From: an uncultured Prevotellaceae bacterium
GTDB taxonomy: Bacteria; Bacteroidota; Bacteroidia; Bacteroidales; Bacteroidaceae
Reading direction: 5' to 3'
NCBI GenBank assembly: GCA_900314715.1
Contig: OMWI01000042.1
Span: 1-64,000, forward strand
DNA: 64,000 nucleotides
Position numbers and translations under genes: made by a program. A model generated the notes under the pieces. It was not told where the DNA came from. It made no database searches and worked only from the letters and a program-made list of their open reading frames with translations. This document shows positions 1 to 64,000 of the stretch, piece after piece. The stretch's first letter is position 1, and every line of letters begins with the position of its first letter.

Positions 1-366
1 GCGGATGTTACCATCGGCGGCACTCCAATGCGTCTCAGGCTGGAAGTTGATGCGACTACCCACGATGTTCTTCGAGGCAGAGAACTTGTCGGGACCCTCT
101 GCGGGCTTCGTCTTCAAACCCACCTTGAAGCGACCGAAACCGTCCAACTTCACGCCATAGCCAGCGTCAAACGCCTCCGCCATCACTACCACCAGTTCCC
201 TGAGCACCGCAATCACATCCGATTTCTTTGCGCTTACGTTGTCCTGGATGTGGTCGGCCAGTTTCTCGAGGTCCCAGTAACCCAAGCACTTTGCCTTGGC
301 GTACCATTGATCCTTAGTCGTACTTCTGGGGTTCTTGTTCTGATACAATACATAAAAAGTAGGCAT
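1..366 (-). CDS. HU-family (HU-related) DNA-binding protein, C-terminus cut by window edge
   Basis: The visible 122 residues begin MPTFYVLYQNKN and contain KKSDVIAVLRELVVVMAEAF followed by GYGVKLDGFGRFKVGLKTKP. This is the helix-helix-strand order of the HU/IHF fold in the Bacteroidota HU-related subfamily (about 130-180 residues). Such proteins bend or coat DNA. The reading frame is open to base 1, so the end is missing. The ATG at 364-366 is the natural start. In Bacteroidota such genes often sit beside primase/VirE-like genes such as the one at 5833-8445, so the AT-rich block between them may be an insertion; that is inference. Confident about the fold, not about a specific role. Confidence 0.8.
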   Translation of the reverse strand, partial: MPTFYVLYQNKNPRSTTKDQWYAKAKCLGYWDLEKLADHIQDNVSAKKSDVIAVLRELVVVMAEAFDAGYGVKLDGFGRFKVGLKTKPAEGPDKFSASKNIVGSRINFQPETHWSAADGNIR

Positions 367-950
367 AATCTTAAAATTTTTTTAGTGGTTAATTTACTCT
401 TCCGCTGCTATTCACTACGTTTTGGGCCCATTGTCGCAAGGCCAGCGGATTAACACCTTTTGACAAGTACAAAATTACTAAAAAAAATCCATTTCACCAA
501 ATAATAAGCAAAGAATATTACGATAAATAATGTTAACAAAACACGATTATCAATCCAATTGTAACAAACTCAATATTAATTATTTACACATTATATCAAA
601 CCATCATACGAATGTATTTTAGTTGGCAATTTTTGATAGTTTATTGTTTAGTTAATCAGAAAGTAGGAAAGCCGACATTAGCATGTTTTGAAGTAGGAAA
701 CAGGACATTATAAGTAGCAGATTTTTGTTAATTTATATTTATATATATATATTATTATTAATATATTAATACTATTATTATTACTATTATTATTACTAAA
801 AGTATTAAATGTCTACTTTCCTACTTTCTTACTTTCCTACTTACGTTTAACATTTATTAATTACCTCAAGACACCCTCACATTCTTACCATATTAGCACA
901 AGATAAAACCGTCGTCTTTTCAATTCCATGACATGTTTCCACATCATTAT
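367..950. other. AT-rich intergenic region with simple repeats
   Basis: I see no gene here. The stretch is very AT-rich. It contains TA/ATT microsatellite runs at about 730-800 and copies of an AGTAGGAAAG-type repeat in both orientations (658-700 and 810-846). The promoter for the HNH gene begins at its right edge. Confidence 0.6.
656..846. repeat. Degenerate dispersed repeat, copy A, with inverted arms
   Basis: The left arm (about 658-690) reads AGAAAGTAGGAAAG, then GACATTAGCATG. The right arm (about 810-846) is the reverse complement of the GTAAGAAAGTAGGAAAGTAG core. The same core followed by GACATTAGCATGATTTTGGA is found at 8468-8520 and 14680-14722. Copy A is the most degenerate and is split by AT-rich DNA. 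Confidence 0.6.
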
Positions 951-982
951 TTTGTGTTGTCGAATTGTTTTTGTAACTTTGC
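951..982 (+). promoter_or_regulatory. Bacteroidota-type promoter for the HNH-DGQHR operon
   Basis: TTTG at 951-954 and TAACTTTGC at 974-982 are separated by 19 bp. This matches the known Bacteroidota sigma-ABfr consensus (TTTG, N19-21, TAnnTTTGC). The ATG at 1001 follows 18 bp downstream. Confidence 0.75.
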
Positions 983-1000
983 AGAATAAAAACCTAAAGC

Positions 1001-1519
1001 ATGAACCGAATGAGCAGCATACAAGACATTTTAGAAAATGAAGAAGTAAAAGCAGAATATAAAAAAGCATTACTCTTAAATATGTTCAAAAAAATAGTTG
1101 TTCGAATAAATAAGGATTGTACATTTAGATCTTCTATAAGAAAACTGTTCTCTCAATCTACGAATAGAGAAGCTACCGTCAAAGCTATTATACGTAATAA
1201 TCTTAATTTTGATTTAGATGATGATGACTGCAAACTTATGCTTCAATGGTTTGAAGCTAATTTAAAAAAGAGTAACCAAAGGAAACCTATTTCGCTTGAT
1301 TTAAAAGAAAAACTTTATAAAAAACAAAACGGCATTTGTTTAGTATGCGGTGAACCATTAGAAAAAGAGATGAAATATGTACATGTAGATCACATTATTC
1401 CTTGGATGTTAGTTGGAGATGAATTAAAAGACAATTACCAATGTTTATGTCAAACTTGTAATGAGTGCAAAAGTGCTCGTACAGATTATATGTTTAGAAA
1501 CCTTGTAAAACTTATTTAA
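1001..1519 (+). CDS. HNH endonuclease family protein
   Basis: 172 residues. The C-terminal half carries an HNH (beta-beta-alpha metal) nuclease: CLVC at 113-116, HVDHIIP with D130 and H131, and CQTCN at 150-154, so the CxxC pairs that clamp a structural zinc are intact. Residues 1-95 are charged and helical, with no recognised domain; they may bind DNA or a partner. The gene follows a strong promoter and ends one base before the DGQHR gene, so the two are almost certainly co-transcribed and translationally coupled. Its AT-rich composition contrasts with the genes after 5 kb, which suggests transfer. Nuclease activity is well supported by the motif. A defence or DNA-modification-related role is inferred from the DGQHR partner. 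Confidence 0.8.
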   Translation: MNRMSSIQDILENEEVKAEYKKALLLNMFKKIVVRINKDCTFRSSIRKLFSQSTNREATVKAIIRNNLNFDLDDDDCKLMLQWFEANLKKSNQRKPISLDLKEKLYKKQNGICLVCGEPLEKEMKYVHVDHIIPWMLVGDELKDNYQCLCQTCNECKSARTDYMFRNLVKLI

Positions 1520-1520
1520 T

Positions 1521-2597
1521 ATGAAGAAAATCTATTTACAAAAAGTGGAACAACATGAAACGATTTGCTATATAGGCAAGATTGATCCACGTGATTTAGT
1601 ACGCGTCGCCACTAAAGTGGAAATGAGTGCAGTACAAGATGCCCAACGTCCATTAAATGAGAAACGGGTCAAAGATATAGCAAAATATGTTGGTATAGAG
1701 AGAGGCATTCTTCCGAATACTCTTACTTTAGCTACAAAAGATACCACATTTGATGTTATTACTGAACCTGGTTCACATTTATTATATATTAATTTCCCTG
1801 AATCTGATGCTGAATTTGAGAATTTCAAGGAAAAGATTGATGTAATGGATGGACAACATCGTTTATATTCATTCTTAGAAGACATTTGTCTTTTACCACA
1901 AGACGTCCCATTCGAAATTGGTTTTACTCTATATATCCGTCCAGATCTTTTTGCTCGTCGTCGTATTTTTGTTAGCTGTAACGAGAAGCAAGAAAAAGTT
2001 AGTGGCAACCTTTTGATGTGGTTTAGAGCTCAACTTAACATGTTGTCTGATGAAGAAAAGAATTTTTATAATGTAGTACAAAAACTAAGTGAGGAGTATC
2101 CATTAAAAGGCCATGTTAAGATGAATGCTGAGAAGATTACAAATGGAGTAAATGCAAAAGAAATCATGGCAGCTATGAAACAGGCAAAAATCCAAGATTT
2201 GGAAATCAATGAACAACCTCTTATAGATGAGCAAAAAGTTGATTTAATAAAAAAATACTTGGTTGCATGGGAAAAGTTTGCCGATTTTAAATTTGCACAA
2301 TCTAAGCCACGAGAGGCTGGTGCTGCAATTAAAATGGCCGGACTTAAGTTTATGATTCTCTTGTTACCTAAGATTTGGGAAAGAGCCTTATCTTCACAAT
2401 CTAAATTTACAGAAGAGTTTGTTATCAATATTCTTAATCAAGTAGCTACTAATGTTGGTGTTGAGAGGGAAGCTTTTTTCACTAGTGATGTTACAAAAAT
2501 GAATTTCCGAGACCGCACAGCAGTAGACGCTTTTGCAAATCAATGCAATAATATTATAACAAATCTTGTAGCTCAAGGATTCAATCCTTTGGCCTAA
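1521..2597 (+). CDS. DGQHR-domain (DndB-like) protein
   Basis: 358 residues with the hallmark VMDGQHRLYSFLE (DGQHR at 110-114), an upstream AQRPLNEKRVKDIAKYV stretch and a downstream VSCNEKQEKVSG segment. This is the layout of DGQHR proteins such as DndB, which is known to regulate or assist the DNA phosphorothioation (dnd) operon. No dndA/C/D/E genes are present here, so this is a stand-alone DGQHR protein paired with an HNH nuclease. The start ATG lies one base after the HNH stop codon. Low GC matches the HNH gene, marking both as one transferred unit. The molecular activity of stand-alone DGQHR proteins is unclear; I call the family only. Confidence 0.8.
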   Translation: MKKIYLQKVEQHETICYIGKIDPRDLVRVATKVEMSAVQDAQRPLNEKRVKDIAKYVGIERGILPNTLTLATKDTTFDVITEPGSHLLYINFPESDAEFENFKEKIDVMDGQHRLYSFLEDICLLPQDVPFEIGFTLYIRPDLFARRRIFVSCNEKQEKVSGNLLMWFRAQLNMLSDEEKNFYNVVQKLSEEYPLKGHVKMNAEKITNGVNAKEIMAAMKQAKIQDLEINEQPLIDEQKVDLIKKYLVAWEKFADFKFAQSKPREAGAAIKMAGLKFMILLLPKIWERALSSQSKFTEEFVINILNQVATNVGVEREAFFTSDVTKMNFRDRTAVDAFANQCNNIITNLVAQGFNPLA

Positions 2598-2676
2598 TTC
2601 CTCTAATATGTAACGAACCTATGTAAATAGAAGTTCCTATTTATTTGGAAACGAGGGAGGAGTAAATTGATTGGTT

Positions 2677-2759
2677 TTGTACGTTAACAAATAAGGCTCT
2701 GTTCGTTAACATCAGAGAGAATCATTCGATGTTGGACAAGCAGAGCCTTTTTCGTACAA
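2677..2759 (+). terminator. Long nested hairpin after the DGQHR gene, likely terminator
   Basis: Three nested arms pair: TTGTACG (2677-2683) with CGTACAA (2753-2759), AAGGCTCTG (2693-2701) with CAGAGCCTT (2741-2749), and an inner CATC/GATG. A short T-run follows the middle stem. It lies about 80 bp past the DGQHR stop. The outer arms extend beyond a simple intrinsic terminator. Confidence 0.55.
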
Positions 2760-2797
2760 TTTCAAGCCTCTATTATATTTAACAGGCTAAAGGTTCT

Positions 2798-2833
2798 GCC
2801 AAAGGTCACTAATTATCATGACTTTCCTTTGGC
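2798..2833. other. Second inverted repeat in the 2598-2890 gap
   Basis: GCCAAAGG at 2798-2805 pairs with CCTTTGGC at 2826-2833, and the flanking TCA/TGA extends the stem. With the hairpin at 2677-2759 it fills the gap before the next gene. It could be a second terminator or a leader structure for the 2891 gene; the sequence does not decide. Confidence 0.45.
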
Positions 2834-2890
2834 TTGGTTTTTGCTCATTGATATTTGATTTATTTATTTCAACATATATACTAAACATCT

Positions 2891-3919
2891 ATGAACAAAT
2901 ATGCTATCTACACTTACGAATTGACGGAAAAGCCCCGACGAAATGAAATTCTAACGACGGAGGAAGCCCCCATAGAGAAGATGAAACCAGAGACAAGGTT
3001 TGAGTTGCTTTTCGGTAAAGAGCGTGGTGCAGAACTCCGTGTGCAAAAATTAAAGAAAAATGGGACAGCCGATAAATACCCTTGCCAAGTGTTGAACCAC
3101 GATGAGAATATCATTTTATTGCGTTTGGTCTATGATAAAAATGTCAACATTTGGGAGGAACACCCCACTACATCCCCAGTTTCAACAATTGAAAAGACGA
3201 AGATGCCATCAAAACCATTCTGCTACATTTTTATAGACAACAGGCTTGGTATACGGCAGATAGCCATACAGTCAGACAGTGCTGCATGGAGAAACACCAA
3301 CGATGTGAAAGACTTATTACAGGAAAGCTTGAACAGGCTTCTTGATACGCTCAATTATGGCTTGTTTATTACAATTCGCACAAAGATGATGCCTTCCAAA
3401 TTTTGGGATTATGTGGATTATAAGCGAAAGAAGGAAAAGGTTTATATTAAGAGCATGGTATTTTCATTTACTAACTATAAACGCCATCCTGAAATAGACC
3501 TCAGGTCGGCTCTTTCATCCGAATGGAGGCATTTTGAGAGTTTCATGAATTTGGTGGATAGTATAGGTGCTGGTAAGGGTGAAATAAAACTTACCCCACC
3601 CAGAAACAATGAGCTTTTGAAAGACCGAAGACGAGCTGACATCAAACACATGGTGGAGATATGTATGAACAGCAATTATAGTTTGAGCGTAACTTTTTCT
3701 GACGATGTAACCTACAAGTGCAATGATAACTTACGTGCAGAATTCCCGATGAATGACGAGTCACTCAGAATTGAATTTGAAGAACGACATCACGATTTAT
3801 TTCATAAGTATAGATTGACAGTGTGGCTTAACGAAATAAAACAAAAGACAGAAGAATATGACGACATTGAAGAAGTTAAAAGAAAGCCCAGCTCAAAGGA
3901 TAAGAAACAAATTTCATGA
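2891..3919 (+). CDS. Hypothetical protein of the AT-rich island, unrecognised
   Basis: 342 residues, soluble, no signal peptide or membrane segment. I do not recognise a family. The middle (about 105-215) is a mixed alpha/beta region containing FCYIFIDNRLGIRQIAIQ and then WRHFESFMNLVDSIGAGKGE. The C-terminus is highly charged (KRKPSSKDKK). The next reading frame overlaps its last 62 bp, which suggests a coupled pair or a second frame disturbance. It has the same low-GC composition as the HNH/DGQHR genes. A role in host-element conflict is possible from context only. Confidence 0.6.
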   Translation: MNKYAIYTYELTEKPRRNEILTTEEAPIEKMKPETRFELLFGKERGAELRVQKLKKNGTADKYPCQVLNHDENIILLRLVYDKNVNIWEEHPTTSPVSTIEKTKMPSKPFCYIFIDNRLGIRQIAIQSDSAAWRNTNDVKDLLQESLNRLLDTLNYGLFITIRTKMMPSKFWDYVDYKRKKEKVYIKSMVFSFTNYKRHPEIDLRSALSSEWRHFESFMNLVDSIGAGKGEIKLTPPRNNELLKDRRRADIKHMVEICMNSNYSLSVTFSDDVTYKCNDNLRAEFPMNDESLRIEFEERHHDLFHKYRLTVWLNEIKQKTEEYDDIEEVKRKPSSKDKKQIS

Positions 3920-4831
3920 CCACCCTTTGTTGCTGACATGTCAACAAGTATTCCGCCACTACATGGCTGAAATGAACTCGTTTGACTTTACGTCGGAGGA
4001 TTTATTCATCGAGGTGGCAAATGTGATAGATGCTATTTTCGACAATCCTTCTTTTGCCAATGAATATATAGAAGAAATGTGGGATAACTTGAAAATAGAG
4101 TTGAAGACAAGAGAGAAACCTGCCCCTCCACAAGAAGACCTTAACACGGTGTGTGGAGTGTTATTCTATATCGTCGCTGCCGTGCTTAGTCTTCATTGGA
4201 GGGAATATTACAACACAAAAATGGTTAAGCAATTGTGTAAGATAGTAGAGCAAAAGGCAATATTCTCCAAAATGGCGAACAGGAAGAAATCATCAAAAAC
4301 CTATGCAAACACGCTGAGGGTTTGGAGGACTGGATAAATGAGTATGATGAAAGCGAGGAATGGCTGTCGGATGAAATAGAGAAGGTTAATACGCAGCAAC
4401 TTCGAGCCGATAATAAGACAGATAAACCAGAGTTCAATCCAATTACAACGACATTCCTAAAGGCTGGCACAGTATTAGACGCTAATATAACACTTGTTTT
4501 TCAACAATTGCTAAAATATAAATGGATTGCAGCAAATTCTAATCCTGACGCTTTTTATACTTTGTTTTCTGGCAAAGCCTCAGAGATGACCATTGTTTGG
4601 ATGAAGGCAAAAGGATTGTTGCACGACCTATTCAAGATGTTAATTGATGAAAAATTGATTACTTGTCCAGATGGTTATGGTTACTTGCAAATTGTTTCTT
4701 CACATTTTACAGATGAAAAAGGCAACTATCTTATTAACCTGAATAGCGGGTATAAAGGCAAGAAGATACAAGCTAATTTGAGTCATATTCTTATACTCAT
4801 GAAAACTAAATATCACCCAGAAGATGATTAA
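3858..4831 (+). pseudogene. Hypothetical gene split by a one-base frameshift
   Basis: Two frames, 3858-4337 (159 aa) and 4241-4831, read as one protein if a base is added in the A-run near 4249-4253. The first frame runs well to KQLCKIVEQK, then turns into KKSSKTYANT-like sequence and stops. The second frame, open from 4241, gives GNILQNGEQEEIIKNLC and then HAEGLEDWINEYDESEEW. The only start in the downstream frame near its coding part is TTG at 4322. A joined product would be about 320 residues. The family is not recognised; the C-terminal part (HFTDEKGNYLINLNSG) resembles proteins I associate with Bacteroidota mobile elements. A sequencing error or programmed slippage cannot be excluded. 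The start at 3858 overlaps the preceding gene; ATG 3963 is an alternative. Confidence 0.6.
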
Positions 4832-4884
4832 ACCTCTGCTGTTTCCTCGGCAGTAACAATTATTTTTCATTTTTTCTTCATTTG

Positions 4885-4915
4885 TAATAACAGGCTGATA
4901 ATTAGTCTGTTATTA
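4885..4915 (+). terminator. Hairpin downstream of the split gene
   Basis: A perfect 9-bp stem, TAATAACAG (4885-4893) with CTGTTATTA (4907-4915), is followed by a T-rich stretch. It is a plausible terminator for the 2891-4831 genes. Confidence 0.5.
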
Positions 4916-4992
4916 TTATTTGTATTTACTCTTTCCACCAAAGTTTATTACAAGGCTGAGATTCTTGCCGAGATTTTAGCCGAGATTTTATA

Positions 4993-5034
4993 GGGGTTTC
5001 TCCGAAAAGTGAAACCCCACCTTACGTGAGGTGG
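4993..5034 (+). promoter_or_regulatory. Two adjacent hairpins just upstream of the primase module
   Basis: GGGGTTTC (4993-5000) pairs perfectly with GAAACCCC (5011-5018). CCACCT (5017-5022) pairs with AGGTGG (5029-5034). The two stems share two bases, so they are mutually exclusive at the join. They end 15 bp before the ATG at 5050. A direct repeat of GCCGAGATTTTA-like units lies just upstream (about 4950-4990). This could be a translational or transcriptional control site. Confidence 0.4.
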
Positions 5035-5049
5035 AAAAATATTTGTTAT

Positions 5050-5334
5050 ATGAAAAATAATTTATTCAAAGTAGTTTCACAGGGAGATGTGAGCTACATC
5101 CCCTCCACTAAGCAGGAGGGCGGCCAATTGGCCAAGAGTGTTATCCGACTCAAGGAGCTCGGAAGTGGAAAATTCGGGAACGAGTACGCTTGTACGCTTT
5201 TCGGCAATCTCGCTTTGTGCAAGTTCTACGAAAATGATTTGGTGGCGGCTTCGTTGCGCTTCCAAGTTCATGAGGTGAACGGCATTCTTTATCAGGAAAT
5301 TGTTGCTAACGACATTGTTAAATTGGTGAAATAG
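5050..5334 (+). CDS. Small OB-fold, SSB-like protein (DUF3127-type)
   Basis: 94 residues from ATG 5050; a GTG at 5026 in the same frame lies inside a hairpin and is less likely. The second half, with VAASLRFQVHEVNG then YQEIVANDIVKLVK, matches the last strands of the OB fold in single-strand DNA-binding proteins and DUF3127. It ends one base before the next gene, and the third gene encodes a primase-helicase, so ssDNA binding during replication of an element is a reasonable inference. Similarity is at fold level; function is unproven. Confidence 0.55.
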   Translation: MKNNLFKVVSQGDVSYIPSTKQEGGQLAKSVIRLKELGSGKFGNEYACTLFGNLALCKFYENDLVAASLRFQVHEVNGILYQEIVANDIVKLVK

Positions 5335-5335
5335 T

Positions 5336-5836
5336 ATGGCACAGAATCAAGAAAATAATACGCCCAAGCCCCGCAAAGTTCGGGGTGTGGGCTCGTTTGA
5401 CGGGGAAAAATTCTCTTTCAGGCCTTCAGAACCAGGCGAGACGACGCAACTGAATGTTCGCAGCACTTTAGGCGGCAAACTGTTTACCACAACCAGCGCA
5501 CGGAAGCCCTTACAGGTGGCTCATCTGACTTGTGCTGCCGATTGTCCTGACCCGTGGAACGAATATGTTGACCAGCTGAAAAGGTTGGGCGTGAAGCCAC
5601 AGAAGATTTCACGGGAGCCGAAAGGTTTGCGCGTGGTGAGTGAGGACGGTTTGCAATGCTGGCTCAACGAGGATAAGAGCGAGATGGTTTTCATGGGTAC
5701 CATCAATCTCACCTTGCACTATCGCGACTGGCAGGCAGAGGTGTTGCGGCAGGTGCAACTCGTAGTACGTAGGTTGCCCATCAGCGACAGGTTTAACAAA
5801 CTGATGAACTTGATTAGGAAAGGAGGACAGAGATGA
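5336..5836 (+). CDS. Hypothetical protein of the primase module
   Basis: 166 residues, soluble, basic at both ends (KPRKVRGVG near the N-terminus, NLIRKGGQR at the C-terminus). I recognise no family. It starts one base after the OB-fold gene, and its last 4 bp overlap the start of the primase-helicase gene (ATGA-type overlap), so all three are translated together. A nucleic-acid accessory role is inferred from position only. Confidence 0.65.
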   Translation: MAQNQENNTPKPRKVRGVGSFDGEKFSFRPSEPGETTQLNVRSTLGGKLFTTTSARKPLQVAHLTCAADCPDPWNEYVDQLKRLGVKPQKISREPKGLRVVSEDGLQCWLNEDKSEMVFMGTINLTLHYRDWQAEVLRQVQLVVRRLPISDRFNKLMNLIRKGGQR

Positions 5837-8445
5837 GAAGCTTTCAGCAAAACATCGACAAGCCCTGCGGAGAAATCACTCCGCAGGCATTGGAAGACTT
5901 GTGCCGTTCGAGCATCGTGAACAATGCCATAGACTCTTTCCGCAAGGCAAAGCAACAGATGGCAGAGGCCAAGACGGATGAGGAAAGAAAGCTGTTTTGC
6001 GCTACCGTCATCAAGAGTAAGGCGTATAAGGTTTGGCTCGCCCAAGAACTGAAAAAAGACGAGCAGAGAAAGAAGCAGAGGTTTCCTACGGACAAATTGA
6101 AACGCGTTACGCTCTACATCGAACAGATGAAGAGTACGCTGCCTGCCATCATCCCTACGGCCAACTTCACGGAGAGCGTGGACAGATGGGGGCGCAAGGG
6201 CAAATGGCGCGTACAGGAGCATTGCATCTTGACGGGGTTGGCGGTGCTTGATGCCGACCATGTATCAGACCCCGAGGCATACGTGAAGGAGTGGCTGGAA
6301 CGCGAGGACTTCAAGGACTTGGGTATCGTGTGGATATTCATCACCCCTTCGGGCAAAGGCATCAAGGTGGTGTTTAAGGCGCGTGAGGAATGGGGAAACC
6401 TACAGGACAACGTGTATCAGATGGCGGAGATGTTGGGTGTGCTTGACTATGCCGACATGCAATGTAAGAACTCTGACAGAGCCCATTTTATTCCCCGCTA
6501 CGACGACATCAGGTTTGTTGACTGGGAACAACTGTTCAATTACGAGAACGCCGCATACGAGGCTCGATATGGCGAGGCATACCGTCAGGGAGATTCTGCT
6601 CCCACACAACCCCGTTGGCAGGAGTTGGAACAGCAGCGCAAGAAGACTCGTTCGGTGAAGGGCAAGGCACAAGCGCAAGACAAGGCTGATAGTGCCCCAA
6701 ATGCCACGAATGAGAATACCACTGCCCTACCCTCTGCCGACACCCTTACGGAGCGTGACAAGGCCATTATTGCAGCCATAGACGGCTATTATGGGGAGGC
6801 ATTGCCAGTAGGCAGAAGGCATGAGACATTCCTCGGTGAGACGGCTCAATGGCTCTTGCTGCTGACGGACAACAATGCGCAGAAGGCACTCGCCATAGGA
6901 CGGGAACTGAGGTACGTGAAGAACTGGACAGACATGGCACCAGATGAGTTGGAGAACTGCATTTCCACGGTGCAGAAGAAGCCCTTGCTGCGTCGCCGTC
7001 CGAAAGCACTTGCAGAACTGATGAAGAAGGCTGGCATAGACGCGGAGCAAGCTGAGGAAGTGCCACAAGGCATTGACCCCATGGCAGACATGCCCTTCGA
7101 CAAATGGTGTGAGCGGATAGAGGGTTTCTTCGACGTGTATCCCTGTCTGCGAGAGGTGTGCGAACCCCATCCACGTAGGTTGTGGCCTTTCTTGCTCTTT
7201 GCCTCGGCAGCGATGATGGGTACTTGCATGACGTTGACATACTATCGGTTTTATGCCGACCAGACCATCAGGTGTCGTCTGAACTATATCATCTTAGGCG
7301 TGGGTGACCCCGCAAGCGGAAAGGGTACGTTGAATCGCCTGCAAGAACTATTGCTGGCTCCTATCATCGAGTCGGACAGGATGGCAGACGAAGCCACCAA
7401 CAACTGGAAGGAGATGAAGGATAATGCGGCCAACAATAAGGATACGAGGGTACGCGACAAAATCTATAACCGCATGTTTGGTCCCAGAGCATCGAACACC
7501 GAGTTTATCCGTAGCATGATTAACTGCAAGACGCTGGTGGACGGTGAGGACATGAATAACCACCTCATTACCGTTGACTCGGAGAAAGACAACTCTATCA
7601 ACATGTCTAAATCGGGAGGTTGGCAGAATCGCGACATCATGGTGCTGAAAGCGTTTCATAATGAGTATGACTCGCAGCACTATTCGAATAACCAGTCGGT
7701 GAGCGGAAGGTTTCGCGTGTATTGGAACCAAATAGAGACGTGTACGCCTCCCACGCTGAAACGATTAGTGAATGAGCGAAACTTCAACTCTGGTCTTGAC
7801 ACCCGTATGGCTACCATTCCCATGGGTAAGCCCGACTTCGAGATGATACCACTGGAGAACAAGAACGACAAGTTCATCAAAGCCAATGAGACGTTGCGGG
7901 AATGGAGCTACAAGCTGGATCAACGACGCGGGGAACTGCCTTTGTGGCCATTGGTGGAACACGTGCACAAGTGGTGTGACGAGCGTAGGGCCATAGCCAA
8001 GTTTAACAATGAAGACCAGGCTGACTGGTTGCTCATCAAGCGCGTGCCCTACTATGGCATCAACGTATCGGCTCCCTACATCGAGATGCGACATTGGGAG
8101 GAGCGCGAACAGACAGGCACTTACCAGATTGACGATACAGACCGCGAATTGTGCGACCTGGTGCTGGATATACAATATCGCACGCAGTTGCATTGGTTCT
8201 ACGACTTGCACCGCCTGTATTACGACAACCAACTGCGCGAGGCCGCACAGCAACGTCGTAGGACGAATAAGTTCGTGGAGTGTTTCCGTCAGCTACCTAA
8301 TGAGTTTTCAACGGATATGTTTACGCAAGTCTTCGGCTATGCCAACAATCGCTCTGGGCAGAAGACATTGGAACGCTTGATTAATGACAAGGCCATTAAG
8401 CGAACCATGCGAGGCAACTATAAAAAGCTCGTTCAGGAATTGTAG
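5833..8445 (+). CDS. Primase-helicase of mobile-element type (BT4734-like N-terminus, DUF3987/VirE-like ATPase)
   Basis: 870 residues. An N-terminal region (about 110-230) contains VLDADHVSDPEAY near 138 and TPSGKGIKVVF near 171, the pattern of the BT4734-like/PrimPol-type domain. A P-loop ATPase follows, with GVGDPASGKGTL at about 488-499. The last 60 residues look like a winged helix (STDMFTQVFGYANN then LERLINDKAIKRTMRGNYKK). Bacteroidota chromosomes and integrated elements commonly carry this protein, often annotated as virulence protein E; it is thought to act in element replication. It overlaps the preceding gene by 4 bp. The GC-richer composition contrasts with the 1-4.8 kb island. Confidence 0.8.
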   Translation: MRSFQQNIDKPCGEITPQALEDLCRSSIVNNAIDSFRKAKQQMAEAKTDEERKLFCATVIKSKAYKVWLAQELKKDEQRKKQRFPTDKLKRVTLYIEQMKSTLPAIIPTANFTESVDRWGRKGKWRVQEHCILTGLAVLDADHVSDPEAYVKEWLEREDFKDLGIVWIFITPSGKGIKVVFKAREEWGNLQDNVYQMAEMLGVLDYADMQCKNSDRAHFIPRYDDIRFVDWEQLFNYENAAYEARYGEAYRQGDSAPTQPRWQELEQQRKKTRSVKGKAQAQDKADSAPNATNENTTALPSADTLTERDKAIIAAIDGYYGEALPVGRRHETFLGETAQWLLLLTDNNAQKALAIGRELRYVKNWTDMAPDELENCISTVQKKPLLRRRPKALAELMKKAGIDAEQAEEVPQGIDPMADMPFDKWCERIEGFFDVYPCLREVCEPHPRRLWPFLLFASAAMMGTCMTLTYYRFYADQTIRCRLNYIILGVGDPASGKGTLNRLQELLLAPIIESDRMADEATNNWKEMKDNAANNKDTRVRDKIYNRMFGPRASNTEFIRSMINCKTLVDGEDMNNHLITVDSEKDNSINMSKSGGWQNRDIMVLKAFHNEYDSQHYSNNQSVSGRFRVYWNQIETCTPPTLKRLVNERNFNSGLDTRMATIPMGKPDFEMIPLENKNDKFIKANETLREWSYKLDQRRGELPLWPLVEHVHKWCDERRAIAKFNNEDQADWLLIKRVPYYGINVSAPYIEMRHWEEREQTGTYQIDDTDRELCDLVLDIQYRTQLHWFYDLHRLYYDNQLREAAQQRRRTNKFVECFRQLPNEFSTDMFTQVFGYANNRSGQKTLERLINDKAIKRTMRGNYKKLVQEL

Positions 8446-8451
8446 GGAATA

Positions 8452-8541
8452 AAGCGTGTTTGATAAACAGAAAGTAAGAAAGTAGGAAAGTAGGAAAGTA
8501 GACATTAGCATGATTTTGGATACTTAATGCCTACTTTCCTT
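8452..8541. repeat. Dispersed repeat, copy B
   Basis: Starting 6 bp after the primase stop, AAGCGTGTTTGATAAACAG is followed by tandem AGTAGGAA-type units and GACATTAGCATGATTTTGGA. An inverted partner (CTACTTTCCTTG, about 8531-8542) closes it. Copy C at 14662-14723 is nearly identical, differing by one 8-bp unit and a few bases. Confidence 0.75.
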
Positions 8542-8612
8542 GTTTTATAAATTGAATGGGGAATTGGGCATGGGCTTAGAAATGGGCGGTATGGGGGGAG
8601 GTTTGTTATTGC

Positions 8613-11609
8613 CTACGGCATTTCTTCATTTGAAGAGACGTTTGAGGGTTCTTTGGATAATAATTTCTTTATAAAACCTTCCAATTCTTCTTTTGATGCT
8701 CCCGTCTGTATCGTCTTAATGATTTGGAAGATTTTCAAAAACTCCTTTGTATTTTTTGTGTATGGATGATTGGAACCAAATACTTTCACAAAGATGTCTA
8801 CTGCCTTCTGCAAATATTCGAGTGCATTGGGATAGTCTCCTTGGACACCGTAAGCCACACCGATATTAGAGTATACTCCCGCAGTATCTGGATGATTCTT
8901 TCCCAGTACCTTCTCACGGATGGCTAATGCCTTGAAATAGTACTCAAGTGCCTTAGAATAGTCTACCTGACTTAAGTAAAACCCAGCAATGTTGTTGTAT
9001 GTCGTGGCAGTAGAAGGATGATCAATTCCCAGTACTTTCTCTTTGATTCTCAACGCTTTCTGATAATACAGAAATGCCTGTGGGTAGTTCCCCAGACCTT
9101 CATAGACACTGCCAATGTTGCTATAGCTCATAGCGGTATTGGGATGATCCGTGCCTAAAACCTTCTCGCGGATGGCTAATGCCTTGAAATAGTACTCGAG
9201 TGCTTTGGGATAGTCGCCCTGGTTGTAGTAGGTCAGTCCGATGTTGTTGTAGTTCGTGGCTGTATCGGGATACTCCTTGCCATGAACCATCTCTAAGATG
9301 TCTGAAACCTTCTGTTTGTACTCGAGTGCCTGAGGATAGTCGCCTTGGCTTCTGTAAATCTCACTGATGTTGTTGTAACTCGTGGCAGTATCGGGATGCT
9401 CCTTGCCCATAACCTTCTCACGGATGTCCAATGCCTTGAAATAGTACTCGAGTGCCTTGGGATAATTGATTTGTTTTTCGTAGGTCTTACCGATGTTGTT
9501 GTAGCTCGTGGCAGTATCGGGATGCTCCTTGCCCATAACCTTCTCACAGATGTCCAACGCCTTGAAATAGTACTCGAGTGCTTTGGGATAGTCGCCCTGG
9601 CTGTCGTAGGCCTGTCCTATGTTGTTATAGTTTAAGGCGGTAGTGGGATGCTCCTTGCCCATAACCTTCTCACGGATGTTCAACGCCTTAAAAAAATACT
9701 CGAGTGATTTGGGATAATCACCCTGGCTGTAGTAGAAACCACCGATGTTGTTGTAGCTCGTGGCGGTAGCGGGATGTTCCTTTCCCAGCACCTTCTCTTG
9801 GATGTCCAGCGCCTTGAAATAGTACTCGAGTGCCTTGGAATAGTCACCCTGGCTGTAATAAGTCAATCCGATGTTGTTGTAGCTTAAGGCTGTAGTGGGA
9901 TGTTCTTTGCCAAGAACCTTCTCAAGGATGTACAAAGCCTTAAAATAGTACTCGAGTGATTTGGGATAATCACCCTGGTTGTAGTAGATCAGTCCGATGT
10001 TGTTATAGCTTAAGGCCGTAGTGGGATGTTCTTTGCCAAGAACCTTCTCATGAATGGCCAGGGCCTTGAAATGGTACTGAAGTGATTTGGGATAGTCACC
10101 CTGACTGCAATAAGTCAGTCCGATATTGTTGTAGCTTAAGGCGGTAGAGGGATGTTCCTTGACAAGAACCTTCTCTTGGATGTCCAATGCCTTGAAAAAG
10201 AACTCGAGTGATTGGGGAAAATCGCCTTGGTTATAGTAGGTCAGTCCGATGTTATTGTAGCTCGCGGCAGTATAGGGATGCCCATTGCCAAGAACCTTCT
10301 CAAGGATGTCCAACGCCTTGAAATAGTACTCGAGTGATTTGGAATAGTCGCCTAAATTATCGTAGATCATTCCGATATTATTGCAACTCGTTGCGGTATC
10401 GGGATGCTCCTTGCCAAGTGTCGCCTCGCGGAGGGAAAAAAGGCGGAGATAAATAGGCTCAGCTTCCTTGTACTTTCCATAGTCATAAAGGAAACGGGCA
10501 TAGTCGTCCAGCAGCCCATCAAGCTTGCCATCAGGCAAGGCACTGTCCTCAGCCCATTGGTCAGCTTTGACATAGATGGCATGTACTTCCTTGATTCTCT
10601 CCTCAATGGGAGTGTTCACCTCCGCCATTTTCGTCTTCGCCTGCAACAGGAATGCCTCTATGTCCTTATGCACCAGTTCACGGTCCTGTTGTACCAGTTC
10701 GAGGTCATGCTTCAGATTGGCATAATGTGTTTCTGCTTCGCTGGCTATTTCATCTAATAGCGTGTTTGCCCTTTCCATGTTTCCCGACTCGAATGCCTCC
10801 GTGGCACGGCGCAATTTGTCATTCAACTGGTCTTTCTGCATTATCGCAATGCGTTGAGACGTTTCGAAAAGGGCTTGCTGCAAACGGGCGAATTCTTCTT
10901 TCAAATAGTTGTATCGGTTCAGCTTCTTCTGTAGTTCCCCTTGTAGATAATCATTGTCCGGGTGTTCGTCCAAGAACTTCCGCGCATTTTCTATTTCTTT
11001 GGGAAGGTTTTTCAGTTCAGCACTGATTCGCTGGTAGTCCTTATTGTATGAGGCAAAGGACAAGTTGGACATCTCGGCAACGGGCATGTCCCCTAATTTC
11101 ACGGTCCCGTCCTCCAATTTTAAGTGTATTAGACCATTCGCGCACAAAATCAACAACTGTTGGATAAAATGTAGGCGAAGATAGTCTTGGCTATTAAATG
11201 TCGTCCAATAGAGTCCCATGACTTTGAGCCTCTGTTGAAATCCTTCCAGTTGTGAATCCAGTTTAAGCCCTTCCAGTAACTTTTTCATATAGACATAGAC
11301 CTTCGGGGATTTCTTATTCCTGTTAAACTCCTCAATGGCCACGTCGAATTCATGAATGGTATGTTCTCCACCAATGGTGTAGAACAGTGCCAAGAACAAA
11401 TCGGAACGTGTAATACAAATATCATATTCTTTTTGTTCGGGATGACCTTTCCATGCAGCATTAAAGTCTTCCCACATTTGCAGTTCTAATAAGATTCCAA
11501 ACTGTCTGAATGTTTTATTGATACGGCGTACGAAACTGCTGAAAAATTCGCGGTCGTCAGAAAGTTCAGTTGATGATGCAAGAAATACATTAATGGTCTT
11601 CTCTTCCAT
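8613..11609 (-). CDS. TIR/DUF4062-like N-terminal domain, coiled coil and about 13 kinesin-light-chain-type TPRs
   Basis: 998 residues. Residues 1-110 (NVFLASSTELSDDREFF, then SDLFLALFYTIGG and HTIHEFDVAIEEF with E87) resemble the DUF4062 branch of TIR-like domains: FLASS strand, central SDxFxALF strand, and a conserved Glu where TIR NADases keep theirs. A helical, probably coiled-coil region (about 180-340) follows. Then come about 13 TPRs of 42 residues (YNNIGLTYYNQGDYPKALEY type). No signal peptide, so it is cytosolic. It is the last gene of an operon with the macro-domain remnant and the paralogue at 12330-14441. TPR arrays of this type commonly sense proteins. NAD-linked or Thoeris-like defence is inference. 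The C-terminal codons (EEMP) lie in a dispersed TGCCTACGGCATTTC repeat. Confidence 0.8.
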   Translation of the reverse strand: MEEKTINVFLASSTELSDDREFFSSFVRRINKTFRQFGILLELQMWEDFNAAWKGHPEQKEYDICITRSDLFLALFYTIGGEHTIHEFDVAIEEFNRNKKSPKVYVYMKKLLEGLKLDSQLEGFQQRLKVMGLYWTTFNSQDYLRLHFIQQLLILCANGLIHLKLEDGTVKLGDMPVAEMSNLSFASYNKDYQRISAELKNLPKEIENARKFLDEHPDNDYLQGELQKKLNRYNYLKEEFARLQQALFETSQRIAIMQKDQLNDKLRRATEAFESGNMERANTLLDEIASEAETHYANLKHDLELVQQDRELVHKDIEAFLLQAKTKMAEVNTPIEERIKEVHAIYVKADQWAEDSALPDGKLDGLLDDYARFLYDYGKYKEAEPIYLRLFSLREATLGKEHPDTATSCNNIGMIYDNLGDYSKSLEYYFKALDILEKVLGNGHPYTAASYNNIGLTYYNQGDFPQSLEFFFKALDIQEKVLVKEHPSTALSYNNIGLTYCSQGDYPKSLQYHFKALAIHEKVLGKEHPTTALSYNNIGLIYYNQGDYPKSLEYYFKALYILEKVLGKEHPTTALSYNNIGLTYYSQGDYSKALEYYFKALDIQEKVLGKEHPATATSYNNIGGFYYSQGDYPKSLEYFFKALNIREKVMGKEHPTTALNYNNIGQAYDSQGDYPKALEYYFKALDICEKVMGKEHPDTATSYNNIGKTYEKQINYPKALEYYFKALDIREKVMGKEHPDTATSYNNISEIYRSQGDYPQALEYKQKVSDILEMVHGKEYPDTATNYNNIGLTYYNQGDYPKALEYYFKALAIREKVLGTDHPNTAMSYSNIGSVYEGLGNYPQAFLYYQKALRIKEKVLGIDHPSTATTYNNIAGFYLSQVDYSKALEYYFKALAIREKVLGKNHPDTAGVYSNIGVAYGVQGDYPNALEYLQKAVDIFVKVFGSNHPYTKNTKEFLKIFQIIKTIQTGASKEELEGFIKKLLSKEPSNVSSNEEMP

Positions 11610-11638
11610 GGCGTTCTTGTTAATGTTAGCAATAGATG

Positions 11639-12311
11639 TTACAGATTATCGATTGGCACCAAGTCCTTCTGTTTATCCCATACAACAATATGGAAGTCGC
11701 ATCTTAATCTATTCTTGTTAAGTTCAAAGGCACTCACCAGATAGCGAAGAATTTCAGACTCTTCTAAACCTCAGGTTTCCTTTCGGCTTGACAGCCGTCG
11801 TCAGCAGCTGGTAGGGTTTACCAGCCAATGAATCCTGAATGGTCTTGTTCAGGCTTTCCTCGTCGAACTTCCCTTCATCATAGAAGCGCTGGAACAACTG
11901 TCCATGAAGACTATTAAGTGAGACAAGGTGGTCATCGACAATCGTATCAAAGCACCTGTTGACATCTATTACAATCTTCCGTTTGTCCGAGTATTTCTTA
12001 CCGACCACCTTGTGAGAAAACACGTCACCGTATTGAACATACACGTGATGCCCTGCCTTGGTGAGGACGCACACCTTATTCGTAAATAAGACACGCACGG
12101 CGGATGCTAATGCAAGCAACACGAACAAGGCGATGAACGCCGCACAGCCAATCAGCACCTTGCAGACAATGGGACACTTTTCGGGAATCAATTCGGTCAT
12201 CGGCACGAACAGCGCCACGAAGCACAGAACGGTCATCGCAATTCCAGTCCAAGTCCAAGCCCTTCTGAGAATGACCTGCCAGTTTATCCGTATTCTGTTT
12301 TGTATGCTCAT
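11639..12311 (-). pseudogene. Decayed two-TM plus macro-domain protein (ThsA-like, formerly DUF6430)
   Basis: The first frame (12311-11754, 185 aa) has two membrane helices (about 18-42 and 50-75). It continues with the start of a macro-like domain: DVNRCFDTIVDDHLVSLNSL, then HGQLFQRFY. It stops after AVKPKGNLRFRRV. In the -1 frame, 11770-11639 encodes the family's C-terminus: GLEESEILRYLVSAFELN, then HIVVWDKQKDLVPIDNL, followed by TAA. The middle of the domain (the GTVA-like core, roughly 70 residues by family expectation) is absent, so there is a deletion plus a frameshift. Intact relatives are the type II Thoeris ThsA proteins, membrane effectors triggered by TIR-made nucleotides. It starts 18 bp after one TPR gene and ends 29 bp before the other. 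A short functional product is conceivable but unlikely. Confidence 0.7.
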
Positions 12312-12329
12312 AATACTATATTGTATTCT

Positions 12330-14441
12330 TTATTTAATAGAGTTCAAATTCTTTCTTACTATCTTTGTGGATGGATGATTATGACCTAACACTTTTTCAA
12401 AGATATCTAAAGCCTTTTGATAGTACTCGAGTGCCTTTGTATAGTCTCCCTTTTTTTTGTATGTCAGTCCGATGTTATTGTATGAACTGGCAGTATAGGG
12501 GTGCTCCTCTCCTAAAACCTTCTTAACTATGTCCAGCGCCTTTTGATAGTACTCGATTGCCTTTGTAAAGTCTCCTAAGTTGTAGTAGGTCGTTCCAATG
12601 TTGTTATAACTCGTGGCTGTATCTGGATGCTCCTTTCCCAGCACCTTCTCACAGATTGCCAAATCCTTGAAATAGTACTTGAGTGCCTTTGTATAGTCTC
12701 CCTGGCTTTTGTAGACCGCTCCGATGTTGTTGTAGCTTGTGGCGGTAGATGGATGCTCCTTTCCCAGCACCTTCTCGAAGATGTCTAACGCCTTGAAATA
12801 GTACTCGAGTGCCTTTGTATAGTCTCCTATGTTTCTGTTAACCAATCCGATGTTGTTGTAGCTCGTGGCAGTTTCGGGATGGTCCTTTCCCAGCACCTTC
12901 TCACGGATGTCCAACGCCTTGAAATGGTACTCGAGTGCCTTGGGATAATCTCCTAGATTTCTGTAGGTCTCTCCGATGTTGTTGTAGCTCGTGGCGGTAG
13001 ATGGATGCTCCTTTCCCAGCACCTTCTCAACGATGTTCAATGCCTTCTGATAGTACTCGAGTGCCTTTGTATAGTCTCCCTGGCTGTGGTAGACCCCCGC
13101 GATGTTGTTGTAGCTTGTGGCGGTATCTGGATGCTCCTTTCCCAGCACCTTATCTCGGATGTCCAACGCCTTGAAATGGTACTCGAGTGCCTTTGTATAG
13201 TCTCCCTGATTGTAATAGGTCGTTCCAATGTCGTTGTAGCTCGTAGCGGTATCTGAATTCTCCTTTCCCTTTGTCCCCTCGCGGAGGGAAATAAGGCGGA
13301 GATAAACGTGCTCGGCTTCCTTATACTTTCCATAGTCATAAAGGAAACTGGAATAGTCGTCCAACAGTCCGTCAAGCTTATCATCGGGCAATGCACTGTC
13401 CTTTGCCCATTGGTCTGCCTTGGCATAGATGGCATGTACCTCCTTGATTCTCTCCTCGATGGGAATTTTCACCTCTGCTATTTTCGTCTTGGTTTGCAAC
13501 AGGAACGCCTCGATGTCCTGATGAACCAGTTCGCGGTCTTGCTCAAGATTGGTATGGTGGGTTTCTGCTTCAATGGCTATTTCATCCAACAATGTGTTTG
13601 CCTTTTCCAATTTTCCCGATTCAAATGCTTCCGTTGCTCGGCGTAACTTGTCGTTCAGGTTCTCTCGCTGCATCGTTGCTATGCGTTGGGAAGTCTCGAA
13701 GAGAGTTTGTTGCAATCTGGCAAACTCCTCTTTCAAATAGTTCAAGCGGTTCTGCTTCTCTTGCAATTCGTCGCGTAGGACTTCGGCATCGGGATATTTC
13801 TCTGTAAGTTCACGGGCTTTCTTAATCTTATCAGGGAGCTTTTCGAGTTCCTCTTTCATTTGAATGTACTGTTCATTGCCAGCAGCGAAAGACAGGTTGG
13901 CAAGTTCTGCGATGTACAATCCGTCCAATGTCACCTTGTCGCCCTCCAGCTTTAACTTCATCAATTCGTTCTCAACCATCAGCAACTGTTGGACGAAACG
14001 AAGTTGAAGGTCGTCATTGTTCTTGAAATTGATCCAGAACTTCTCTTTGTCCTTCTCGTTGAGCCTGTCCTTGAACACTTCCAGTTCGGGAGTTACTTTC
14101 TCGTTTCTCTTTAAAGCCTTGCAACAGACAAACACCTTAGGGTAGCCCTTCTTTCCGAATTCTTCCATGGCAACGTCGAATTCCTCGATGGTGTATTTAC
14201 CTGCCTTCTGGTAGAACAGGGCGACAAACATATCCGACTTTCTGATCTCGTCGTTATACTTGTCCTGTGTCCTGCGATTGTCGATAAAGGCTTCCAGGTC
14301 TTCCCATTCAAACACGTCAATATTCATGCCGCGCCCAAGGTATATCTTGTTCAAGCTGCGGATGAAGTTGCCGAAACTGATGCGCTCTTCCCTCAAGTCA
14401 TCAGACGAGGCGAGGAATATCTTGAAAGTCTTCTGTTCCAT
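12330..14441 (-). CDS. TIR/DUF4062-like N-terminal domain, coiled coil and 7 kinesin-light-chain-type TPRs
   Basis: 703 residues and paralogous to the 8613-11609 product. The N-terminus (KIFLASSDDLREERISF, then SDMFVALFY and YTIEEFDVAMEEF with E87) is TIR/DUF4062-like but well diverged from its sister. The coiled-coil region (about 215-360, for instance LRRATEAFESGKLEKANTLL) is nearly the same in both. Seven 42-residue TPRs follow, against about 13 in the paralogue. It is the first gene of the operon and has the only recognisable promoter. A cytosolic sensor/signalling role is inferred. Repeat-number difference between near-identical units suggests change by recombination. Confidence 0.8.
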   Translation of the reverse strand: MEQKTFKIFLASSDDLREERISFGNFIRSLNKIYLGRGMNIDVFEWEDLEAFIDNRRTQDKYNDEIRKSDMFVALFYQKAGKYTIEEFDVAMEEFGKKGYPKVFVCCKALKRNEKVTPELEVFKDRLNEKDKEKFWINFKNNDDLQLRFVQQLLMVENELMKLKLEGDKVTLDGLYIAELANLSFAAGNEQYIQMKEELEKLPDKIKKARELTEKYPDAEVLRDELQEKQNRLNYLKEEFARLQQTLFETSQRIATMQRENLNDKLRRATEAFESGKLEKANTLLDEIAIEAETHHTNLEQDRELVHQDIEAFLLQTKTKIAEVKIPIEERIKEVHAIYAKADQWAKDSALPDDKLDGLLDDYSSFLYDYGKYKEAEHVYLRLISLREGTKGKENSDTATSYNDIGTTYYNQGDYTKALEYHFKALDIRDKVLGKEHPDTATSYNNIAGVYHSQGDYTKALEYYQKALNIVEKVLGKEHPSTATSYNNIGETYRNLGDYPKALEYHFKALDIREKVLGKDHPETATSYNNIGLVNRNIGDYTKALEYYFKALDIFEKVLGKEHPSTATSYNNIGAVYKSQGDYTKALKYYFKDLAICEKVLGKEHPDTATSYNNIGTTYYNLGDFTKAIEYYQKALDIVKKVLGEEHPYTASSYNNIGLTYKKKGDYTKALEYYQKALDIFEKVLGHNHPSTKIVRKNLNSIK

Positions 14442-14471
14442 GGCTTTTCTTGTATGTTTGTAATAGATGAT

Positions 14472-14480
14472 GCAAATATA
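14472..14480 (-). promoter_or_regulatory. Probable -7 box for the TPR/macro operon
   Basis: On the minus strand TATATTTGC fits TAnnTTTGC and lies 31 bp before the start codon at 14441. I see no clear TTTG at the usual distance upstream, so the promoter is less certain than others here. Confidence 0.5.
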
Positions 14481-14661
14481 TGAAATAATTTTGTATGGTA
14501 GAATAAAGATTGAAAGTTTTTTCCTTAAAATCGCTATTATGCCGACAATAAATGCTCTATAGGAACTTATTTATTGTATGATTCATGAAGAAAGACTATT
14601 GTCTTAACTCCTTTATTACAAAGAAGTTGGGAGAAATACGAAAATCAAAAGGAAGGTATTG

Positions 14662-14723
14662 AAGCGTGTTTGGTAAATAGAAAGTAAGAAAGTAGGAAAG
14701 TAGACATTAGCATGATTTTGGAT
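14662..14723. repeat. Dispersed repeat, copy C
   Basis: AAGCGTGTTTGGTAAATAG is followed by AAAGTAAGAAAGTAGGAAAG and then TAGACATTAGCATGATTTTG. It is nearly identical to copy B at 8452-8520 and lies in the same orientation. Together they bracket the TPR/macro operon as direct repeats about 6.2 kb apart. Confidence 0.75.
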
Positions 14724-14840
14724 TGGGAGGATGTGGCTTTGTCGCCTCCTCTTCGTAAAAAGAAAGGTCTAAGGACTTTAGGATTAGAGGATATATTATC
14801 GGTGCAGACAATGAAAATCCTTGAATCCCATGATCCTTAG
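14712..14840 (+). CDS. Possible 42-codon gene or remnant starting inside repeat C
   Basis: ATG 14712 opens a frame reading MILDWEDVALSPPLRKKKG and then LRTLGLEDILSVQTMKILES, ending in TAG at 14838-14840. The composition is protein-like, but there is no homologue I recognise and no promoter. In repeat B the same ATG gives only MILDT before a stop. It may be the remnant of a gene truncated at the repeat. Confidence 0.2.
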   Translation: MILDWEDVALSPPLRKKKGLRTLGLEDILSVQTMKILESHDP

Positions 14841-14889
14841 ACTTATTTAGGGAACTGATACGGGATTTGAGTTTATGAGCTCTTTTACG

Positions 14890-17613
14890 CTAATAGGTAT
14901 ATATTTTCCCGCCTTGCGATATTCCTGCGGCACTCACGCGTATTCTGGTTTCCCTGCTGTTATTGTAAAACTTTACGTGGAACTGGCCATTTTCATCGGG
15001 ACGGGCATTGGGATTCCAGTAGAGTGTTCTACGATAATCTTTCGGTTCGTCGGGAACTACTCCTTCATAATTAGGATGATAGAAGGATTCTGCCTGATTG
15101 AACCCAGGGAAGTCATACTTCCTGTCTCGATAGGTAGGAATGATGCCGTTGTTGGGAACCGTCTCGTAAACCAATGTAATGTCATCCCTGTTCATGCTCT
15201 CCGAAATCAAGGAGTCAACATTTCGGGGTTCGTAATCGGTAAAGAACCTAAAATTCTGGATTCGCTTCAGATGCAAGTCGTTAAAAATAGCCGCATCACT
15301 CCTATTCTTGATACTCTCTTGAAGGGGTGAATAATTCGTGAAGAAGGTATATGTATCTATTTTGGCTCGTACATTATAATCCTGATGCCTACGTAGGTTT
15401 CCATAAACGGTAAAACATGCAATGGGTGGGAATGTACCCATATTTGGTACGCCCCAACTCAATCCCCTGTCGGTGGCCTCGTTATATAAATCATACGCCT
15501 TGACAACGTATGCAGGTTTGTTGTAGTCAATAGCCCTTCTCCCTCTACGACGAGCACTCACGTTAACGGTAGACAAGGTATGGTCGCCATCCAGTTTCGA
15601 CATATAGGCAGTAGTGTCTTCCTCCACATAACTGACGAAATCCACAGGTGGCATGTGGTTCTGATAGTAGTTGTATTCGTGGGAGAAAACGGGATAGAAC
15701 AAATCTTGCTTGACATAATAATCAGGATATGACTCTTCGTTCAGGAAATCTTTACTTAGACCATGAGTCATGGATTTCTTCACGGAGTCTTTCACGTTGT
15801 AAGCCTTTATCAACAAGAGAGCCTTGCCATAATATGGGGGTATCTCGAACATGAAACGTCCACCATTATGAGTGAGTTGGACACTTCCCGCCGACTCTCC
15901 CAAGACGGACGTCACTTCTGCCTCCACCAATACCTCATGCTTCAATCCACCATGGTTAACGCCAAGATATGGGCTTTCGTAAGCAATCTCTTCCGTATTG
16001 TCTTGGCTTTCATCTATTCCATACGATTCAGGTTCGGTGGAGCCATTGCTTTCGGATGCATTATCGTTTCCCGTTTCGAATCCCGTGGTAGCGGTAATTT
16101 GCGCATCCATCTCGTCGAATACGGATGTATAATCGTTTAATCCCCGGACATCATCCAAATACAACAATGGCACGCCCAATTGCTTATACACGGCACCTTC
16201 GATGGTCAACGTCTTTTCGGGTTGGTATCTCACGTAATCCACGGGGCGATATTTTCTCCAACCTTGAACCATCATCAACATGTCCAGGTCGGTTTTTCTC
16301 TTGTCGTCTTCACCAGAAAAATAATAGATGGGATTGGCAATGAATCCCTTGAGGTCGGAAGACAACAACATATCCGTCAGCATATTACCGTTATCGTAGG
16401 ATGCTTCATCCGTGCGAGAGTCGCGAACGGCGATAGAGAAAAGGCCATCCACTCCACTTACCTGCATATCTATCGGGTCGTAAGGCATATAGTCAATCTT
16501 TCCACCCGTACTGACGGCTATCTTCGTTTCCATGTCATGGTTATTCACGAATATCAACCTTGAAGCATGGATGTTGCGCTTTCCGTCGATTATCATCAAT
16601 TCGTTTACGCCCGTAGGAAGTGAAGGCAACATGATGGAAGACGTGCCAGCATTTAATCGTTCAAAATGACACAATTTTCCACGGCACATAACGGCAAATG
16701 CCAATTGCTCTCTGCTGATGCTTGGAGATGAAGCAATATTCACGACGTTATTCTTCCATTGGTAGGCGAATGTGATGCCCGACGGAAGACTTTCAGGCAG
16801 GGAAAAGCGATACGTTTTTCCTTTCCATTCAAACTCAGCTTTCTGGTTGCCGTTCGGGGTATAGTCGAAAACACCACGTCCCATATACGTTGTCGCAATC
16901 TGCTTTCCATCGGTCAACTTACCTTGAATATCCACAGCCTGTCCGTTTTGGTCTACAACCTCAAAGGCTACCCTACTCTTTATCCCATCTATCAACTCGC
17001 CACCTTCCGGATAAAAGGAAACGCTCAGTTTATCCTTCTTGGGCTTGACAATTTCTTGTTTCGGACGAGAATACATGTACTTATCATCGTAGTTTCCCAA
17101 TTCCTTGGGTTTACTATATATGGGAATGACGCGAGAATACAAGCCATCCCAATCCCTAAAGAAATCCTTCGCCATCTGATTGTTGTAGAACTTGTGCCTG
17201 TCGTCACGGGTGTACTCATGCTCAAACACGTTGAAATTCAACATCCATCGGGTATAGGCACGTATTTCATAATATCCCGAATACAAGGAATCCTTTAGTT
17301 CGAATTGTCCGTTGGTGTAACCCTTATCACTAATCACGATACGTTGACGTTCGGCAACGAGACCATCTGGAGACAACAATTCCACATACAATATCTTGCT
17401 CAAATGAGTTGGGCGCAAGCTATCCGCCCGAAACACGTATGCCTTATACCAAATCGTATCACCGACATAGTAGCACGTATTGTCTGTATGTATATATATT
17501 TTCTCTTGTATTTGTTGGTTATCCTGCAAATAAGCTTGCAATTCATCCAACTCATCAGCCATGACGGAAAGGGAGAAAACGACCAAGAAAGTAGTCAGCA
17601 GATATTTCTTCAT
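14890..17613 (-). CDS. Secreted MG2/TonB-plug-like protein of Bacteroidota
   Basis: 907 residues with a signal peptide (MKKYLLTTFLVVFSLSVMA). Residues 35-110 (EKIYIHTDNTCYYVGDTIWY, then YVELLSPDGLVAERQR) form the macroglobulin MG2-like domain typical of large secreted Bacteroidota proteins. A C-terminal stretch (VVKAYDLYNEATDRG, then PNMGTFPPIACFTVYG) resembles a degenerate TonB plug domain. Such proteins are envelope-associated and often sit near TonB receptors, as here (next gene, same strand). The exact substrate or partner is unknown. Its own -7 box lies at 17636-17644. Confidence 0.75.
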   Translation of the reverse strand: MKKYLLTTFLVVFSLSVMADELDELQAYLQDNQQIQEKIYIHTDNTCYYVGDTIWYKAYVFRADSLRPTHLSKILYVELLSPDGLVAERQRIVISDKGYTNGQFELKDSLYSGYYEIRAYTRWMLNFNVFEHEYTRDDRHKFYNNQMAKDFFRDWDGLYSRVIPIYSKPKELGNYDDKYMYSRPKQEIVKPKKDKLSVSFYPEGGELIDGIKSRVAFEVVDQNGQAVDIQGKLTDGKQIATTYMGRGVFDYTPNGNQKAEFEWKGKTYRFSLPESLPSGITFAYQWKNNVVNIASSPSISREQLAFAVMCRGKLCHFERLNAGTSSIMLPSLPTGVNELMIIDGKRNIHASRLIFVNNHDMETKIAVSTGGKIDYMPYDPIDMQVSGVDGLFSIAVRDSRTDEASYDNGNMLTDMLLSSDLKGFIANPIYYFSGEDDKRKTDLDMLMMVQGWRKYRPVDYVRYQPEKTLTIEGAVYKQLGVPLLYLDDVRGLNDYTSVFDEMDAQITATTGFETGNDNASESNGSTEPESYGIDESQDNTEEIAYESPYLGVNHGGLKHEVLVEAEVTSVLGESAGSVQLTHNGGRFMFEIPPYYGKALLLIKAYNVKDSVKKSMTHGLSKDFLNEESYPDYYVKQDLFYPVFSHEYNYYQNHMPPVDFVSYVEEDTTAYMSKLDGDHTLSTVNVSARRRGRRAIDYNKPAYVVKAYDLYNEATDRGLSWGVPNMGTFPPIACFTVYGNLRRHQDYNVRAKIDTYTFFTNYSPLQESIKNRSDAAIFNDLHLKRIQNFRFFTDYEPRNVDSLISESMNRDDITLVYETVPNNGIIPTYRDRKYDFPGFNQAESFYHPNYEGVVPDEPKDYRRTLYWNPNARPDENGQFHVKFYNNSRETRIRVSAAGISQGGKIYTY

Positions 17614-17635
17614 GATTCAAATAAATGATTATCTT

Positions 17636-17644
17636 GCAAACTTA
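17636..17644 (-). promoter_or_regulatory. -7 box for the MG2-like gene
   Basis: TAAGTTTGC on the minus strand fits TAnnTTTGC and lies 22 bp before the start at 17613. No well-spaced TTTG was found. Confidence 0.5.
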
Positions 17645-17694
17645 CGAAAAACTTCTGACAATTTGATAAGTTTTTAGAAGATTAACATAATAAA

Positions 17695-17723
17695 ATGCGG
17701 AGAGTAGCATCTACCCTCCGCAT
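17695..17723 (-). terminator. Terminator of the TonB-OmpA gene
   Basis: ATGCGGA (17695-17701) and TCCGCAT (17717-17723) pair, with an inner GTAG/CTAC. On the minus strand the stem is followed by TTTTATTATG. It lies 27 bp after the stop at 17750. Confidence 0.7.
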
Positions 17724-17749
17724 AATCGTAAATATAATGAATGAATTTA

Positions 17750-20700
17750 TTACATAATGGAAATAACCGCACGACGATTGTAATTGGTTGGAGAAAGAGC
17801 ATCTGTACCACCTTCAGAAACAATCTTGATGTTGTCGCGGCTTACGCCCATCTTCACGAGTTCTTCGGCAATTGCCTCAGCACGCTTCTGACTCAAGGCT
17901 TTGTTGATCTCCTCATTACCGGTCTTAGAGTCTGCATAACCCGTAATGACAATCTTCTTGTTGTTTTCCTTAGCCACCTTTACGAGGTCTTTCACGTTCT
18001 GCAAGTCGCTGGCGTTAGCAACAGTAGACTCACCGATGTTGAAGAATACGGAAACAGGCGAAGCAATCACTTCAGTCTTGTTTACTACCTTCTCTACCGT
18101 CTTCACCTCTGGCTTTTGGTTTGCCAATTGCTTGTTCAAACGATCTATCTCGTCTTGCTTAGCCTTCAACTGAGCATTGAGGGCATCAAGTTGACTTTGA
18201 GACAAAGCATTGGGGCGTTCAGCCTTGTAGCCATCATCGAAGTCGTCATCCTTGTCGTTGAGATAATACTTCAAACCAACCTGCAATCTCCAGCAGTTAG
18301 ACCAATCCATATTCGTATCGTAGGTCTTGGTTGGATATTCGCCATTCACCTTGTACATAGCGTATACAGGAACATTCTTGCTATCTACGCCCTTGTAAGT
18401 AAGGATTCGGCTGTTGTTAGATACAGTATTTGTCTTAGGAATACCCCAACCAGAGTTAATCAGGTTGCCAACATTCATGAAGTTAAGACTTGCCTGGAAC
18501 TTATGAGAAGTGCGACCTACACGGAATACGAAGTCCTCTGCGATGCGAAGGTCGAACTGGTGAACCCAAGGAGCGCGAGCAGCATAAGCCTCAGCATACT
18601 TACCCTTATGGTTCTTCAAATAACTATCCTGCTCTACGAAACTCCAGAAAGCAGCACGCTCCGTAGGATTGTTAACGAAGTTGCCATTTGCGTCGATAGA
18701 ACCGATTTGGATTTCGTTGTCGTTAGCGGGAATGTACATCAAGTCGTTGTTGATACCATCACCATTCATGTCGTTGGTGTAGCAGAAGCTATAACCGCCA
18801 AACTTATATCCAGTATAGAACAAACCGATGTGCGTACCGCGCAACAATCCCTTGTGGCGGAATGGAATGTAATAATTCAAGGCACCAATCACCTTGTCGG
18901 GAATTACATATACAGAACGTTGAGCAGTACCGAGATTAGGACCATCTACGGTTACCATGCTCTGCCATGTAGAAACAGGGTCTGAGCCAGGCATACCAGA
19001 TACTTCCTTAGATTCGGTATGTGTATAAGCCAACATCAAATTGAGGTTCTTCACGGGTTCAGCGTTCACCGTAACGTTAGCCGTATATCCATAACCCTTA
19101 GAAGTATTAGTCAACACCACGGCATTCTTTCCTTTTACGAAGGTGTAATTAGCTGGATACATCAAGCGATTGTCAGCACCAGCAAAACGTTGCCAAGAAG
19201 CATCAGGATTCATGATGTTGATGTTGTCAACCATCACGTCGTTGATTTTCTTCAAGTAAATGAACTCACCGGTAATTGACAATGGGAATGAAACGGGCAA
19301 CATGTAATCCACGGCGATAGAAGACTTCCAAACCTGAGGCATCTTGAATTTTTCATCAACACCAGAAATCTTTGAGCCAGCTACGTGATAATTCTCGTTG
19401 GTAGTAGGAACACCCGTCTTCTTTACCAATTCGTCAACGGTGGTAACCATCTTTCCTGCAAATTGGTCGAGCATAGCATCACGATAAGTAACTACGCCAC
19501 CAGCAGCATATTTCGTTCCGTAGATTTGAGTCAACTGAACCATTGATGCATTTGTAGGCATATTGGTGAAAAATACCAATGGCAAACGACCTGTGAAGAT
19601 ACCAGAACCACCACGGATTTTCAAAGTCTTGTTGCCTAACACATCCCATACAAATCCGAGACGTGGAGAAATCTGCAAGTTAGACTTTGGCCACTTGCCA
19701 GTATCAATACGCTGACCATCACGGAATTGCAATTCATAGATGGCATTGTTGCGTTGCAAGTCTTTATTGTCGAACATCAAATTGTCGAAACGTGCACCAA
19801 AAGACAGCTTGAATTTCTTGGAGAGGTTCCATTCATCCTGTGCATAGAAACCAAGTTGGTTGAACGTAACCTGTGCATTTGGTTGTGAAACGCCATTGAA
19901 ACCGTATGTAAACGCAACGGTCTCAGGAGCGGCACCAGCCAAGAATTCATCCAACGAACGATAACGATAATATCCCGTACCCTCACGCATGTAAGCATTA
20001 TTGGCATATTGATGCTCGAAGCTTACACCAGCAGTAATCTTATGATGAGCCAGATACAAGGTGAAATTGTCTATCACGCTCGTAATCTTGTTGTGTACAC
20101 CATTATTATATGAGAACAACTCATAACCAGCAGAGATATAAGGCTCCAAAATTTGAGAACCATCACTATTCATTCCATACATGATATCTATGAACGGGAA
20201 TTGTGAAGACTTAGAACCACGAATATCCTCGATATTGGTGTAAGTAAAGAGCAACTGGTTGGAAATGTTGTTGGTAAAGCGGCTATTCAAGTCAACTGAC
20301 CAAGACTCCACCTTGTTATCCATAGAATACATAGAGTTGGCAAATGACATTGACTGAGCACCTACACGATAAGTACCATTCAAGCGAGCATTTGAACCAG
20401 AGAGGAAGTCGGCAGAGTTTCCGTTAGGACCATTCCATGCCGTATTCTTCGTGTTGTTGTAACGTACAGCCAAGTGATGACGGTCTGTGATGTTCCAGTC
20501 GATACGACCGAGGAACTTCGTATTTGTCTCGTCGGCAGGGAAGTCGGTATATGAACCAGTATCATAACCATAGGTATTGCGCAAGAAATCAGAAACCTTC
20601 TGCAAATCAGACTTATAGGTTCTTGATACCATACCGCCAGCTGCCTCACCAGCTTCGCGAGCGCGATACTTGATAACTTGACCTGGGATAATCTCTTTTT

Positions 20701-21583
20701 CAAAGTTTGCGAAGAAGAACAACTTGTTCTTGATAATCGGTCCACCCAACGTGAAACCATAAATCTTGTGAGCCTCATCTGCACGTGCACCAAGGTCTTT
20801 GTGATCGATACGATTACCTCTGAAATCTTGGTCACGATAATAAGTATAAGCCGTACCTCTGAACGTGTTAGTACCCGACTTGGTAATGGCATTGATATTA
20901 CCGCCGATGAAGTTGGTTTGGCGCACGTCGAAAGGTGCAACGGCTACCTGAACTTCCTCGATAGCATCAAGAGAGATGGGGTTGCCACCACCAGGAAGAT
21001 TGGCGGAAAGGCCAAAGTTATTGTTGAAGTTGGCACCATCAATCGTGAAGTTGGTAGAACGACCATCACCACCGCCAAAGCTCATGCCGTTGGCATAAGG
21101 AGAAAGTCTGGCAATGTCAGAGATGCTACGGTCAACGGTAGGCAATGACATCATCTGCGTGTTAGAGATGTTAGTGGTTGCACCAGTTTTCTCGGCGGCA
21201 AACTTAGAAGCCTGTGCCGTAATCAACACTTCGCTCAACTCGTTGGCATCTTCTGTAATCCATACTGCCAAATTGTAAGTTTCACCTAATTGAAGTGTAA
21301 TACCATTGAGAACTTTTGTCTGATAGCCGATGTATGAAACCGTTACCGAGTACGGACCACCCGTACGCATACCTTGGATGTTGAAACGACCATCCACATT
21401 GGTAACAGTAGCATAACGTGTACCTGAAGGCCCGTGTACTGCTTGTACCGTAGCGCCAATGACAGGTTCACCTTTGGCATCTCCGACTGTTACGACACCA
21501 CTCATTTCAGACGTGGTTACTTGGGCAATCATGGTGGAAACCATCATTACTGCCGCAATCAGAAAGAGTAATCTTTTCTGCAT
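17750..21583 (-). CDS. TonB-dependent receptor (Oar-like) with fused C-terminal OmpA domain
   Basis: 1277 residues with a signal peptide (MQKRLLFLIAAVMMVSTMIA). It has a carboxypeptidase-regulatory-like beta-sandwich (about 28-105; KGEPVIGATVQAVHG), a plug (about 125-235; NFTIDGANFNNNFG, GGNPISLDAIEEVQVAVAP) and a large barrel of the Oar/SusC-like type. After about residue 1090 a helical linker rich in Gln/Leu leads into an OmpA/MotB peptidoglycan-binding domain (ADSKTGNEEINKALSQKRAE). A receptor whose barrel is tethered to the wall by its own OmpA domain is unusual. It ends at a terminator and has its own -7 box. Ligand unknown; no SusD partner adjoins. Confidence 0.85.
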   Translation of the reverse strand: MQKRLLFLIAAVMMVSTMIAQVTTSEMSGVVTVGDAKGEPVIGATVQAVHGPSGTRYATVTNVDGRFNIQGMRTGGPYSVTVSYIGYQTKVLNGITLQLGETYNLAVWITEDANELSEVLITAQASKFAAEKTGATTNISNTQMMSLPTVDRSISDIARLSPYANGMSFGGGDGRSTNFTIDGANFNNNFGLSANLPGGGNPISLDAIEEVQVAVAPFDVRQTNFIGGNINAITKSGTNTFRGTAYTYYRDQDFRGNRIDHKDLGARADEAHKIYGFTLGGPIIKNKLFFFANFEKEIIPGQVIKYRAREAGEAAGGMVSRTYKSDLQKVSDFLRNTYGYDTGSYTDFPADETNTKFLGRIDWNITDRHHLAVRYNNTKNTAWNGPNGNSADFLSGSNARLNGTYRVGAQSMSFANSMYSMDNKVESWSVDLNSRFTNNISNQLLFTYTNIEDIRGSKSSQFPFIDIMYGMNSDGSQILEPYISAGYELFSYNNGVHNKITSVIDNFTLYLAHHKITAGVSFEHQYANNAYMREGTGYYRYRSLDEFLAGAAPETVAFTYGFNGVSQPNAQVTFNQLGFYAQDEWNLSKKFKLSFGARFDNLMFDNKDLQRNNAIYELQFRDGQRIDTGKWPKSNLQISPRLGFVWDVLGNKTLKIRGGSGIFTGRLPLVFFTNMPTNASMVQLTQIYGTKYAAGGVVTYRDAMLDQFAGKMVTTVDELVKKTGVPTTNENYHVAGSKISGVDEKFKMPQVWKSSIAVDYMLPVSFPLSITGEFIYLKKINDVMVDNINIMNPDASWQRFAGADNRLMYPANYTFVKGKNAVVLTNTSKGYGYTANVTVNAEPVKNLNLMLAYTHTESKEVSGMPGSDPVSTWQSMVTVDGPNLGTAQRSVYVIPDKVIGALNYYIPFRHKGLLRGTHIGLFYTGYKFGGYSFCYTNDMNGDGINNDLMYIPANDNEIQIGSIDANGNFVNNPTERAAFWSFVEQDSYLKNHKGKYAEAYAARAPWVHQFDLRIAEDFVFRVGRTSHKFQASLNFMNVGNLINSGWGIPKTNTVSNNSRILTYKGVDSKNVPVYAMYKVNGEYPTKTYDTNMDWSNCWRLQVGLKYYLNDKDDDFDDGYKAERPNALSQSQLDALNAQLKAKQDEIDRLNKQLANQKPEVKTVEKVVNKTEVIASPVSVFFNIGESTVANASDLQNVKDLVKVAKENNKKIVITGYADSKTGNEEINKALSQKRAEAIAEELVKMGVSRDNIKIVSEGGTDALSPTNYNRRAVISIM

Positions 21584-21633
21584 GATTTTTATAAATTGAT
21601 TAATAATTAAAAAACGTTATCTTTTTATCGGCT

Positions 21634-21642
21634 GCAAAATTA
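21634..21642 (-). promoter_or_regulatory. -7 box for the TonB-OmpA gene
   Basis: Minus-strand TAATTTTGC matches TAnnTTTGC, 50 bp before the ATG at 21583. The -33 element is not evident. Confidence 0.5.
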
Positions 21643-21683
21643 AGTAAAAAAAACATAATAAGATAATGAAAAGGTAAAAATCT

Positions 21684-22889
21684 TTATTCATCATCCTTTT
21701 TTGCATTCCAAATACGCCGCATTTTACGCAAAATAACCAAATAATTCAATAAGGATACAAAGATAAAGAGTATCAAGCCCACGAAGATAGCTGGTTTCAT
21801 CGAACCACCATCTATATCTGGGAACACGGTTTCTATCATATCCATGTAATATGAACGTACCATCCAAAGCACCACCCATGCTATCAGCAACACAAGGAGG
21901 TTCAAGGCGATGGTCAATAGTTGGTAAGGCTGTCCCACTTGCTTAGGTGTATACCCCATCAACATGAGGTTTTTCATCTTCGTGGAATTCTTCTGAACCA
22001 ACAAATAAATGCTCAACATCAAGATATAGAAACTGAGAACGGAAATAATCAAACCAATGATCATCACCAACATCACCATTATCTTCAGGAAATATAGTGT
22101 TTTCTCTGCGTCAAGACTACCTTTATCAATCTCAAACATATTGTTTGCGAGATACGAAGATATGTTTTCGTCGGCAGGGTTGATAAGTTCCACGATAACA
22201 CGTGTGGGTTCTTGTTCTTCGGTAGCGAATCTCTTGTTGCTCCAATCCATGAAAGCCTGCGGAACCAAGATGGTATTCAAGCGATTGGAGAAGCCGATTA
22301 CCTTGCCTTTGAATTGTCCGTTGTTGCCGTTGCCATGAATGATGATGTCGAAATCTATCATTCCCATCAATCCCTCGCTAATCTTCGGCAACGACCGATT
22401 TTGCGCAAAGCCGAAATTATACATACTTATATATGTACGAGGCAATACGATGGGAACTTCGGAATCGCCTTCGCGATACTTCCATTCATCAAGGGGAACA
22501 TCCACGAATTCGTCTGGAACGCTCTCGAAAAACAACTCGGAATTAAAGACTTTCTTTCCGTTAATTCCCATGAATGCTTCCACCTTGTAATTGGTTGAAG
22601 TAAAGATGCCAACTTTCTCTACAAACTTCTGACTCTCAATGTCTTGTATCTCATCTTGCGTGAAGGTATTTGTTCTTCCACTCAACGTGTTAGCCGTTCC
22701 GATTGTCTTATTGATAATCACGTAGTTTGATTTCATGAAACCATCTTCCGCAGAGAATACGGGAACGATATCGTGATAGAATTGAATGCCAAGCAACACG
22801 ATAAACATGCCAAAGAGATTGGCGAAAAAGAATCCCACGAATTGTGGTATGCTAATATGCTTGCGTAGTAACTTCCAAACTAATTTCAT
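21684..22889 (-). CDS. FtsX-like ABC transporter permease
   Basis: 401 residues. One N-terminal membrane helix (about 15-40) is followed by a large periplasmic domain (about 45-265). Three more helices come at about 270-300, 320-345 and 370-390. This is the MacB/FtsX topology used for lipoprotein, peptide or mechanotransmission ABC systems. It lies 28 bp after the ATPase gene on the same strand, so the two form one transporter. Substrate is not readable from the sequence. FtsX itself is an alternative but is usually shorter and paired with FtsE. Confidence 0.75.
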   Translation of the reverse strand: MKLVWKLLRKHISIPQFVGFFFANLFGMFIVLLGIQFYHDIVPVFSAEDGFMKSNYVIINKTIGTANTLSGRTNTFTQDEIQDIESQKFVEKVGIFTSTNYKVEAFMGINGKKVFNSELFFESVPDEFVDVPLDEWKYREGDSEVPIVLPRTYISMYNFGFAQNRSLPKISEGLMGMIDFDIIIHGNGNNGQFKGKVIGFSNRLNTILVPQAFMDWSNKRFATEEQEPTRVIVELINPADENISSYLANNMFEIDKGSLDAEKTLYFLKIMVMLVMIIGLIISVLSFYILMLSIYLLVQKNSTKMKNLMLMGYTPKQVGQPYQLLTIALNLLVLLIAWVVLWMVRSYYMDMIETVFPDIDGGSMKPAIFVGLILFIFVSLLNYLVILRKMRRIWNAKKDDE

Positions 22890-22917
22890 CTTCTCTCTTC
22901 TTTTTAATTATTGAAAG

Positions 22918-23562
22918 TTACAAATGAATGATTTGATCATATTTCAAATCCATGTGCTTACCGATACTCGTCACAATGACACCAGCGTGTTGCGCTAGGG
23001 CTTCCTCCATCATAATCACTCCCATCATTTCGGCATTCTGGTCATCAAGATGGCTGATGGGTTCATCAGCAAGAATGAAATCAAAGGGTTGCACCAAAGC
23101 ACGTATCATGGCCACTCGTTGTTGTTGTCCGAACGACATCAAGCCGATTTGCGTATTCACCTTATCAGCAATACCCATTCTCTCAAACCACGAAACAATC
23201 TCTTCCTTGCTTTTATGTTGTGTCAATTGATTCTTGATTTCCACGTTTTCCAAGGCTGTCAATTCAGGAAACAAGCGCAAATCTTGAAACAGGCAACTGA
23301 TATGGAGCCTTCTTACATCCGTCCATTCCTTCACGCGATATTGGATAATGTCTTGTTGGCCAAACAATATCTTACCTTCATAATCATGTCGGTATCCCAT
23401 CACATAGCTACAAAACGTACTCTTGCCTTGTCCGCTATCAGCTTCCACAAGGTAAGTCTTACCTTTATTAAATCCTATGTTTTGTTTCCACACCTCAGAA
23501 GTCAAGTCCTCTCGATGAAGAAATACTTGTGGGCATACGGAACAAAAGTTGATTGACTCCAT
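22918..23562 (-). CDS. ABC transporter ATP-binding protein
   Basis: 214 residues. Walker A is DSGQGKST (about 42-49), the Q-loop is CLFQDLRLFPEL, the signature is MSFGQQQRV, and Walker B is FILADEP followed by SHLDD. The H-loop position reads VIVTSIGKH instead of the usual THD, so the switch histidine may be missing. The Walker A also lacks its first Gly. It is the first gene of the pair with the FtsX-like permease. It is compact like the LolD/MacB/FtsE ATPases. Confidence 0.8.
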   Translation of the reverse strand: MESINFCSVCPQVFLHREDLTSEVWKQNIGFNKGKTYLVEADSGQGKSTFCSYVMGYRHDYEGKILFGQQDIIQYRVKEWTDVRRLHISCLFQDLRLFPELTALENVEIKNQLTQHKSKEEIVSWFERMGIADKVNTQIGLMSFGQQQRVAMIRALVQPFDFILADEPISHLDDQNAEMMGVIMMEEALAQHAGVIVTSIGKHMDLKYDQIIHL

Positions 23563-23586
23563 CTATCATTCACAATTTTTTCGGGC

Positions 23587-23595
23587 GCAAAGTTA
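23587..23595 (-). promoter_or_regulatory. -7 box for the ABC transporter pair
   Basis: Minus-strand TAACTTTGC matches the Bacteroidota -7 consensus exactly, 25 bp before the ATPase start at 23562. Confidence 0.55.
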
Positions 23596-23722
23596 AGCAT
23601 AATAATCGAAAAAGACACCAACAATGAGACAAATTTACAAACACTCGTTTGCGAAAACGAAAAATATAGATGCATTATTCCAAGTTTGTGTGGATATTTT
23701 TTTTCATTTGCATGAAAAATAT

Positions 23723-23731
23723 TACCTTTGC
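23723..23731 (+). promoter_or_regulatory. -7 box for pheS
   Basis: TACCTTTGC matches TAnnTTTGC, 25 bp before ATG 23757. It rules out the longer frame that begins at 23670, because that start would lie upstream of the promoter. Confidence 0.6.
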
Positions 23732-23756
23732 ACTGGATTTATCGAAAATACGAAGT

Positions 23757-24794
23757 ATGATATTAGATAAGATAGACGAACTTCTGAAGGAAGTGAGCAA
23801 TCTCTCTGCCAAGAATGCAGAGGAGATTGAACAGTTGAGACTGAGATTTTTAAGTAAGAAAGGCGAGATTAATGCGCTTATGGCAGATTTCCGCAACGTT
23901 GCCGCAGACGAGAAGAAGACGGTTGGCATCAAGATTAACGAGTTGAAGCAATTGGCCATCTCGCGCATCAACGAATTAAAGGAACAATTTGAAACTGCGG
24001 AGAGCGAGAACGACGACATTGACTTGACTCGTACGGCCTACCCCATTAAGTTAGGAACACGCCATCCGCTGACCATCGTGAAGAACGAAATCATCGACAT
24101 CTTCCAACGCATGGGCTTCACGTTGGCAGAAGGACCAGAGATTGACGATGACTTGCACGTATTCACGAAATTGAACTTTGCCGCAGACCATCCTGCACGC
24201 GACATGCAAGATACTTTCTTCGTGGAAACCAATCCCAATGACGTGGCAAAGAACGTGATTCTTCGTTCACATACGTCAAACGACCAAGCGCATTATATGG
24301 AAACTCACCAACCACCTATTCGCGTGATTTGTCCTGGTCGTGTTTATCGTAACGAGGCTATTTCTGCCCGTGCGCATTGTTTCTTCCATCAAGTAGAAGG
24401 ATTGTATATCGACAAGAACGTAAGCTTTACCGACCTCAAGCAAGTATTGCTTTCTTTCGCCCGTGAAATGTTCGGTCCTGATACGAAGATTCGTTTGCGT
24501 CCCAGTTATTTCCCATTCACAGAGCCATCAGCAGAGATGGACGTTAGTTGTACTATCTGTGGCGGTAAGGGATGTAGCTTGTGCAAGGGAGAAGGATGGC
24601 TTGAAATTCTCGGATGCGGAATGGTTGACCCCAACGTGCTTGAAGCTTGTGGCATAGATAGTAAGGTATATACGGGATATGCATTCGGTATGGGTGTTGA
24701 GCGTATTACGAACCTGAAATATCGTGTAGCCGACCTCCGTATGTTCTCCGAAAACGATACCAGATTCCTCCACGAATTTGAATCTGCATACTAA
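23757..24794 (+). CDS. pheS: Phenylalanyl-tRNA synthetase alpha subunit
   Basis: 345 residues, close to the usual 330-350. The N-terminal coiled coil (LDKIDELLKEVSNLSAKNAE, and so on) binds tRNA. The class II core follows: RTAYPIKLGTRHPLT, then AEGPEIDDDLHVF, motif 2 FHQVEGLYI, and motif 3 GMGVERITNLKY. It charges tRNA-Phe as an (alpha-beta)2 enzyme; pheT is not adjacent. A Cys cluster (CTICGGKGCSLCKGEGW) sits in the region before LEILGCGMV, a variant seen in some lineages and suggestive of metal binding. Start chosen at 23757 from the promoter. Confidence 0.95.
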   Translation: MILDKIDELLKEVSNLSAKNAEEIEQLRLRFLSKKGEINALMADFRNVAADEKKTVGIKINELKQLAISRINELKEQFETAESENDDIDLTRTAYPIKLGTRHPLTIVKNEIIDIFQRMGFTLAEGPEIDDDLHVFTKLNFAADHPARDMQDTFFVETNPNDVAKNVILRSHTSNDQAHYMETHQPPIRVICPGRVYRNEAISARAHCFFHQVEGLYIDKNVSFTDLKQVLLSFAREMFGPDTKIRLRPSYFPFTEPSAEMDVSCTICGGKGCSLCKGEGWLEILGCGMVDPNVLEACGIDSKVYTGYAFGMGVERITNLKYRVADLRMFSENDTRFLHEFESAY

Positions 24795-24811
24795 GTTTTT
24801 AAATAGACAAC

Positions 24812-24874
24812 ATGAAGAGTGACGAACATGTTTTCACACGACCAAAGAGCGTGAGAATGTTCGTCATTCTTCAT
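24812..24874 (+). terminator. Long hairpin after pheS overlapping the next start
   Basis: The left arm (24812-24837) begins ATGAAGAGTGACGAACAT. The right arm (24851-24874) ends ATGTTCGTCATTCTTCAT. They pair over about 24 bp with few mismatches, and a T-rich run follows. It may terminate pheS transcription or fold the start region of the downstream gene. Confidence 0.6.
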
Positions 24875-26110
24875 TTCTTTTTGTTGAATCTATTCTTCGC
24901 TAAGCCAATTGATTGCTTGGCAGATAGCAACGACTCCACCAAACATATTGGATTTCAAGTAAGTGTTGGTATGGGAAATTATATCAACATCGACAAATAC
25001 ACGAAAAAGTTTGTCTATCCACATTCTTCTTACAACATAAGTGCTGAAATCAACCACTCTGCATTACCTTCTGATAGCAGTATCTATGATAGCGATTACA
25101 ATTATCCATTGCTTTCCTTGGGTTTTCGTTATCATTTCAACAAGGTTAGTATGCATCGCAATCCCGATACGGATTGGGGAATGGCACAGGAAGTGAATTA
25201 TGATTCTCATTTAGGTAATGCCGCAACCATTTATGGTTTGTTTACTCGCCCCATTTATCGCAATCATTCGTGGATGTTCGACTATTCATTAGGTACAGGT
25301 ATCGGATATTGCTTTAAGAAATACGATAACGTAAACAATATTGATGACGAGATTATCGGCTCACATGTCAATATTTACTTTACCGCAGGTCTTCATGCTA
25401 CTTATCGAATAGCTCATGATTGGGGATTGACGGGTGGTATTGAGTTTTTTCACCATAGTAATGGTGCGTTGGCACGTCCTAACAAAGGAGCAAACTTCAT
25501 TTCTCCGATGGTAGGCTTAAAATATATGCCCTATTACAATAAGCTGGAGAATCGTTCAACCAATCGAATTCGACAATCATTCAATCCTTATTGGTTTGCT
25601 AATTTCACATTGGGCGTTGGCGGAAAGACCTTATTGGAAGATTGGCAAATCACGCAATTCCAGACATATCCCGACTCTGCTGATTACCGAACAGAGAAAT
25701 TCAAGTTTTATATGGCCTATTCAGCACATGCAGACATCATGTATAGATATGCGAGAAGATGGGCTTCAGGATTAGGCGTTGATATGTACTACGGTACGTA
25801 TGCGTCTCACGTAAAAGACTTAGACAAGAAAGTAGGAAGAAACGACAAACATAGTCCTTTCTCGTTGGGTTTATCCTTGAAGCATCAAGTATATTACCAC
25901 AATCTTTCCGCCGCCATGGCCATCGGGTATTATCTCTATCGAGAAATGGGGCATCATGCAAAAGAAATAGAAAAGCCCTATTACGAACGGATTGGCGTTC
26001 AATATACGTTTCCCAAGTGGAACGATTTATCGATTGGATTTAATATTAACGCCCATTTAACCAAGGCCGACTTCACGGAAATAGTTATTGCCTATCCCGT
26101 GAAGTTCTAA
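24812..26110 (+). CDS. PagL-like acyloxyacyl hydrolase (lipid A deacylase) outer-membrane protein
   Basis: 432 residues. The start at 24812 gives a basic n-region (RPKSVR) before the hydrophobic stretch MFVILHFFLLNLFFA, which acts as a signal peptide; ATG 24857 is an alternative. The rest is an outer-membrane beta-barrel. The segment GGIEFFHHSNGALARPNKGA carries the His-Ser-Asn pattern of PagL lipid A 3-O-deacylases, which trim LPS acyl chains. The protein is longer than classical PagL (about 150-190 aa), as is common for Bacteroidota relatives. It is only 17 bp after pheS, and the intervening hairpin overlaps both candidate starts. It converges with the BtuG-like gene. Confidence 0.7.
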   Translation: MKSDEHVFTRPKSVRMFVILHFFLLNLFFAKPIDCLADSNDSTKHIGFQVSVGMGNYINIDKYTKKFVYPHSSYNISAEINHSALPSDSSIYDSDYNYPLLSLGFRYHFNKVSMHRNPDTDWGMAQEVNYDSHLGNAATIYGLFTRPIYRNHSWMFDYSLGTGIGYCFKKYDNVNNIDDEIIGSHVNIYFTAGLHATYRIAHDWGLTGGIEFFHHSNGALARPNKGANFISPMVGLKYMPYYNKLENRSTNRIRQSFNPYWFANFTLGVGGKTLLEDWQITQFQTYPDSADYRTEKFKFYMAYSAHADIMYRYARRWASGLGVDMYYGTYASHVKDLDKKVGRNDKHSPFSLGLSLKHQVYYHNLSAAMAIGYYLYREMGHHAKEIEKPYYERIGVQYTFPKWNDLSIGFNINAHLTKADFTEIVIAYPVKF

Positions 26111-26134
26111 CCTCAGTCTTTTTGCTCTGTTTAT

Positions 26135-27229
26135 TTAATTCAAGAATACCATTGAGTTAGGGTTGGTTGCGGGAACCACAATTTTCTTGTTCAAATACTG
26201 GAAATTGGAATCGAAATGATAGATGGGACTATTGTGTACGAAATCAGATGTAGCGATATAAATACTGCCATCGTAAGGGTTGCGAGCCATCATATACACA
26301 TTGGCCGAGGCAATCTCAGATGGAAGATTCTTCAACGACCATGATTCCGTCTTGTTTGTCTTTGCAGAATATTGGGAGAAAGTAGTCGTGTAATTCGTCC
26401 AATCTTGTGTGGTGGAATTAACGAAATACAAATTATCTCCTATTGCTAACATACGAGTAGCCTCTCCAATCTTGGTTGTCTTCTTCGTTGATGGGTCAAA
26501 TACCGCACAACAGGGTTTATCTACGTAATTCCAATATTCATCATAAGTGCCACTTGAGAACACGTAAATATGACCATTCGCCTCTTGAATACCCGTTGGG
26601 TTTTGTAATGTCACGATAGACTCTGCCTTGTCAAACTTCTGGACATCTATCACGGAGATGGTGTTTCCATATCCCCATCCAGAGTTTACGCAATACACTT
26701 TGTCATTATAGACAATCAGTTCCTCTGGATTGGCATCTACTTTCACGCTATCTTCAATTTGTAGTGTCTTGGCATCAAAACGTGCTACATAACCACCATA
26801 GCAAGAAACATATAGTTTACCTTTGTTTTCGGCTATATAACGAGGTTCGCCTAAATATTTGAAATGCGAGAAACTATCTACAGCCAATCCCGCACCATTC
26901 AAATGACGCAGCACCTTTGATACATTCATGACTACATAAATATCTCCATTATACGTAATCATGTCGTTACCCGTATCACCCAAAGCCAACTTGTTCTGAG
27001 CCGTGTAAATATCATGCACGTTTATGGTGTCTTGTTCTGGATCGATAAAGAACAAATGAGAATCATTATGTCCCATGTTTCCCTCCGTCAACAAGAATGC
27101 GCGATACTTAGGCAATCCAACGGTTGCCCCATTGTTCCAAGGCATGTCTTCATCATCATCACATGAAGTGAAACTTGCCATTACGAATAATCCACTAAGG
27201 ATTAAGAAAAGAATACTTTTTAATTTCAT
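26135..27229 (-). CDS. BtuG-like surface beta-propeller lipoprotein (cobalamin capture)
   Basis: 364 residues. It has a lipoprotein signal peptide (LFVMASFTSCDDD, lipobox Cys at about 23) and acidic residues after the Cys, like the surface-export signal of Bacteroidota. The remainder is a YncE/DUF5074-type beta-propeller: repeating blades such as NGDIYVVMNVSKVLRHL, NKGKLYVSCYGGYVARFD and NDKVYCVNSGWGYGNTISVI. In Bacteroides, BtuG is a surface lipoprotein that binds vitamin B12 with extreme affinity and passes it to BtuB. Here the gene follows a BtuB-like receptor under a cobalamin riboswitch, which supports the same job. Binding residues were not checked. Confidence 0.75.
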   Translation of the reverse strand: MKLKSILFLILSGLFVMASFTSCDDDEDMPWNNGATVGLPKYRAFLLTEGNMGHNDSHLFFIDPEQDTINVHDIYTAQNKLALGDTGNDMITYNGDIYVVMNVSKVLRHLNGAGLAVDSFSHFKYLGEPRYIAENKGKLYVSCYGGYVARFDAKTLQIEDSVKVDANPEELIVYNDKVYCVNSGWGYGNTISVIDVQKFDKAESIVTLQNPTGIQEANGHIYVFSSGTYDEYWNYVDKPCCAVFDPSTKKTTKIGEATRMLAIGDNLYFVNSTTQDWTNYTTTFSQYSAKTNKTESWSLKNLPSEIASANVYMMARNPYDGSIYIATSDFVHNSPIYHFDSNFQYLNKKIVVPATNPNSMVFLN

Positions 27230-27263
27230 TGGTGTTTTATTTTAATTGATAATTTTATTTTTA

Positions 27264-27306
27264 GGGGGTGTAGGTGTGGGAGGTGTGTTAGGGGGATTAG
27301 GGAGGT
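27264..27306 (+). other. G-rich tract between the BtuB- and BtuG-like genes
   Basis: The plus strand has G-runs of 5, 3, 5 and 3 within about 43 bp (AGGGGGTGTAGGTGTGGGAG and onward). A G-quadruplex is possible on this strand, with a C-rich message on the transcribed strand. Confidence 0.35.
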
Positions 27307-27333
27307 GAGCTAACTTTACCATTTAAACACCTT

Positions 27334-29310
27334 CTATAACTCCCATTTAACTCCTATTTTCCACGATCGGCCTGGCATTGGATAATATTGTACGATTTCA
27401 TATTGTTCATCAGTCAAGTTGATTAGGCTTGCCATAAGCGAGAGTTTATGTCTCCTCCATCGAAAATCATGGGAAGCAGTAAGGGTGTGTTCCCAATAGG
27501 AATGCAAGCGATACTCTGAGCGATGCATCACGTTGGAATATCGTTGTCCTTGCGCCATTACACTATATCCGATAGTAATCCATGGAGAACGAATAATTAA
27601 CGAACCATTGCCTGAATGCTTGGGAGTATAAGGTATCTGCTCGTCATTCTCCAATTTGTCGATTGCGTTTTGCAACATATACGAGGCAAGTAGTTGAACA
27701 TCCAAATTCCTTGAAACATTGACGTCAAGTCCCATCGTCACATCCAAACCCGTAATATCTACCTTCCCAAAGTTCACCATCTTCCAAAGATAAGTTGAAG
27801 GGTATGCAACTATCTTGTCATAAACCTTGTTATAATATAGGTCTGCCGTAGCATGGAAATCGACAACTTTCATGAGACGTTTTCCCCATGTCAATCCCAC
27901 ATTATATTCCATGGCTCGTTCTGGCAACAACTTATTATTTCCCATTCGTTGATAATAAAGGTCATTAAACGAGGGCATACGGAATGTGCTTTTCACCATC
28001 GCCCTTACAAAAAGCGTTTCATCCCTTAACAAACGATAGGACAACGACAAAGCGGGCGACAATCTTTTACGGTCATCAGGAGCAGTACCATTCTTCACAT
28101 GTTCATGGGCATAAGTGTAGAGAAGGAAGCCATCTGCCGTGAATCGCTTGTCAACATACTTGGCGGAAAGTACCGTAAGAGAAGTGAAACGAATCGGTTG
28201 CATCTTCACGGCGAAATTATTATGCAACTTATTCACCACCACGTCTTCAGCCACGGCGAAAGACAAATGACTCGTAGGTTTCCATCCTATCGTAGCCGAT
28301 AGATAGTATTCCTGTTGCCGATTGATGTCAGTCTGTTTTCCTCCTTGATATTTCAAGTTCACATCCTCATATTTGTCCCATGCGTAGTTGTATTTCAATC
28401 GTGCATTCAATTGCCATTGTGGGGAAAGAGGTTTCTGAAACGTCGTTTGTGCAAAGAAGTTCTCATTCCATAATCGTTCGTTAGCATCAGTATTATACAG
28501 TATAACTGCCCCTGGCAATCCTTGTTCAGACCGATAATAGGATGTCTTCACGTTCAGAAGACTACCATCGAGAAAATGATGATAGAGATTCACTTCGCCT
28601 TGACAACTCTCCACATCCGAATTGTATCTCTTCTCTTTTGTCTTCACATATCCATTCCGCAAAGTAAAAGGATATACTCCATCCGCTCGCATATACGACA
28701 CATGGGCAGCAAGAGAAGTCTGCTCTCCCACCCTTTGCCAATACGTCAGCGATGGAGTCACCCATCCGAAAGACCCTCCTTTGATATTGGCGCGAAGCAA
28801 ATAATCATGTTGGTCGAAAGACGGGCGTTCCGTTTCAATGGAAAGGACACCTGCCGAAGCATAATGCCTTGCACTCTGCATTTGGTCGTTAACTTGTCCG
28901 ATTGAGAAAGACAATTGCGAGAGGAAATCCGTCGTGTATCTACCAATATCCACTTGTCCTGCTTGTGCATTGCCAATAGCTACACCATCATAACTCACCA
29001 TCGTATGATGAGCACCGAGATTTCTCACCGAAACCGTTTTCATTCCACCGATACCGCCATAGTCGCGCACACTCGTACCAGCGAATTTCTTCACCGCATC
29101 AGCCAGCGAGACGATTCCCAAACGATTCAGTTGTTCTTGATTCATCACTTGCATGGGAGACGTGGACAGTACATTCTCGTTGATGGGATGAGAGCGCACC
29201 TCTACCTCCTCTATCGTATGTACCTTGTTAACGATAGAGTCCGTTTGTGCAAACACGCGACATGTTACCACAAACAATAGCAATATGATTATGACACGTA
29301 ATCTCAACAT
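27334..29310 (-). CDS. BtuB-like TonB-dependent cobalamin receptor
   Basis: 658 residues from ATG 29310. The same frame is open further upstream, but that part lies in the riboswitch. The signal peptide is MLRLRVIIILLLFVVTCRVFA. A TonB-box-like IEEVEVRSHP is followed by a plug (NRLGIVSLADAVKKFAG, GGIGGMKTVSVRNLGAHHT) and a 22-strand-type barrel ending in Leu, in the BtuB/FepA class. It imports B12 across the outer membrane with TonB energy. The cobalamin riboswitch in its leader and the BtuG-like gene 104 bp downstream support the substrate call. Confidence 0.85.
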   Translation of the reverse strand: MLRLRVIIILLLFVVTCRVFAQTDSIVNKVHTIEEVEVRSHPINENVLSTSPMQVMNQEQLNRLGIVSLADAVKKFAGTSVRDYGGIGGMKTVSVRNLGAHHTMVSYDGVAIGNAQAGQVDIGRYTTDFLSQLSFSIGQVNDQMQSARHYASAGVLSIETERPSFDQHDYLLRANIKGGSFGWVTPSLTYWQRVGEQTSLAAHVSYMRADGVYPFTLRNGYVKTKEKRYNSDVESCQGEVNLYHHFLDGSLLNVKTSYYRSEQGLPGAVILYNTDANERLWNENFFAQTTFQKPLSPQWQLNARLKYNYAWDKYEDVNLKYQGGKQTDINRQQEYYLSATIGWKPTSHLSFAVAEDVVVNKLHNNFAVKMQPIRFTSLTVLSAKYVDKRFTADGFLLYTYAHEHVKNGTAPDDRKRLSPALSLSYRLLRDETLFVRAMVKSTFRMPSFNDLYYQRMGNNKLLPERAMEYNVGLTWGKRLMKVVDFHATADLYYNKVYDKIVAYPSTYLWKMVNFGKVDITGLDVTMGLDVNVSRNLDVQLLASYMLQNAIDKLENDEQIPYTPKHSGNGSLIIRSPWITIGYSVMAQGQRYSNVMHRSEYRLHSYWEHTLTASHDFRWRRHKLSLMASLINLTDEQYEIVQYYPMPGRSWKIGVKWEL

Positions 29311-29344
29311 TCCCCAACCTTCCTCGAGATTGAAAAACAAAATA

Positions 29345-29495
29345 AACATGCAATGGCAGGTCTTCTGACTCGTAGCCTGAGCGCAAACGCCTTCCCGAAT
29401 AGAAATCAGTGGCATCTTGTTTGCCTCACATAAAGGCTACATACAGCAGCGGGACTGTTTGGGATTCTCACCCAATTCCCTTTTTAATCAAGTAT
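29345..29495 (-). promoter_or_regulatory. Cobalamin (B12) riboswitch
   Basis: On the minus strand, GGGAATTGGGTGAGAATCCC is followed by CAGTCCCGCTGCTGT, then GCCACTGATTTC, GGGAAGGCG, and finally GAGTCAGAAGACCTGCC. These are the conserved blocks of the B12-box riboswitch in the correct order. It lies between a clear promoter and the BtuB-like gene. Adenosyl- or methylcobalamin binding would repress the receptor. Confidence 0.92.
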
Positions 29496-29512
29496 ATGAA
29501 CCTATTGCGTTT

Positions 29513-29544
29513 GCAAAGTTACAAATAAAACATGACTCTGCAAA
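29513..29544 (-). promoter_or_regulatory. Promoter of the riboswitch-BtuB-BtuG transcript
   Basis: Minus-strand TTTG (29541-29544), 19-bp spacer and TAACTTTGC (29513-29521): a full match to the Bacteroidota promoter consensus, just upstream of the riboswitch. Confidence 0.8.
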
Positions 29545-29591
29545 AGAAAAACTATGATTTGTGTGTTTAATGACTAACGACTATCGTCTTA

Positions 29592-29747
29592 TACAACACA
29601 AATCAATAGTTTACACTATACAAACCATACGTTTTATACTATACAAACGATACATTTACGCTATACAAACGATACGTTTATACTACACAAACGATACGTT
29701 TACACAACATAAACCATACGTTTCTTCAAAAGAAAGCGATGGTTTCT
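29592..29747. repeat. 22-bp tandem palindromic array A
   Basis: About seven imperfect 22-bp units of the type ACAAACGATACGTTTATACT. Each is built around a short palindrome (AAAC/GTTT about GATAC). The last unit (AAAGCGATGGTTTCT) closely resembles the last unit of array B at 42697-42806. Confidence 0.7.
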
Positions 29748-29754
29748 GATATAA

Positions 29755-30414
29755 TTAAAGGTCTATCTTATATCCAACGGTAAGCATGAAGACACTATTC
29801 TTCATTTTCTTTTCCGTTTCCAAATCTAAGACATTGATATTGGTAAGACCAAACACATAACGCGCGTCAATGACAACATGGTTATCAAACTCATAAGACA
29901 AGCCAACGGGTATGGAGAAGTCCACCTTATGACATCCATCATAGAAACTTTCGCCCGTAGGAGCGAATCCTTCCTTATCTTCAAACAAGAATTTCAGTTT
30001 GGCATTAGTCAAGAAAGAAACTTGCACACCAGCCTTGACTGCCAATCCCTTATATAGATAAACATTGGCAACAATGGGAAGATTGATGTAACCCAACTCT
30101 ATTTTCGTATCCTTGATTGACATGTTGGGAGTCACGTAATCTTTCCACTTACTGCCTTGTAATGTATAGTTCAAACCAGCTGCCAATCCCAACATATCAG
30201 TTACTTGATATTCCAACTCAGCACCAAACAAGGCACCAGGTAACACCTCGTTATCCAAATCATAATCATCAGTCACGGAAAGTTTGGGCATATTCGTCAA
30301 CTTAGACAGCAACAATCCCGTCTTGGGTTGCAAACTGATAGTACCTTCTCTATACTGTGCGTTGGCACTTAATGAAATCATGATGGAGACCATCCATAAT
30401 AAAAACTTTCTCAT
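29755..30414 (-). CDS. Outer-membrane beta-barrel protein (porin-family type)
   Basis: 219 residues from ATG 30414. Longer frames reach 30528, but the -7 box at 30444-30452 makes the upstream starts unlikely. The signal peptide is MRKFLLWMVSIMISLSANA. The mature part is amphipathic beta strands (FGAELEYQVTDMLGLAAGLN, VIDARYVFGLTNIN) ending MLTVGYKIDL, the pattern of small Bacteroidota outer-membrane barrels of about 8 strands. Function beyond the barrel is unknown. Confidence 0.75.
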   Translation of the reverse strand: MRKFLLWMVSIMISLSANAQYREGTISLQPKTGLLLSKLTNMPKLSVTDDYDLDNEVLPGALFGAELEYQVTDMLGLAAGLNYTLQGSKWKDYVTPNMSIKDTKIELGYINLPIVANVYLYKGLAVKAGVQVSFLTNAKLKFLFEDKEGFAPTGESFYDGCHKVDFSIPVGLSYEFDNHVVIDARYVFGLTNINVLDLETEKKMKNSVFMLTVGYKIDL

Positions 30415-30443
30415 CTTCTTACTCGACATTATTGAAATATACC

Positions 30444-30452
30444 GCAAAATTA
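30444..30452 (-). promoter_or_regulatory. -7 box for the beta-barrel gene
   Basis: Minus-strand TAATTTTGC matches the -7 consensus, 30 bp before ATG 30414. Confidence 0.5.
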
Positions 30453-30513
30453 CAACTATTTTTTGAAAGTAATACCATATCATGTCGATAAATATGCAAA
30501 TATCACCTAACAT

Positions 30514-30547
30514 TTTGGTGTTTATCAATTATTTTGTATATCTTTGC
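30514..30547 (+). promoter_or_regulatory. Promoter of lemA
   Basis: TTTG (30514-30517), 21-bp spacer and TATCTTTGC (30539-30547) match the Bacteroidota consensus. ATG 30600 follows. Confidence 0.75.
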
Positions 30548-30599
30548 GGTATAGAAATGTAAATCATGAATTATCAACAAACTTAATATCAATAAAACC

Positions 30600-31184
30600 A
30601 TGACAACAATTTCAATTATCATTCTAATCATCGTACTCGGTGTATTGTTCTATGTTTTTAACACCCAACGCGAATTGGTTCGCCTCGACGAACTTTGCAA
30701 AAACGCTTTCAGTCAGATTGCCGTTCAGTTGAATTCCCGTTGGGATGCAGTATTGGCTCTTGCTAAAATGGCAGCGCAATACTCCAAGCATGAGTCGGAA
30801 ACCATTATCAAGACCATCCAAGCACGTAGGATGGACGGACAAGTAAAGACGGCAGCAGAGGCAAACGAGCAACAAGGTGCCTTTGCACAAGTACTCGGAC
30901 GATTGATAGCCGTTGGTGAGGCTTATCCAGAATTGAAAGCCAACGAGCAATATTCTAAGACGATGGACGGAATCAACGATTATGAAGAGAAGGTTCGTCA
31001 AAGTCGTATGGTGTACAACGATACCGCTACGAAGATGAACCGCATGGTGCGCCAATGGCCATCATCCATCGTTGCCTCCATGTTGCATTTCAACGAGCGC
31101 GAATATCTGACCGTTGACGAGGAAAAGAAATCCGCTTATCCCAACCTTGACGATGTCTTCAAGACCAATAATGAGCAAGCATAG
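30600..31184 (+). CDS. lemA: LemA family membrane protein
   Basis: 194 residues, the usual LemA length. A single N-terminal membrane helix (ISIIILIIVLGVLFYVF) is followed by the LemA helical domain: NTQRELVRLDELCKNAFSQI, VQLNSRWDAVLALAKMA, and the ending SAYPNLDDVFKTNNEQA. LemA proteins are anchored with most of the chain outside or cytosolic depending on species; function is unclear. The stop overlaps the next gene by 14 bp, so the DUF2207 protein is its partner. Confidence 0.9.
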   Translation: MTTISIIILIIVLGVLFYVFNTQRELVRLDELCKNAFSQIAVQLNSRWDAVLALAKMAAQYSKHESETIIKTIQARRMDGQVKTAAEANEQQGAFAQVLGRLIAVGEAYPELKANEQYSKTMDGINDYEEKVRQSRMVYNDTATKMNRMVRQWPSSIVASMLHFNEREYLTVDEEKKSAYPNLDDVFKTNNEQA

Positions 31185-32883
31185 GTTTCTCATCTGCATC
31201 ATCTTATTGATGCTTCTGATGGTTGTAGACGTATCGGCTCGTCCGCGTCTGAATGACCTGAACATCTACGTGGAGTTATTTGACAACGGTGACGCGCGTA
31301 TAACGGAAAGTCGACTCATGGAAATCGACAACGAAGGTACGGAGTGTTACATCGTGATAGAAAACTTGAACGGTAGTGAGGTGAATGATTTGGGCGTATC
31401 GGATGAAACTGGTTTGCAATACAGGAACATCGGTGAATGGGACATAGATAGGGATCGTGCGTGGAAAGCTGGTAAATGTGGCATTGTTTACAAGCGTTCT
31501 GGCTACGAACTGTGTTGGGGCTTAGGCAATGCAGGAACGCGCGAGTACAAGACCTGTTATACGGTTACCAATCTCGTGAAAGCATACGACGATGCCGATG
31601 GTTTCAACTATATGTTCGTTGCGGAGGATTTAACTCCTTCTCCTCAACACGTCAAACTTATCATCATGAAGCCCAATACCCCATTCTATCCTGATACGGT
31701 TGGCGTTTGGGCATTCCGCTATCATGGAAACATCATGGTGGAAGACAGTTGCATCGTAGCGGAGAGTTCAGAACCATTTACTACTGAAAGCGCAATGGTC
31801 GTAATGGCTCGTTTTCCCAAAGGCATGTTCCAGCCTAATGATGTCAGACAAGGTAACTTTGAGCAATTGCAAGAACGAGCATTCGAAGGGAGCGACTACG
31901 TTTATGTGGACAATCGCACTTGGTGGGAGAAATTGAAAGACAACATCGAAATGTTGATTTTAATGTCGTTTGTCTTTCTCACCATGTTCTCTCCATTATT
32001 GTACGTAATATACAGATGGTGGAAGAAACGTAGGTTTCGCAAGCAATTGGAAAAGGAACTAACATGGTATAGAGACATTCCCTATCAAGGCGACTTACAT
32101 CATTCCAATGCCGTTTGCAACGCTATCGGATATGGTAGTTTTTACAACACGAAAAACTTGTTGATCGGATATGGTAGTTTTTACGACACGAAAAACTTGT
32201 TGAGCGCCTACATCATGCGCATGTTGTATCGTGGCGAGTTGGTCATCAAGGAAGAATCTAATCCTGACTCTGCCAAGGTGAAACAATACATGGGAATTGG
32301 AAGGGCACCAAGCATCAACACCAACAATAAGGACGGTCGTTTAGAGAATCGTCTTTACCAAATCTTTACGAAAGCAGCTGGCGAAGACCAGATTCTACAA
32401 CCGAAAGAATTGGAAAGGTGGATGGGTAAGAATTGGAGGGAATTGGAAGGTTTCGTGAATCAATTGAAACCCGATATGTCTTTGAACCAATGTAAGAACG
32501 AGATAGAACAGGTAAGGCAATTGGCTGGCCTGCGAAAATTTCTCTTAGACTTCACGCTTGTCAATGAGCGTCATGCAAAGGAAGTTTCTCTATGGAAAGA
32601 CTATCTGATATATGCCTCGCTCTTCGGTATTGCCGACCAAGTGAGAAAAGACATGCAAGCCATCAACCCCGAATTCTTCAAGATGGACAAGATGGCGCAA
32701 CAGATGGCAGACAGTACCGTTATCCTTATCCCGAATCTCTCTAATGCTACCTTAAACGGTACGCAAAGGGTAAGACAAAAAATCGATGAAAGAGAAGCAA
32801 GGGCCTTAGGAGGCGGCGGCTCATCCTCATGGGGAGGCGGCGGTGGTTTCTCTGGTGGCGGTCACGGTGGTGGCGTAAGATAA
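31171..32883 (+). CDS. DUF2207-family membrane protein (LemA partner)
   Basis: 570 residues from ATG 31171, overlapping lemA. It has a signal peptide (RFLICIILLMLLMVVDVSA). An extracytoplasmic DUF2207 beta domain (about 25-240) follows. A membrane helix (about 260-285, MLILMSFVFLTMFSPLLYVI) leads to a cytosolic helical domain. The end is Gly/Ser-rich (SSSWGGGGGFSGGGHGGG), as in many LemA-linked proteins. A 13-residue segment (IGYGSFYNTKNLL) is duplicated in tandem at 32125-32202. A shared envelope function with LemA is inferred from the overlap. Confidence 0.85.
   Translation: MSKHRFLICIILLMLLMVVDVSARPRLNDLNIYVELFDNGDARITESRLMEIDNEGTECYIVIENLNGSEVNDLGVSDETGLQYRNIGEWDIDRDRAWKAGKCGIVYKRSGYELCWGLGNAGTREYKTCYTVTNLVKAYDDADGFNYMFVAEDLTPSPQHVKLIIMKPNTPFYPDTVGVWAFRYHGNIMVEDSCIVAESSEPFTTESAMVVMARFPKGMFQPNDVRQGNFEQLQERAFEGSDYVYVDNRTWWEKLKDNIEMLILMSFVFLTMFSPLLYVIYRWWKKRRFRKQLEKELTWYRDIPYQGDLHHSNAVCNAIGYGSFYNTKNLLIGYGSFYDTKNLLSAYIMRMLYRGELVIKEESNPDSAKVKQYMGIGRAPSINTNNKDGRLENRLYQIFTKAAGEDQILQPKELERWMGKNWRELEGFVNQLKPDMSLNQCKNEIEQVRQLAGLRKFLLDFTLVNERHAKEVSLWKDYLIYASLFGIADQVRKDMQAINPEFFKMDKMAQQMADSTVILIPNLSNATLNGTQRVRQKIDEREARALGGGGSSSWGGGGGFSGGGHGGGVR
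32125..32202 (+). repeat. 39-bp in-frame tandem duplication
   Basis: Copies 32125-32163 and 32164-32202 differ at one base (AAC versus GAC), giving IGYGSFYNTKNLL then IGYGSFYDTKNLL. The near-identity points to recent slippage. Confidence 0.9.
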
Positions 32884-32930
32884 GCCCATCAACCCCATTA
32901 ACCCCACAAAGCCCATTAACCCCATCAAGC

Positions 32931-32965
32931 AAAAAGGCTATAGCCCCCACAGCTATAGCCTTTTT
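32931..32965. terminator. Bidirectional terminator between DUF2207 gene and leuB
   Basis: AAAAAGGCTATAGC (32931-32944) pairs perfectly with GCTATAGCCTTTTT (32952-32965), giving A/T tails on both sides. It serves the convergent genes ending at 32883 and 32969. Confidence 0.9.
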
Positions 32966-32968
32966 CTT

Positions 32969-34030
32969 TCAAGCATTCTTGATATAATTCACTATCCACT
33001 CTCCTACCTCTTTCGTGCCATAATGTGCACCTCCATCAACCTGAATCTCTGGCGTGCGGACATTGGCAGCAAGACTCTCATCAACGGCCTTGCGAATCAA
33101 CGCTCCTTCTTCCTTCAATCCAAAATGTTCAAGTAGCATAGCTGCGGATAGTATTTGCGCCAATGGATTAGCCAAGTTCTTCCCTGCTGCTTGTGGCCAA
33201 CTGCCATGAACAGGTTCAAACAATGGCGTATGTTCTCCGAGTGAAGCAGAGGGTTGCAATCCCATCGAACCCGTGATGCAACTTGTTTCATCGGTCAGAA
33301 TGTCTCCAAATGTATTCTCTGTGACAATAACATCAAAGAAACGTGGTTCGGTAAGCACACGCATCGAAGCATTATCAATAAACATATAATCTACTGTCAC
33401 CTCTGGATATTGCGGTTCCATCTCCTTGGCAATCTGACGCCACAGACGACTTGAGGCCAACACATTCGCCTTATCCACTACGGTTAGGTGTTTCTTACGT
33501 TTCATGGCGTATTCGAAAGAAACTTTCAAGATTCGTTCTATCTCATGACGATAATAGATATCCGTATCATACGCCTTGTCATTATCTTGGTATTTCTCTC
33601 CGAAATACATACCTCCTGTCAATTCACGAATGACGATGAAATCAGCACCACGCACCAATTCATCTTTCAACGGACTCTTATGTATCAAGCAATCGAAGGT
33701 GGCAACAGGACGAATGTTGGCAAACAAGCCCAACTTCTTACGCATGGCAAGTAAGCCTTGTTCTGGTCGAACCTTTGCCGTTGGGTCGTTATCGAATCGC
33801 AAATCACCGACGGCAGCAAACAATACGGCATCTGCTCGCATACATGTTTGGAATGTCTCTTCGGGAAACGGGTCGCCTACTTCATCAATGGCATGTGCGC
33901 CACAGATAGCTTCCTTATACTCGAATTCATGTCCACATTTCTCGGCAATGGCATTGAGCACTGCCAAACTTTGCTTCATTACCTCTGGTCCTATTCCATC
34001 ACCAGGAAGAACGGCTATTTTTAATTTCAT
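32969..34030 (-). CDS. leuB: 3-isopropylmalate dehydrogenase
   Basis: 353 residues, standard length. [11 protein letters not shown] at the start binds the cofactor. The substrate and metal region reads MFIDNASM and [13 protein letters not shown], then [26 protein letters not shown] closes the NAD site. It oxidises and decarboxylates 3-isopropylmalate to 2-oxoisocaproate in leucine synthesis. It is the last gene of the leuA-C-D-A2-B operon, 18 bp after leuA2, and is followed directly by a strong terminator. Confidence 0.95.
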
Positions 34031-34048
34031 AAATATATAGTTTAAATT

Positions 34049-35593
34049 TTACATTTCATCCTCGAACATATTGAGCATTTTAAACGTTGCCTTGATAGCA
34101 GCTTCTGTCTGGTCAGCATCCAAGCCTCGTGTGCGAATCACCTTACCATTGTTGTTCCATGTAATAATGGTTTGCACCAACGCATCGGTACGACCACCAG
34201 GAGGAATACTCACCGTATAGTTTGCCAAAACGGGGAAAGTGCGATTGAGATTATACTTGTAAATCTTCCTCAATGCCTTCACGAACGCATCATACTGACC
34301 ATCACCCGTGGAGTCGGCTGCATATTCCTGACCGTTGATTTCCACTTTGATGGAAGCAAGCGGTTTCAAGCCGTATGACGTACATACCATATAACTGAGC
34401 AAACGAACTTTATCCTCGGGTACGGAATGCTTGAGCACATCGCTAACGATATATGGTAAGTCTTCTTGTGTCACCAATTCCTTGCGGTCTCCTAACTCCG
34501 TAATTCTCTCCGTCACCTTCTTGGTTTGTTCAGGCGTTAGTTCAAGACCTAATTCCTGTAGGTTTTTGGCGATGTTTGCCTTACCCGAATTCTTACCCAA
34601 AGCATATTCCCGCTTGCGTCCGAAACGTTCTGGAACGAGTTTGTTGCAATACAAATTGTCCTTATTATCGCCATCAGCATGTACACCAGCCACTTGGGTA
34701 AATACATTTTCACCCACGATAGGAACATTGGGCGCAATGGCAATGCCACTATATCCCTCTACCAAACGACTGATGTCATTCAGTTTGTCTTCCCTGATAT
34801 TGGTACGGGCATTGAAATGGTCTTTCAGAATTACCTGAACGCTTGCCAACGGTGCATTACCACATCGTTCTCCCAATCCGTTCACCGTTACATGCAATCC
34901 CTTACAACCACAAAGCACGGCTGCCAACGAATTGGATACCGCCAAATCATAATCATTGTGCGCATGGAAATCAAAATGCTTATCGGGATAACGCTTCATC
35001 ATCTTGCGCATGAACTCTATACATTGCAAGGGATTCATGATACCCAAGGTATCTGGAAGCATGAAGCGTTTAATGTTCGTCTTCGTCAATATGTCCATCA
35101 TCTCATAGACATATTCCACGGAATCAGACATTCCATTACTCCAATCTTCCAAGTAGAGATTCACGTCCATACCATGCATGTTCGCATATTCCACACATTG
35201 CATGATGTCTTCAATATGTTCCTGAGGTGTCTTCTCCAATTGTTGTTGACAATGTTTGAAAGACCCTTTTGCCAATAGGTTCACCACCTGACAACCACAA
35301 TCACGAATCCAGTCAATAGAGCGACAACCATCTACGAAGCCCAACACTTCCACCCTATCGAGTTTGTCAACGCTTTCCGCATAACGACAAATCATCTTCA
35401 CGGCATCTTTCTCTCCGTCGGAAACTCGTGCGGAGGCCACTTCTATGCGGTCAACATTCACCTCACTCAACAGATAACGTGCTATCATCAATTTCTCGTG
35501 AGGCAAGAACGACACGCCACTGGTTTGTTCGCCATCTCGAAGCGTACAATCCATAATCTCCACGAATGGCTGTCTTAACTGTCCGTTACTCAT
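34049..35593 (-). CDS. Second 2-isopropylmalate synthase-like enzyme (citramalate synthase type)
   Basis: 514 residues from ATG 35593, whose ATGA overlaps the leuD stop; an upstream ATG at 35611 is possible. The HMGL-like TIM barrel carries DCTLRDGEQTSGVSF and the metal site FDFHAHNDYDLAVSNS. A C-terminal LeuA dimer/allosteric domain (about 375-514; LASIKVEINGQEYAADSTGD) follows. It is clearly diverged from the leuA product at 37598-39097. In Bacteroidota leucine operons this second copy is usually annotated as isopropylmalate synthase-like or (R)-citramalate synthase (CimA), the latter making isoleucine from pyruvate. Sequence alone does not settle substrate. Confidence 0.8.
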   Translation of the reverse strand: MSNGQLRQPFVEIMDCTLRDGEQTSGVSFLPHEKLMIARYLLSEVNVDRIEVASARVSDGEKDAVKMICRYAESVDKLDRVEVLGFVDGCRSIDWIRDCGCQVVNLLAKGSFKHCQQQLEKTPQEHIEDIMQCVEYANMHGMDVNLYLEDWSNGMSDSVEYVYEMMDILTKTNIKRFMLPDTLGIMNPLQCIEFMRKMMKRYPDKHFDFHAHNDYDLAVSNSLAAVLCGCKGLHVTVNGLGERCGNAPLASVQVILKDHFNARTNIREDKLNDISRLVEGYSGIAIAPNVPIVGENVFTQVAGVHADGDNKDNLYCNKLVPERFGRKREYALGKNSGKANIAKNLQELGLELTPEQTKKVTERITELGDRKELVTQEDLPYIVSDVLKHSVPEDKVRLLSYMVCTSYGLKPLASIKVEINGQEYAADSTGDGQYDAFVKALRKIYKYNLNRTFPVLANYTVSIPPGGRTDALVQTIITWNNNGKVIRTRGLDADQTEAAIKATFKMLNMFEDEM

Positions 35594-36180
35594 GCGTTCT
35601 GCTGTTCCCATGCTTCCGTCTTATCTCTATTTTGTACCAGATAATCGATATCGTCCAACCCATTCATCAAGCAATGCTTCTTGTATGCATTGATTTCAAA
35701 ATGTTCGCTGTTACCCGTTTTCTTGTTGGTAACAGTCTGGTTGGGAAGATCTACTTCCACTTCCGTACCATGGTCTTCGGCTATGGATTGGAATAACTCT
35801 TGAAGGAAAGGTTCGCTTACCACGACGGGCAAGACGAAATTATTCAATTCATTATTCTTATGTATATCTGCGAAGAAAGAACTGATGACCACGCGGAAAC
35901 CATATCCCGCGATGGCCCAAGCAGCATGTTCGCGACTGGAACCAGAACCGAAATTCTTGCCCGCAACTAATATCACTCCCGAATAAGAGGAATCGTTCAA
36001 CACGAAATCTTTCTTTGGAGAACCATCTGCATTGTATCTCCAATCACGAAAAAGGTTATCTCCCATTCCCTCCTTATCGGTTGCCTTGAGAAAACGAGCA
36101 GGGATAATCTGGTCGGTATCTACATTCTCCAAGGGAAGGGGAATGCAAGTAGATGTGATGATATTGAATTTCTGTTTCAT
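35590..36180 (-). CDS. leuD: 3-isopropylmalate dehydratase small subunit
   Basis: 196 residues, standard. NVDTDQIIPARFLK and VAGKNFGSGSSREHAAWAI are the swivel-domain hallmarks that shape the substrate pocket. With LeuC it isomerises 2- to 3-isopropylmalate. It sits 18 bp after leuC and overlaps leuA2 by 4 bp. Confidence 0.95.
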   Translation of the reverse strand: MKQKFNIITSTCIPLPLENVDTDQIIPARFLKATDKEGMGDNLFRDWRYNADGSPKKDFVLNDSSYSGVILVAGKNFGSGSSREHAAWAIAGYGFRVVISSFFADIHKNNELNNFVLPVVVSEPFLQELFQSIAEDHGTEVEVDLPNQTVTNKKTGNSEHFEINAYKKHCLMNGLDDIDYLVQNRDKTEAWEQQNA

Positions 36181-36198
36181 TGCTAATGGATTTTATGG

Positions 36199-37593
36199 TT
36201 AAAGAAAGTCGCGAGGATCGGTAATCTTACCCGTAATGGCAGCAGCAGCGGCCACTAACGGACTTGCCAATATCGTTCTGGCTCCAGGACCTTGACGTCC
36301 TTCAAAATTACGATTACTCGTTGACACGCTATACTTACCCGCTGGCACTTTATCGTCGTTCATGGCAAGACAGGCAGAACATCCTGGTTGACGAATCTCA
36401 AAACCTGCCGCTTGTAATATCTTGTCTAATCCTTCTTCTTGGATTTGACGACGAACCGTCCAACTACCAGGAACCAACCATGCAACGACGTTTTCTGCCT
36501 TTTGTTTACCTTCCACTATACTGGCAAAGGCACGGAAATCCTCGATGCGTCCATTCGTACAGGCTCCCAAGAACACATAGTCTATGGGATGTCCCAACAA
36601 CTTTTCGCCAGGTTCAAATCCCATGTAAGCCAAGCTCTTTCTGAAAGATGCCCTTCCTGCTTCGGGTATTTCATCCATCGTAGGGATAGATTCACGAATG
36701 CCAATTCCCATTCCTGGATTCGTACCATACGTAACACACGGTTCTATATCTTCTGCTTCAAAATACAATTCCTTATCAAACACGGCATCATCACCACTCT
36801 TCAGGGTTCTCCAATAAGCCAAAGCCTTTTCCCATTCTTCACCTTTAGGAGCGTATTCCTTACCTTTTATATATTGGAAAGTGGTCTCGTCTGGTGCTAC
36901 GAATCCGCCACGAGCACCCATCTCGATGGAAAGATTACACAAAGTAAGCCTGCCTTCCATCGACATTTCCCTAACGGTCTGTCCGCTATACTCCACGAAA
37001 TACCCCGTTGCTCCCGAAGTGGTGAGTTGACTCATCAGATAAAGAGCCACATCCTTGGCGGTTACTCCTTTCTTCAACGAGCCATTGATATTGATACGCA
37101 TCGACTTCGGTTTCTGTTGCAAGATACATTGTGAAGCCATCACCATTTCCACTTCTGATGTACCAATGCCAAAAGCAACGGCTCCCATGGCACCATGCGT
37201 AGAGGTGTGAGAGTCACCACATACAATCGTCATACCAGGCAACGACAATCCCTTCTCTGGTCCTACCACATGGATGATTCCATTGTCGGGCGTATTCATG
37301 GCATAATGCGTCAAGCCAAAATCCTCACAATTCTTGGCCAAGGTATCCACCTGTTTCTTTGAAACGGGGTCTTCGATGGATTTGTCTTGGTCGTGTGTAG
37401 GCGTATTATGATCGGGCATACAGAATATCTGCTTGGGACGGAAACACTTCAATCCACGTTCGCGCATTCCCGCAAATGCCTGTGGGGATGTTACTTCATG
37501 CATGTATAGACGGTCTATATACAACTGGGTAGGTCCACCTTCTATGATTTGCACCACATGTTTATCCCAAATCTTGTCAAATAACGTATTCAT
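36199..37593 (-). CDS. leuC: 3-isopropylmalate dehydratase large subunit
   Basis: 464 residues from ATG 37593, chosen because it lies 4 bp after the leuA stop. An upstream in-frame start would overlap leuA. Aconitase-family motifs: [20 protein letters not shown], the Fe-S ligands in [12 protein letters not shown], and [14 protein letters not shown]. It forms the [4Fe-4S] isomerase with LeuD. Confidence 0.95.
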
Positions 37594-37597
37594 ATAC

Positions 37598-39097
37598 TTA
37601 ACTCCTAAATTTGTTGATACAATCAATATAAGCCTCTACTGAAGCCGTCACAATATCGGTATTGGCACCGAATCCATAGTAAACCTGACCATCATATTCC
37701 ACTTGCATGTGTACTTTACCCACGTCGTCGGAACCTTTGCTGATGGCTTGGATGGTAAACTCTTTCATAACCATTTGCTTGGTGATGATTTTCTTCAAGG
37801 CCTTGATTGCCGCGTCTACAGGACCATTTCCCGTTGAGGCAGCCTCAAACTTCTGGCTGGCGATGTCAAGTCCGATACTTGCCACACTTCTCACTCCCAT
37901 ACCAGTAGTTACCTGCAAGAAATCGAGTTTCACGCCATGCGTATCTGCCATGTCTGCACCTGCCAGCACTAACACGTCGGCATCGGTAACCTCTTTCTTT
38001 TGGTCTGCCAATTTCAAGAATTTCTGGTATACCTTATCGAGTTTCGCATCATCGTCAATATCCACGCCATTCACGTGCAGACGATATTTCAACGCTGCCC
38101 TACCCGAACGTGCGGTCAATACGATAGAGTTATCGTCCAAGCCAATATCCTTGGGGTCGATAATCTCGTATGTATGTACGTTTTTCAACACGCCATCTTG
38201 ATGAATGCCACTGGAATGGGCGAAAGCATTTCGTCCCACGATAGCCTTATTGGGTTGTACGGGCATGTTCATCAAACCGCTAACCATCCTACTGATGGGA
38301 TAGATTTTATTGGTATTGATATTGGTGTCGATTCCTAAATTCTTATGGCACTTCAAAATCATGGCAATCTCTTCCAAGGCCGTATTTCCAGCCCGCTCGC
38401 CAATGCCATTAATGGTTACTTCCACTTGTCGCGCTCCATTCATCACGCCACTAAATGTATTGGCGGTTGCCATTCCCAAGTCATTGTGACAATGGGTTGA
38501 GATGATGGCATTGTCTATTCCATCAACATGGTCTATCAAATACTTGATTTTCTCGCCATATTCCTGTGGTAAGCAATAACCCGTGGTATCGGGAATGTTA
38601 ACCACCGTGGCTCCAGCCTTAATCACGGCCTCTACCACACGTGCCAAGTATTCATTATCCGTACGTCCTGCATCTTCCGCATAAAACTCCACGTCTTCCA
38701 CATACTTCTTGGCATATTTCACGGCAGCCACGGCTCGTTCGATGATTTCCTCACGAGTGGTGTTAAACTTATATTTAATATGGTAATCCGATGTTCCTAT
38801 GCCCGTGTGAATACGCTTGTGCTTGGCATATTTCAATGACTCGGCAGCAAGGTCTATATCTTTTTGTACGGCACGTGTCAGGGCGCAAATAGTGGGCCAC
38901 GTCACCGCCTTGGAAATTTCTATTACTGAATTGAAGTCGCCAGGACTGGAAATGGGGAAGCCTGCCTCGATGATGTCAACGCCCAATTGCTCCAATTGCT
39001 TTGCCACTTGAATCTTCTCTACGGTATTCAATTGGCACCCTGGTACTTGTTCGCCGTCGCGAAGGGTTGTGTCGAAAATAAATAATCTATCACTCAT
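37598..39097 (-). CDS. leuA: 2-isopropylmalate synthase
   Basis: 499 residues, as in the long LeuA form. The barrel has [17 protein letters not shown], the metal site [15 protein letters not shown] and [13 protein letters not shown]. The C-terminal regulatory domain (about 385-499) with [15 protein letters not shown] binds leucine for feedback inhibition. It condenses 2-oxoisovalerate with acetyl-CoA, the first leucine-specific step. It is the first structural gene after the attenuated leader. Confidence 0.95.
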
Positions 39098-39123
39098 ATA
39101 TTTTATGTTTGTATTATGTTATC

Positions 39124-39164
39124 AAAGAAAAAAGCCTTTCACACTTGTGGGAAGTGGAAAGGCT
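39124..39164 (-). terminator. Attenuator terminator of the leucine operon
   Basis: On the minus strand AGCCTTTC pairs with GAAAGGCT and inner CACTT with AAGTG, followed by TTTTTTC. It lies between the leader peptide and leuA. Its 5' arm contains CACTTCC (39150-39156), which can pair instead with GGAAGTG (39207-39213) inside the leader-peptide codons, giving an antiterminator. Confidence 0.85.
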
Positions 39165-39189
39165 CTATATCTTTAAATCATACCATAAA

Positions 39190-39276
39190 CTACATATACA
39201 CCCGTACACTTCCGACCACATCTTGAAGTCGAATTCGAATAATAATGCTTAGTAGTTCAATATGACTTGTTCTCAT
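39190..39276 (-). CDS. Leucine operon leader peptide (attenuation control)
   Basis: 28 codons from ATG 39276 to TAG 39190. The peptide starts MRTSHIELLSIIIRIRLQ and continues DVVGSVRVYM. Twelve of 28 residues are Leu, Ile or Val, with runs LL, III and VV. It lies 20 bp after the -7 box and before a terminator hairpin. The antiterminator arm GGAAGTG overlaps codons for Gly22-Ser23-Val24. Stalling at the earlier ELLSIII codons for want of charged tRNA would leave that arm free and prevent termination; smooth translation would cover it and allow termination. This is the classical attenuation layout; the mechanism here is inferred from sequence. Confidence 0.85.
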   Translation of the reverse strand: MRTSHIELLSIIIRIRLQDVVGSVRVYM

Positions 39277-39295
39277 GTCTTTACAATTTTCGGCT

Positions 39296-39328
39296 GCAAA
39301 GATAATCATTTACCATGATACCAACAAA
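39296..39328 (-). promoter_or_regulatory. Promoter of the leucine operon
   Basis: Minus-strand TTTG (39325-39328), 20-bp spacer and TATCTTTGC (39296-39304). It starts a leader of about 190 nt before leuA. Confidence 0.8.
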
Positions 39329-39380
39329 TAAATTATCACTTTTTTCTGCAATTATCTTACGAATTCGTACTTTTTGGTCG

Positions 39381-40892
39381 TCAATATGGCAAATCTTCTG
39401 TTGGAGGACTACCAAAGGGATCATCGCCACCATTCATTCTACTGCCAATGATTTCACCCTCCGTAGATGGGGCTACTGGCTTGAAATAGGAGTCTTCGGG
39501 ATTCTGGAAGCGCGTAAACTCTCCCTTGAAATCGAGCAGGATGTCTCCCATACCACCTTTACGGTGCTTGGCGATAATCACCTGTGCCTTTCCGTGCAAG
39601 TCGTTGCCTTTCTCGTCTTGGAAGATACGATAATACTCTGGACGGTGAACGAACAAAACCAAGTCGGCATCTTGCTCAATGGCTCCCGACTCACGTAGGT
39701 CGCTCAATTGCGGACGCTTTCCTTCCAGACCTTCACGATTCTCTACGGTACGGTTCAACTGCGACAAGGCAATGATGGGAATGTTCAGTTCCTTGGCAAG
39801 TCCCTTCAACGAGCGAGAGATGGTAGACACCTCTTCCTGACGGTTTCCGAATCGCATACCGTTTGCATTCATCAATTGCAAGTAGTCTATCATGATGATT
39901 TTGATGCCTTTCTCGCGAACGAGGCGACGTGCCTTGGTGCGTAACTCAAAGACCGACAAGCCAGGCGTATCGTCTACATAGATGGGAGCACCCGTGAGTT
40001 GACGCAAATTCTTGTCCAATCGCTCCCATTCGTCTCCCGTCAACTGACCGTTCAATATCTTGGAACCAGGAATCTCGCATACGTTGGAAATCAATCTCTG
40101 CACCAATTGCACGTTACTCATTTCGAGTGAGAAGAACGCCAATGGCTGTCCGTAATCTACGGCAATGTTCTTGGCAATGCTCAATGCCAACGATGTCTTT
40201 CCCATCGCAGGGCGACCGGCAATGATGACCAAGTCGCTGGGTTGCCAACCAGAGGTTTTCTCATCCAACTTCGTATAACCAGAAGGTACTCCCGTCAAAC
40301 CGCCCTTATTGGCAGACGCTTTCTGGATAGCGTCAATTGCCTGTCCTATCACGGGGTCAATCTGGGTATAGTCGGTCTTCATGTTCTTTTGTGAAATCTC
40401 GAACAGTTCACCTTCTGCGTTTTGCATCACCGCATCAATATCCAACGTTTCGTCAAACGCATTGGTCTCTACCCTACTCGCAAAGGAAATCAACTGACGA
40501 GCAAGGAATTTCTGTGCCAACACATGGGCATGATACTCAATATGTGCAGAGGAAGCCACGGCAGAACTCAATTCGATGATGTATTCTGCTCCGCCAATGC
40601 TCTCTAAAGTTCCCTCATGCTTCAGTTCTTCCACCACCGTCATGATGTCAACAGGCTTTTCGTCCATATTGAGCGTACGAATGGCAAGGAAAATCTTTTG
40701 GTGACGAGGTTCATAAAAGGTTTCTGGGCGAATGATTTCCGAGATGATAGAGAATGCATCCTTGTCTATCATCAACGCGCCAAGCACCACGCGCTCTATC
40801 TCCAACGCCTGCGGCTGAAGGTGTCCGTAGGTGTTATCAATAGGCGTTTGCCCTCCTCTTCGTATGTTGTTGTTTGAATTGTTATCAGGCAT
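39381..40892 (-). CDS. dnaB: Replicative DNA helicase
   Basis: 503 residues from ATG 40892; an extension to 40925 would start at or above the -7 box. The N-terminal DnaB domain (ALEIERVVLGALMIDKDAFS) is followed by a RecA-like ATPase: Walker A AGRPAMGKTSLALSIA, H2 FFSLEMSN, and Walker B IIMIDYLQLM. The C-terminus has ESGAIEQDADLVLFVHRPEY. It unwinds DNA at the fork and loads primase. No intein is present. It transcribes away from the repeat region. Confidence 0.95.
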   Translation of the reverse strand: MPDNNSNNNIRRGGQTPIDNTYGHLQPQALEIERVVLGALMIDKDAFSIISEIIRPETFYEPRHQKIFLAIRTLNMDEKPVDIMTVVEELKHEGTLESIGGAEYIIELSSAVASSAHIEYHAHVLAQKFLARQLISFASRVETNAFDETLDIDAVMQNAEGELFEISQKNMKTDYTQIDPVIGQAIDAIQKASANKGGLTGVPSGYTKLDEKTSGWQPSDLVIIAGRPAMGKTSLALSIAKNIAVDYGQPLAFFSLEMSNVQLVQRLISNVCEIPGSKILNGQLTGDEWERLDKNLRQLTGAPIYVDDTPGLSVFELRTKARRLVREKGIKIIMIDYLQLMNANGMRFGNRQEEVSTISRSLKGLAKELNIPIIALSQLNRTVENREGLEGKRPQLSDLRESGAIEQDADLVLFVHRPEYYRIFQDEKGNDLHGKAQVIIAKHRKGGMGDILLDFKGEFTRFQNPEDSYFKPVAPSTEGEIIGSRMNGGDDPFGSPPTEDLPY

Positions 40893-40921
40893 GTTACAAG
40901 AAAGATAAAATGAAATAGGAT

Positions 40922-40930
40922 GCAAAATTA
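40922..40930 (-). promoter_or_regulatory. -7 box for dnaB
   Basis: Minus-strand TAATTTTGC, 29 bp before ATG 40892. A TTTG at 40947-40950 is spaced 16 bp, shorter than usual. Confidence 0.5.
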
Positions 40931-41016
40931 CGAATAATCATCGTAACAAACGAATGTTTTTGAAAAAACAACACAACAAAAATATCCGCTATGGCTCTCT
41001 TACGTATTGAAGGCAA

Positions 41017-41101
41017 CCCTCCTTGCCGCATGGTACGGCCGTGGGGCTTCATGCAGGCTTGGAAGCCTGCGCCCCACCGCCATACCATACGGCAAGGAGG
41101 G
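41017..41101. repeat. 85-bp long inverted repeat (hairpin)
   Basis: CCCTCCTTGCCG (41017-41028) pairs with CGGCAAGGAGGG (41090-41101). Further in, ATGGTA/TACCAT, GTGGGGC/GCCCCAC and GCAGGCT/AGCCTGC continue the stem. It lies just past the end of the 41138-41851 gene and may end its transcript, or be a REP-like dispersed hairpin. Confidence 0.8.
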
Positions 41102-41137
41102 CTTTGGTTTGCGTTCCCACGTTTGGGGAAGGATGCA

Positions 41138-41851
41138 CTAATTTCTAACGACGGGGCGCACACTCTGACCGCCGTCGCGGCCGTAGTTGCCCCAGTTGGC
41201 GTTGCCCGAACGGAAGCCGAGGCCGTAGACGTAGTCCGAGCCGTCTGGGAGCTGCGTAGACGACCAGTAGTGGCCGCTCTCACCAGCGTAGTAGCGGCCG
41301 CCGTACCAGCGGCCGCCAGCAGCGGGCAAGAAGATGCTATTGCCATTGATATTGCTAGTGAACTTCCTGCCTTTCACACCATTGAGCGTTGTCCATTCGC
41401 TTGTGCAGTTATCAAGCAACTCATTGATATCGTCCAAGGTGGGCATACACCAGTTGCCACCCCATTTTACATGGGCAACGTCGTATTTCGTGCCGCTGAT
41501 ATCTGAGCCGATGTTTACATACTTACCATTTTGGTAATACTTGTAGGTACTTTCATCATAAACCTCTTTCTCCTCGGTCTCGCCCCAAGCGTAATAACCG
41601 CCGTATTCCTCGGGCTTAGTGGCTCCCACGTTGCAGCTTGCCCACTTCGTACCACTCGGCAAGCCGAGGTCAATAGCCTCGCCAACAGCCACTTCGCCAG
41701 GATTTAATTTACCGAGAATCTTGTTCACCAATGCCACGACATCGTTGATATTCACTTCACCATCGTTGTTCACGTCATAATGATAACTCTGTGCACTCGC
41801 GCCCATGATTCCTAACCACAGAGTCGCGAAAAACAATAACATTCTTTTCAT
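41138..41851 (-). CDS. Secreted protein with dockerin-like EF-hand repeat and Fib_succ_major-type domain
   Basis: 237 residues with a signal peptide (MKRMLLFFATLWLGIMGASA). Residues 24-48 (YDVNNDGEVNINDVVALVN) form one dockerin-type calcium loop; a full dockerin has two. The rest (LGLPSGTKWASCNVGATKPE, then WGGNWCMPTLDDINELL, SGHYWSSTQL and SVRPVV) is the Fibrobacter-succinogenes-major-paralogue domain, common in secreted Bacteroidota proteins and related to lectin-like folds. Function is unknown; binding is a guess. It stands alone next to a repeat-dense region. Confidence 0.75.
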   Translation of the reverse strand: MKRMLLFFATLWLGIMGASAQSYHYDVNNDGEVNINDVVALVNKILGKLNPGEVAVGEAIDLGLPSGTKWASCNVGATKPEEYGGYYAWGETEEKEVYDESTYKYYQNGKYVNIGSDISGTKYDVAHVKWGGNWCMPTLDDINELLDNCTSEWTTLNGVKGRKFTSNINGNSIFLPAAGGRWYGGRYYAGESGHYWSSTQLPDGSDYVYGLGFRSGNANWGNYGRDGGQSVRPVVRN

Positions 41852-42032
41852 AATATCTGTAATTTTGATGAATAAATAATATTTTGTACAAAAATACGAA
41901 AATAATCATGAAAACATGTCAATATTTCAGAAAACATGTCGTGTCATTAGGAATTAAATGATGATAGAAAGATAGATAGTTAGAAGCAAGAAGCAAGAAG
42001 CAAGAGAATAGTCTAATTGTGAATTGTGAATT
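41852..42032. other. Intergenic start of the repeat-rich block
   Basis: No gene. It holds the possible -7 box and, at about 41975-42010, direct AGAAGCA units after AGATAGTTAGAAGCAAG. The same string recurs at 48046-48065. ATTGTGAATTGTGAATTG follows, shared with 45428-45490. Confidence 0.5.
41888..41896 (-). promoter_or_regulatory. Possible -7 box for the dockerin-like gene
   Basis: Minus-strand TATTTTTGT fits TAnnTTTGY, 36 bp before the ATG at 41851. Confidence 0.35.
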
Positions 42033-42489
42033 GCCTAATGTGATTCTTCATTCTTCATTCTTCATTCTTCATTCTTCATTCTTCATTCTACATTCTTCAT
42101 TTTCCCCAAGACCTCCCGTCGTTTTTCATAAACATCTAATTATTAATGAGTTGCAAAACCGAAAAGCATCAAAGACCTCCCGTTAGACCTCCCGTAAGAC
42201 CTCCCATAGACCTCACCTAAGACCTCATGTATTTTTTTAATTCACAATTCACAATTATCAATTCACAATTGAGAAGATTGAAGGTAATCTCACAACACTA
42301 AACATTACCCAAAGTGTGAGGTCTTACGGGAGGTCTATGGGAGGTCTTACGGGAGGTCTTGAAAATGTTAAATCGCTGATAAAGAACGAATTAACCTAAA
42401 AAACGGGAGGTCTTCGAGAAAATGAAGAATGTAGAATGAAAAATGAAGAATGAAGAATGAAGAATGAAGAATGAAGAATCACATTAGGC
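42033..42489. repeat. 457-bp giant inverted repeat (MITE-like)
   Basis: The outer end GCCTAATGTGATTCTTCATT (42033 on) is mirrored by AATGAAGAATCACATTAGGC (ending 42489). Between them come TTCATTC tandem units, CATTCTACATTCTTCATTTT mirrored by AAAATGAAGAATGTAGAATG, and tandem 12-bp GACCTCCCGTAA-type units mirrored by TTACGGGAGGTC. No transposase gene is inside. Confidence 0.8.
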
Positions 42490-42496
42490 GTAACTA

Positions 42497-42637
42497 CTCA
42501 GCACCCTTCCTTTACCACGAACAAAAATCTTCAAAAATCTAACAATAATGATGATTCTGTACAGATTCCAGTACAGTTTTTCGTAAGATTTTTGATGATT
42601 TTTGAAGATTTTTGTCTTCATGCCATGGGGTGCTGAG
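42497..42637. repeat. 141-bp inverted repeat
   Basis: CTCAGCACCC (42497-42506) is mirrored by GGGTGCTGAG (42628-42637), and CAAAAATCTTCAAAAATC by GATTTTTGAAGATTTTTG. A small CTGTAC/GTACAG hairpin sits at the centre. It starts 8 bp after the previous element. Confidence 0.75.
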
Positions 42638-42696
42638 CTGTTACCGCAACCATTTAAAGCTCCCTTCCCTTGGGGAAGGGTTGGGGATGGGCTTTA

Positions 42697-42806
42697 ACAC
42701 AAACGATAGCTTTGTATGCTGTAAACCATACGTCTATAACGTACAAATCAATGATTTGTAGCATATAAAGCAATGATTTGTAACATATAAAGCAATGGTT
42801 TCTAAC
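42697..42806. repeat. 22-bp tandem palindromic array B
   Basis: About five 22-bp units such as GTACAAATCAATGATTTGTA and ATATAAAGCAATGATTTGTA. Several are near-perfect palindromes (CAAATCA/TGATTTG). The final AAAGCAATGGTTTCT resembles the end of array A. Confidence 0.7.
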
Positions 42807-42993
42807 CTAATGGTGGCTCAGTCGTTTTTTCGTAGGGGATAAAAACTTTTCAATGTGGTGATAAGTTCCTAATATCGGTTGGAGTACCCCTCTGGGGTAG
42901 AAATCGCTCAAATCTTTACAAATCAAACAAATATTTTGATAGATTTGGTTAGATTTGTAAGATTTCTCGCCGTTAATCAATGTTTGCATGGAA

Positions 42994-43265
42994 GATGCCG
43001 TAGGCATCAGATGATAGTAGCCAGCTATGCAGCTGCCCCATTAGGGGCAGCGAAATGGCTGGTAGTGAAGACACACATATAATTCCTTGCTGTTATGCAA
43101 GGGACATAATGAAGCATGTCGCAAACCTAAAGGCTTGCATTTTTAAATATCCATATCTTAACCAGCTATTTACTTTCCCTCGCTTCGCGAACAGTGACCG
43201 TTGGTTCGCCATACCTATCGGCATGGCTGCATAGCTGGCTACTATTATCCAATGCCTACGGCATT
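42994..43265. repeat. Inverted pair of GCCGTAGGCAT-type elements
   Basis: The left element starts ATGCCGTAGGCAT, then GATAGTAGCCAGCTATGCAG. The right one ends with its mirror (CTGCATAGCTGGCTACTATT, then AATGCCTACGGCATT). They are separated by about 100 bp of unmatched sequence. REP-like dispersed hairpins paired head to head are the best description. Confidence 0.7.
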
Positions 43266-43327
43266 TCTCCTTTCTCAAATAGATTGCCAATTCAATGGTA
43301 TGAAACTACGGCAAAAGAATAAAGATG

Positions 43328-43545
43328 TTGTCCGCTAAACGGCGGCCTGAAAGGCCAACAAGCTTATAGCCTAGGGCAACGCCCTAAGAAAAAGAACACC
43401 AACAAATTTCGCTCTGAAAGAGCAAAAGCGTCTAACAATCCATGCTTTTGCGCTTACAGCGCGTCAACTTTACATGCACTCTTTCCCAGGGCGTTGCCCT
43501 GGGCTTTAAGCTTACTGGTCTTTCAGACCACCGTTTAGCGGACAA
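43328..43545. repeat. 218-bp inverted repeat with internal hairpins
   Basis: TTGTCCGCTAAACGG (43328-43342) is mirrored by CCGTTTAGCGGACAA (43531-43545). Inside are AGGGCAACGCCCT and AGGGCGTTGCCCT, GGCCTGAAAGGCC, GGTCTTTCAGACC and GCTCTGAAAGAGC hairpins. These GGGCGTTGCCC hairpins are typical of dispersed non-coding repeats in Bacteroidota. Confidence 0.75.
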
Positions 43546-43746
43546 CAATATAAACTTCTCTTATCAAAGATCCCAATAACAGACCGCCGTTTAGCGGACA
43601 ACAATAAAACTTCTCTTATCAAAGATCCCAATAACAGACCGCCGTTTAGCGGACAACAATAAAAACTTCTCTTATCAAAGATTCCAATAACAGGCCGCAG
43701 TTTAGCAGACAACAATAATACTTCTGTTATCAAAAATCCCAGTAAC
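43525..43746. repeat. Four tandem copies of a 55-56-bp repeat
   Basis: Units begin at about 43525, 43581, 43636 and 43692. Each holds AGACCGCCGTTTAGCGGACA followed by CTTCTCTTATCAAAGATCCC. The first unit is also the right arm of the inverted repeat; the fourth is the most diverged. There are no unique spacers. Confidence 0.85.
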
Positions 43747-43918
43747 ACATTTTGGAGAAGGCACCGGAAGCATCGGCAGCTTCGCCATTTCCAGAGATAC
43801 CGCCACCTTTGCCCAAGTTCGTCGAACTATATCTCGGATTGGTTTGTGTGCTCGCCGTGAGGATAAAGCCATCTACTTTCACGTTCACCCTCGAAGTGCG
43901 GGGGCATATATACTTACT
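43730..43918 (-). pseudogene. C-terminal remnant of a secreted or surface protein
   Basis: A 62-codon open stretch without a start reads VNVKVDGFILTASTQTNPRY, then GGGISGNGEAADASGAFSKM and a TGA inside the tandem repeat. Its Ser/Gly/Asn-rich, beta-like composition suggests the end of a surface protein whose upstream part is gone (a TAG directly precedes it). Family not recognised. Confidence 0.35.
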
Positions 43919-43951
43919 CTATTCCATAATTTGTTGTTTTTTTTTGTTAGA

Positions 43952-44014
43952 GGTGAGAGGTGAGAGATTTGTCCTCCAATTGCAAAGCATATCTCTCACC
44001 ACTCCCCTCTCACC
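43952..44014. repeat. Short inverted repeat with conserved loop
   Basis: GGTGAGAGGTGAGAGAT (43952-43968) is mirrored by ATCTCTCACC and CTCTCACC (43991-44014). The loop TGTCCTCCAATTGCAAAGC is identical to one at 48073-48091 inside another inverted repeat. It could also act as terminator for the gene ending at 44020. Confidence 0.6.
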
Positions 44015-44019
44015 ACTCA

Positions 44020-45270
44020 CTACTTAATAATCACTTTCTTTCCGTTCATGATATAGAGACCCTTTGCGGGGCGGGTTACCATTCTTCCCTGCAAGTCATA
44101 CACTTGCTCGTTTTGCAGGTTCTCGTTGAGAATGGTCTTGACACCTGTCAAAGAATTGTCCATCATAACCATTGCCTTGGCACCTTGGGCTTCGCCCTTC
44201 ACCTCGAAATAAGCGCGGAAACCCTTCATGTCGCCAGATGTGGTGCTTGGGTAAAACAACGTATTGTTGGCTCCGAGGAACAGGATGTTCTCGTTTCCAT
44301 TCTGCAAAGTAGTTACGTCGAACACGGGAATGAACTTGGCAAGGCTTGTCGTAACGGGTTGAGTTTCCTTCTTCACCGTCACGGCATTAAACGTGATGGG
44401 GCTCTCCACGGCATCCGACACATAGATAAGGTAGGGAACGCCAGCCGTGATAGCATCGGCAAGAGTGAAGTCGAAATACAAGGTACCATTCTCCATGTGC
44501 GTGTCGCTGAGTTGCGCAAGCTCAACGTCATCGCCAAATTTATACTTCAACATGTCGTTGTTCACATCAAACGGCAGGCACAATGTGTTGTAGGAACCAG
44601 GCACGATGGTGCGGGCTAATGTCACGTTGCGGATTTCGCCGTTGTTTGCGTTGATGGTGGAACTGTTGCCATCGGAATTCTCGTCAAGGGCAATTCCATC
44701 TGTTTTCAGCGTGAAATAGCCAGGATTGCTCTTTCCACCATCGATGCGGGCATATTTCTTGCTTGTCAAGTCTTCGTTATATGTCGTTCCTTGTCCTCCT
44801 ACGAGGTTTGTACAGCCATAAAACATGGCTCCACTCGGTGCGTCACTATCTATCGTCCAGTCGTTGCCTACGTAGATGGTCTTCAATCCGCGACAAAACA
44901 AGAACATATTGTTTACAGTTGTTACCTTAGCTAAATTGAAAGACGATAGGTCAAGGGATGACAATTCATAACAATCAGCAAACATATATCCCATGTCTGT
45001 CACCTCGGAAGTATTCAGGTATTCTATACCTTCAATAGTTGCCAATTTATGAAATGCATCAAACCAACCATGGCAAGAGTGTGGCAGTACGCTGGCAAAA
45101 GATTCATCAAATATTATCTTCGTACAATCATCATGTGTGACAAACTTAAAACCAGGGAAATAGTCGTTGGGAGTATCTGTCACATCAGTTCCACTCCATA
45201 CTTGGGTAACGGTCTGTCCGTCGTAGGTGTCGTCAGTCGTATACGCCCCTATCATATAAAAAAACGGCAT
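44020..45270 (-). pseudogene. BspA/DUF285-type surface protein lacking its N-terminus
   Basis: 416 residues. The DUF285 leucine-rich repeats are present (GIEYLNTSEVTDMGYMFADC, LSSLDLSSFNLAKVTTVNNM, TIYVGNDWTID). A long linker follows, then a Prevotella-type tail VYDLQGRMVTRPAKGLY and NGKKVIIK. Family members normally start with a signal peptide. Here the frame opens at MPFFYMIGAYTTDD directly after TAA TAA, so the export signal and first repeat part are missing. BspA-like proteins mediate adhesion. A rare cytosolic form is possible but 5' truncation is more likely. Confidence 0.65.
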
Positions 45271-45314
45271 TTATTATTAGGATGAGAAGGGGCCTTTCTA
45301 TTTAGTACATTTGC

Positions 45315-45370
45315 TATGTACGAATCGTACATGGGCAATGTACGAATGGTACATGGGCGTTGTACGAAAT
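45315..45370. repeat. 22-bp tandem palindromic array C
   Basis: Units ATGTACGAATCGTACATGGG, ATGTACGAATGGTACATGGG and a partial TTGTACGAAAT, each around a GTAC...GTAC palindrome. Same 22-bp period as arrays A and B, but with different sequence. Confidence 0.65.
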
Positions 45371-45377
45371 GAAAACA

Positions 45378-45500
45378 CATTAAAAATTAAAAATTAAAAA
45401 TTAAAAATTAAACATTGAACATTATTAATTGTGAATTGATAATTGTGAATTGTGAATTGCATCATTGTGAATTGCATCATTGTGAATTGATAATTTTTTT
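45378..45500. repeat. AT-rich direct repeats
   Basis: AAAAATT is repeated four times (about 45382-45410). Multiple ATTGTGAATTG units follow, with ATTGTGAATTGCATC twice. The ATTGTGAATTG motif also occurs near 42017-42032 and its complement near 42240-42270. Confidence 0.6.
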
Positions 45501-45533
45501 TCATAAAATGATGATGATTTGGCTTTTTTTCAT

Positions 45534-45542
45534 TATCTTTGC
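45534..45542 (+). promoter_or_regulatory. -7 box for ispE
   Basis: TATCTTTGC matches the consensus. Its position makes ATG 45545 too close and supports ATG 45569. Confidence 0.6.
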
Positions 45543-45568
45543 GAATGAATAACAAAACTACTACGAAG

Positions 45569-46408
45569 ATGATCATTTTTCCTTGCGCAAAAATAAACCT
45601 TGGACTCAATATCGTATCGAAACGAGAAGACGGTTACCATAATCTGGAAACCGTGTTCTACCCCATCCCACTCTACGACGCTCTTGAAATCAAGTACATG
45701 GACGATGAATTCCCATCTGACGTGAGATGTGACTTGAAGGTAACGGGAAATGCCGTGGAATGCGACGAACAATCAAACCTGGTGGTGAAAGCATATAATC
45801 TGTTGGCACGAGACTTTGAATTGCCACGCATACATGCACACCTATATAAAAAGATACCATCTGAAGCGGGATTGGGAGGCGGTTCGAGCGATGCCGCTTT
45901 CATGATTCGCCTATTGGATGAACGAATGCGACTGAATATCGGAAATGCGGAAATGGAAAGATATGCCGCGAAACTGGGAGCCGATTGCGCCTTTTTCATC
46001 ACGGCAGAACCATCATACGCCACGGGTATCGGTGACATTCTGGCACCAGCAGACGGTCCTCACGGTAATCTACGAGGGTATTATATCGCCATTGTGAAGC
46101 CTAACGTTTCCGTTTCTACACGCGAAGCGTACCAACTGATTACGCCAAAGAAGCCCATTAAGTCATGCAGAGACATCGTGAGGCAACCCATCCAGACATG
46201 GAAAGACGAACTGACCAACGATTTTGAACTGGCTGCTTTCAAGGCTCATCCCATCTTGGCAGACATCAAGAAAGAGTTGTACACGCAAGGTGCCCTGTAT
46301 GCACAAATGAGCGGAAGCGGTAGCGCGATGTTCGGAATATTCAAGGAAAAGCCCTTGCATATCCAAGACACCTTCAAGGAAATGTTCGCTGAGGTGTTGA
46401 AATTGTAA
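45569..46408 (+). CDS. ispE: 4-diphosphocytidyl-2-C-methyl-D-erythritol kinase
   Basis: 279 residues from ATG 45569, giving the canonical start MIIFPCAKINLGLNIV. The GHMP-kinase ATP loop is PSEAGLGGGSSDAAFMI and the C-terminal motif AQMSGSGSAMFGIF. It phosphorylates CDP-methylerythritol in the MEP isoprenoid pathway in the cytosol. It stands alone with its own promoter. Confidence 0.95.
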   Translation: MIIFPCAKINLGLNIVSKREDGYHNLETVFYPIPLYDALEIKYMDDEFPSDVRCDLKVTGNAVECDEQSNLVVKAYNLLARDFELPRIHAHLYKKIPSEAGLGGGSSDAAFMIRLLDERMRLNIGNAEMERYAAKLGADCAFFITAEPSYATGIGDILAPADGPHGNLRGYYIAIVKPNVSVSTREAYQLITPKKPIKSCRDIVRQPIQTWKDELTNDFELAAFKAHPILADIKKELYTQGALYAQMSGSGSAMFGIFKEKPLHIQDTFKEMFAEVLKL

Positions 46409-46471
46409 GTTAACGCAAACCTTTACGCAATATTTTCAGGCAAAAAGAGACTATCCTTTCATAATATTATA

Positions 46472-46480
46472 TATCTTTGC
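46472..46480 (+). promoter_or_regulatory. -7 box for the tagaturonate reductase gene
   Basis: TATCTTTGC, 41 bp before ATG 46522; it excludes the longer frame that starts at 46477. Confidence 0.6.
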
Positions 46481-46521
46481 ATCATAAAATTATCAAAAAC
46501 AATATTACTGCAAAAATTATC

Positions 46522-48000
46522 ATGGAAAAATTAAAATCATTAAGCAAACTTACGGCTCCCAAGAGCGTAATGCCAGAGAAAATCATTCAGTTTGGTGAGG
46601 GTAACTTCCTTCGTGCATTTGTAGATTGGATTATTTGGAACATGGACCAAAAGACCAACTTCAATGGTAGCGTGGTAGTGGTACAACCTATTGAAAGAGG
46701 TATGGCAGATTGGCTCAACGGACAGGATTGCTTGTATCACGTTAACTTGCAAGGTCGCCTGAATGGTGAGGCAGTTAACTCATTGGAGAGAATCGACGTG
46801 ATTAGTCGCGCCTTGAATCCTTATTCACAGAATGCCGCTTTCATGGCATTGGCAGAACAACCAGAGATTCGTTTCGTCATTTCAAATACCACAGAGGCTG
46901 GTATCGCTTTCGATGACACTTGCAAATTCACCGACGCTCCCGCTTCTTCTTATCCAGGTAAGTTGGTACAATTGCTCTATCGTCGTTTCAAGACATTCGA
47001 CGGCGACCCCAAGAAGGGATTGATTATCATGCCTTGCGAGTTGATTTTCCTCAACGGTCACCACTTGAAGGATTGTATCTACAAGTACATTGAATTGTGG
47101 AAAGAGGACTTAGGCGCTGACTATGAGGCATTCAAGGAGTGGTTTACGAAATACAACTATGTATGCGCTACATTGGTAGACCGTATCGTTCCTGGATTCC
47201 CACGTAAGGAAATCGCACAAATCCAAGAGAAGATTGGTTATAAGGACAACCTCGTAGTACAGGCAGAAATCTTCCACCTCTGGGTAATCGAGAAGGCAGA
47301 AAACATGACTTGCGAAGAGCTTCGCGCAGAGTTCCCCGCAGAGAAGGCTGGTTTGCACGTGCTGATTGCTGAGAGCGAGAAACCTTATCACGAGCGTAAG
47401 GTGACATTGCTGAATGGTCCTCACACCGTACTTTCTCCAGTAACATACCTGAGTGGCGTTGACATCGTTCGCGATGCTTGCAACCACGAAGTATTGGGCA
47501 AGTATATCCACAAGGTACAGTTTGAGGAGTTGATGGAAACGTTGAATCTCCCGATGGACGAGCTGAAGCAATTCGCCAGCGACGTATTGGAGCGCTTCAA
47601 CAACCCATTCGTAGACCATCAAGTAACGAGCATCATGCTCAACTCATTCCCCAAGTTCCAAGCTCGCGACCTGCCAGGAGTGAAGACATATCTCGAAAGA
47701 AAGGGTGAACTGCCACAAGGTTTGGTATTCGGTCTTGCAGCTATCATCACCTATTATAAGGGTGGCAAGCGTGCCGACGGTGCAGAAATCGTTCCTAACG
47801 ACGATGTTAAGATTATGGACTTGCTCAAGGAATTGTGGGCAACAGGCGATACGCAGAAGGTTACGGATGGCGTTCTCGGTGCAGAATTCATCTGGGGTGA
47901 AGACCTTCACAACGTAGCCGGTCTTGCAGAACTCGTTAAGAAAGACCTCGACCTCATCCAAGAGAAGGGAATGCTTGAAGCGGTAAAGACGATTCTTTAA
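46522..48000 (+). CDS. uxaB: Tagaturonate reductase (mannitol dehydrogenase family)
   Basis: 492 residues. The N-terminal Rossmann-type part (PEKIIQFGEGNFLRAFVDWI) binds NADH. The C-terminal domain carries the family's catalytic KVTLLNGPHTVLSP (Lys, Asn, His). Length and the FVDWIIWNMDQ and NTTEAGI segments fit UxaB, which interconverts tagaturonate and altronate in galacturonate (pectin) use; fructuronate or mannitol enzymes are less likely. uxaA and uxaC are not adjacent. Own promoter and terminator, so monocistronic. Confidence 0.85.
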   Translation: MEKLKSLSKLTAPKSVMPEKIIQFGEGNFLRAFVDWIIWNMDQKTNFNGSVVVVQPIERGMADWLNGQDCLYHVNLQGRLNGEAVNSLERIDVISRALNPYSQNAAFMALAEQPEIRFVISNTTEAGIAFDDTCKFTDAPASSYPGKLVQLLYRRFKTFDGDPKKGLIIMPCELIFLNGHHLKDCIYKYIELWKEDLGADYEAFKEWFTKYNYVCATLVDRIVPGFPRKEIAQIQEKIGYKDNLVVQAEIFHLWVIEKAENMTCEELRAEFPAEKAGLHVLIAESEKPYHERKVTLLNGPHTVLSPVTYLSGVDIVRDACNHEVLGKYIHKVQFEELMETLNLPMDELKQFASDVLERFNNPFVDHQVTSIMLNSFPKFQARDLPGVKTYLERKGELPQGLVFGLAAIITYYKGGKRADGAEIVPNDDVKIMDLLKELWATGDTQKVTDGVLGAEFIWGEDLHNVAGLAELVKKDLDLIQEKGMLEAVKTIL

Positions 48001-48002
48001 TA

Positions 48003-48032
48003 TTAAAAGGCTGCCGATTGGCAGCCTTTTAA
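48003..48032 (+). terminator. Terminator of uxaB
   Basis: TTAAAAGGCTGCC and GGCAGCCTTTTAA form a 13-bp perfect stem with a 4-nt loop directly after the stop codon. Confidence 0.9.
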
Positions 48033-48035
48033 TTT

Positions 48036-48250
48036 AGAAAGTAAGATAGTTAGAAGCAAGAAGCATGAGATATGTCCTCCAATTGCAAAGCTATTCATAA
48101 CTATTAACTATTACCTGTTAACTAAAATGAAACAAGAGAATAGTTTATTTATGTTGAGAGATTGGCTTTGAACAATGAAAGATTGGACGTGAATGTACAC
48201 AACGAGCAAAGCATATCTCTTGCTTCTTGCTTCTAACTTTCTTACTTTCT
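48036..48250. repeat. 215-bp element with long terminal inverted repeats
   Basis: The left end AGAAAGTAAGATAGTTAGAA and GCAAGAAGCATGAGATATG are mirrored by GCATATCTCTTGCTTCTTGC and TTCTAACTTTCTTACTTTCT. TGTCCTCCAATTGCAAAGC (shared with 43970-43988) lies just inside. No coding capacity. Confidence 0.75.
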
Positions 48251-48259
48251 ATACACCCC

Positions 48260-48931
48260 TCACCTCTTCAACCTCCTATAATATCCTCTTAATTCTCCTT
48301 GGGTAAAGCCGAGCGTTAAGAGCGTGTCAAGGTCTTCCCTTGCTTCCTTCATCTTTCCCAATTGAATCCTGATTTCCGCCCTATTCAACAAATAATCAAC
48401 ATTGTTTTTGTCGCGCTTGATGGCTTCCGAATAATCGTACTCAGCCAATTCCAACATATTCCTATCCATTTCCATTCCTGCACGTGCAGCATACGCAACC
48501 GCACTATCGGGAAACTGATTGCATAAACGATTGATTTGGTCGTACGATTCGGTGAAATGCTTGTCTTTATGATTCAACAAGGCGAGACCTAACTGTCCCT
48601 CAAAGTTACCAGGGACGAGATAGAGAAGATTCTCGTAATCCAGTCGGGCAAAATTATACCTTCCCAATTTCTCGTTGACAAAGGCACGAAAATACAAGGC
48701 AGCAATATTCGCTGGTTGTTTGCGCAAGACATAATCATATTCGTCTTTTGCCTTTCTCCATTCCTCCAGTTGGATATTCCACCCCGCCTTTCTCAACCTT
48801 AAATCTACGGAATCGGGATGATAGGATAACTCTTCTGTAGCGTGCTTCAAGGAATCACGCAATTGTTGTTTGTCCTGTGCATGACCACACAGGGAAATAC
48901 ATAATAAAAACAAAAGAAAATTAGTACGCAT
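48260..48931 (-). CDS. Secreted TPR protein
   Basis: 223 residues with a signal peptide (MRTNFLLFLLCISLCGHA). Five or so TPR units follow: AKDEYDYVLRKQPANIAALY, FARLDYENLLYLVPGNFEG, and LAEYDYSEAIKRDKNNVDYL. Exported TPR proteins act as scaffolds in the envelope; the partner is unknown. It follows the atp operon on the same strand but is separated from atpG by a strong terminator. Confidence 0.8.
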   Translation of the reverse strand: MRTNFLLFLLCISLCGHAQDKQQLRDSLKHATEELSYHPDSVDLRLRKAGWNIQLEEWRKAKDEYDYVLRKQPANIAALYFRAFVNEKLGRYNFARLDYENLLYLVPGNFEGQLGLALLNHKDKHFTESYDQINRLCNQFPDSAVAYAARAGMEMDRNMLELAEYDYSEAIKRDKNNVDYLLNRAEIRIQLGKMKEAREDLDTLLTLGFTQGELRGYYRRLKR

Positions 48932-48942
48932 CCTGAATAAAA

Positions 48943-48975
48943 AATATGGGGGTATGTGAATGATACCCCCATATT
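48943..48975 (-). terminator. Terminator of the atp operon
   Basis: AATATGGGGGTAT (48943-48955) and ATACCCCCATATT (48963-48975) form a perfect 13-bp stem. On the minus strand a TTTTTTATTC tail follows, 8 bp past the atpG stop. Confidence 0.9.
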
Positions 48976-48982
48976 ACACATA

Positions 48983-49960
48983 TTAATTATTTATACTTCC
49001 ACCTACGATATCAAGCAATTCATTTGTAATAGCTTGCTGACGGCTCTTGTTATATTGCAGATTGAGTTCACGTAACAACTCATCCGCATTATCCGTAGCC
49101 GTTTGCATGGCCACCATACGTGCCGCATGTTCAGAGGCATTAGAATCGAGCAATGCCGTATAAAGCATCAAGTGTGCAAGTTTAGGCAACAACAATCCAA
49201 GAACGGTGTCCATGTCTGGCTCTACGATGAAATTATCGTTCAGCGGTTTCACCTGTTCCTTTTGTTGGTCGTGTTGCTGTTGCATCTCTTGTTCCCTACG
49301 CTTGAGATATTCCTGTGACTCCTTGGTAACGATATTCAATGACAAGTCGCGTTCCTTGTCGCGCTCCAACTCATCGGTAATGTCGATGGGCAAGAACGTC
49401 TTACGTGTAAGGATTTGCGAACCAGCGCTTTTGAAATGGTGATAGAACATTTCCACGCGGTCGAGTTCTCCATGAAGGAATTTCCTACCAAGTTCCATGG
49501 CAATTTCTATACACTGTTGTACATTGGGTTTGTCTGCCAAGTCAGAGAATTCACCAGCTACAGGATAGCCAAGTTTAGTTGCCTTGTCCGCAACCTTTCT
49601 TCCTATGGGATAAATAACGATGTTTTCCTTGCCTAAATGCTCATACTCTTTCATTGCCTGCATCATGAGCTTGATGACATTGGCATTGAAGCCTCCACAA
49701 AGTGAACTATTGGAACTAAAGACAATCAGCGCGATACGCTTAACAGGACGCTCCTCACTGAATACTGTCTTTGCATCCGCTTCACTTGCAAGAAACGTCT
49801 TGAGGATATGTTCAAGCATATTCTCATAGGGAAGCATGTTCTCTATCATCACTTGTGCATGATGCAACTTGCTGGATGCAACCATCTTCATGGCACTCGT
49901 AATTTTACGAGTACTGTTAACGGAAGCGATTCTACCTTTTATCTCTTTTAATGAAGGCAT
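48983..49960 (-). CDS. atpG: ATP synthase gamma subunit
   Basis: 325 residues. It starts MPSLKEIKGRIASVNSTRKI with KITSAMKMVASSKL, the classic N-terminal helix, and ends with the rotor helix (MVAMQTATDNADELLRELNL, then YNKSRQQAITNELLDIVGG). It is longer than E. coli gamma (287) through a charged insert (KRREQEMQQQHDQQKEQVK) typical of Bacteroidota. Central stalk of F1; last gene of the operon. Confidence 0.95.
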   Translation of the reverse strand: MPSLKEIKGRIASVNSTRKITSAMKMVASSKLHHAQVMIENMLPYENMLEHILKTFLASEADAKTVFSEERPVKRIALIVFSSNSSLCGGFNANVIKLMMQAMKEYEHLGKENIVIYPIGRKVADKATKLGYPVAGEFSDLADKPNVQQCIEIAMELGRKFLHGELDRVEMFYHHFKSAGSQILTRKTFLPIDITDELERDKERDLSLNIVTKESQEYLKRREQEMQQQHDQQKEQVKPLNDNFIVEPDMDTVLGLLLPKLAHLMLYTALLDSNASEHAARMVAMQTATDNADELLRELNLQYNKSRQQAITNELLDIVGGSINN

Positions 49961-49982
49961 AGTATTTCAATCTGAGTGAATA

Positions 49983-51566
49983 TTAGGCATAAGTGCCAGC
50001 GATGTCAGCCATTACTGCCTCAATGGCATCAGTAGTAGCATCGTCAATCTTTCCGCTGCCCAAGACTTCAATAATCTCTGGATGAGCATTGCGAACCTTC
50101 TCAAGGAAGGCATCTTGACATTCACGTACCTTATCTATAGGAACGTTTCGCATCAATCCATGCACACCGCAATAAAGAATGGCAATTTGCTCGCCTACGG
50201 GCATTGGCGTGTATTGAGGCTGGATAAGCAACTGATTGTTCTTTCTACCACGGTCAAGTGTCATGGCAGTCACGGCATCCATATCGCTGGAGAACTTGGA
50301 GAATGCCTCCAACTCACGATACTGTGCTTGGTCAATCTTCAGCGTACCAGCCACTTTCTTCATTGACTTGATTTGAGCGGAACCACCCACACGACTCACT
50401 GATATACCTACGTTAATAGCAGGACGGAAACCTTGGTTGAACAAATCAGATTCCAAGTAGATCTGTCCGTCCGTGATGGAAATCACATTCGTTGGAATAT
50501 ATGCCGATACGTCGCCTGCTTGTGTCTCGATGATAGGAAGTGCCGTTAACGAACCACCACCTTTCACATGACCTTTCATACATTCAGGCAGGTCGTTCAT
50601 TTGTTCAGCTACCTCTTGCTGCTCGTTAATCTTAGCGGCACGCTCCAATAAACGAGAGTGCAGATAGAATACGTCACCAGGATAAGCCTCACGTCCAGAA
50701 GGACGACGCAAAATCAATGACACCTCACGATAGGCTACGGCCTGTTTCGACAAGTCGTCGTAAACCACCAATGCAGCATAACCACGATCGCGGAAATACT
50801 CGCCAATGGCAGCTCCAGCAAACGGAGCATAATACTGCATAGCGGCAGGATCAGCAGCAGTAGCACTAACGACAATCGTATATGGCAACGCACCGTGCTC
50901 CTTCAAGGTCTGTACAAGAGCAGCAACCGTAGAAGCTTTCTGTCCGATGGCTACATAAATACAATATACAGGCTTGCCAGCCTCATAGAAACTCTTTTGA
51001 TTAATAATGGCATCCACGGCAATGGCTGTCTTACCAGTTTGTCGGTCACCAATAATAAGCTCACGCTGTCCACGGCCGATAGGAATCATCGAGTCGACAG
51101 CTTTCAAACCCGTCTGCAATGGCTCCTTCACTGGCTGACGATAAATCACACCAGGAGCCTTGCGGTCGAGTGGCATTTCGAATGCACCTTTAAGGTCAAT
51201 GTCACCCTTGCCATCGATAGCCTGTCCCAAGGGATTGATGACACGTCCGAGCATGTTGTCGTTTACGAGAATCGACGCGATGCGGTGCGTACGTTTCACC
51301 ACTTGTCCTTCCTTGATACCAGCCGTAGAACCCAGAAGCACACAACCAACGTTGTCTTCCTCCAAGTTCATCACGATAGCCATCGTGCCATTTTCAAACT
51401 CCAACAGTTCGTTAGCCTCAGCGTTGCGAAGTCCATAGATACGAGCCACACCATCACTCACTTGGAGCACGGTACCCACCTCATCAAACTTCGCTTGATT
51501 GCTGATGCCTTGTAATTGCTGAAGCAACACCTCCGACACTTCGCTTGGTTTTATTTTGTCTGACAT
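49983..51566 (-). CDS. atpA: ATP synthase alpha subunit
   Basis: 527 residues. The N-terminal beta-barrel is followed by the nucleotide domain with Walker [16 protein letters not shown]. The signature [18 protein letters not shown] and the C-terminal helices complete it. It is the non-catalytic nucleotide-binding subunit of F1. It lies between atpH and atpG with short gaps. Confidence 0.97.
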
Positions 51567-51631
51567 TTGTTTTTCTTTTTTGTAATTATCCAGAATTCAC
51601 AAGAGAATATACCTAATGTGAACTCCTTAGT

Positions 51632-52168
51632 TTATTTCTTCAACGTGGACAAGATGGAGTTGAGTTTCGTCTTCACGCTCGCGTCCATTCTATAAGTATC
51701 ATATTCGAGGATAAAACCACCGATGATTTCTGGGTCTACCTCAGTTTGAAACTCCACGGTTCCTTGAGTTTTCGTCTCCACCATCCGCTTCATTTTTGTC
51801 TCCGTTTCAGGAGAAACAGCGGTAGCGGTGATAAGTCTTCCTCGGGTGATGTTCTTCTGTTGACGATAGAGTGCGACAAACGAATTAGCCATCAATTGCA
51901 AGGTTTTCTCCCTGCCCTCATCGAGAACCAATTGTAGGAAACGCTTAGTCAGTTCTGTGGGTTTATTGCCGCATGCTGTCTCCAGTAATTTCCGCTTTTG
52001 GTCTTTGACGAGCATAGGATTATCGATGGTGAATCGCAACTGAGGCACCTTGATGTACGACGCTGCCAATGTCTGCATGTCTGCATACACTTCAGTGTCG
52101 CATTTCATGGTCGTAGCACTCTTCAGAAGCGCACGTGCGTATCTAACCGATATTACACCAAAATCCAT
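51632..52168 (-). CDS. atpH: ATP synthase delta subunit
   Basis: 178 residues, the usual length. It starts MDFGVISVRYARALLKSA (OSCP-type RYA motif) and ends DPEIIGGFILEYDTYRMDAS, VKTKLNSILSTLKK. Links the peripheral stalk to F1. It follows atpF by 12 bp. Confidence 0.93.
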   Translation of the reverse strand: MDFGVISVRYARALLKSATTMKCDTEVYADMQTLAASYIKVPQLRFTIDNPMLVKDQKRKLLETACGNKPTELTKRFLQLVLDEGREKTLQLMANSFVALYRQQKNITRGRLITATAVSPETETKMKRMVETKTQGTVEFQTEVDPEIIGGFILEYDTYRMDASVKTKLNSILSTLKK

Positions 52169-52180
52169 AAGCTACGCTCG

Positions 52181-52690
52181 TTAGTTAATCGTTTTCTTGT
52201 CAACAGCTACCTCATCCAGCAGTCTCTCTATCAAATCCATCTGCTTCTTGTCAGTAGAAAGTTGTTGGCGAACCACCTTCTCGGCAATCTGAACGCTTAA
52301 ATCAGCTACTTGAGCGCGAATGTCACGAATGGCATTCTGCTTCTCAGCCTCGATTTCAGCCCTTGCCTCGGTGAGTAGGCGCGCTCCTTCTTCACGTGCC
52401 TTGCCTTGCGCTTTCTCAACGATGGCATCACGAGTTGCAGTAGCTTCCTTGAGAATCTGCGCTTGCTTCTCGCGTGCCTCTTGCAAAATGGATTCACCTT
52501 CTTTTTGAATATTGGCAAGCCGTTCATTAGCCTCGTGAGCCTTACGCAGACTCTCGTCGATGAATGCCTTACGTTCAGTCACCATGTTCACGATAACGGG
52601 GAATCCCCATTTCCATAAGATGAACAGGACGATGATGAACACAAGACCCATCCAAAACAGCAAGCCACTATCAGGAATCAATAAATCCAT
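52181..52690 (-). CDS. atpF: ATP synthase subunit b
   Basis: 169 residues. One N-terminal membrane helix (SGLLFWMGLVFIIVLFILWK) and a long charged amphipathic helix (AHEANERLANIQKEGESILQ and on) form the peripheral stalk dimer. It ends near AVDKKTIN, 12 bp before atpH. Confidence 0.93.
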   Translation of the reverse strand: MDLLIPDSGLLFWMGLVFIIVLFILWKWGFPVIVNMVTERKAFIDESLRKAHEANERLANIQKEGESILQEAREKQAQILKEATATRDAIVEKAQGKAREEGARLLTEARAEIEAEKQNAIRDIRAQVADLSVQIAEKVVRQQLSTDKKQMDLIERLLDEVAVDKKTIN

Positions 52691-52719
52691 GTATTTGACT
52701 GTTGGATTAATGGATTAAA

Positions 52720-52962
52720 TTAAAGAACGATAGCCAATACGGCGATAATCACACCGAAGAGAGCCACACCCTCTACAAGAGCGGCAGCAACAATCATACT
52801 TGAACGAAGGTCGCCCATCTTCTCTGGTTGACGAGCCATGGCGTCCATAGCTTGACCGCCAATCTTACCAATACCAATACCTGCTCCGATAGCGGCTAAA
52901 CCAGCGCCGATGGCAGCACCCATTTTTGCGATAGCAACATCTGCTAATAATAATGATAACAT
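52720..52962 (-). CDS. atpE: ATP synthase subunit c
   Basis: 80 residues, two membrane helices joined by ARQPE. The first is Gly-rich (GAGLAAIGAGIGIGKIGG). The second carries the ion-binding Glu in AALVEGVALFGVII. The Gln and Glu-Ser/Thr ligands of Na+-type rings are not seen, so proton use is likely. Forms the c-ring. Confidence 0.95.
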   Translation of the reverse strand: MLSLLLADVAIAKMGAAIGAGLAAIGAGIGIGKIGGQAMDAMARQPEKMGDLRSSMIVAAALVEGVALFGVIIAVLAIVL

Positions 52963-53016
52963 AATCTTAAAGTTTTTAATTGTTTATTTTATAATTATAA
53001 TTTTGTTTCAGCTATA

Positions 53017-54126
53017 TTAAGCCTCATGCTCCTTAACGTGAGCAAGTGAGAGGAATATTGCACTCAACATGGTGAATACCAATGCTTGAATGAAACATAC
53101 AAGAACTTCGAGAAGCATCATGAAGACACTCATCGCAACACTGACAAACGTCATCGATACGCCCGCAAAGGCGTTAATGCCCCACATAATGAAGATAATG
53201 GCAGCAAACGACAAGGCGATTGCGTGACCAGCCATCATGTTGGCAAAGAGACGAATCATCAATGCAAAAGGTTTGGTGAAAATACCAAAGAACTCAATAA
53301 ACGGCATAATGGCAACGGGATAAGCCTTCAACCATGAGGGTACTTCTGGCCAGAATATCTCTTTCCAATACTCTTTCGTTCCAGTAACGTTCACCAAGAT
53401 AAACGTACAGAGCGCCAAGAAGAACGTACAGGCGATATTACCCGTCAAGTTTCCGCCAAACGGCGGGAACGGAATGATACCCAAGATGTTTGCCGTGAAG
53501 ATGAAGAAGAAGCACGTCAGCAGATAAGGCGCATACTTGGGTGCCTCATCTCCCAAAATACTCTTGATTACATCATCATATATATACATGATAAACATGT
53601 GCATGAATCCCGTGAAGCCCTTTGGGGCAGGGTCGTCAATCTTGTGTTTCTTGCACCAACGAGCAGGCAACAAGACACATAGTAAGAGAACAATAGCCGT
53701 GACGAAAAGGAAAACCACCGTCTTCGTTATCGATAAGTCGAATGGGCGTTTCTCCGTTCCATCGGGCATAATCTCCACTATCTTGTTTTCGTATGGTCCG
53801 CTCGTAGCAATACACAGATTGGAACCTTCTGGTCCTTTGCGATAAGCAGGAGCCTCTCCTTCAGCGTGAGCTTCGCCGCCATGATGTCCTTCCTCGAAAT
53901 CACTGGAACAACCGAAGTACCAGCCGTTTGAAGTCTTCACGATGACGGGCAAATGAATCACGATGGGCTTTCCACCTATATCTGTCACATGCCACTCGTA
54001 TGAGTCCTTGATATGTCCCCACAAGATGCTCTTCACATCCACTTGCGGTTTCTCGTCTTGTGCATTCATCGGAACGGCACAGAGGAACAGCAAACTCAGC
54101 AAGAGCAAATGTTTGAGATATTTCAT
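53017..54126 (-). CDS. atpB: ATP synthase subunit a
   Basis: 369 residues from ATG 54126; the frame extends to a TTG at 54135, directly against the preceding gene. An N-terminal signal-like helix (LLLLSLLFLCAVPMNA) and a roughly 120-residue extracytoplasmic part with His/Glu stretches precede the usual five or six helices. These extensions are known in Bacteroidota AtpB. The essential Arg lies in FALMIRLFANMMAGHAI. Forms the proton half-channels. Confidence 0.93.
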   Translation of the reverse strand: MKYLKHLLLLSLLFLCAVPMNAQDEKPQVDVKSILWGHIKDSYEWHVTDIGGKPIVIHLPVIVKTSNGWYFGCSSDFEEGHHGGEAHAEGEAPAYRKGPEGSNLCIATSGPYENKIVEIMPDGTEKRPFDLSITKTVVFLFVTAIVLLLCVLLPARWCKKHKIDDPAPKGFTGFMHMFIMYIYDDVIKSILGDEAPKYAPYLLTCFFFIFTANILGIIPFPPFGGNLTGNIACTFFLALCTFILVNVTGTKEYWKEIFWPEVPSWLKAYPVAIMPFIEFFGIFTKPFALMIRLFANMMAGHAIALSFAAIIFIMWGINAFAGVSMTFVSVAMSVFMMLLEVLVCFIQALVFTMLSAIFLSLAHVKEHEA

Positions 54127-54135
54127 ATCGTTCAA

Positions 54136-54585
54136 TTAATATAATTTGTTACGCTTTTCCACTTTGGCAAAATACACACTATCCAAGACGAGCAGGACAA
54201 AGTAATAAGCCAAGAATATGAATATGAAACCGTCCATCAACCTATAAATGGCAGGACTTCCGTCGGGATTAGTGGCATTTCTGTTGACTACATAGTAAAC
54301 CAGAATCACCAAAACGGCAGCCATCATTCGCAAGACTGGTGCGACGAGATAGAACTTCGTGAGTGTTGAAGGGGAATTCTTTGCTATTCCCTTCCAGGAT
54401 GCTATATACGCAACACTCGTGAAAAAGGAGAATACTGCACTGATCAGAATGGCGTAAAGCATAGATGTGTTCCAATAAGACGTACCGCCCAGCAACAACA
54501 GGAACATGAGAGATAATCCCACGATAATCCACAAGCTGAGTTTGTAGTACTTATGGCCAATTTCATTAATCAGATTTGCTTCCAT
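54136..54585 (-). CDS. Membrane protein of the atp operon (AtpI-like position)
   Basis: 149 residues with four membrane helices (about 16-36, 42-63, 78-102 and 118-138). It sits between atpC and atpB, abutting atpC with no gap, in the place where other bacteria carry AtpI or a related assembly factor. Sequence similarity to AtpI is not obvious to me, so a c-ring assembly role is inference from topology and position. Confidence 0.75.
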   Translation of the reverse strand: MEANLINEIGHKYYKLSLWIIVGLSLMFLLLLGGTSYWNTSMLYAILISAVFSFFTSVAYIASWKGIAKNSPSTLTKFYLVAPVLRMMAAVLVILVYYVVNRNATNPDGSPAIYRLMDGFIFIFLAYYFVLLVLDSVYFAKVEKRNKLY

Positions 54586-54837
54586 TTATTCAGATTGGTT
54601 CACCTCCACACAAAGTGACACTTCATTTTTCTTCACCTCCACGAATCCGCCAAGAATGCCCAACTCCACTTTTCCTTCCTTGGTGGTATATTCAACCTTA
54701 CCCTTTTCGAGCGAAGAAATAATGGGTGCATGGTCGTTCAGTATCTCAAACGAACCTAACGTTCCTGGTACCAAGACGCTCTCTACCTCACCATCGAACT
54801 CCACTCTTTCGGGGGAAACTATCTTTAAAGTCAGCAT
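54586..54837 (-). CDS. atpC: ATP synthase epsilon subunit, short form
   Basis: 83 residues. It starts MLTLKIVSPERVEFDGEVES, then VPGTLGSFEILNDHAPIISS: the beta-sandwich domain. The C-terminal helical hairpin (which inhibits ATPase in E. coli) is missing, as in many Bacteroidota; the gene ends at VEVNQSE. 31 bp after atpD. Confidence 0.92.
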   Translation of the reverse strand: MLTLKIVSPERVEFDGEVESVLVPGTLGSFEILNDHAPIISSLEKGKVEYTTKEGKVELGILGGFVEVKKNEVSLCVEVNQSE

Positions 54838-54868
54838 AATCTTCGATTTTCAATATTCAATCTTCAAT

Positions 54869-56401
<1,533 letters not shown>

Positions 56402-56479
56402 TTATTTAAAGTTAGTTGTATCAATTTGCCACTTACCAATCATTTAATAATTATCGGCACTTATTCATGGTAAACTTTT

Positions 56480-56509
56480 GCAAAGATAATAAATAATTTG
56501 AAATTGCAA
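56480..56509 (-). promoter_or_regulatory. Promoter of the atp operon
   Basis: Minus-strand TTG (56507-56509), 18-bp spacer and TATCTTTGC (56480-56488); about 85 nt of leader before atpD. Confidence 0.7.
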
Positions 56510-56699
56510 GAGTTTTTCATGTTTTTATTGAAAAAATCTTGTACATTCCCCCACGTCTTACCTAATTTGTTTACATGATGTTATAGATAGAATAAGTTGT
56601 TTCATCAAGATTTTTCGCACCATAATCATTTCATCATTAAAACAATTATAATTCGTATAAACGATGATGTTTTCAAACTCAGATTTTTTTTAGAAATAA

Positions 56700-56732
56700 T
56701 TTGGACATAATAAAGTAAACAATTATCTTTGC
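56700..56732 (+). promoter_or_regulatory. Promoter of the secreted-enzyme run
   Basis: TTTG (56700-56703), 20-bp spacer and TATCTTTGC (56724-56732), a full match. It favours ATG 56771 over an upstream in-frame start at 56729. Confidence 0.8.
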
Positions 56733-56770
56733 AAAAAATCTATTCACTCATTAAAAGGAATCCTAACATC

Positions 56771-57835
56771 ATGAAAAAGACACTATTATTACTCGCTCTG
56801 TCTACATTATTTTTGTCGGGTTGCAAACAAGGAAAAGAAATAATTAATCTTCCAAGAACAAATGCATCATCCGAGGTTGTGACTGCCGTGGATTCATTCG
56901 TTCAAGCCACTCAGACTCGTCCTGTTGCCCCAGACTCCATTACCTTGCACAGCATCATGATATTGAAACACGGAAAAATAGTATATGAGAAATGGTTCAA
57001 CGGACAATCTGCGGAGACGCCCCATCCGATGTTCTCGGTTAGTAAGACATTTACGGCTACTGCCATAGGACTTGCCATCAACGAGGGAAAGCTTAACCTC
57101 ACGGATTCTGTCGTGAAATTCTTCCCCGATAAATTACCTGCAGAACAAAGTGACAACCTGAAAGCAATGACCGTGCGCGACCTGCTTACCATGACTTGTG
57201 GGCATGATGTGGAACCTAACAGTTCAAGAATAGACTCCATCGATTGGGTGGAGAGTTTCCTTGCATGGCCTGTGGTGCATAAACCAGGCGAGTATTATTT
57301 GTATAACTCTGTCGGCACTTACATGCTCTCTGCCATTATACAGAAAGTAACTGGAGAGAAATTGATTGACTATCTTGACACTCGTCTTTTCCAACCGCTA
57401 CACATCGCCCGTCCAGAATGGGAGGAGAGTCCGCAGGGTATCAATTGCGGTGGTTGGGGATTGTCGCTGAAAACGGAGGATATGGCTAAGATGGGACAAC
57501 TTTTCTTGCAGAAAGGCGAATGGAACGGAAAACAGATTGTTCCTGCCGAATGGTTGAAAGAGATGTCAAGTTATCAAGTACCTTCCGCTCCTTCTGGCAC
57601 ACGTTTCGAGGATTTAGAGAAGGCAGGACTCAACAAGGACAACAATGAATGGGTTCAGGGATACGGTTATCAGATGTGGATATGCCGTCACAATGCCTTC
57701 CGCGCAGATGGCTACGCAGGACAATACATTATGGTGTTCCCCGATCGCGATGCCGTATTGGTACTTACTACATCCTCTTCGCTCTATCAACCCTATATTG
57801 ATCTTATTTGGGAATACCTTCTTCCTATCTTATAA
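56771..57835 (+). CDS. Serine hydrolase lipoprotein, beta-lactamase class C/esterase family
   Basis: 354 residues. Lipoprotein signal MKKTLLLLALSTLFLSGC. Catalytic SxxK is S89-V-S-K92 in PMFSVSKTF. The second motif is the Tyr in YLYNSVGTY, and a C-terminal FRADGYAGQ supplies the HxG-like element. The family includes penicillin-binding esterases, D-aminopeptidases and carbohydrate esterases. Next to GH30 and GH16 genes (22 bp upstream of the first), a carbohydrate-esterase-like role is possible; true beta-lactamase action is not implied. Confidence 0.8.
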   Translation: MKKTLLLLALSTLFLSGCKQGKEIINLPRTNASSEVVTAVDSFVQATQTRPVAPDSITLHSIMILKHGKIVYEKWFNGQSAETPHPMFSVSKTFTATAIGLAINEGKLNLTDSVVKFFPDKLPAEQSDNLKAMTVRDLLTMTCGHDVEPNSSRIDSIDWVESFLAWPVVHKPGEYYLYNSVGTYMLSAIIQKVTGEKLIDYLDTRLFQPLHIARPEWEESPQGINCGGWGLSLKTEDMAKMGQLFLQKGEWNGKQIVPAEWLKEMSSYQVPSAPSGTRFEDLEKAGLNKDNNEWVQGYGYQMWICRHNAFRADGYAGQYIMVFPDRDAVLVLTTSSSLYQPYIDLIWEYLLPIL

Positions 57836-57857
57836 AAATATCGGAAAATAAACATAC

Positions 57858-60461
57858 ATGAAAACAAAAACGATGAAGAATTTATTGAGATATCTCTTAG
57901 CGGTTGCCTTGTTCTGCACAAGCATTTCCATGACCTTGGCTCAGACGACAGCTACCGTGCGACTTAATGCTCAAAGTAAGCACCAACGCATCACTGGCTT
58001 CGGTGGGTTTGTATGTTCGCCACAGTTCACCTATAACCACATGAACACCACCGAAATAAAAAGGGTGTGGGGAGAGAACAGTACCGTGGGATGCAACATC
58101 ATGCGACTCTATATCCCTATCGGCAAGAACGCATGGAGTCAGTCGTTGGCAACGGCGAAGACAGCCAAGCAAATGGGGCTCATTGTCTTTGCCTCTCCGT
58201 GGGGACAGCCTGCTGAGTGGAAGACCAATGGTACCATCAATGCCAAGAACAGCGACGGAACTACTGGTAAGTTGAAACGCGCAAACTGGGCCGATTATGC
58301 CCAATATCTGGAAGAATACGTGCAATACCTACGAAAGAATGGCGTGGAACTTGATGCCATCTCCATACAAAACGAACCCGACTGGCCAGCGACATACGCA
58401 GGATGTCTATGGGACGCATCGGAGATTGCCGAATTCGTGAAGACATACGGACGCACTATCAGTTGTAAAATCATGGCTCCAGAGACACTCTCTGTCAACG
58501 ACAATTATGCCAACGCACTGAACAAAACCGATGTTATCGATTGTTTTGACATCTATGGAGGTCATCAGTATGGAGGCATTCAGACGGCATACAAAAACCT
58601 CGCAAAGAAAGGTAAGGAAATATGGATGACGGAATACCTCATCAACTGGAATGAGGCTGAAGGAAACACACGAAACTTCGACTTCTCGAAAGACTTCTTC
58701 AACTTCTTCCGTGCCATTAATACCTGTATGTTAGGCGACTTCAACGCATGGATTCATTATGCCGCAAAGCGCTATTATGCCATGATGGGCGACGGTCAAC
58801 GTGGTGCTGGCAGTAGTGGTGTCATCACCAAGCGAGGTTATGTCATGGCCCACTTCGCCAAGTTCATTACAGGTATGACACGTATTGACGCATCGTTCAG
58901 CGGTGGTTCTCTTGAAGGCTCAGCCTATCTCTCGCAATCGGGTGACACGGCTGTGGTTGTCATTGCCAATAATAGTGACAACGACGTGAATCTGACTTGC
59001 GATTTGCCGTTCTATACTAAGAACCAAGCCGTATACACGACATCAAGAACCAAGAATTTCTCTGCCACACAAACAAGTCTGGAGGAAGAGACATGTCGCC
59101 CAGTAGTCAGTATTGCTGCCCAAAGTGTAGCTACCGCTATCTTCTATCGAACACGCGACCGTCAGGTTTCTGATATGTCGGGCATAGCCACACGCTTTGA
59201 CCGCATTGACGACATGACAACTACAAAGACAAACTTTGGCACCAATTACAAACTCTCAGGAAAGAACAAGACGTTCGACTCGTCTAATCCACTTATCTCC
59301 TCTCGCACCAACGCAGCCTATGGTTATGTGGCACTCGACGAACGATACTCACAGTTAGTCATGCACATCAAGAAGGTTACAACCACCAACTCGCTCACGG
59401 CAGGAGCTACAACACTTATCTATGTGAACAACAAAAAACAAGTGTCAAAACATGAATACGGACGTATAGACCTCAGTCGTGGCGAAGATTTCGACATCGT
59501 GTTAGACCTCTCACCTACTACCCTCACCGATGGATGTACCGGTTTGATTTCGCTGACATGCGACAATGCCGTTTCTCGTCTATCCATTACGTTTGGGGAT
59601 GTTTATCTATCCAATGGCAACAACTATGCTGCGAAGTTGACAGGTACTTTCGTGGATGACGATAGCAATGTGTTAGAATACTCATCAGATGCTGCCTGCA
59701 CCAGTCTCAACATGATAGGTTGTACTGCCTGTCCTTCACAATTCCCATGGATGCAAGGTACCAATCGCGTAATATGGTTACCAGATAATAGTCCTGTCGA
59801 TGGCAGCAATCTTATCTATAACGACAAGTGTCAACGTTTGGAACTCTTTACACAAGGAGGAAACTTCCGTCCAGAACGCGCTTTCACGGCAGATGCAGCC
59901 TCACTGACAACAACTATCGACGGTGCCCGTATGCTGATGTTGCCTTTTGCCGCAAGTATTCCTGAAGGAGTAAAGGCATACACCATTGCCGAAGATTTCA
60001 CCCTACAAGAACTGACTACCATAGCTGCCCATCAACCTGTGCTTGTCGTATCGTCAGATTCAAGCAGTCCACAAAATGTGACTTTTACGGGCAGTGGCGA
60101 CGTAGCATTTGCAAGGAGTGCGCTTACCGACCTTTTCAGAGGCACATACGTGGAGATGCCACTTTATGCAGGCGACTACATTCTTGGACAGGAAGACGGA
60201 AATTGGGGACTGAAACGATTGGCAACCAAATCCACGCTGACTCCTTTCAACGTATATGCTCAGATAGGGTCAACAGAACCCTTTATCCCCATCGACATTT
60301 TTACATCAGGTATTGTGAAGGCAGCATCTATCAAGTCTGGTGCAGCACGGTATTACGACCTTCAAGGACGACGGATTACCAACCTCTCAAGACTTTCCCA
60401 AGGACAAGTTGTTATCTTACGTAAAGCTGATGGGAAAGCAGAGAAAATGTTAATAAAATGA
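57858..60461 (+). CDS. GH30-family glycoside hydrolase with C-terminal accessory domains
   Basis: 867 residues with a signal peptide ending at MTLAQ. The catalytic (beta/alpha)8 barrel (about 35-330) has QRITGFGGFVCSPQFTYN, acid/base E173 in ISIQNEPDW, and nucleophile E259 in IWMTEYLINW. HQYGGIQTAY and the overall pattern resemble GH30 subfamily 8 (glucuronoxylanase), though beta-1,6-glucanases are also GH30. A beta-sandwich follows to about 430. The remaining C-terminal 400 residues end YYDLQGRRITNLSRLSQGQV, a Prevotella-type tail. Secreted; likely co-transcribed with GH16 (16 bp gap). Substrate not settled. Confidence 0.85.
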   Translation: MKTKTMKNLLRYLLAVALFCTSISMTLAQTTATVRLNAQSKHQRITGFGGFVCSPQFTYNHMNTTEIKRVWGENSTVGCNIMRLYIPIGKNAWSQSLATAKTAKQMGLIVFASPWGQPAEWKTNGTINAKNSDGTTGKLKRANWADYAQYLEEYVQYLRKNGVELDAISIQNEPDWPATYAGCLWDASEIAEFVKTYGRTISCKIMAPETLSVNDNYANALNKTDVIDCFDIYGGHQYGGIQTAYKNLAKKGKEIWMTEYLINWNEAEGNTRNFDFSKDFFNFFRAINTCMLGDFNAWIHYAAKRYYAMMGDGQRGAGSSGVITKRGYVMAHFAKFITGMTRIDASFSGGSLEGSAYLSQSGDTAVVVIANNSDNDVNLTCDLPFYTKNQAVYTTSRTKNFSATQTSLEEETCRPVVSIAAQSVATAIFYRTRDRQVSDMSGIATRFDRIDDMTTTKTNFGTNYKLSGKNKTFDSSNPLISSRTNAAYGYVALDERYSQLVMHIKKVTTTNSLTAGATTLIYVNNKKQVSKHEYGRIDLSRGEDFDIVLDLSPTTLTDGCTGLISLTCDNAVSRLSITFGDVYLSNGNNYAAKLTGTFVDDDSNVLEYSSDAACTSLNMIGCTACPSQFPWMQGTNRVIWLPDNSPVDGSNLIYNDKCQRLELFTQGGNFRPERAFTADAASLTTTIDGARMLMLPFAASIPEGVKAYTIAEDFTLQELTTIAAHQPVLVVSSDSSSPQNVTFTGSGDVAFARSALTDLFRGTYVEMPLYAGDYILGQEDGNWGLKRLATKSTLTPFNVYAQIGSTEPFIPIDIFTSGIVKAASIKSGAARYYDLQGRRITNLSRLSQGQVVILRKADGKAEKMLIK

Positions 60462-60477
60462 ATAAATGTTGGAAACC

Positions 60478-61518
60478 ATGAAAAGGGTATTTAGCATATT
60501 GATTACATTGTCGGTATCGGCATTCTCCATTCTTCCGATAGTTGCGCAAATCAATGTACCTACTGGCTATAAACTGGTTTATTCCTCAGAAACGCCCCAA
60601 AGAGCCTCGACAATTCTTAATCTAACCGATGAGGAATTGGCTAATTGTACTGGCGACTTTTTGAACAAGAAGAATTTCGAGCGCAATTGGGAATACAGTA
60701 AGAAAGCTACATCTACATGGAATAAACGCATGGCAACGACTGACGAAGAGCGTGCGCTGGTACACAAACCTACTGGTGGGCATTTGCGTCTGTTGGCTGT
60801 AACTACCAATGGAAAGGCTGATGGATTCATCACGAGTGGTGTGAACATGAAGAAAGCCTACAAATATGGCATATTTGAAATGAAGGCAAAGTGTAATCCG
60901 CATGCTTCCAATTTCCCTGCGATATGGATGATGCCCGAAGATACGAGTGACGGTTGGCCAAACTGTGGAGAAATAGACATCATGGAGCAGATTGGCAATA
61001 GCAGTACTGTTTATAGTACCGTTCATTTAGGAGCACGCTACGATAAATCCGTCGGAAAGACATACGCATGGTCGGGCAGTAAAAACTTCAACACCGATTA
61101 TCATATTTATTCATTGCTTTGGGACAAAGAGAGTCTTACTTTCTACACCGACGGCATACAAGTGTTTCAATACAAAAAAGATACGACGCTCGACCTCGTG
61201 AAGCATCCTGATTACGAGAAATGGCAATTCCCGTATAATAAAGCATTCTACGTCATTCTTGACCAAGCTCTCGGCATGAATGAGTGGTGGGGAAGCCAAG
61301 ACCCAGACCCTTCATATACATACGAAATGGATGTGGAATACGTTCGCATTTTCCAATGCGAGGATGAAGATGACATGTCGTCTAACATTGAGTCGCACAA
61401 GGGTGTTTATGAACCTAAGAACAATTACAGGCAAGCACGAAAGTTCATACGCAACGGGATAATCGTCATCGAATCCGCTGGAAAGAAATACTCTGTAACA
61501 GGACAGCAATTTGAATGA
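60478..61518 (+). CDS. GH16-family beta-glucanase/laminarinase-like enzyme
   Basis: 346 residues from ATG 60478 (60466 is an alternative). Signal peptide MKRVFSILITLSVSAFSILP. The jelly-roll catalytic domain has the GH16 motif NCGEIDIMEQIG, with nucleophile E165, D167 and acid/base E170. Upstream GIFEMKAKCNPH and downstream NKAFYVILDQALG are typical. It cleaves beta-1,3 or mixed-linkage glucans. After about residue 295 a short tail follows, without the usual sorting sequence, ending in VTGQQFE. It forms a run with GH30. Confidence 0.88.
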   Translation: MKRVFSILITLSVSAFSILPIVAQINVPTGYKLVYSSETPQRASTILNLTDEELANCTGDFLNKKNFERNWEYSKKATSTWNKRMATTDEERALVHKPTGGHLRLLAVTTNGKADGFITSGVNMKKAYKYGIFEMKAKCNPHASNFPAIWMMPEDTSDGWPNCGEIDIMEQIGNSSTVYSTVHLGARYDKSVGKTYAWSGSKNFNTDYHIYSLLWDKESLTFYTDGIQVFQYKKDTTLDLVKHPDYEKWQFPYNKAFYVILDQALGMNEWWGSQDPDPSYTYEMDVEYVRIFQCEDEDDMSSNIESHKGVYEPKNNYRQARKFIRNGIIVIESAGKKYSVTGQQFE

Positions 61519-61568
61519 ATCCAATAATGGTACATGGAAACCTAAAAACAATCTAAATATATTAACAA

Positions 61569-64000
61569 ATGAACAAAATCATGATGAAAATGGCGGGAGT
61601 CTTATTCATGTTTCTATGGACACCGCAAACAAATGCTAAAGAGTGGACGATTCCAGTAACGCCCAACGGGACACAAGGAGGATACGTGGAAACAATCGAC
61701 GGAAAGTCTCAGAAAGATGTCCTGTATTCTACCACATGGCCCGAAAGTGGCTATGTCCCTGTGTTGTACATACATTTTCCCGTTGGCACTTTCACGGTAA
61801 CGTCGGCAAACGATGCTGCGGTTAGGGTGAACGTGCGCAACACATCTACAGGTTCAAACGTTACCTCCAATAGGTCGGCCAGGAACTTCAGTTTTTCAAC
61901 GACTAAAGAGGGATGGTATCGCTTTCAGTTGACTGGCGGCACACCAGGTGTGACGGAATTACAAGACTTTACCGTATCATCAAGTAATGCCACGGGCACC
62001 AATAGCAACGTTTATCTGGCAGGATGGCGGTCTGCCCCTTCCCTTCACATATTCGGCTTCGGCTCTTCCGATACGAGTTTGCCATCGGGTAATGCCTTCG
62101 ATTGGATATACGATGAGGTAATGCTTCCTACAGATGCTGACTATTACGGAACCTACGTGGAGGCGTTTGGTTTCAATGGTGGTTACATAGGGATTCAAAA
62201 CAATGGTAGCAACGGTGGAACAGACTATCGTACCGTTATCTTCTCAAGTTGGGATAATGGTGATACTGATTCCGACCCCGATTTGGTAGACTTCAAACGT
62301 AGTGGAATCGTCGCTACGGGAGAAGCCGAACATATCACAGCCGAGCGATTCGGTGGTGAGGGAACTGGTTGTCATATCATGATGAACGGAAAGCTATGGA
62401 AACCTGGCAAGTGGGTTCGCTTCTTGTTGAACACAAGACCAGAACAAATTACACTCAGCGATGGTACCACGTACAACAACACATTACTTTCCGCATGGTA
62501 TTGGGCAGAAGGAGTAGACACGGAATGGCACTATATTGGAACCCTACGTCAATCTGGTACAACCAACTATTTCGGTTCTGGCTTCAATGCATTCTTAGAG
62601 GAATATACACGAGGGAACAACAGTCAGGGATGTGCCATTCACAAGGCATACTACCGTCGTGTCTTTACTCGTTCGATGCAAAGTGGTTCATGGTACAATC
62701 GCAACCAATTCTTATGGAGCCATACGGATGGTGGTACGGATGACGGAGCACGCAACGACTGGTATCAATCTGCCTACGATGACTTTGAGGGCGAGCCTGC
62801 CATTTATATGCAATCTGGAGGATACACCGAAAAATACGAGGGAAACAGCAACCTTCCACTTATCAAGCCTGATGGTATCGTACCAGACGATGCTACTCTC
62901 CAGTCACTTATTTCTACCTACGTGGAACCTGCCATTCAGAAACAAGATGAAGACAGAATGGCGATGGCAACTCAAGCAACATACCAAAAACTTGACCAAA
63001 CGGAGTGGACGGTAACAGCATTTTCTTCACAGGAGACGAACGGAGAAGGCGATAACGGACGAGCATCGATGTGTGTTGACGGAGACGACAATACTTACTG
63101 GCACACATCTTGGTGGAGCAGCGGCAACTTAGAATACCCGCACCACTTGGCACTCATGCACAATGGAGCCGTCACTATCGACAAGATTTTCATCAACAAC
63201 CCAAGAGGCAGCAACTATCGTTCGAAGACCGTAGAAGTACTCACTTCCAATGGATACACATGGACGAAGGTTGGAACTTATTCATTACCCGATGCTGCGC
63301 AACAGGAAATCGCGTTGGAATCACCTATTACCACGCAACGTATCAAACTGAATTTCACAGAAGGATATGGACAGTATGTCGTCATTAGCGAAATAGAGTT
63401 CTACCAAAAGGACAGGGCTACATTGCTCGCCAACATGAAAGCCTTGGCAAAGGATTATCTTGACCGTGCCGACCAATTCAACAGTTATTCTTCGGAAGAC
63501 TTGCAAGCCTTACGAACGGTTTACAACAATGCAAACAGTAGCGTTGACGACTATCAAAATGCATTGACCAACCTTGCCCAAAATGGCAAGTTACTGAAAT
63601 ACGGTGAAGTGACAGAAGTGGCACATTTCAGCGCAGAGAAGGCATACTATATCTTTAATGCTTACGGATACGGGGCGATGATTGGCGAAAACAACAATCC
63701 TACGTTGCGCAATGCGAATCCTACGGTTGGCTCTGTTCATTATTACGACTGCCAAGGACAATATAAAGCCAAGGCTAAAGTGCAAGACGAAACGAGCAAC
63801 TGGATGATTCTTGCCGCCGACAAATTCCCTGGCTACTATTATATATATAACATAGGTGTAGGAAAGTACCTGAATCCGCAATACAACTCTAATTTGGTTG
63901 ACACGCCACAACCATTTAGCATCACGCAGATGAATGGTTATTTCATCTTGAGTGCATTGAATTTCAATTATAATAATAACACTCAAATATGCTTGGCACC
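61569..64000 (+). CDS. Secreted DUF3472 protein with DUF5077-like and F5/8-type-C (discoidin) domains, cut by window end
   Basis: The frame from ATG 61569 is open to the window end (810 codons). A signal peptide (MMKMAGVLFMFLWTPQTNA) is followed by a DUF5077-like beta-sandwich (about 25-135; EWTIPVTPNGTQGGYVET). DUF3472 comes next (about 140-345; EVMLPTDADYYGTYVEAFGF, GEGTGCHIMMNGKLWKPGKW). A discoidin-like carbohydrate-binding domain is at about 475-610 (DNTYWHTSWWSSGNLEYPHH), then a short helical FIVAR-like segment. DUF3472 proteins accompany polysaccharide-degrading genes. Probable glycan-binding or degrading protein; activity unknown. It lies 50 bp after GH16. Confidence 0.8.
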   Translation, partial: MNKIMMKMAGVLFMFLWTPQTNAKEWTIPVTPNGTQGGYVETIDGKSQKDVLYSTTWPESGYVPVLYIHFPVGTFTVTSANDAAVRVNVRNTSTGSNVTSNRSARNFSFSTTKEGWYRFQLTGGTPGVTELQDFTVSSSNATGTNSNVYLAGWRSAPSLHIFGFGSSDTSLPSGNAFDWIYDEVMLPTDADYYGTYVEAFGFNGGYIGIQNNGSNGGTDYRTVIFSSWDNGDTDSDPDLVDFKRSGIVATGEAEHITAERFGGEGTGCHIMMNGKLWKPGKWVRFLLNTRPEQITLSDGTTYNNTLLSAWYWAEGVDTEWHYIGTLRQSGTTNYFGSGFNAFLEEYTRGNNSQGCAIHKAYYRRVFTRSMQSGSWYNRNQFLWSHTDGGTDDGARNDWYQSAYDDFEGEPAIYMQSGGYTEKYEGNSNLPLIKPDGIVPDDATLQSLISTYVEPAIQKQDEDRMAMATQATYQKLDQTEWTVTAFSSQETNGEGDNGRASMCVDGDDNTYWHTSWWSSGNLEYPHHLALMHNGAVTIDKIFINNPRGSNYRSKTVEVLTSNGYTWTKVGTYSLPDAAQQEIALESPITTQRIKLNFTEGYGQYVVISEIEFYQKDRATLLANMKALAKDYLDRADQFNSYSSEDLQALRTVYNNANSSVDDYQNALTNLAQNGKLLKYGEVTEVAHFSAEKAYYIFNAYGYGAMIGENNNPTLRNANPTVGSVHYYDCQGQYKAKAKVQDETSNWMILAADKFPGYYYIYNIGVGKYLNPQYNSNLVDTPQPFSITQMNGYFILSALNFNYNNNTQICLA

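Follow-up and report, generated by a model that had tools for sequence, protein, structure and literature searches.

The window analysed here, a stretch of 64,000 nucleotides from a draft assembly of 98 contigs, carries on its minus strand a tight cluster in which a gene that we call TPR-A is followed by the remnant of a ThsA-like gene (11639-12311) and then by a second TPR gene, TPR-B (Table 1). A first-pass annotation had described the effector gene as flanked in one operon by two TIR-like/TPR genes; its tight packing between two open genes supports this description. The G+C content is 46.6% in thsA, 45.8% in TPR-A and 44.6% in TPR-B. A promoter scan returned 14 sites against a mean of 11.1 in shuffled sequences, which is near chance, and was left unused. 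Beside the operon, positions 1001-2597 and 5833-8445 hold genes for an HNH endonuclease and a DndB-like protein (PF14072, E 5.9e-14), then a BT4734-like gene; these genes near the contig start form a possible mobile or defence region.

Table 1. Positions of the clustered genes, gene fragments, gaps and repeats in the window.
Feature	Position	Strand	Description
TPR-A	12330..14441	-	upstream gene with an open frame, 703 aa; N-terminal DUF4062/TIR-like region (about 1-160), then a middle part and the TPR array
TPR-A tandem repeats	12390..13269	-	126-bp repeats (42-aa TPR units), about 7 copies, 77% matches
TPR-A stop to thsA start gap	12312..12329	-	18 bp
thsA pseudogene, 5' part	11754..12311	-	185 aa; two hydrophobic helices and start of macro domain
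thsA 3' remnant	11639..11770	-	43 aa, other frame, TAA stop; C-terminal end of macro domain
Old thsA stop to TPR-B start gap	11610..11638	-	29 bp
TPR-B	8613..11609	-	998 aa, open, downstream gene; TPR-A paralogue with longer TPR array
TPR-B tandem repeats	9115..10418	-	126-bp repeats (42-aa TPR units), about 10 copies, 78% matches

Remnant of the ThsA-like gene

The 185-aa frame matches the Pfam family PF20016 (ThsA_Macro) with E 4.2e-12 (46.6 bits, cut-off 25), over profile positions 1-66 of 183 only, that is, the first third of the macro domain, and the PADLOC model ThsA1 with E 2.7e-23 over positions 4-183 of 297. Judged by hydropathy only, hydrophobic 19-residue windows start at residues 18-26 and 44-65. 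Among the ThsA proteins found, the nearest is L007 (intact, 313 aa, in a record titled Clostridiales bacterium), which is 36% identical to this frame (70 identities in 194 aligned columns) and has a ThsB-like gene directly downstream. A search of the window's own genome with the first frame yielded no second relative of the remnant. The two profile matches and the early stop bear out the earlier description of a decayed ThsA-like gene with two transmembrane (TM) helices and a macro domain.

The first frame ends at a stop codon at 11754-11756, and a second frame keeps the last 43 residues of the protein open (11642-11770, with the TAA stop codon extending to 11639), so that ThsA is spread over two frames. 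Aligned with the C-terminus of L007, this tail scores 75, a value that none of 500 shuffles reached (best 43). Compared with a profile of eight intact ThsA proteins it reaches 9.2 bits, more than any of 200 shuffles (2.6 at most), and aligns where such a tail should, at positions 234-270 of 284; against the other seven ThsA proteins its scores were no better than those of its own shuffles. When the entire window was scanned in six frames with the L007 protein, the first frame (E 5e-30) and the tail (E 2.6e-4) were found, and nothing else below E 0.01. The same scan with the eight-protein profile gave E 9.4e-24 for the first frame and only E 0.094 for the tail, yet the tail was the second-best match. 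The C-terminal sequence noticed in another frame has therefore survived as claimed, whereas its supposed start 15 bp past the stop was mistaken, the tail frame overlapping the end of the first.

The lesion comprises more than the frame break first recognized, which stands: in addition, some 70-75 residues are missing from the remnant, corresponding to about residues 200-272 of L007, and this stretch has no counterpart anywhere in the window (best E 0.79). Because that part is absent and the tail lies in the other frame, we read the lesion as an out-of-frame deletion in the middle of the macro domain, of roughly 215-220 bp as estimated from the L007 alignment. Ten columns are invariant in the eight intact ThsA proteins; six fall in the missing part and one in the tail, leaving three. 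The PLIGAG loop also falls in the missing stretch of the ThsA alignment, which leaves the ligand pocket incomplete. By our reading of the alignment, PLIGAG would be the loop that is described as holding the pyrophosphate in E. coli ThsA (beta8-alpha6, S217-T220 in EcThsA; PMC11204291). We also considered programmed frameshifting and rejected it: the 70-75 or so missing residues include conserved columns, so that no change of frame could restore a whole ThsA. The segment 11639-12311 on the minus strand is thus best read as a TM-macro ThsA pseudogene broken by a deletion, and with the mid-part of the macro domain deleted and the rest out of frame, the earlier view that this strain has lost the effector is upheld.

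Flanking DUF4062-type TPR proteins

TPR-B aligns with TPR-A at 64% identity over query residues 1-620, with 43% protein identity over the first 166 compared codons and 69% over the next 183. Over 358 codons dN is 0.32 and dS about 2.1, the latter near saturation, which means few amino-acid changes relative to silent ones. The TPR arrays of both proteins are assigned by Pfam families and encoded by the 126-bp repeats; TPR_NPHP3 scores 240.8 bits in TPR-B and 156.2 bits in TPR-A (cut-off 100).

The N-termini had been called TIR/DUF4062-like. TPR-A scores 22.3-23.1 bits against DUF4062, below the gathering cut-off of 24.7, and about 18 bits against TIR_2, below the cut-off of 28, while the first 200 residues of TPR-B alone match neither DUF4062 nor TIR_2, nor any other Pfam family. 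A bridge is provided by the relative L095, which passes DUF4062 (31.0 bits) and is matched by TPR-A at E 3.5e-12. A plasmid protein annotated as DUF4062 matches TPR-A at E 3e-18 and itself scores 22.5 bits, below the DUF4062 cut-off. Among 19 aligned sequences, five match DUF4062 at E 0.01 or better, all share Tyr62, Ala91 and Pro101 (TPR-A numbering), and 18, both window proteins included, have a Glu at the position of TPR-A Glu87, which we infer to be the catalytic Glu of DUF4062 NADases (E97 in KpSwz). The sequence comparisons support N-termini of the DUF4062/TIR-like kind in TPR-A and TPR-B; for DUF4062 the support comes from the sub-threshold match of TPR-A and the L095 bridge, and the published work on DUF4062 NADases agrees with it. 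Compared by hhalign, the DUF4062-type N-terminal profile and the canonical ThsB profile did not match (probability 0.3%). The N-terminus of TPR-A also matches the start of the 906-position PADLOC model PDC-S60 (E 2e-5); in all, five of the 19 aligned sequences match this model.

A preprint of May 2026 (PMC13174449) describes DUF4062 proteins as antiphage NADases of TIR-like type that use a catalytic Glu and convert NAD+ to ADP-ribose. It gives the name Swarozyc to an antiphage system, of which the protein tested protects when expressed by itself. Its authors also remark that certain members share operons with a variety of enzymes, and that their modes of action may be more complex.

The closest relative of TPR-A is L072 (42%), the rest of whose gene lies off the contig. 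TPRs were found in the DUF4062-type relatives L026 (in two genes), L073, L074, L076 and L093, and a scan of the relative L030 found none. Among those with TPRs, L073 and L074 appear to stand alone as single genes. In L076 (1144-7137), a DUF4062-like protein with NB-ARC and TPRs has an NPHP3-like order, and the cluster also holds a TIR-like gene (6448-7137) and an AAA-like gene (4564-5535), both named by eye. A shorter DUF4062-type gene (361-377 aa) recurs in four genomes (L079, L080, L083 and L084); in L079 and L080 it is followed by a row of large genes that, by eye, are alike in both.

ThsA and DUF4062-type genes in other genomes

ThsA is rare. Searching with the protein of the first frame gave matches in 6 of 301 genomes of the family, the window's own included; one of the six, L012/L039, was dropped as a weak false match. 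The same query matched 4 of 344 genomes in the order of genome G981 (itself counted) and one relative in the genome contig set, and had no match in plasmids or phages; a PF20016 search of the phylum gave 4 of 395 genomes, own included. Plasmid records were found with other ThsA queries, 5 with L007 and 83 with L045. Four of these had their neighbouring genes examined: two carry annotated TIR genes and two an unnamed gene upstream, and a DUF4062 annotation is absent from all four.

Besides the window, 11 ThsA neighbourhoods were compared. A ThsB-like gene is present in nine of them and a DUF4062-type gene in none; in L007, L071 and L038 the ThsB-like gene is short, split or truncated at the edge of a contig. 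The ThsB profile was built partly from five of the nine loci, and its match in genome G028, which supplied one profile row, is a control by construction. With this profile no ThsB was found in the window's own genome at E 0.1, nor within the window. One other locus, L069 (2124-3465), has an intact ThsA with no ThsB found nearby and, directly after it, a second small gene that looks macro-domain-like by eye.

DUF4062-type N-termini matched 10 of 299 genomes of the genus and 16 of 344 of the order, own included in both, as well as 5 of 295 genomes in the order of G981 and one plasmid record; there was no phage record. The viral contigs searched held no relative. No thsA occurs in the 25 DUF4062-type neighbourhoods (24 genomes); seven of these, L072 among them, have a DUF4062 gene no more than 1 kb from an end. 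Nor was thsA found in eight whole genomes with DUF4062-type genes, in a search without any positive among the eight, in the short loci of the weakest DUF4062 matches (G1464, G1566, G1582, G1133 and G1146) or in the DUF4062 plasmid region L096. By its predicted domains, the window is unique in this sample in having DUF4062-TPR proteins where ThsB should be. The first-pass annotation called for a search for intact TPR/TM-macro/TPR operons elsewhere and would take their absence everywhere as refuting the proposal; none was seen in the family, genus, order or phylum sets or in the order of G981, so that within this sample the outcome goes against the proposal.

Other arrangements accompany DUF4062-type genes in this sample. 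In L030, L093 (about 7 kb away) and L094 they lie near RyR-domain genes (PF02026, 114-129 bits), and in L026 and L030 near a membrane-like protein of about 700 aa with no Pfam match; the neighbourhoods span 7097-14311 in L026, 5474-10401 in L030, 262-10356 in L093 and 1634-4511 in L094. As phage RyR-domain proteins are described as degrading or sequestering ADPR-based signals (PMC13232231, a 2026 preprint), the pairing of DUF4062 with RyR may mean signalling. The cluster at 2536-14311 of L026 combines a TIR protein (614 aa), an 877-aa WD40 protein, two DUF4062-TPR proteins, the first of which has Gly in place of the near-invariant Glu, a short DUF4062-type gene and the membrane-like protein. 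No ThsA was found by profile in the L026 genome.

Possible origins of the cluster and comparison with known systems

The remnant is a real pseudogene. It lies in what is probably a defence operon, unusual in its composition and known from a single example with a dead effector. For the whole locus we propose, at slightly below even confidence, a former Thoeris-like defence operon of three genes in which the middle one has died and DUF4062-TPR proteins replaced ThsB. Beyond the gene order, every step of the mechanism is inferred. Before the deletion, the TPR arrays would sense infection and release the DUF4062 (TIR-like) NADase, which would make from NAD+ either ADP-ribose or a related base-exchange product, for example His-ADPR, the signal given for type II Thoeris in a review (PMC12360287). 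The nucleotide would then bind the macro domain of ThsA, causing ThsA to cluster and its TM helices to disrupt the membrane; the DUF4062-TPR proteins would thereby take the place of ThsB. Without the ThsA arm, which the present strain has lost, TPR-A and TPR-B could do no more than deplete NAD+ by themselves.

Generalized to a hybrid type, in which a TM-macro ThsA is triggered by an ADP-ribose-type signal from DUF4062-TPR NADases instead of ThsB, the proposal is slightly more tentative. In favour of the former three-gene operon, the remnant has the identity of a ThsA, with two fragments in the correct order and on the correct strand, and is separated from its neighbours by gaps of only 18 and 29 bp. 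The genome has no ThsB by profile; the other ThsA loci have a ThsB-like gene in 9 of 11 cases and DUF4062 in 0 of 11. Both flanking genes are open, with dN well below dS, and retain the Glu kept in 18 of 19 sequences. In the published accounts, DUF4062 makes ADP-ribose (PMC13174449), and ThsA macro domains bind ADP-ribose as well as a base-exchanged dinucleotide and then oligomerise and cluster (PMC11204291), which gives a predicted pair of product and receptor. Against it, the case is one locus with a broken effector, thsA is absent from all 25 DUF4062-type neighbourhoods and all eight whole genomes, L073 and L074 look like single genes, and the DUF4062-type and ThsB profiles do not match.

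Almost as likely as the former hybrid operon is a reading in which TPR-A and TPR-B need no effector: as Swarozyc-like NADases they would detect phage with their TPRs and deplete NAD+ unaided, thsA having been an incidental or auxiliary gene whose loss did little harm. We rate it so highly because L073 and L074 carry DUF4062-TPR genes that seem to stand singly, with no thsA close by, and because TPR-A and TPR-B kept their reading frames open whereas thsA did not; the tested Swarozyc protein, as reported, also protects alone (PMC13174449). On the other hand, the short gaps on either side of thsA speak for one operon, and ThsA usually has a TIR partner, for which no other candidate was found here.

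An ordinary Thoeris pair may instead have inserted at this site and lost thsB, the partnerless thsA then decaying, as the ThsB-like gene directly downstream of the closest ThsA, L007, might suggest. We think this improbable: the genome has no ThsB by profile, the G+C content of thsA is close to that of both TPR genes, and both thsA junctions are tight. Less probable still is a continued use of the truncated 185-aa product, for instance as a membrane protein restraining or anchoring the flanking proteins. Its 185 codons hold no further stop, but a recent deletion explains the open frame equally well, six of the ten ThsA-invariant columns lie in the missing stretch, and the macro fold is cut through. 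An assembly error hiding an intact thsA in the cell is just as hard to credit, despite the draft state of the genome, since a loss of more than 200 bp within unique sequence would be an unusual assembly fault and the nearby tandem repeats sit in the TPR genes, none in thsA.

If the hybrid type is real, a second family of TIR-like enzymes, one that senses through TPRs, can drive Thoeris effectors, and the operon has been caught here after the loss of its effector. DUF4062 coupled to a known nucleotide receptor would point to signalling and not only to NAD+ depletion. We found no description of a DUF4062-TPR and ThsA pairing in the portions of the DUF4062, Thoeris and TIR-TPR literature accessible to us; it may already be in print, as Figure S1G of PMC13174449 shows DUF4062 operons with known defence genes.

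Taken globally, the locus resembles several described systems in part. The PADLOC candidate PDC-S60 is matched only by the N-terminus of TPR-A, and the library gives it no function. With NPHP3-type proteins the window proteins share TPR arrays matching TPR_NPHP3, and some relatives match the NPHP3 N-terminal domain weakly, below cut-off; unlike them, the window proteins have no ATPase module among the best 25 Pfam families listed, whereas the relative L076 has NB-ARC. Type II Thoeris has the same TM-macro ThsA effector family, with two hydrophobic helices and a macro domain, and adjoining partner genes of TIR-like type, but the partners in the window are DUF4062-TPR proteins in place of the small ThsB, its effector is broken, and its genome has no ThsB by profile. 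With Swarozyc, finally, the window proteins share an N-terminal DUF4062-type domain with a conserved Glu, followed by a sensor-like region. They differ in C-termini that are TPR arrays by Pfam, where KpSwz is described with a portal-binding AUX domain (PMC13174449), and in that two paralogues, predicted to be NADases, stand side by side with a TM-macro gene.
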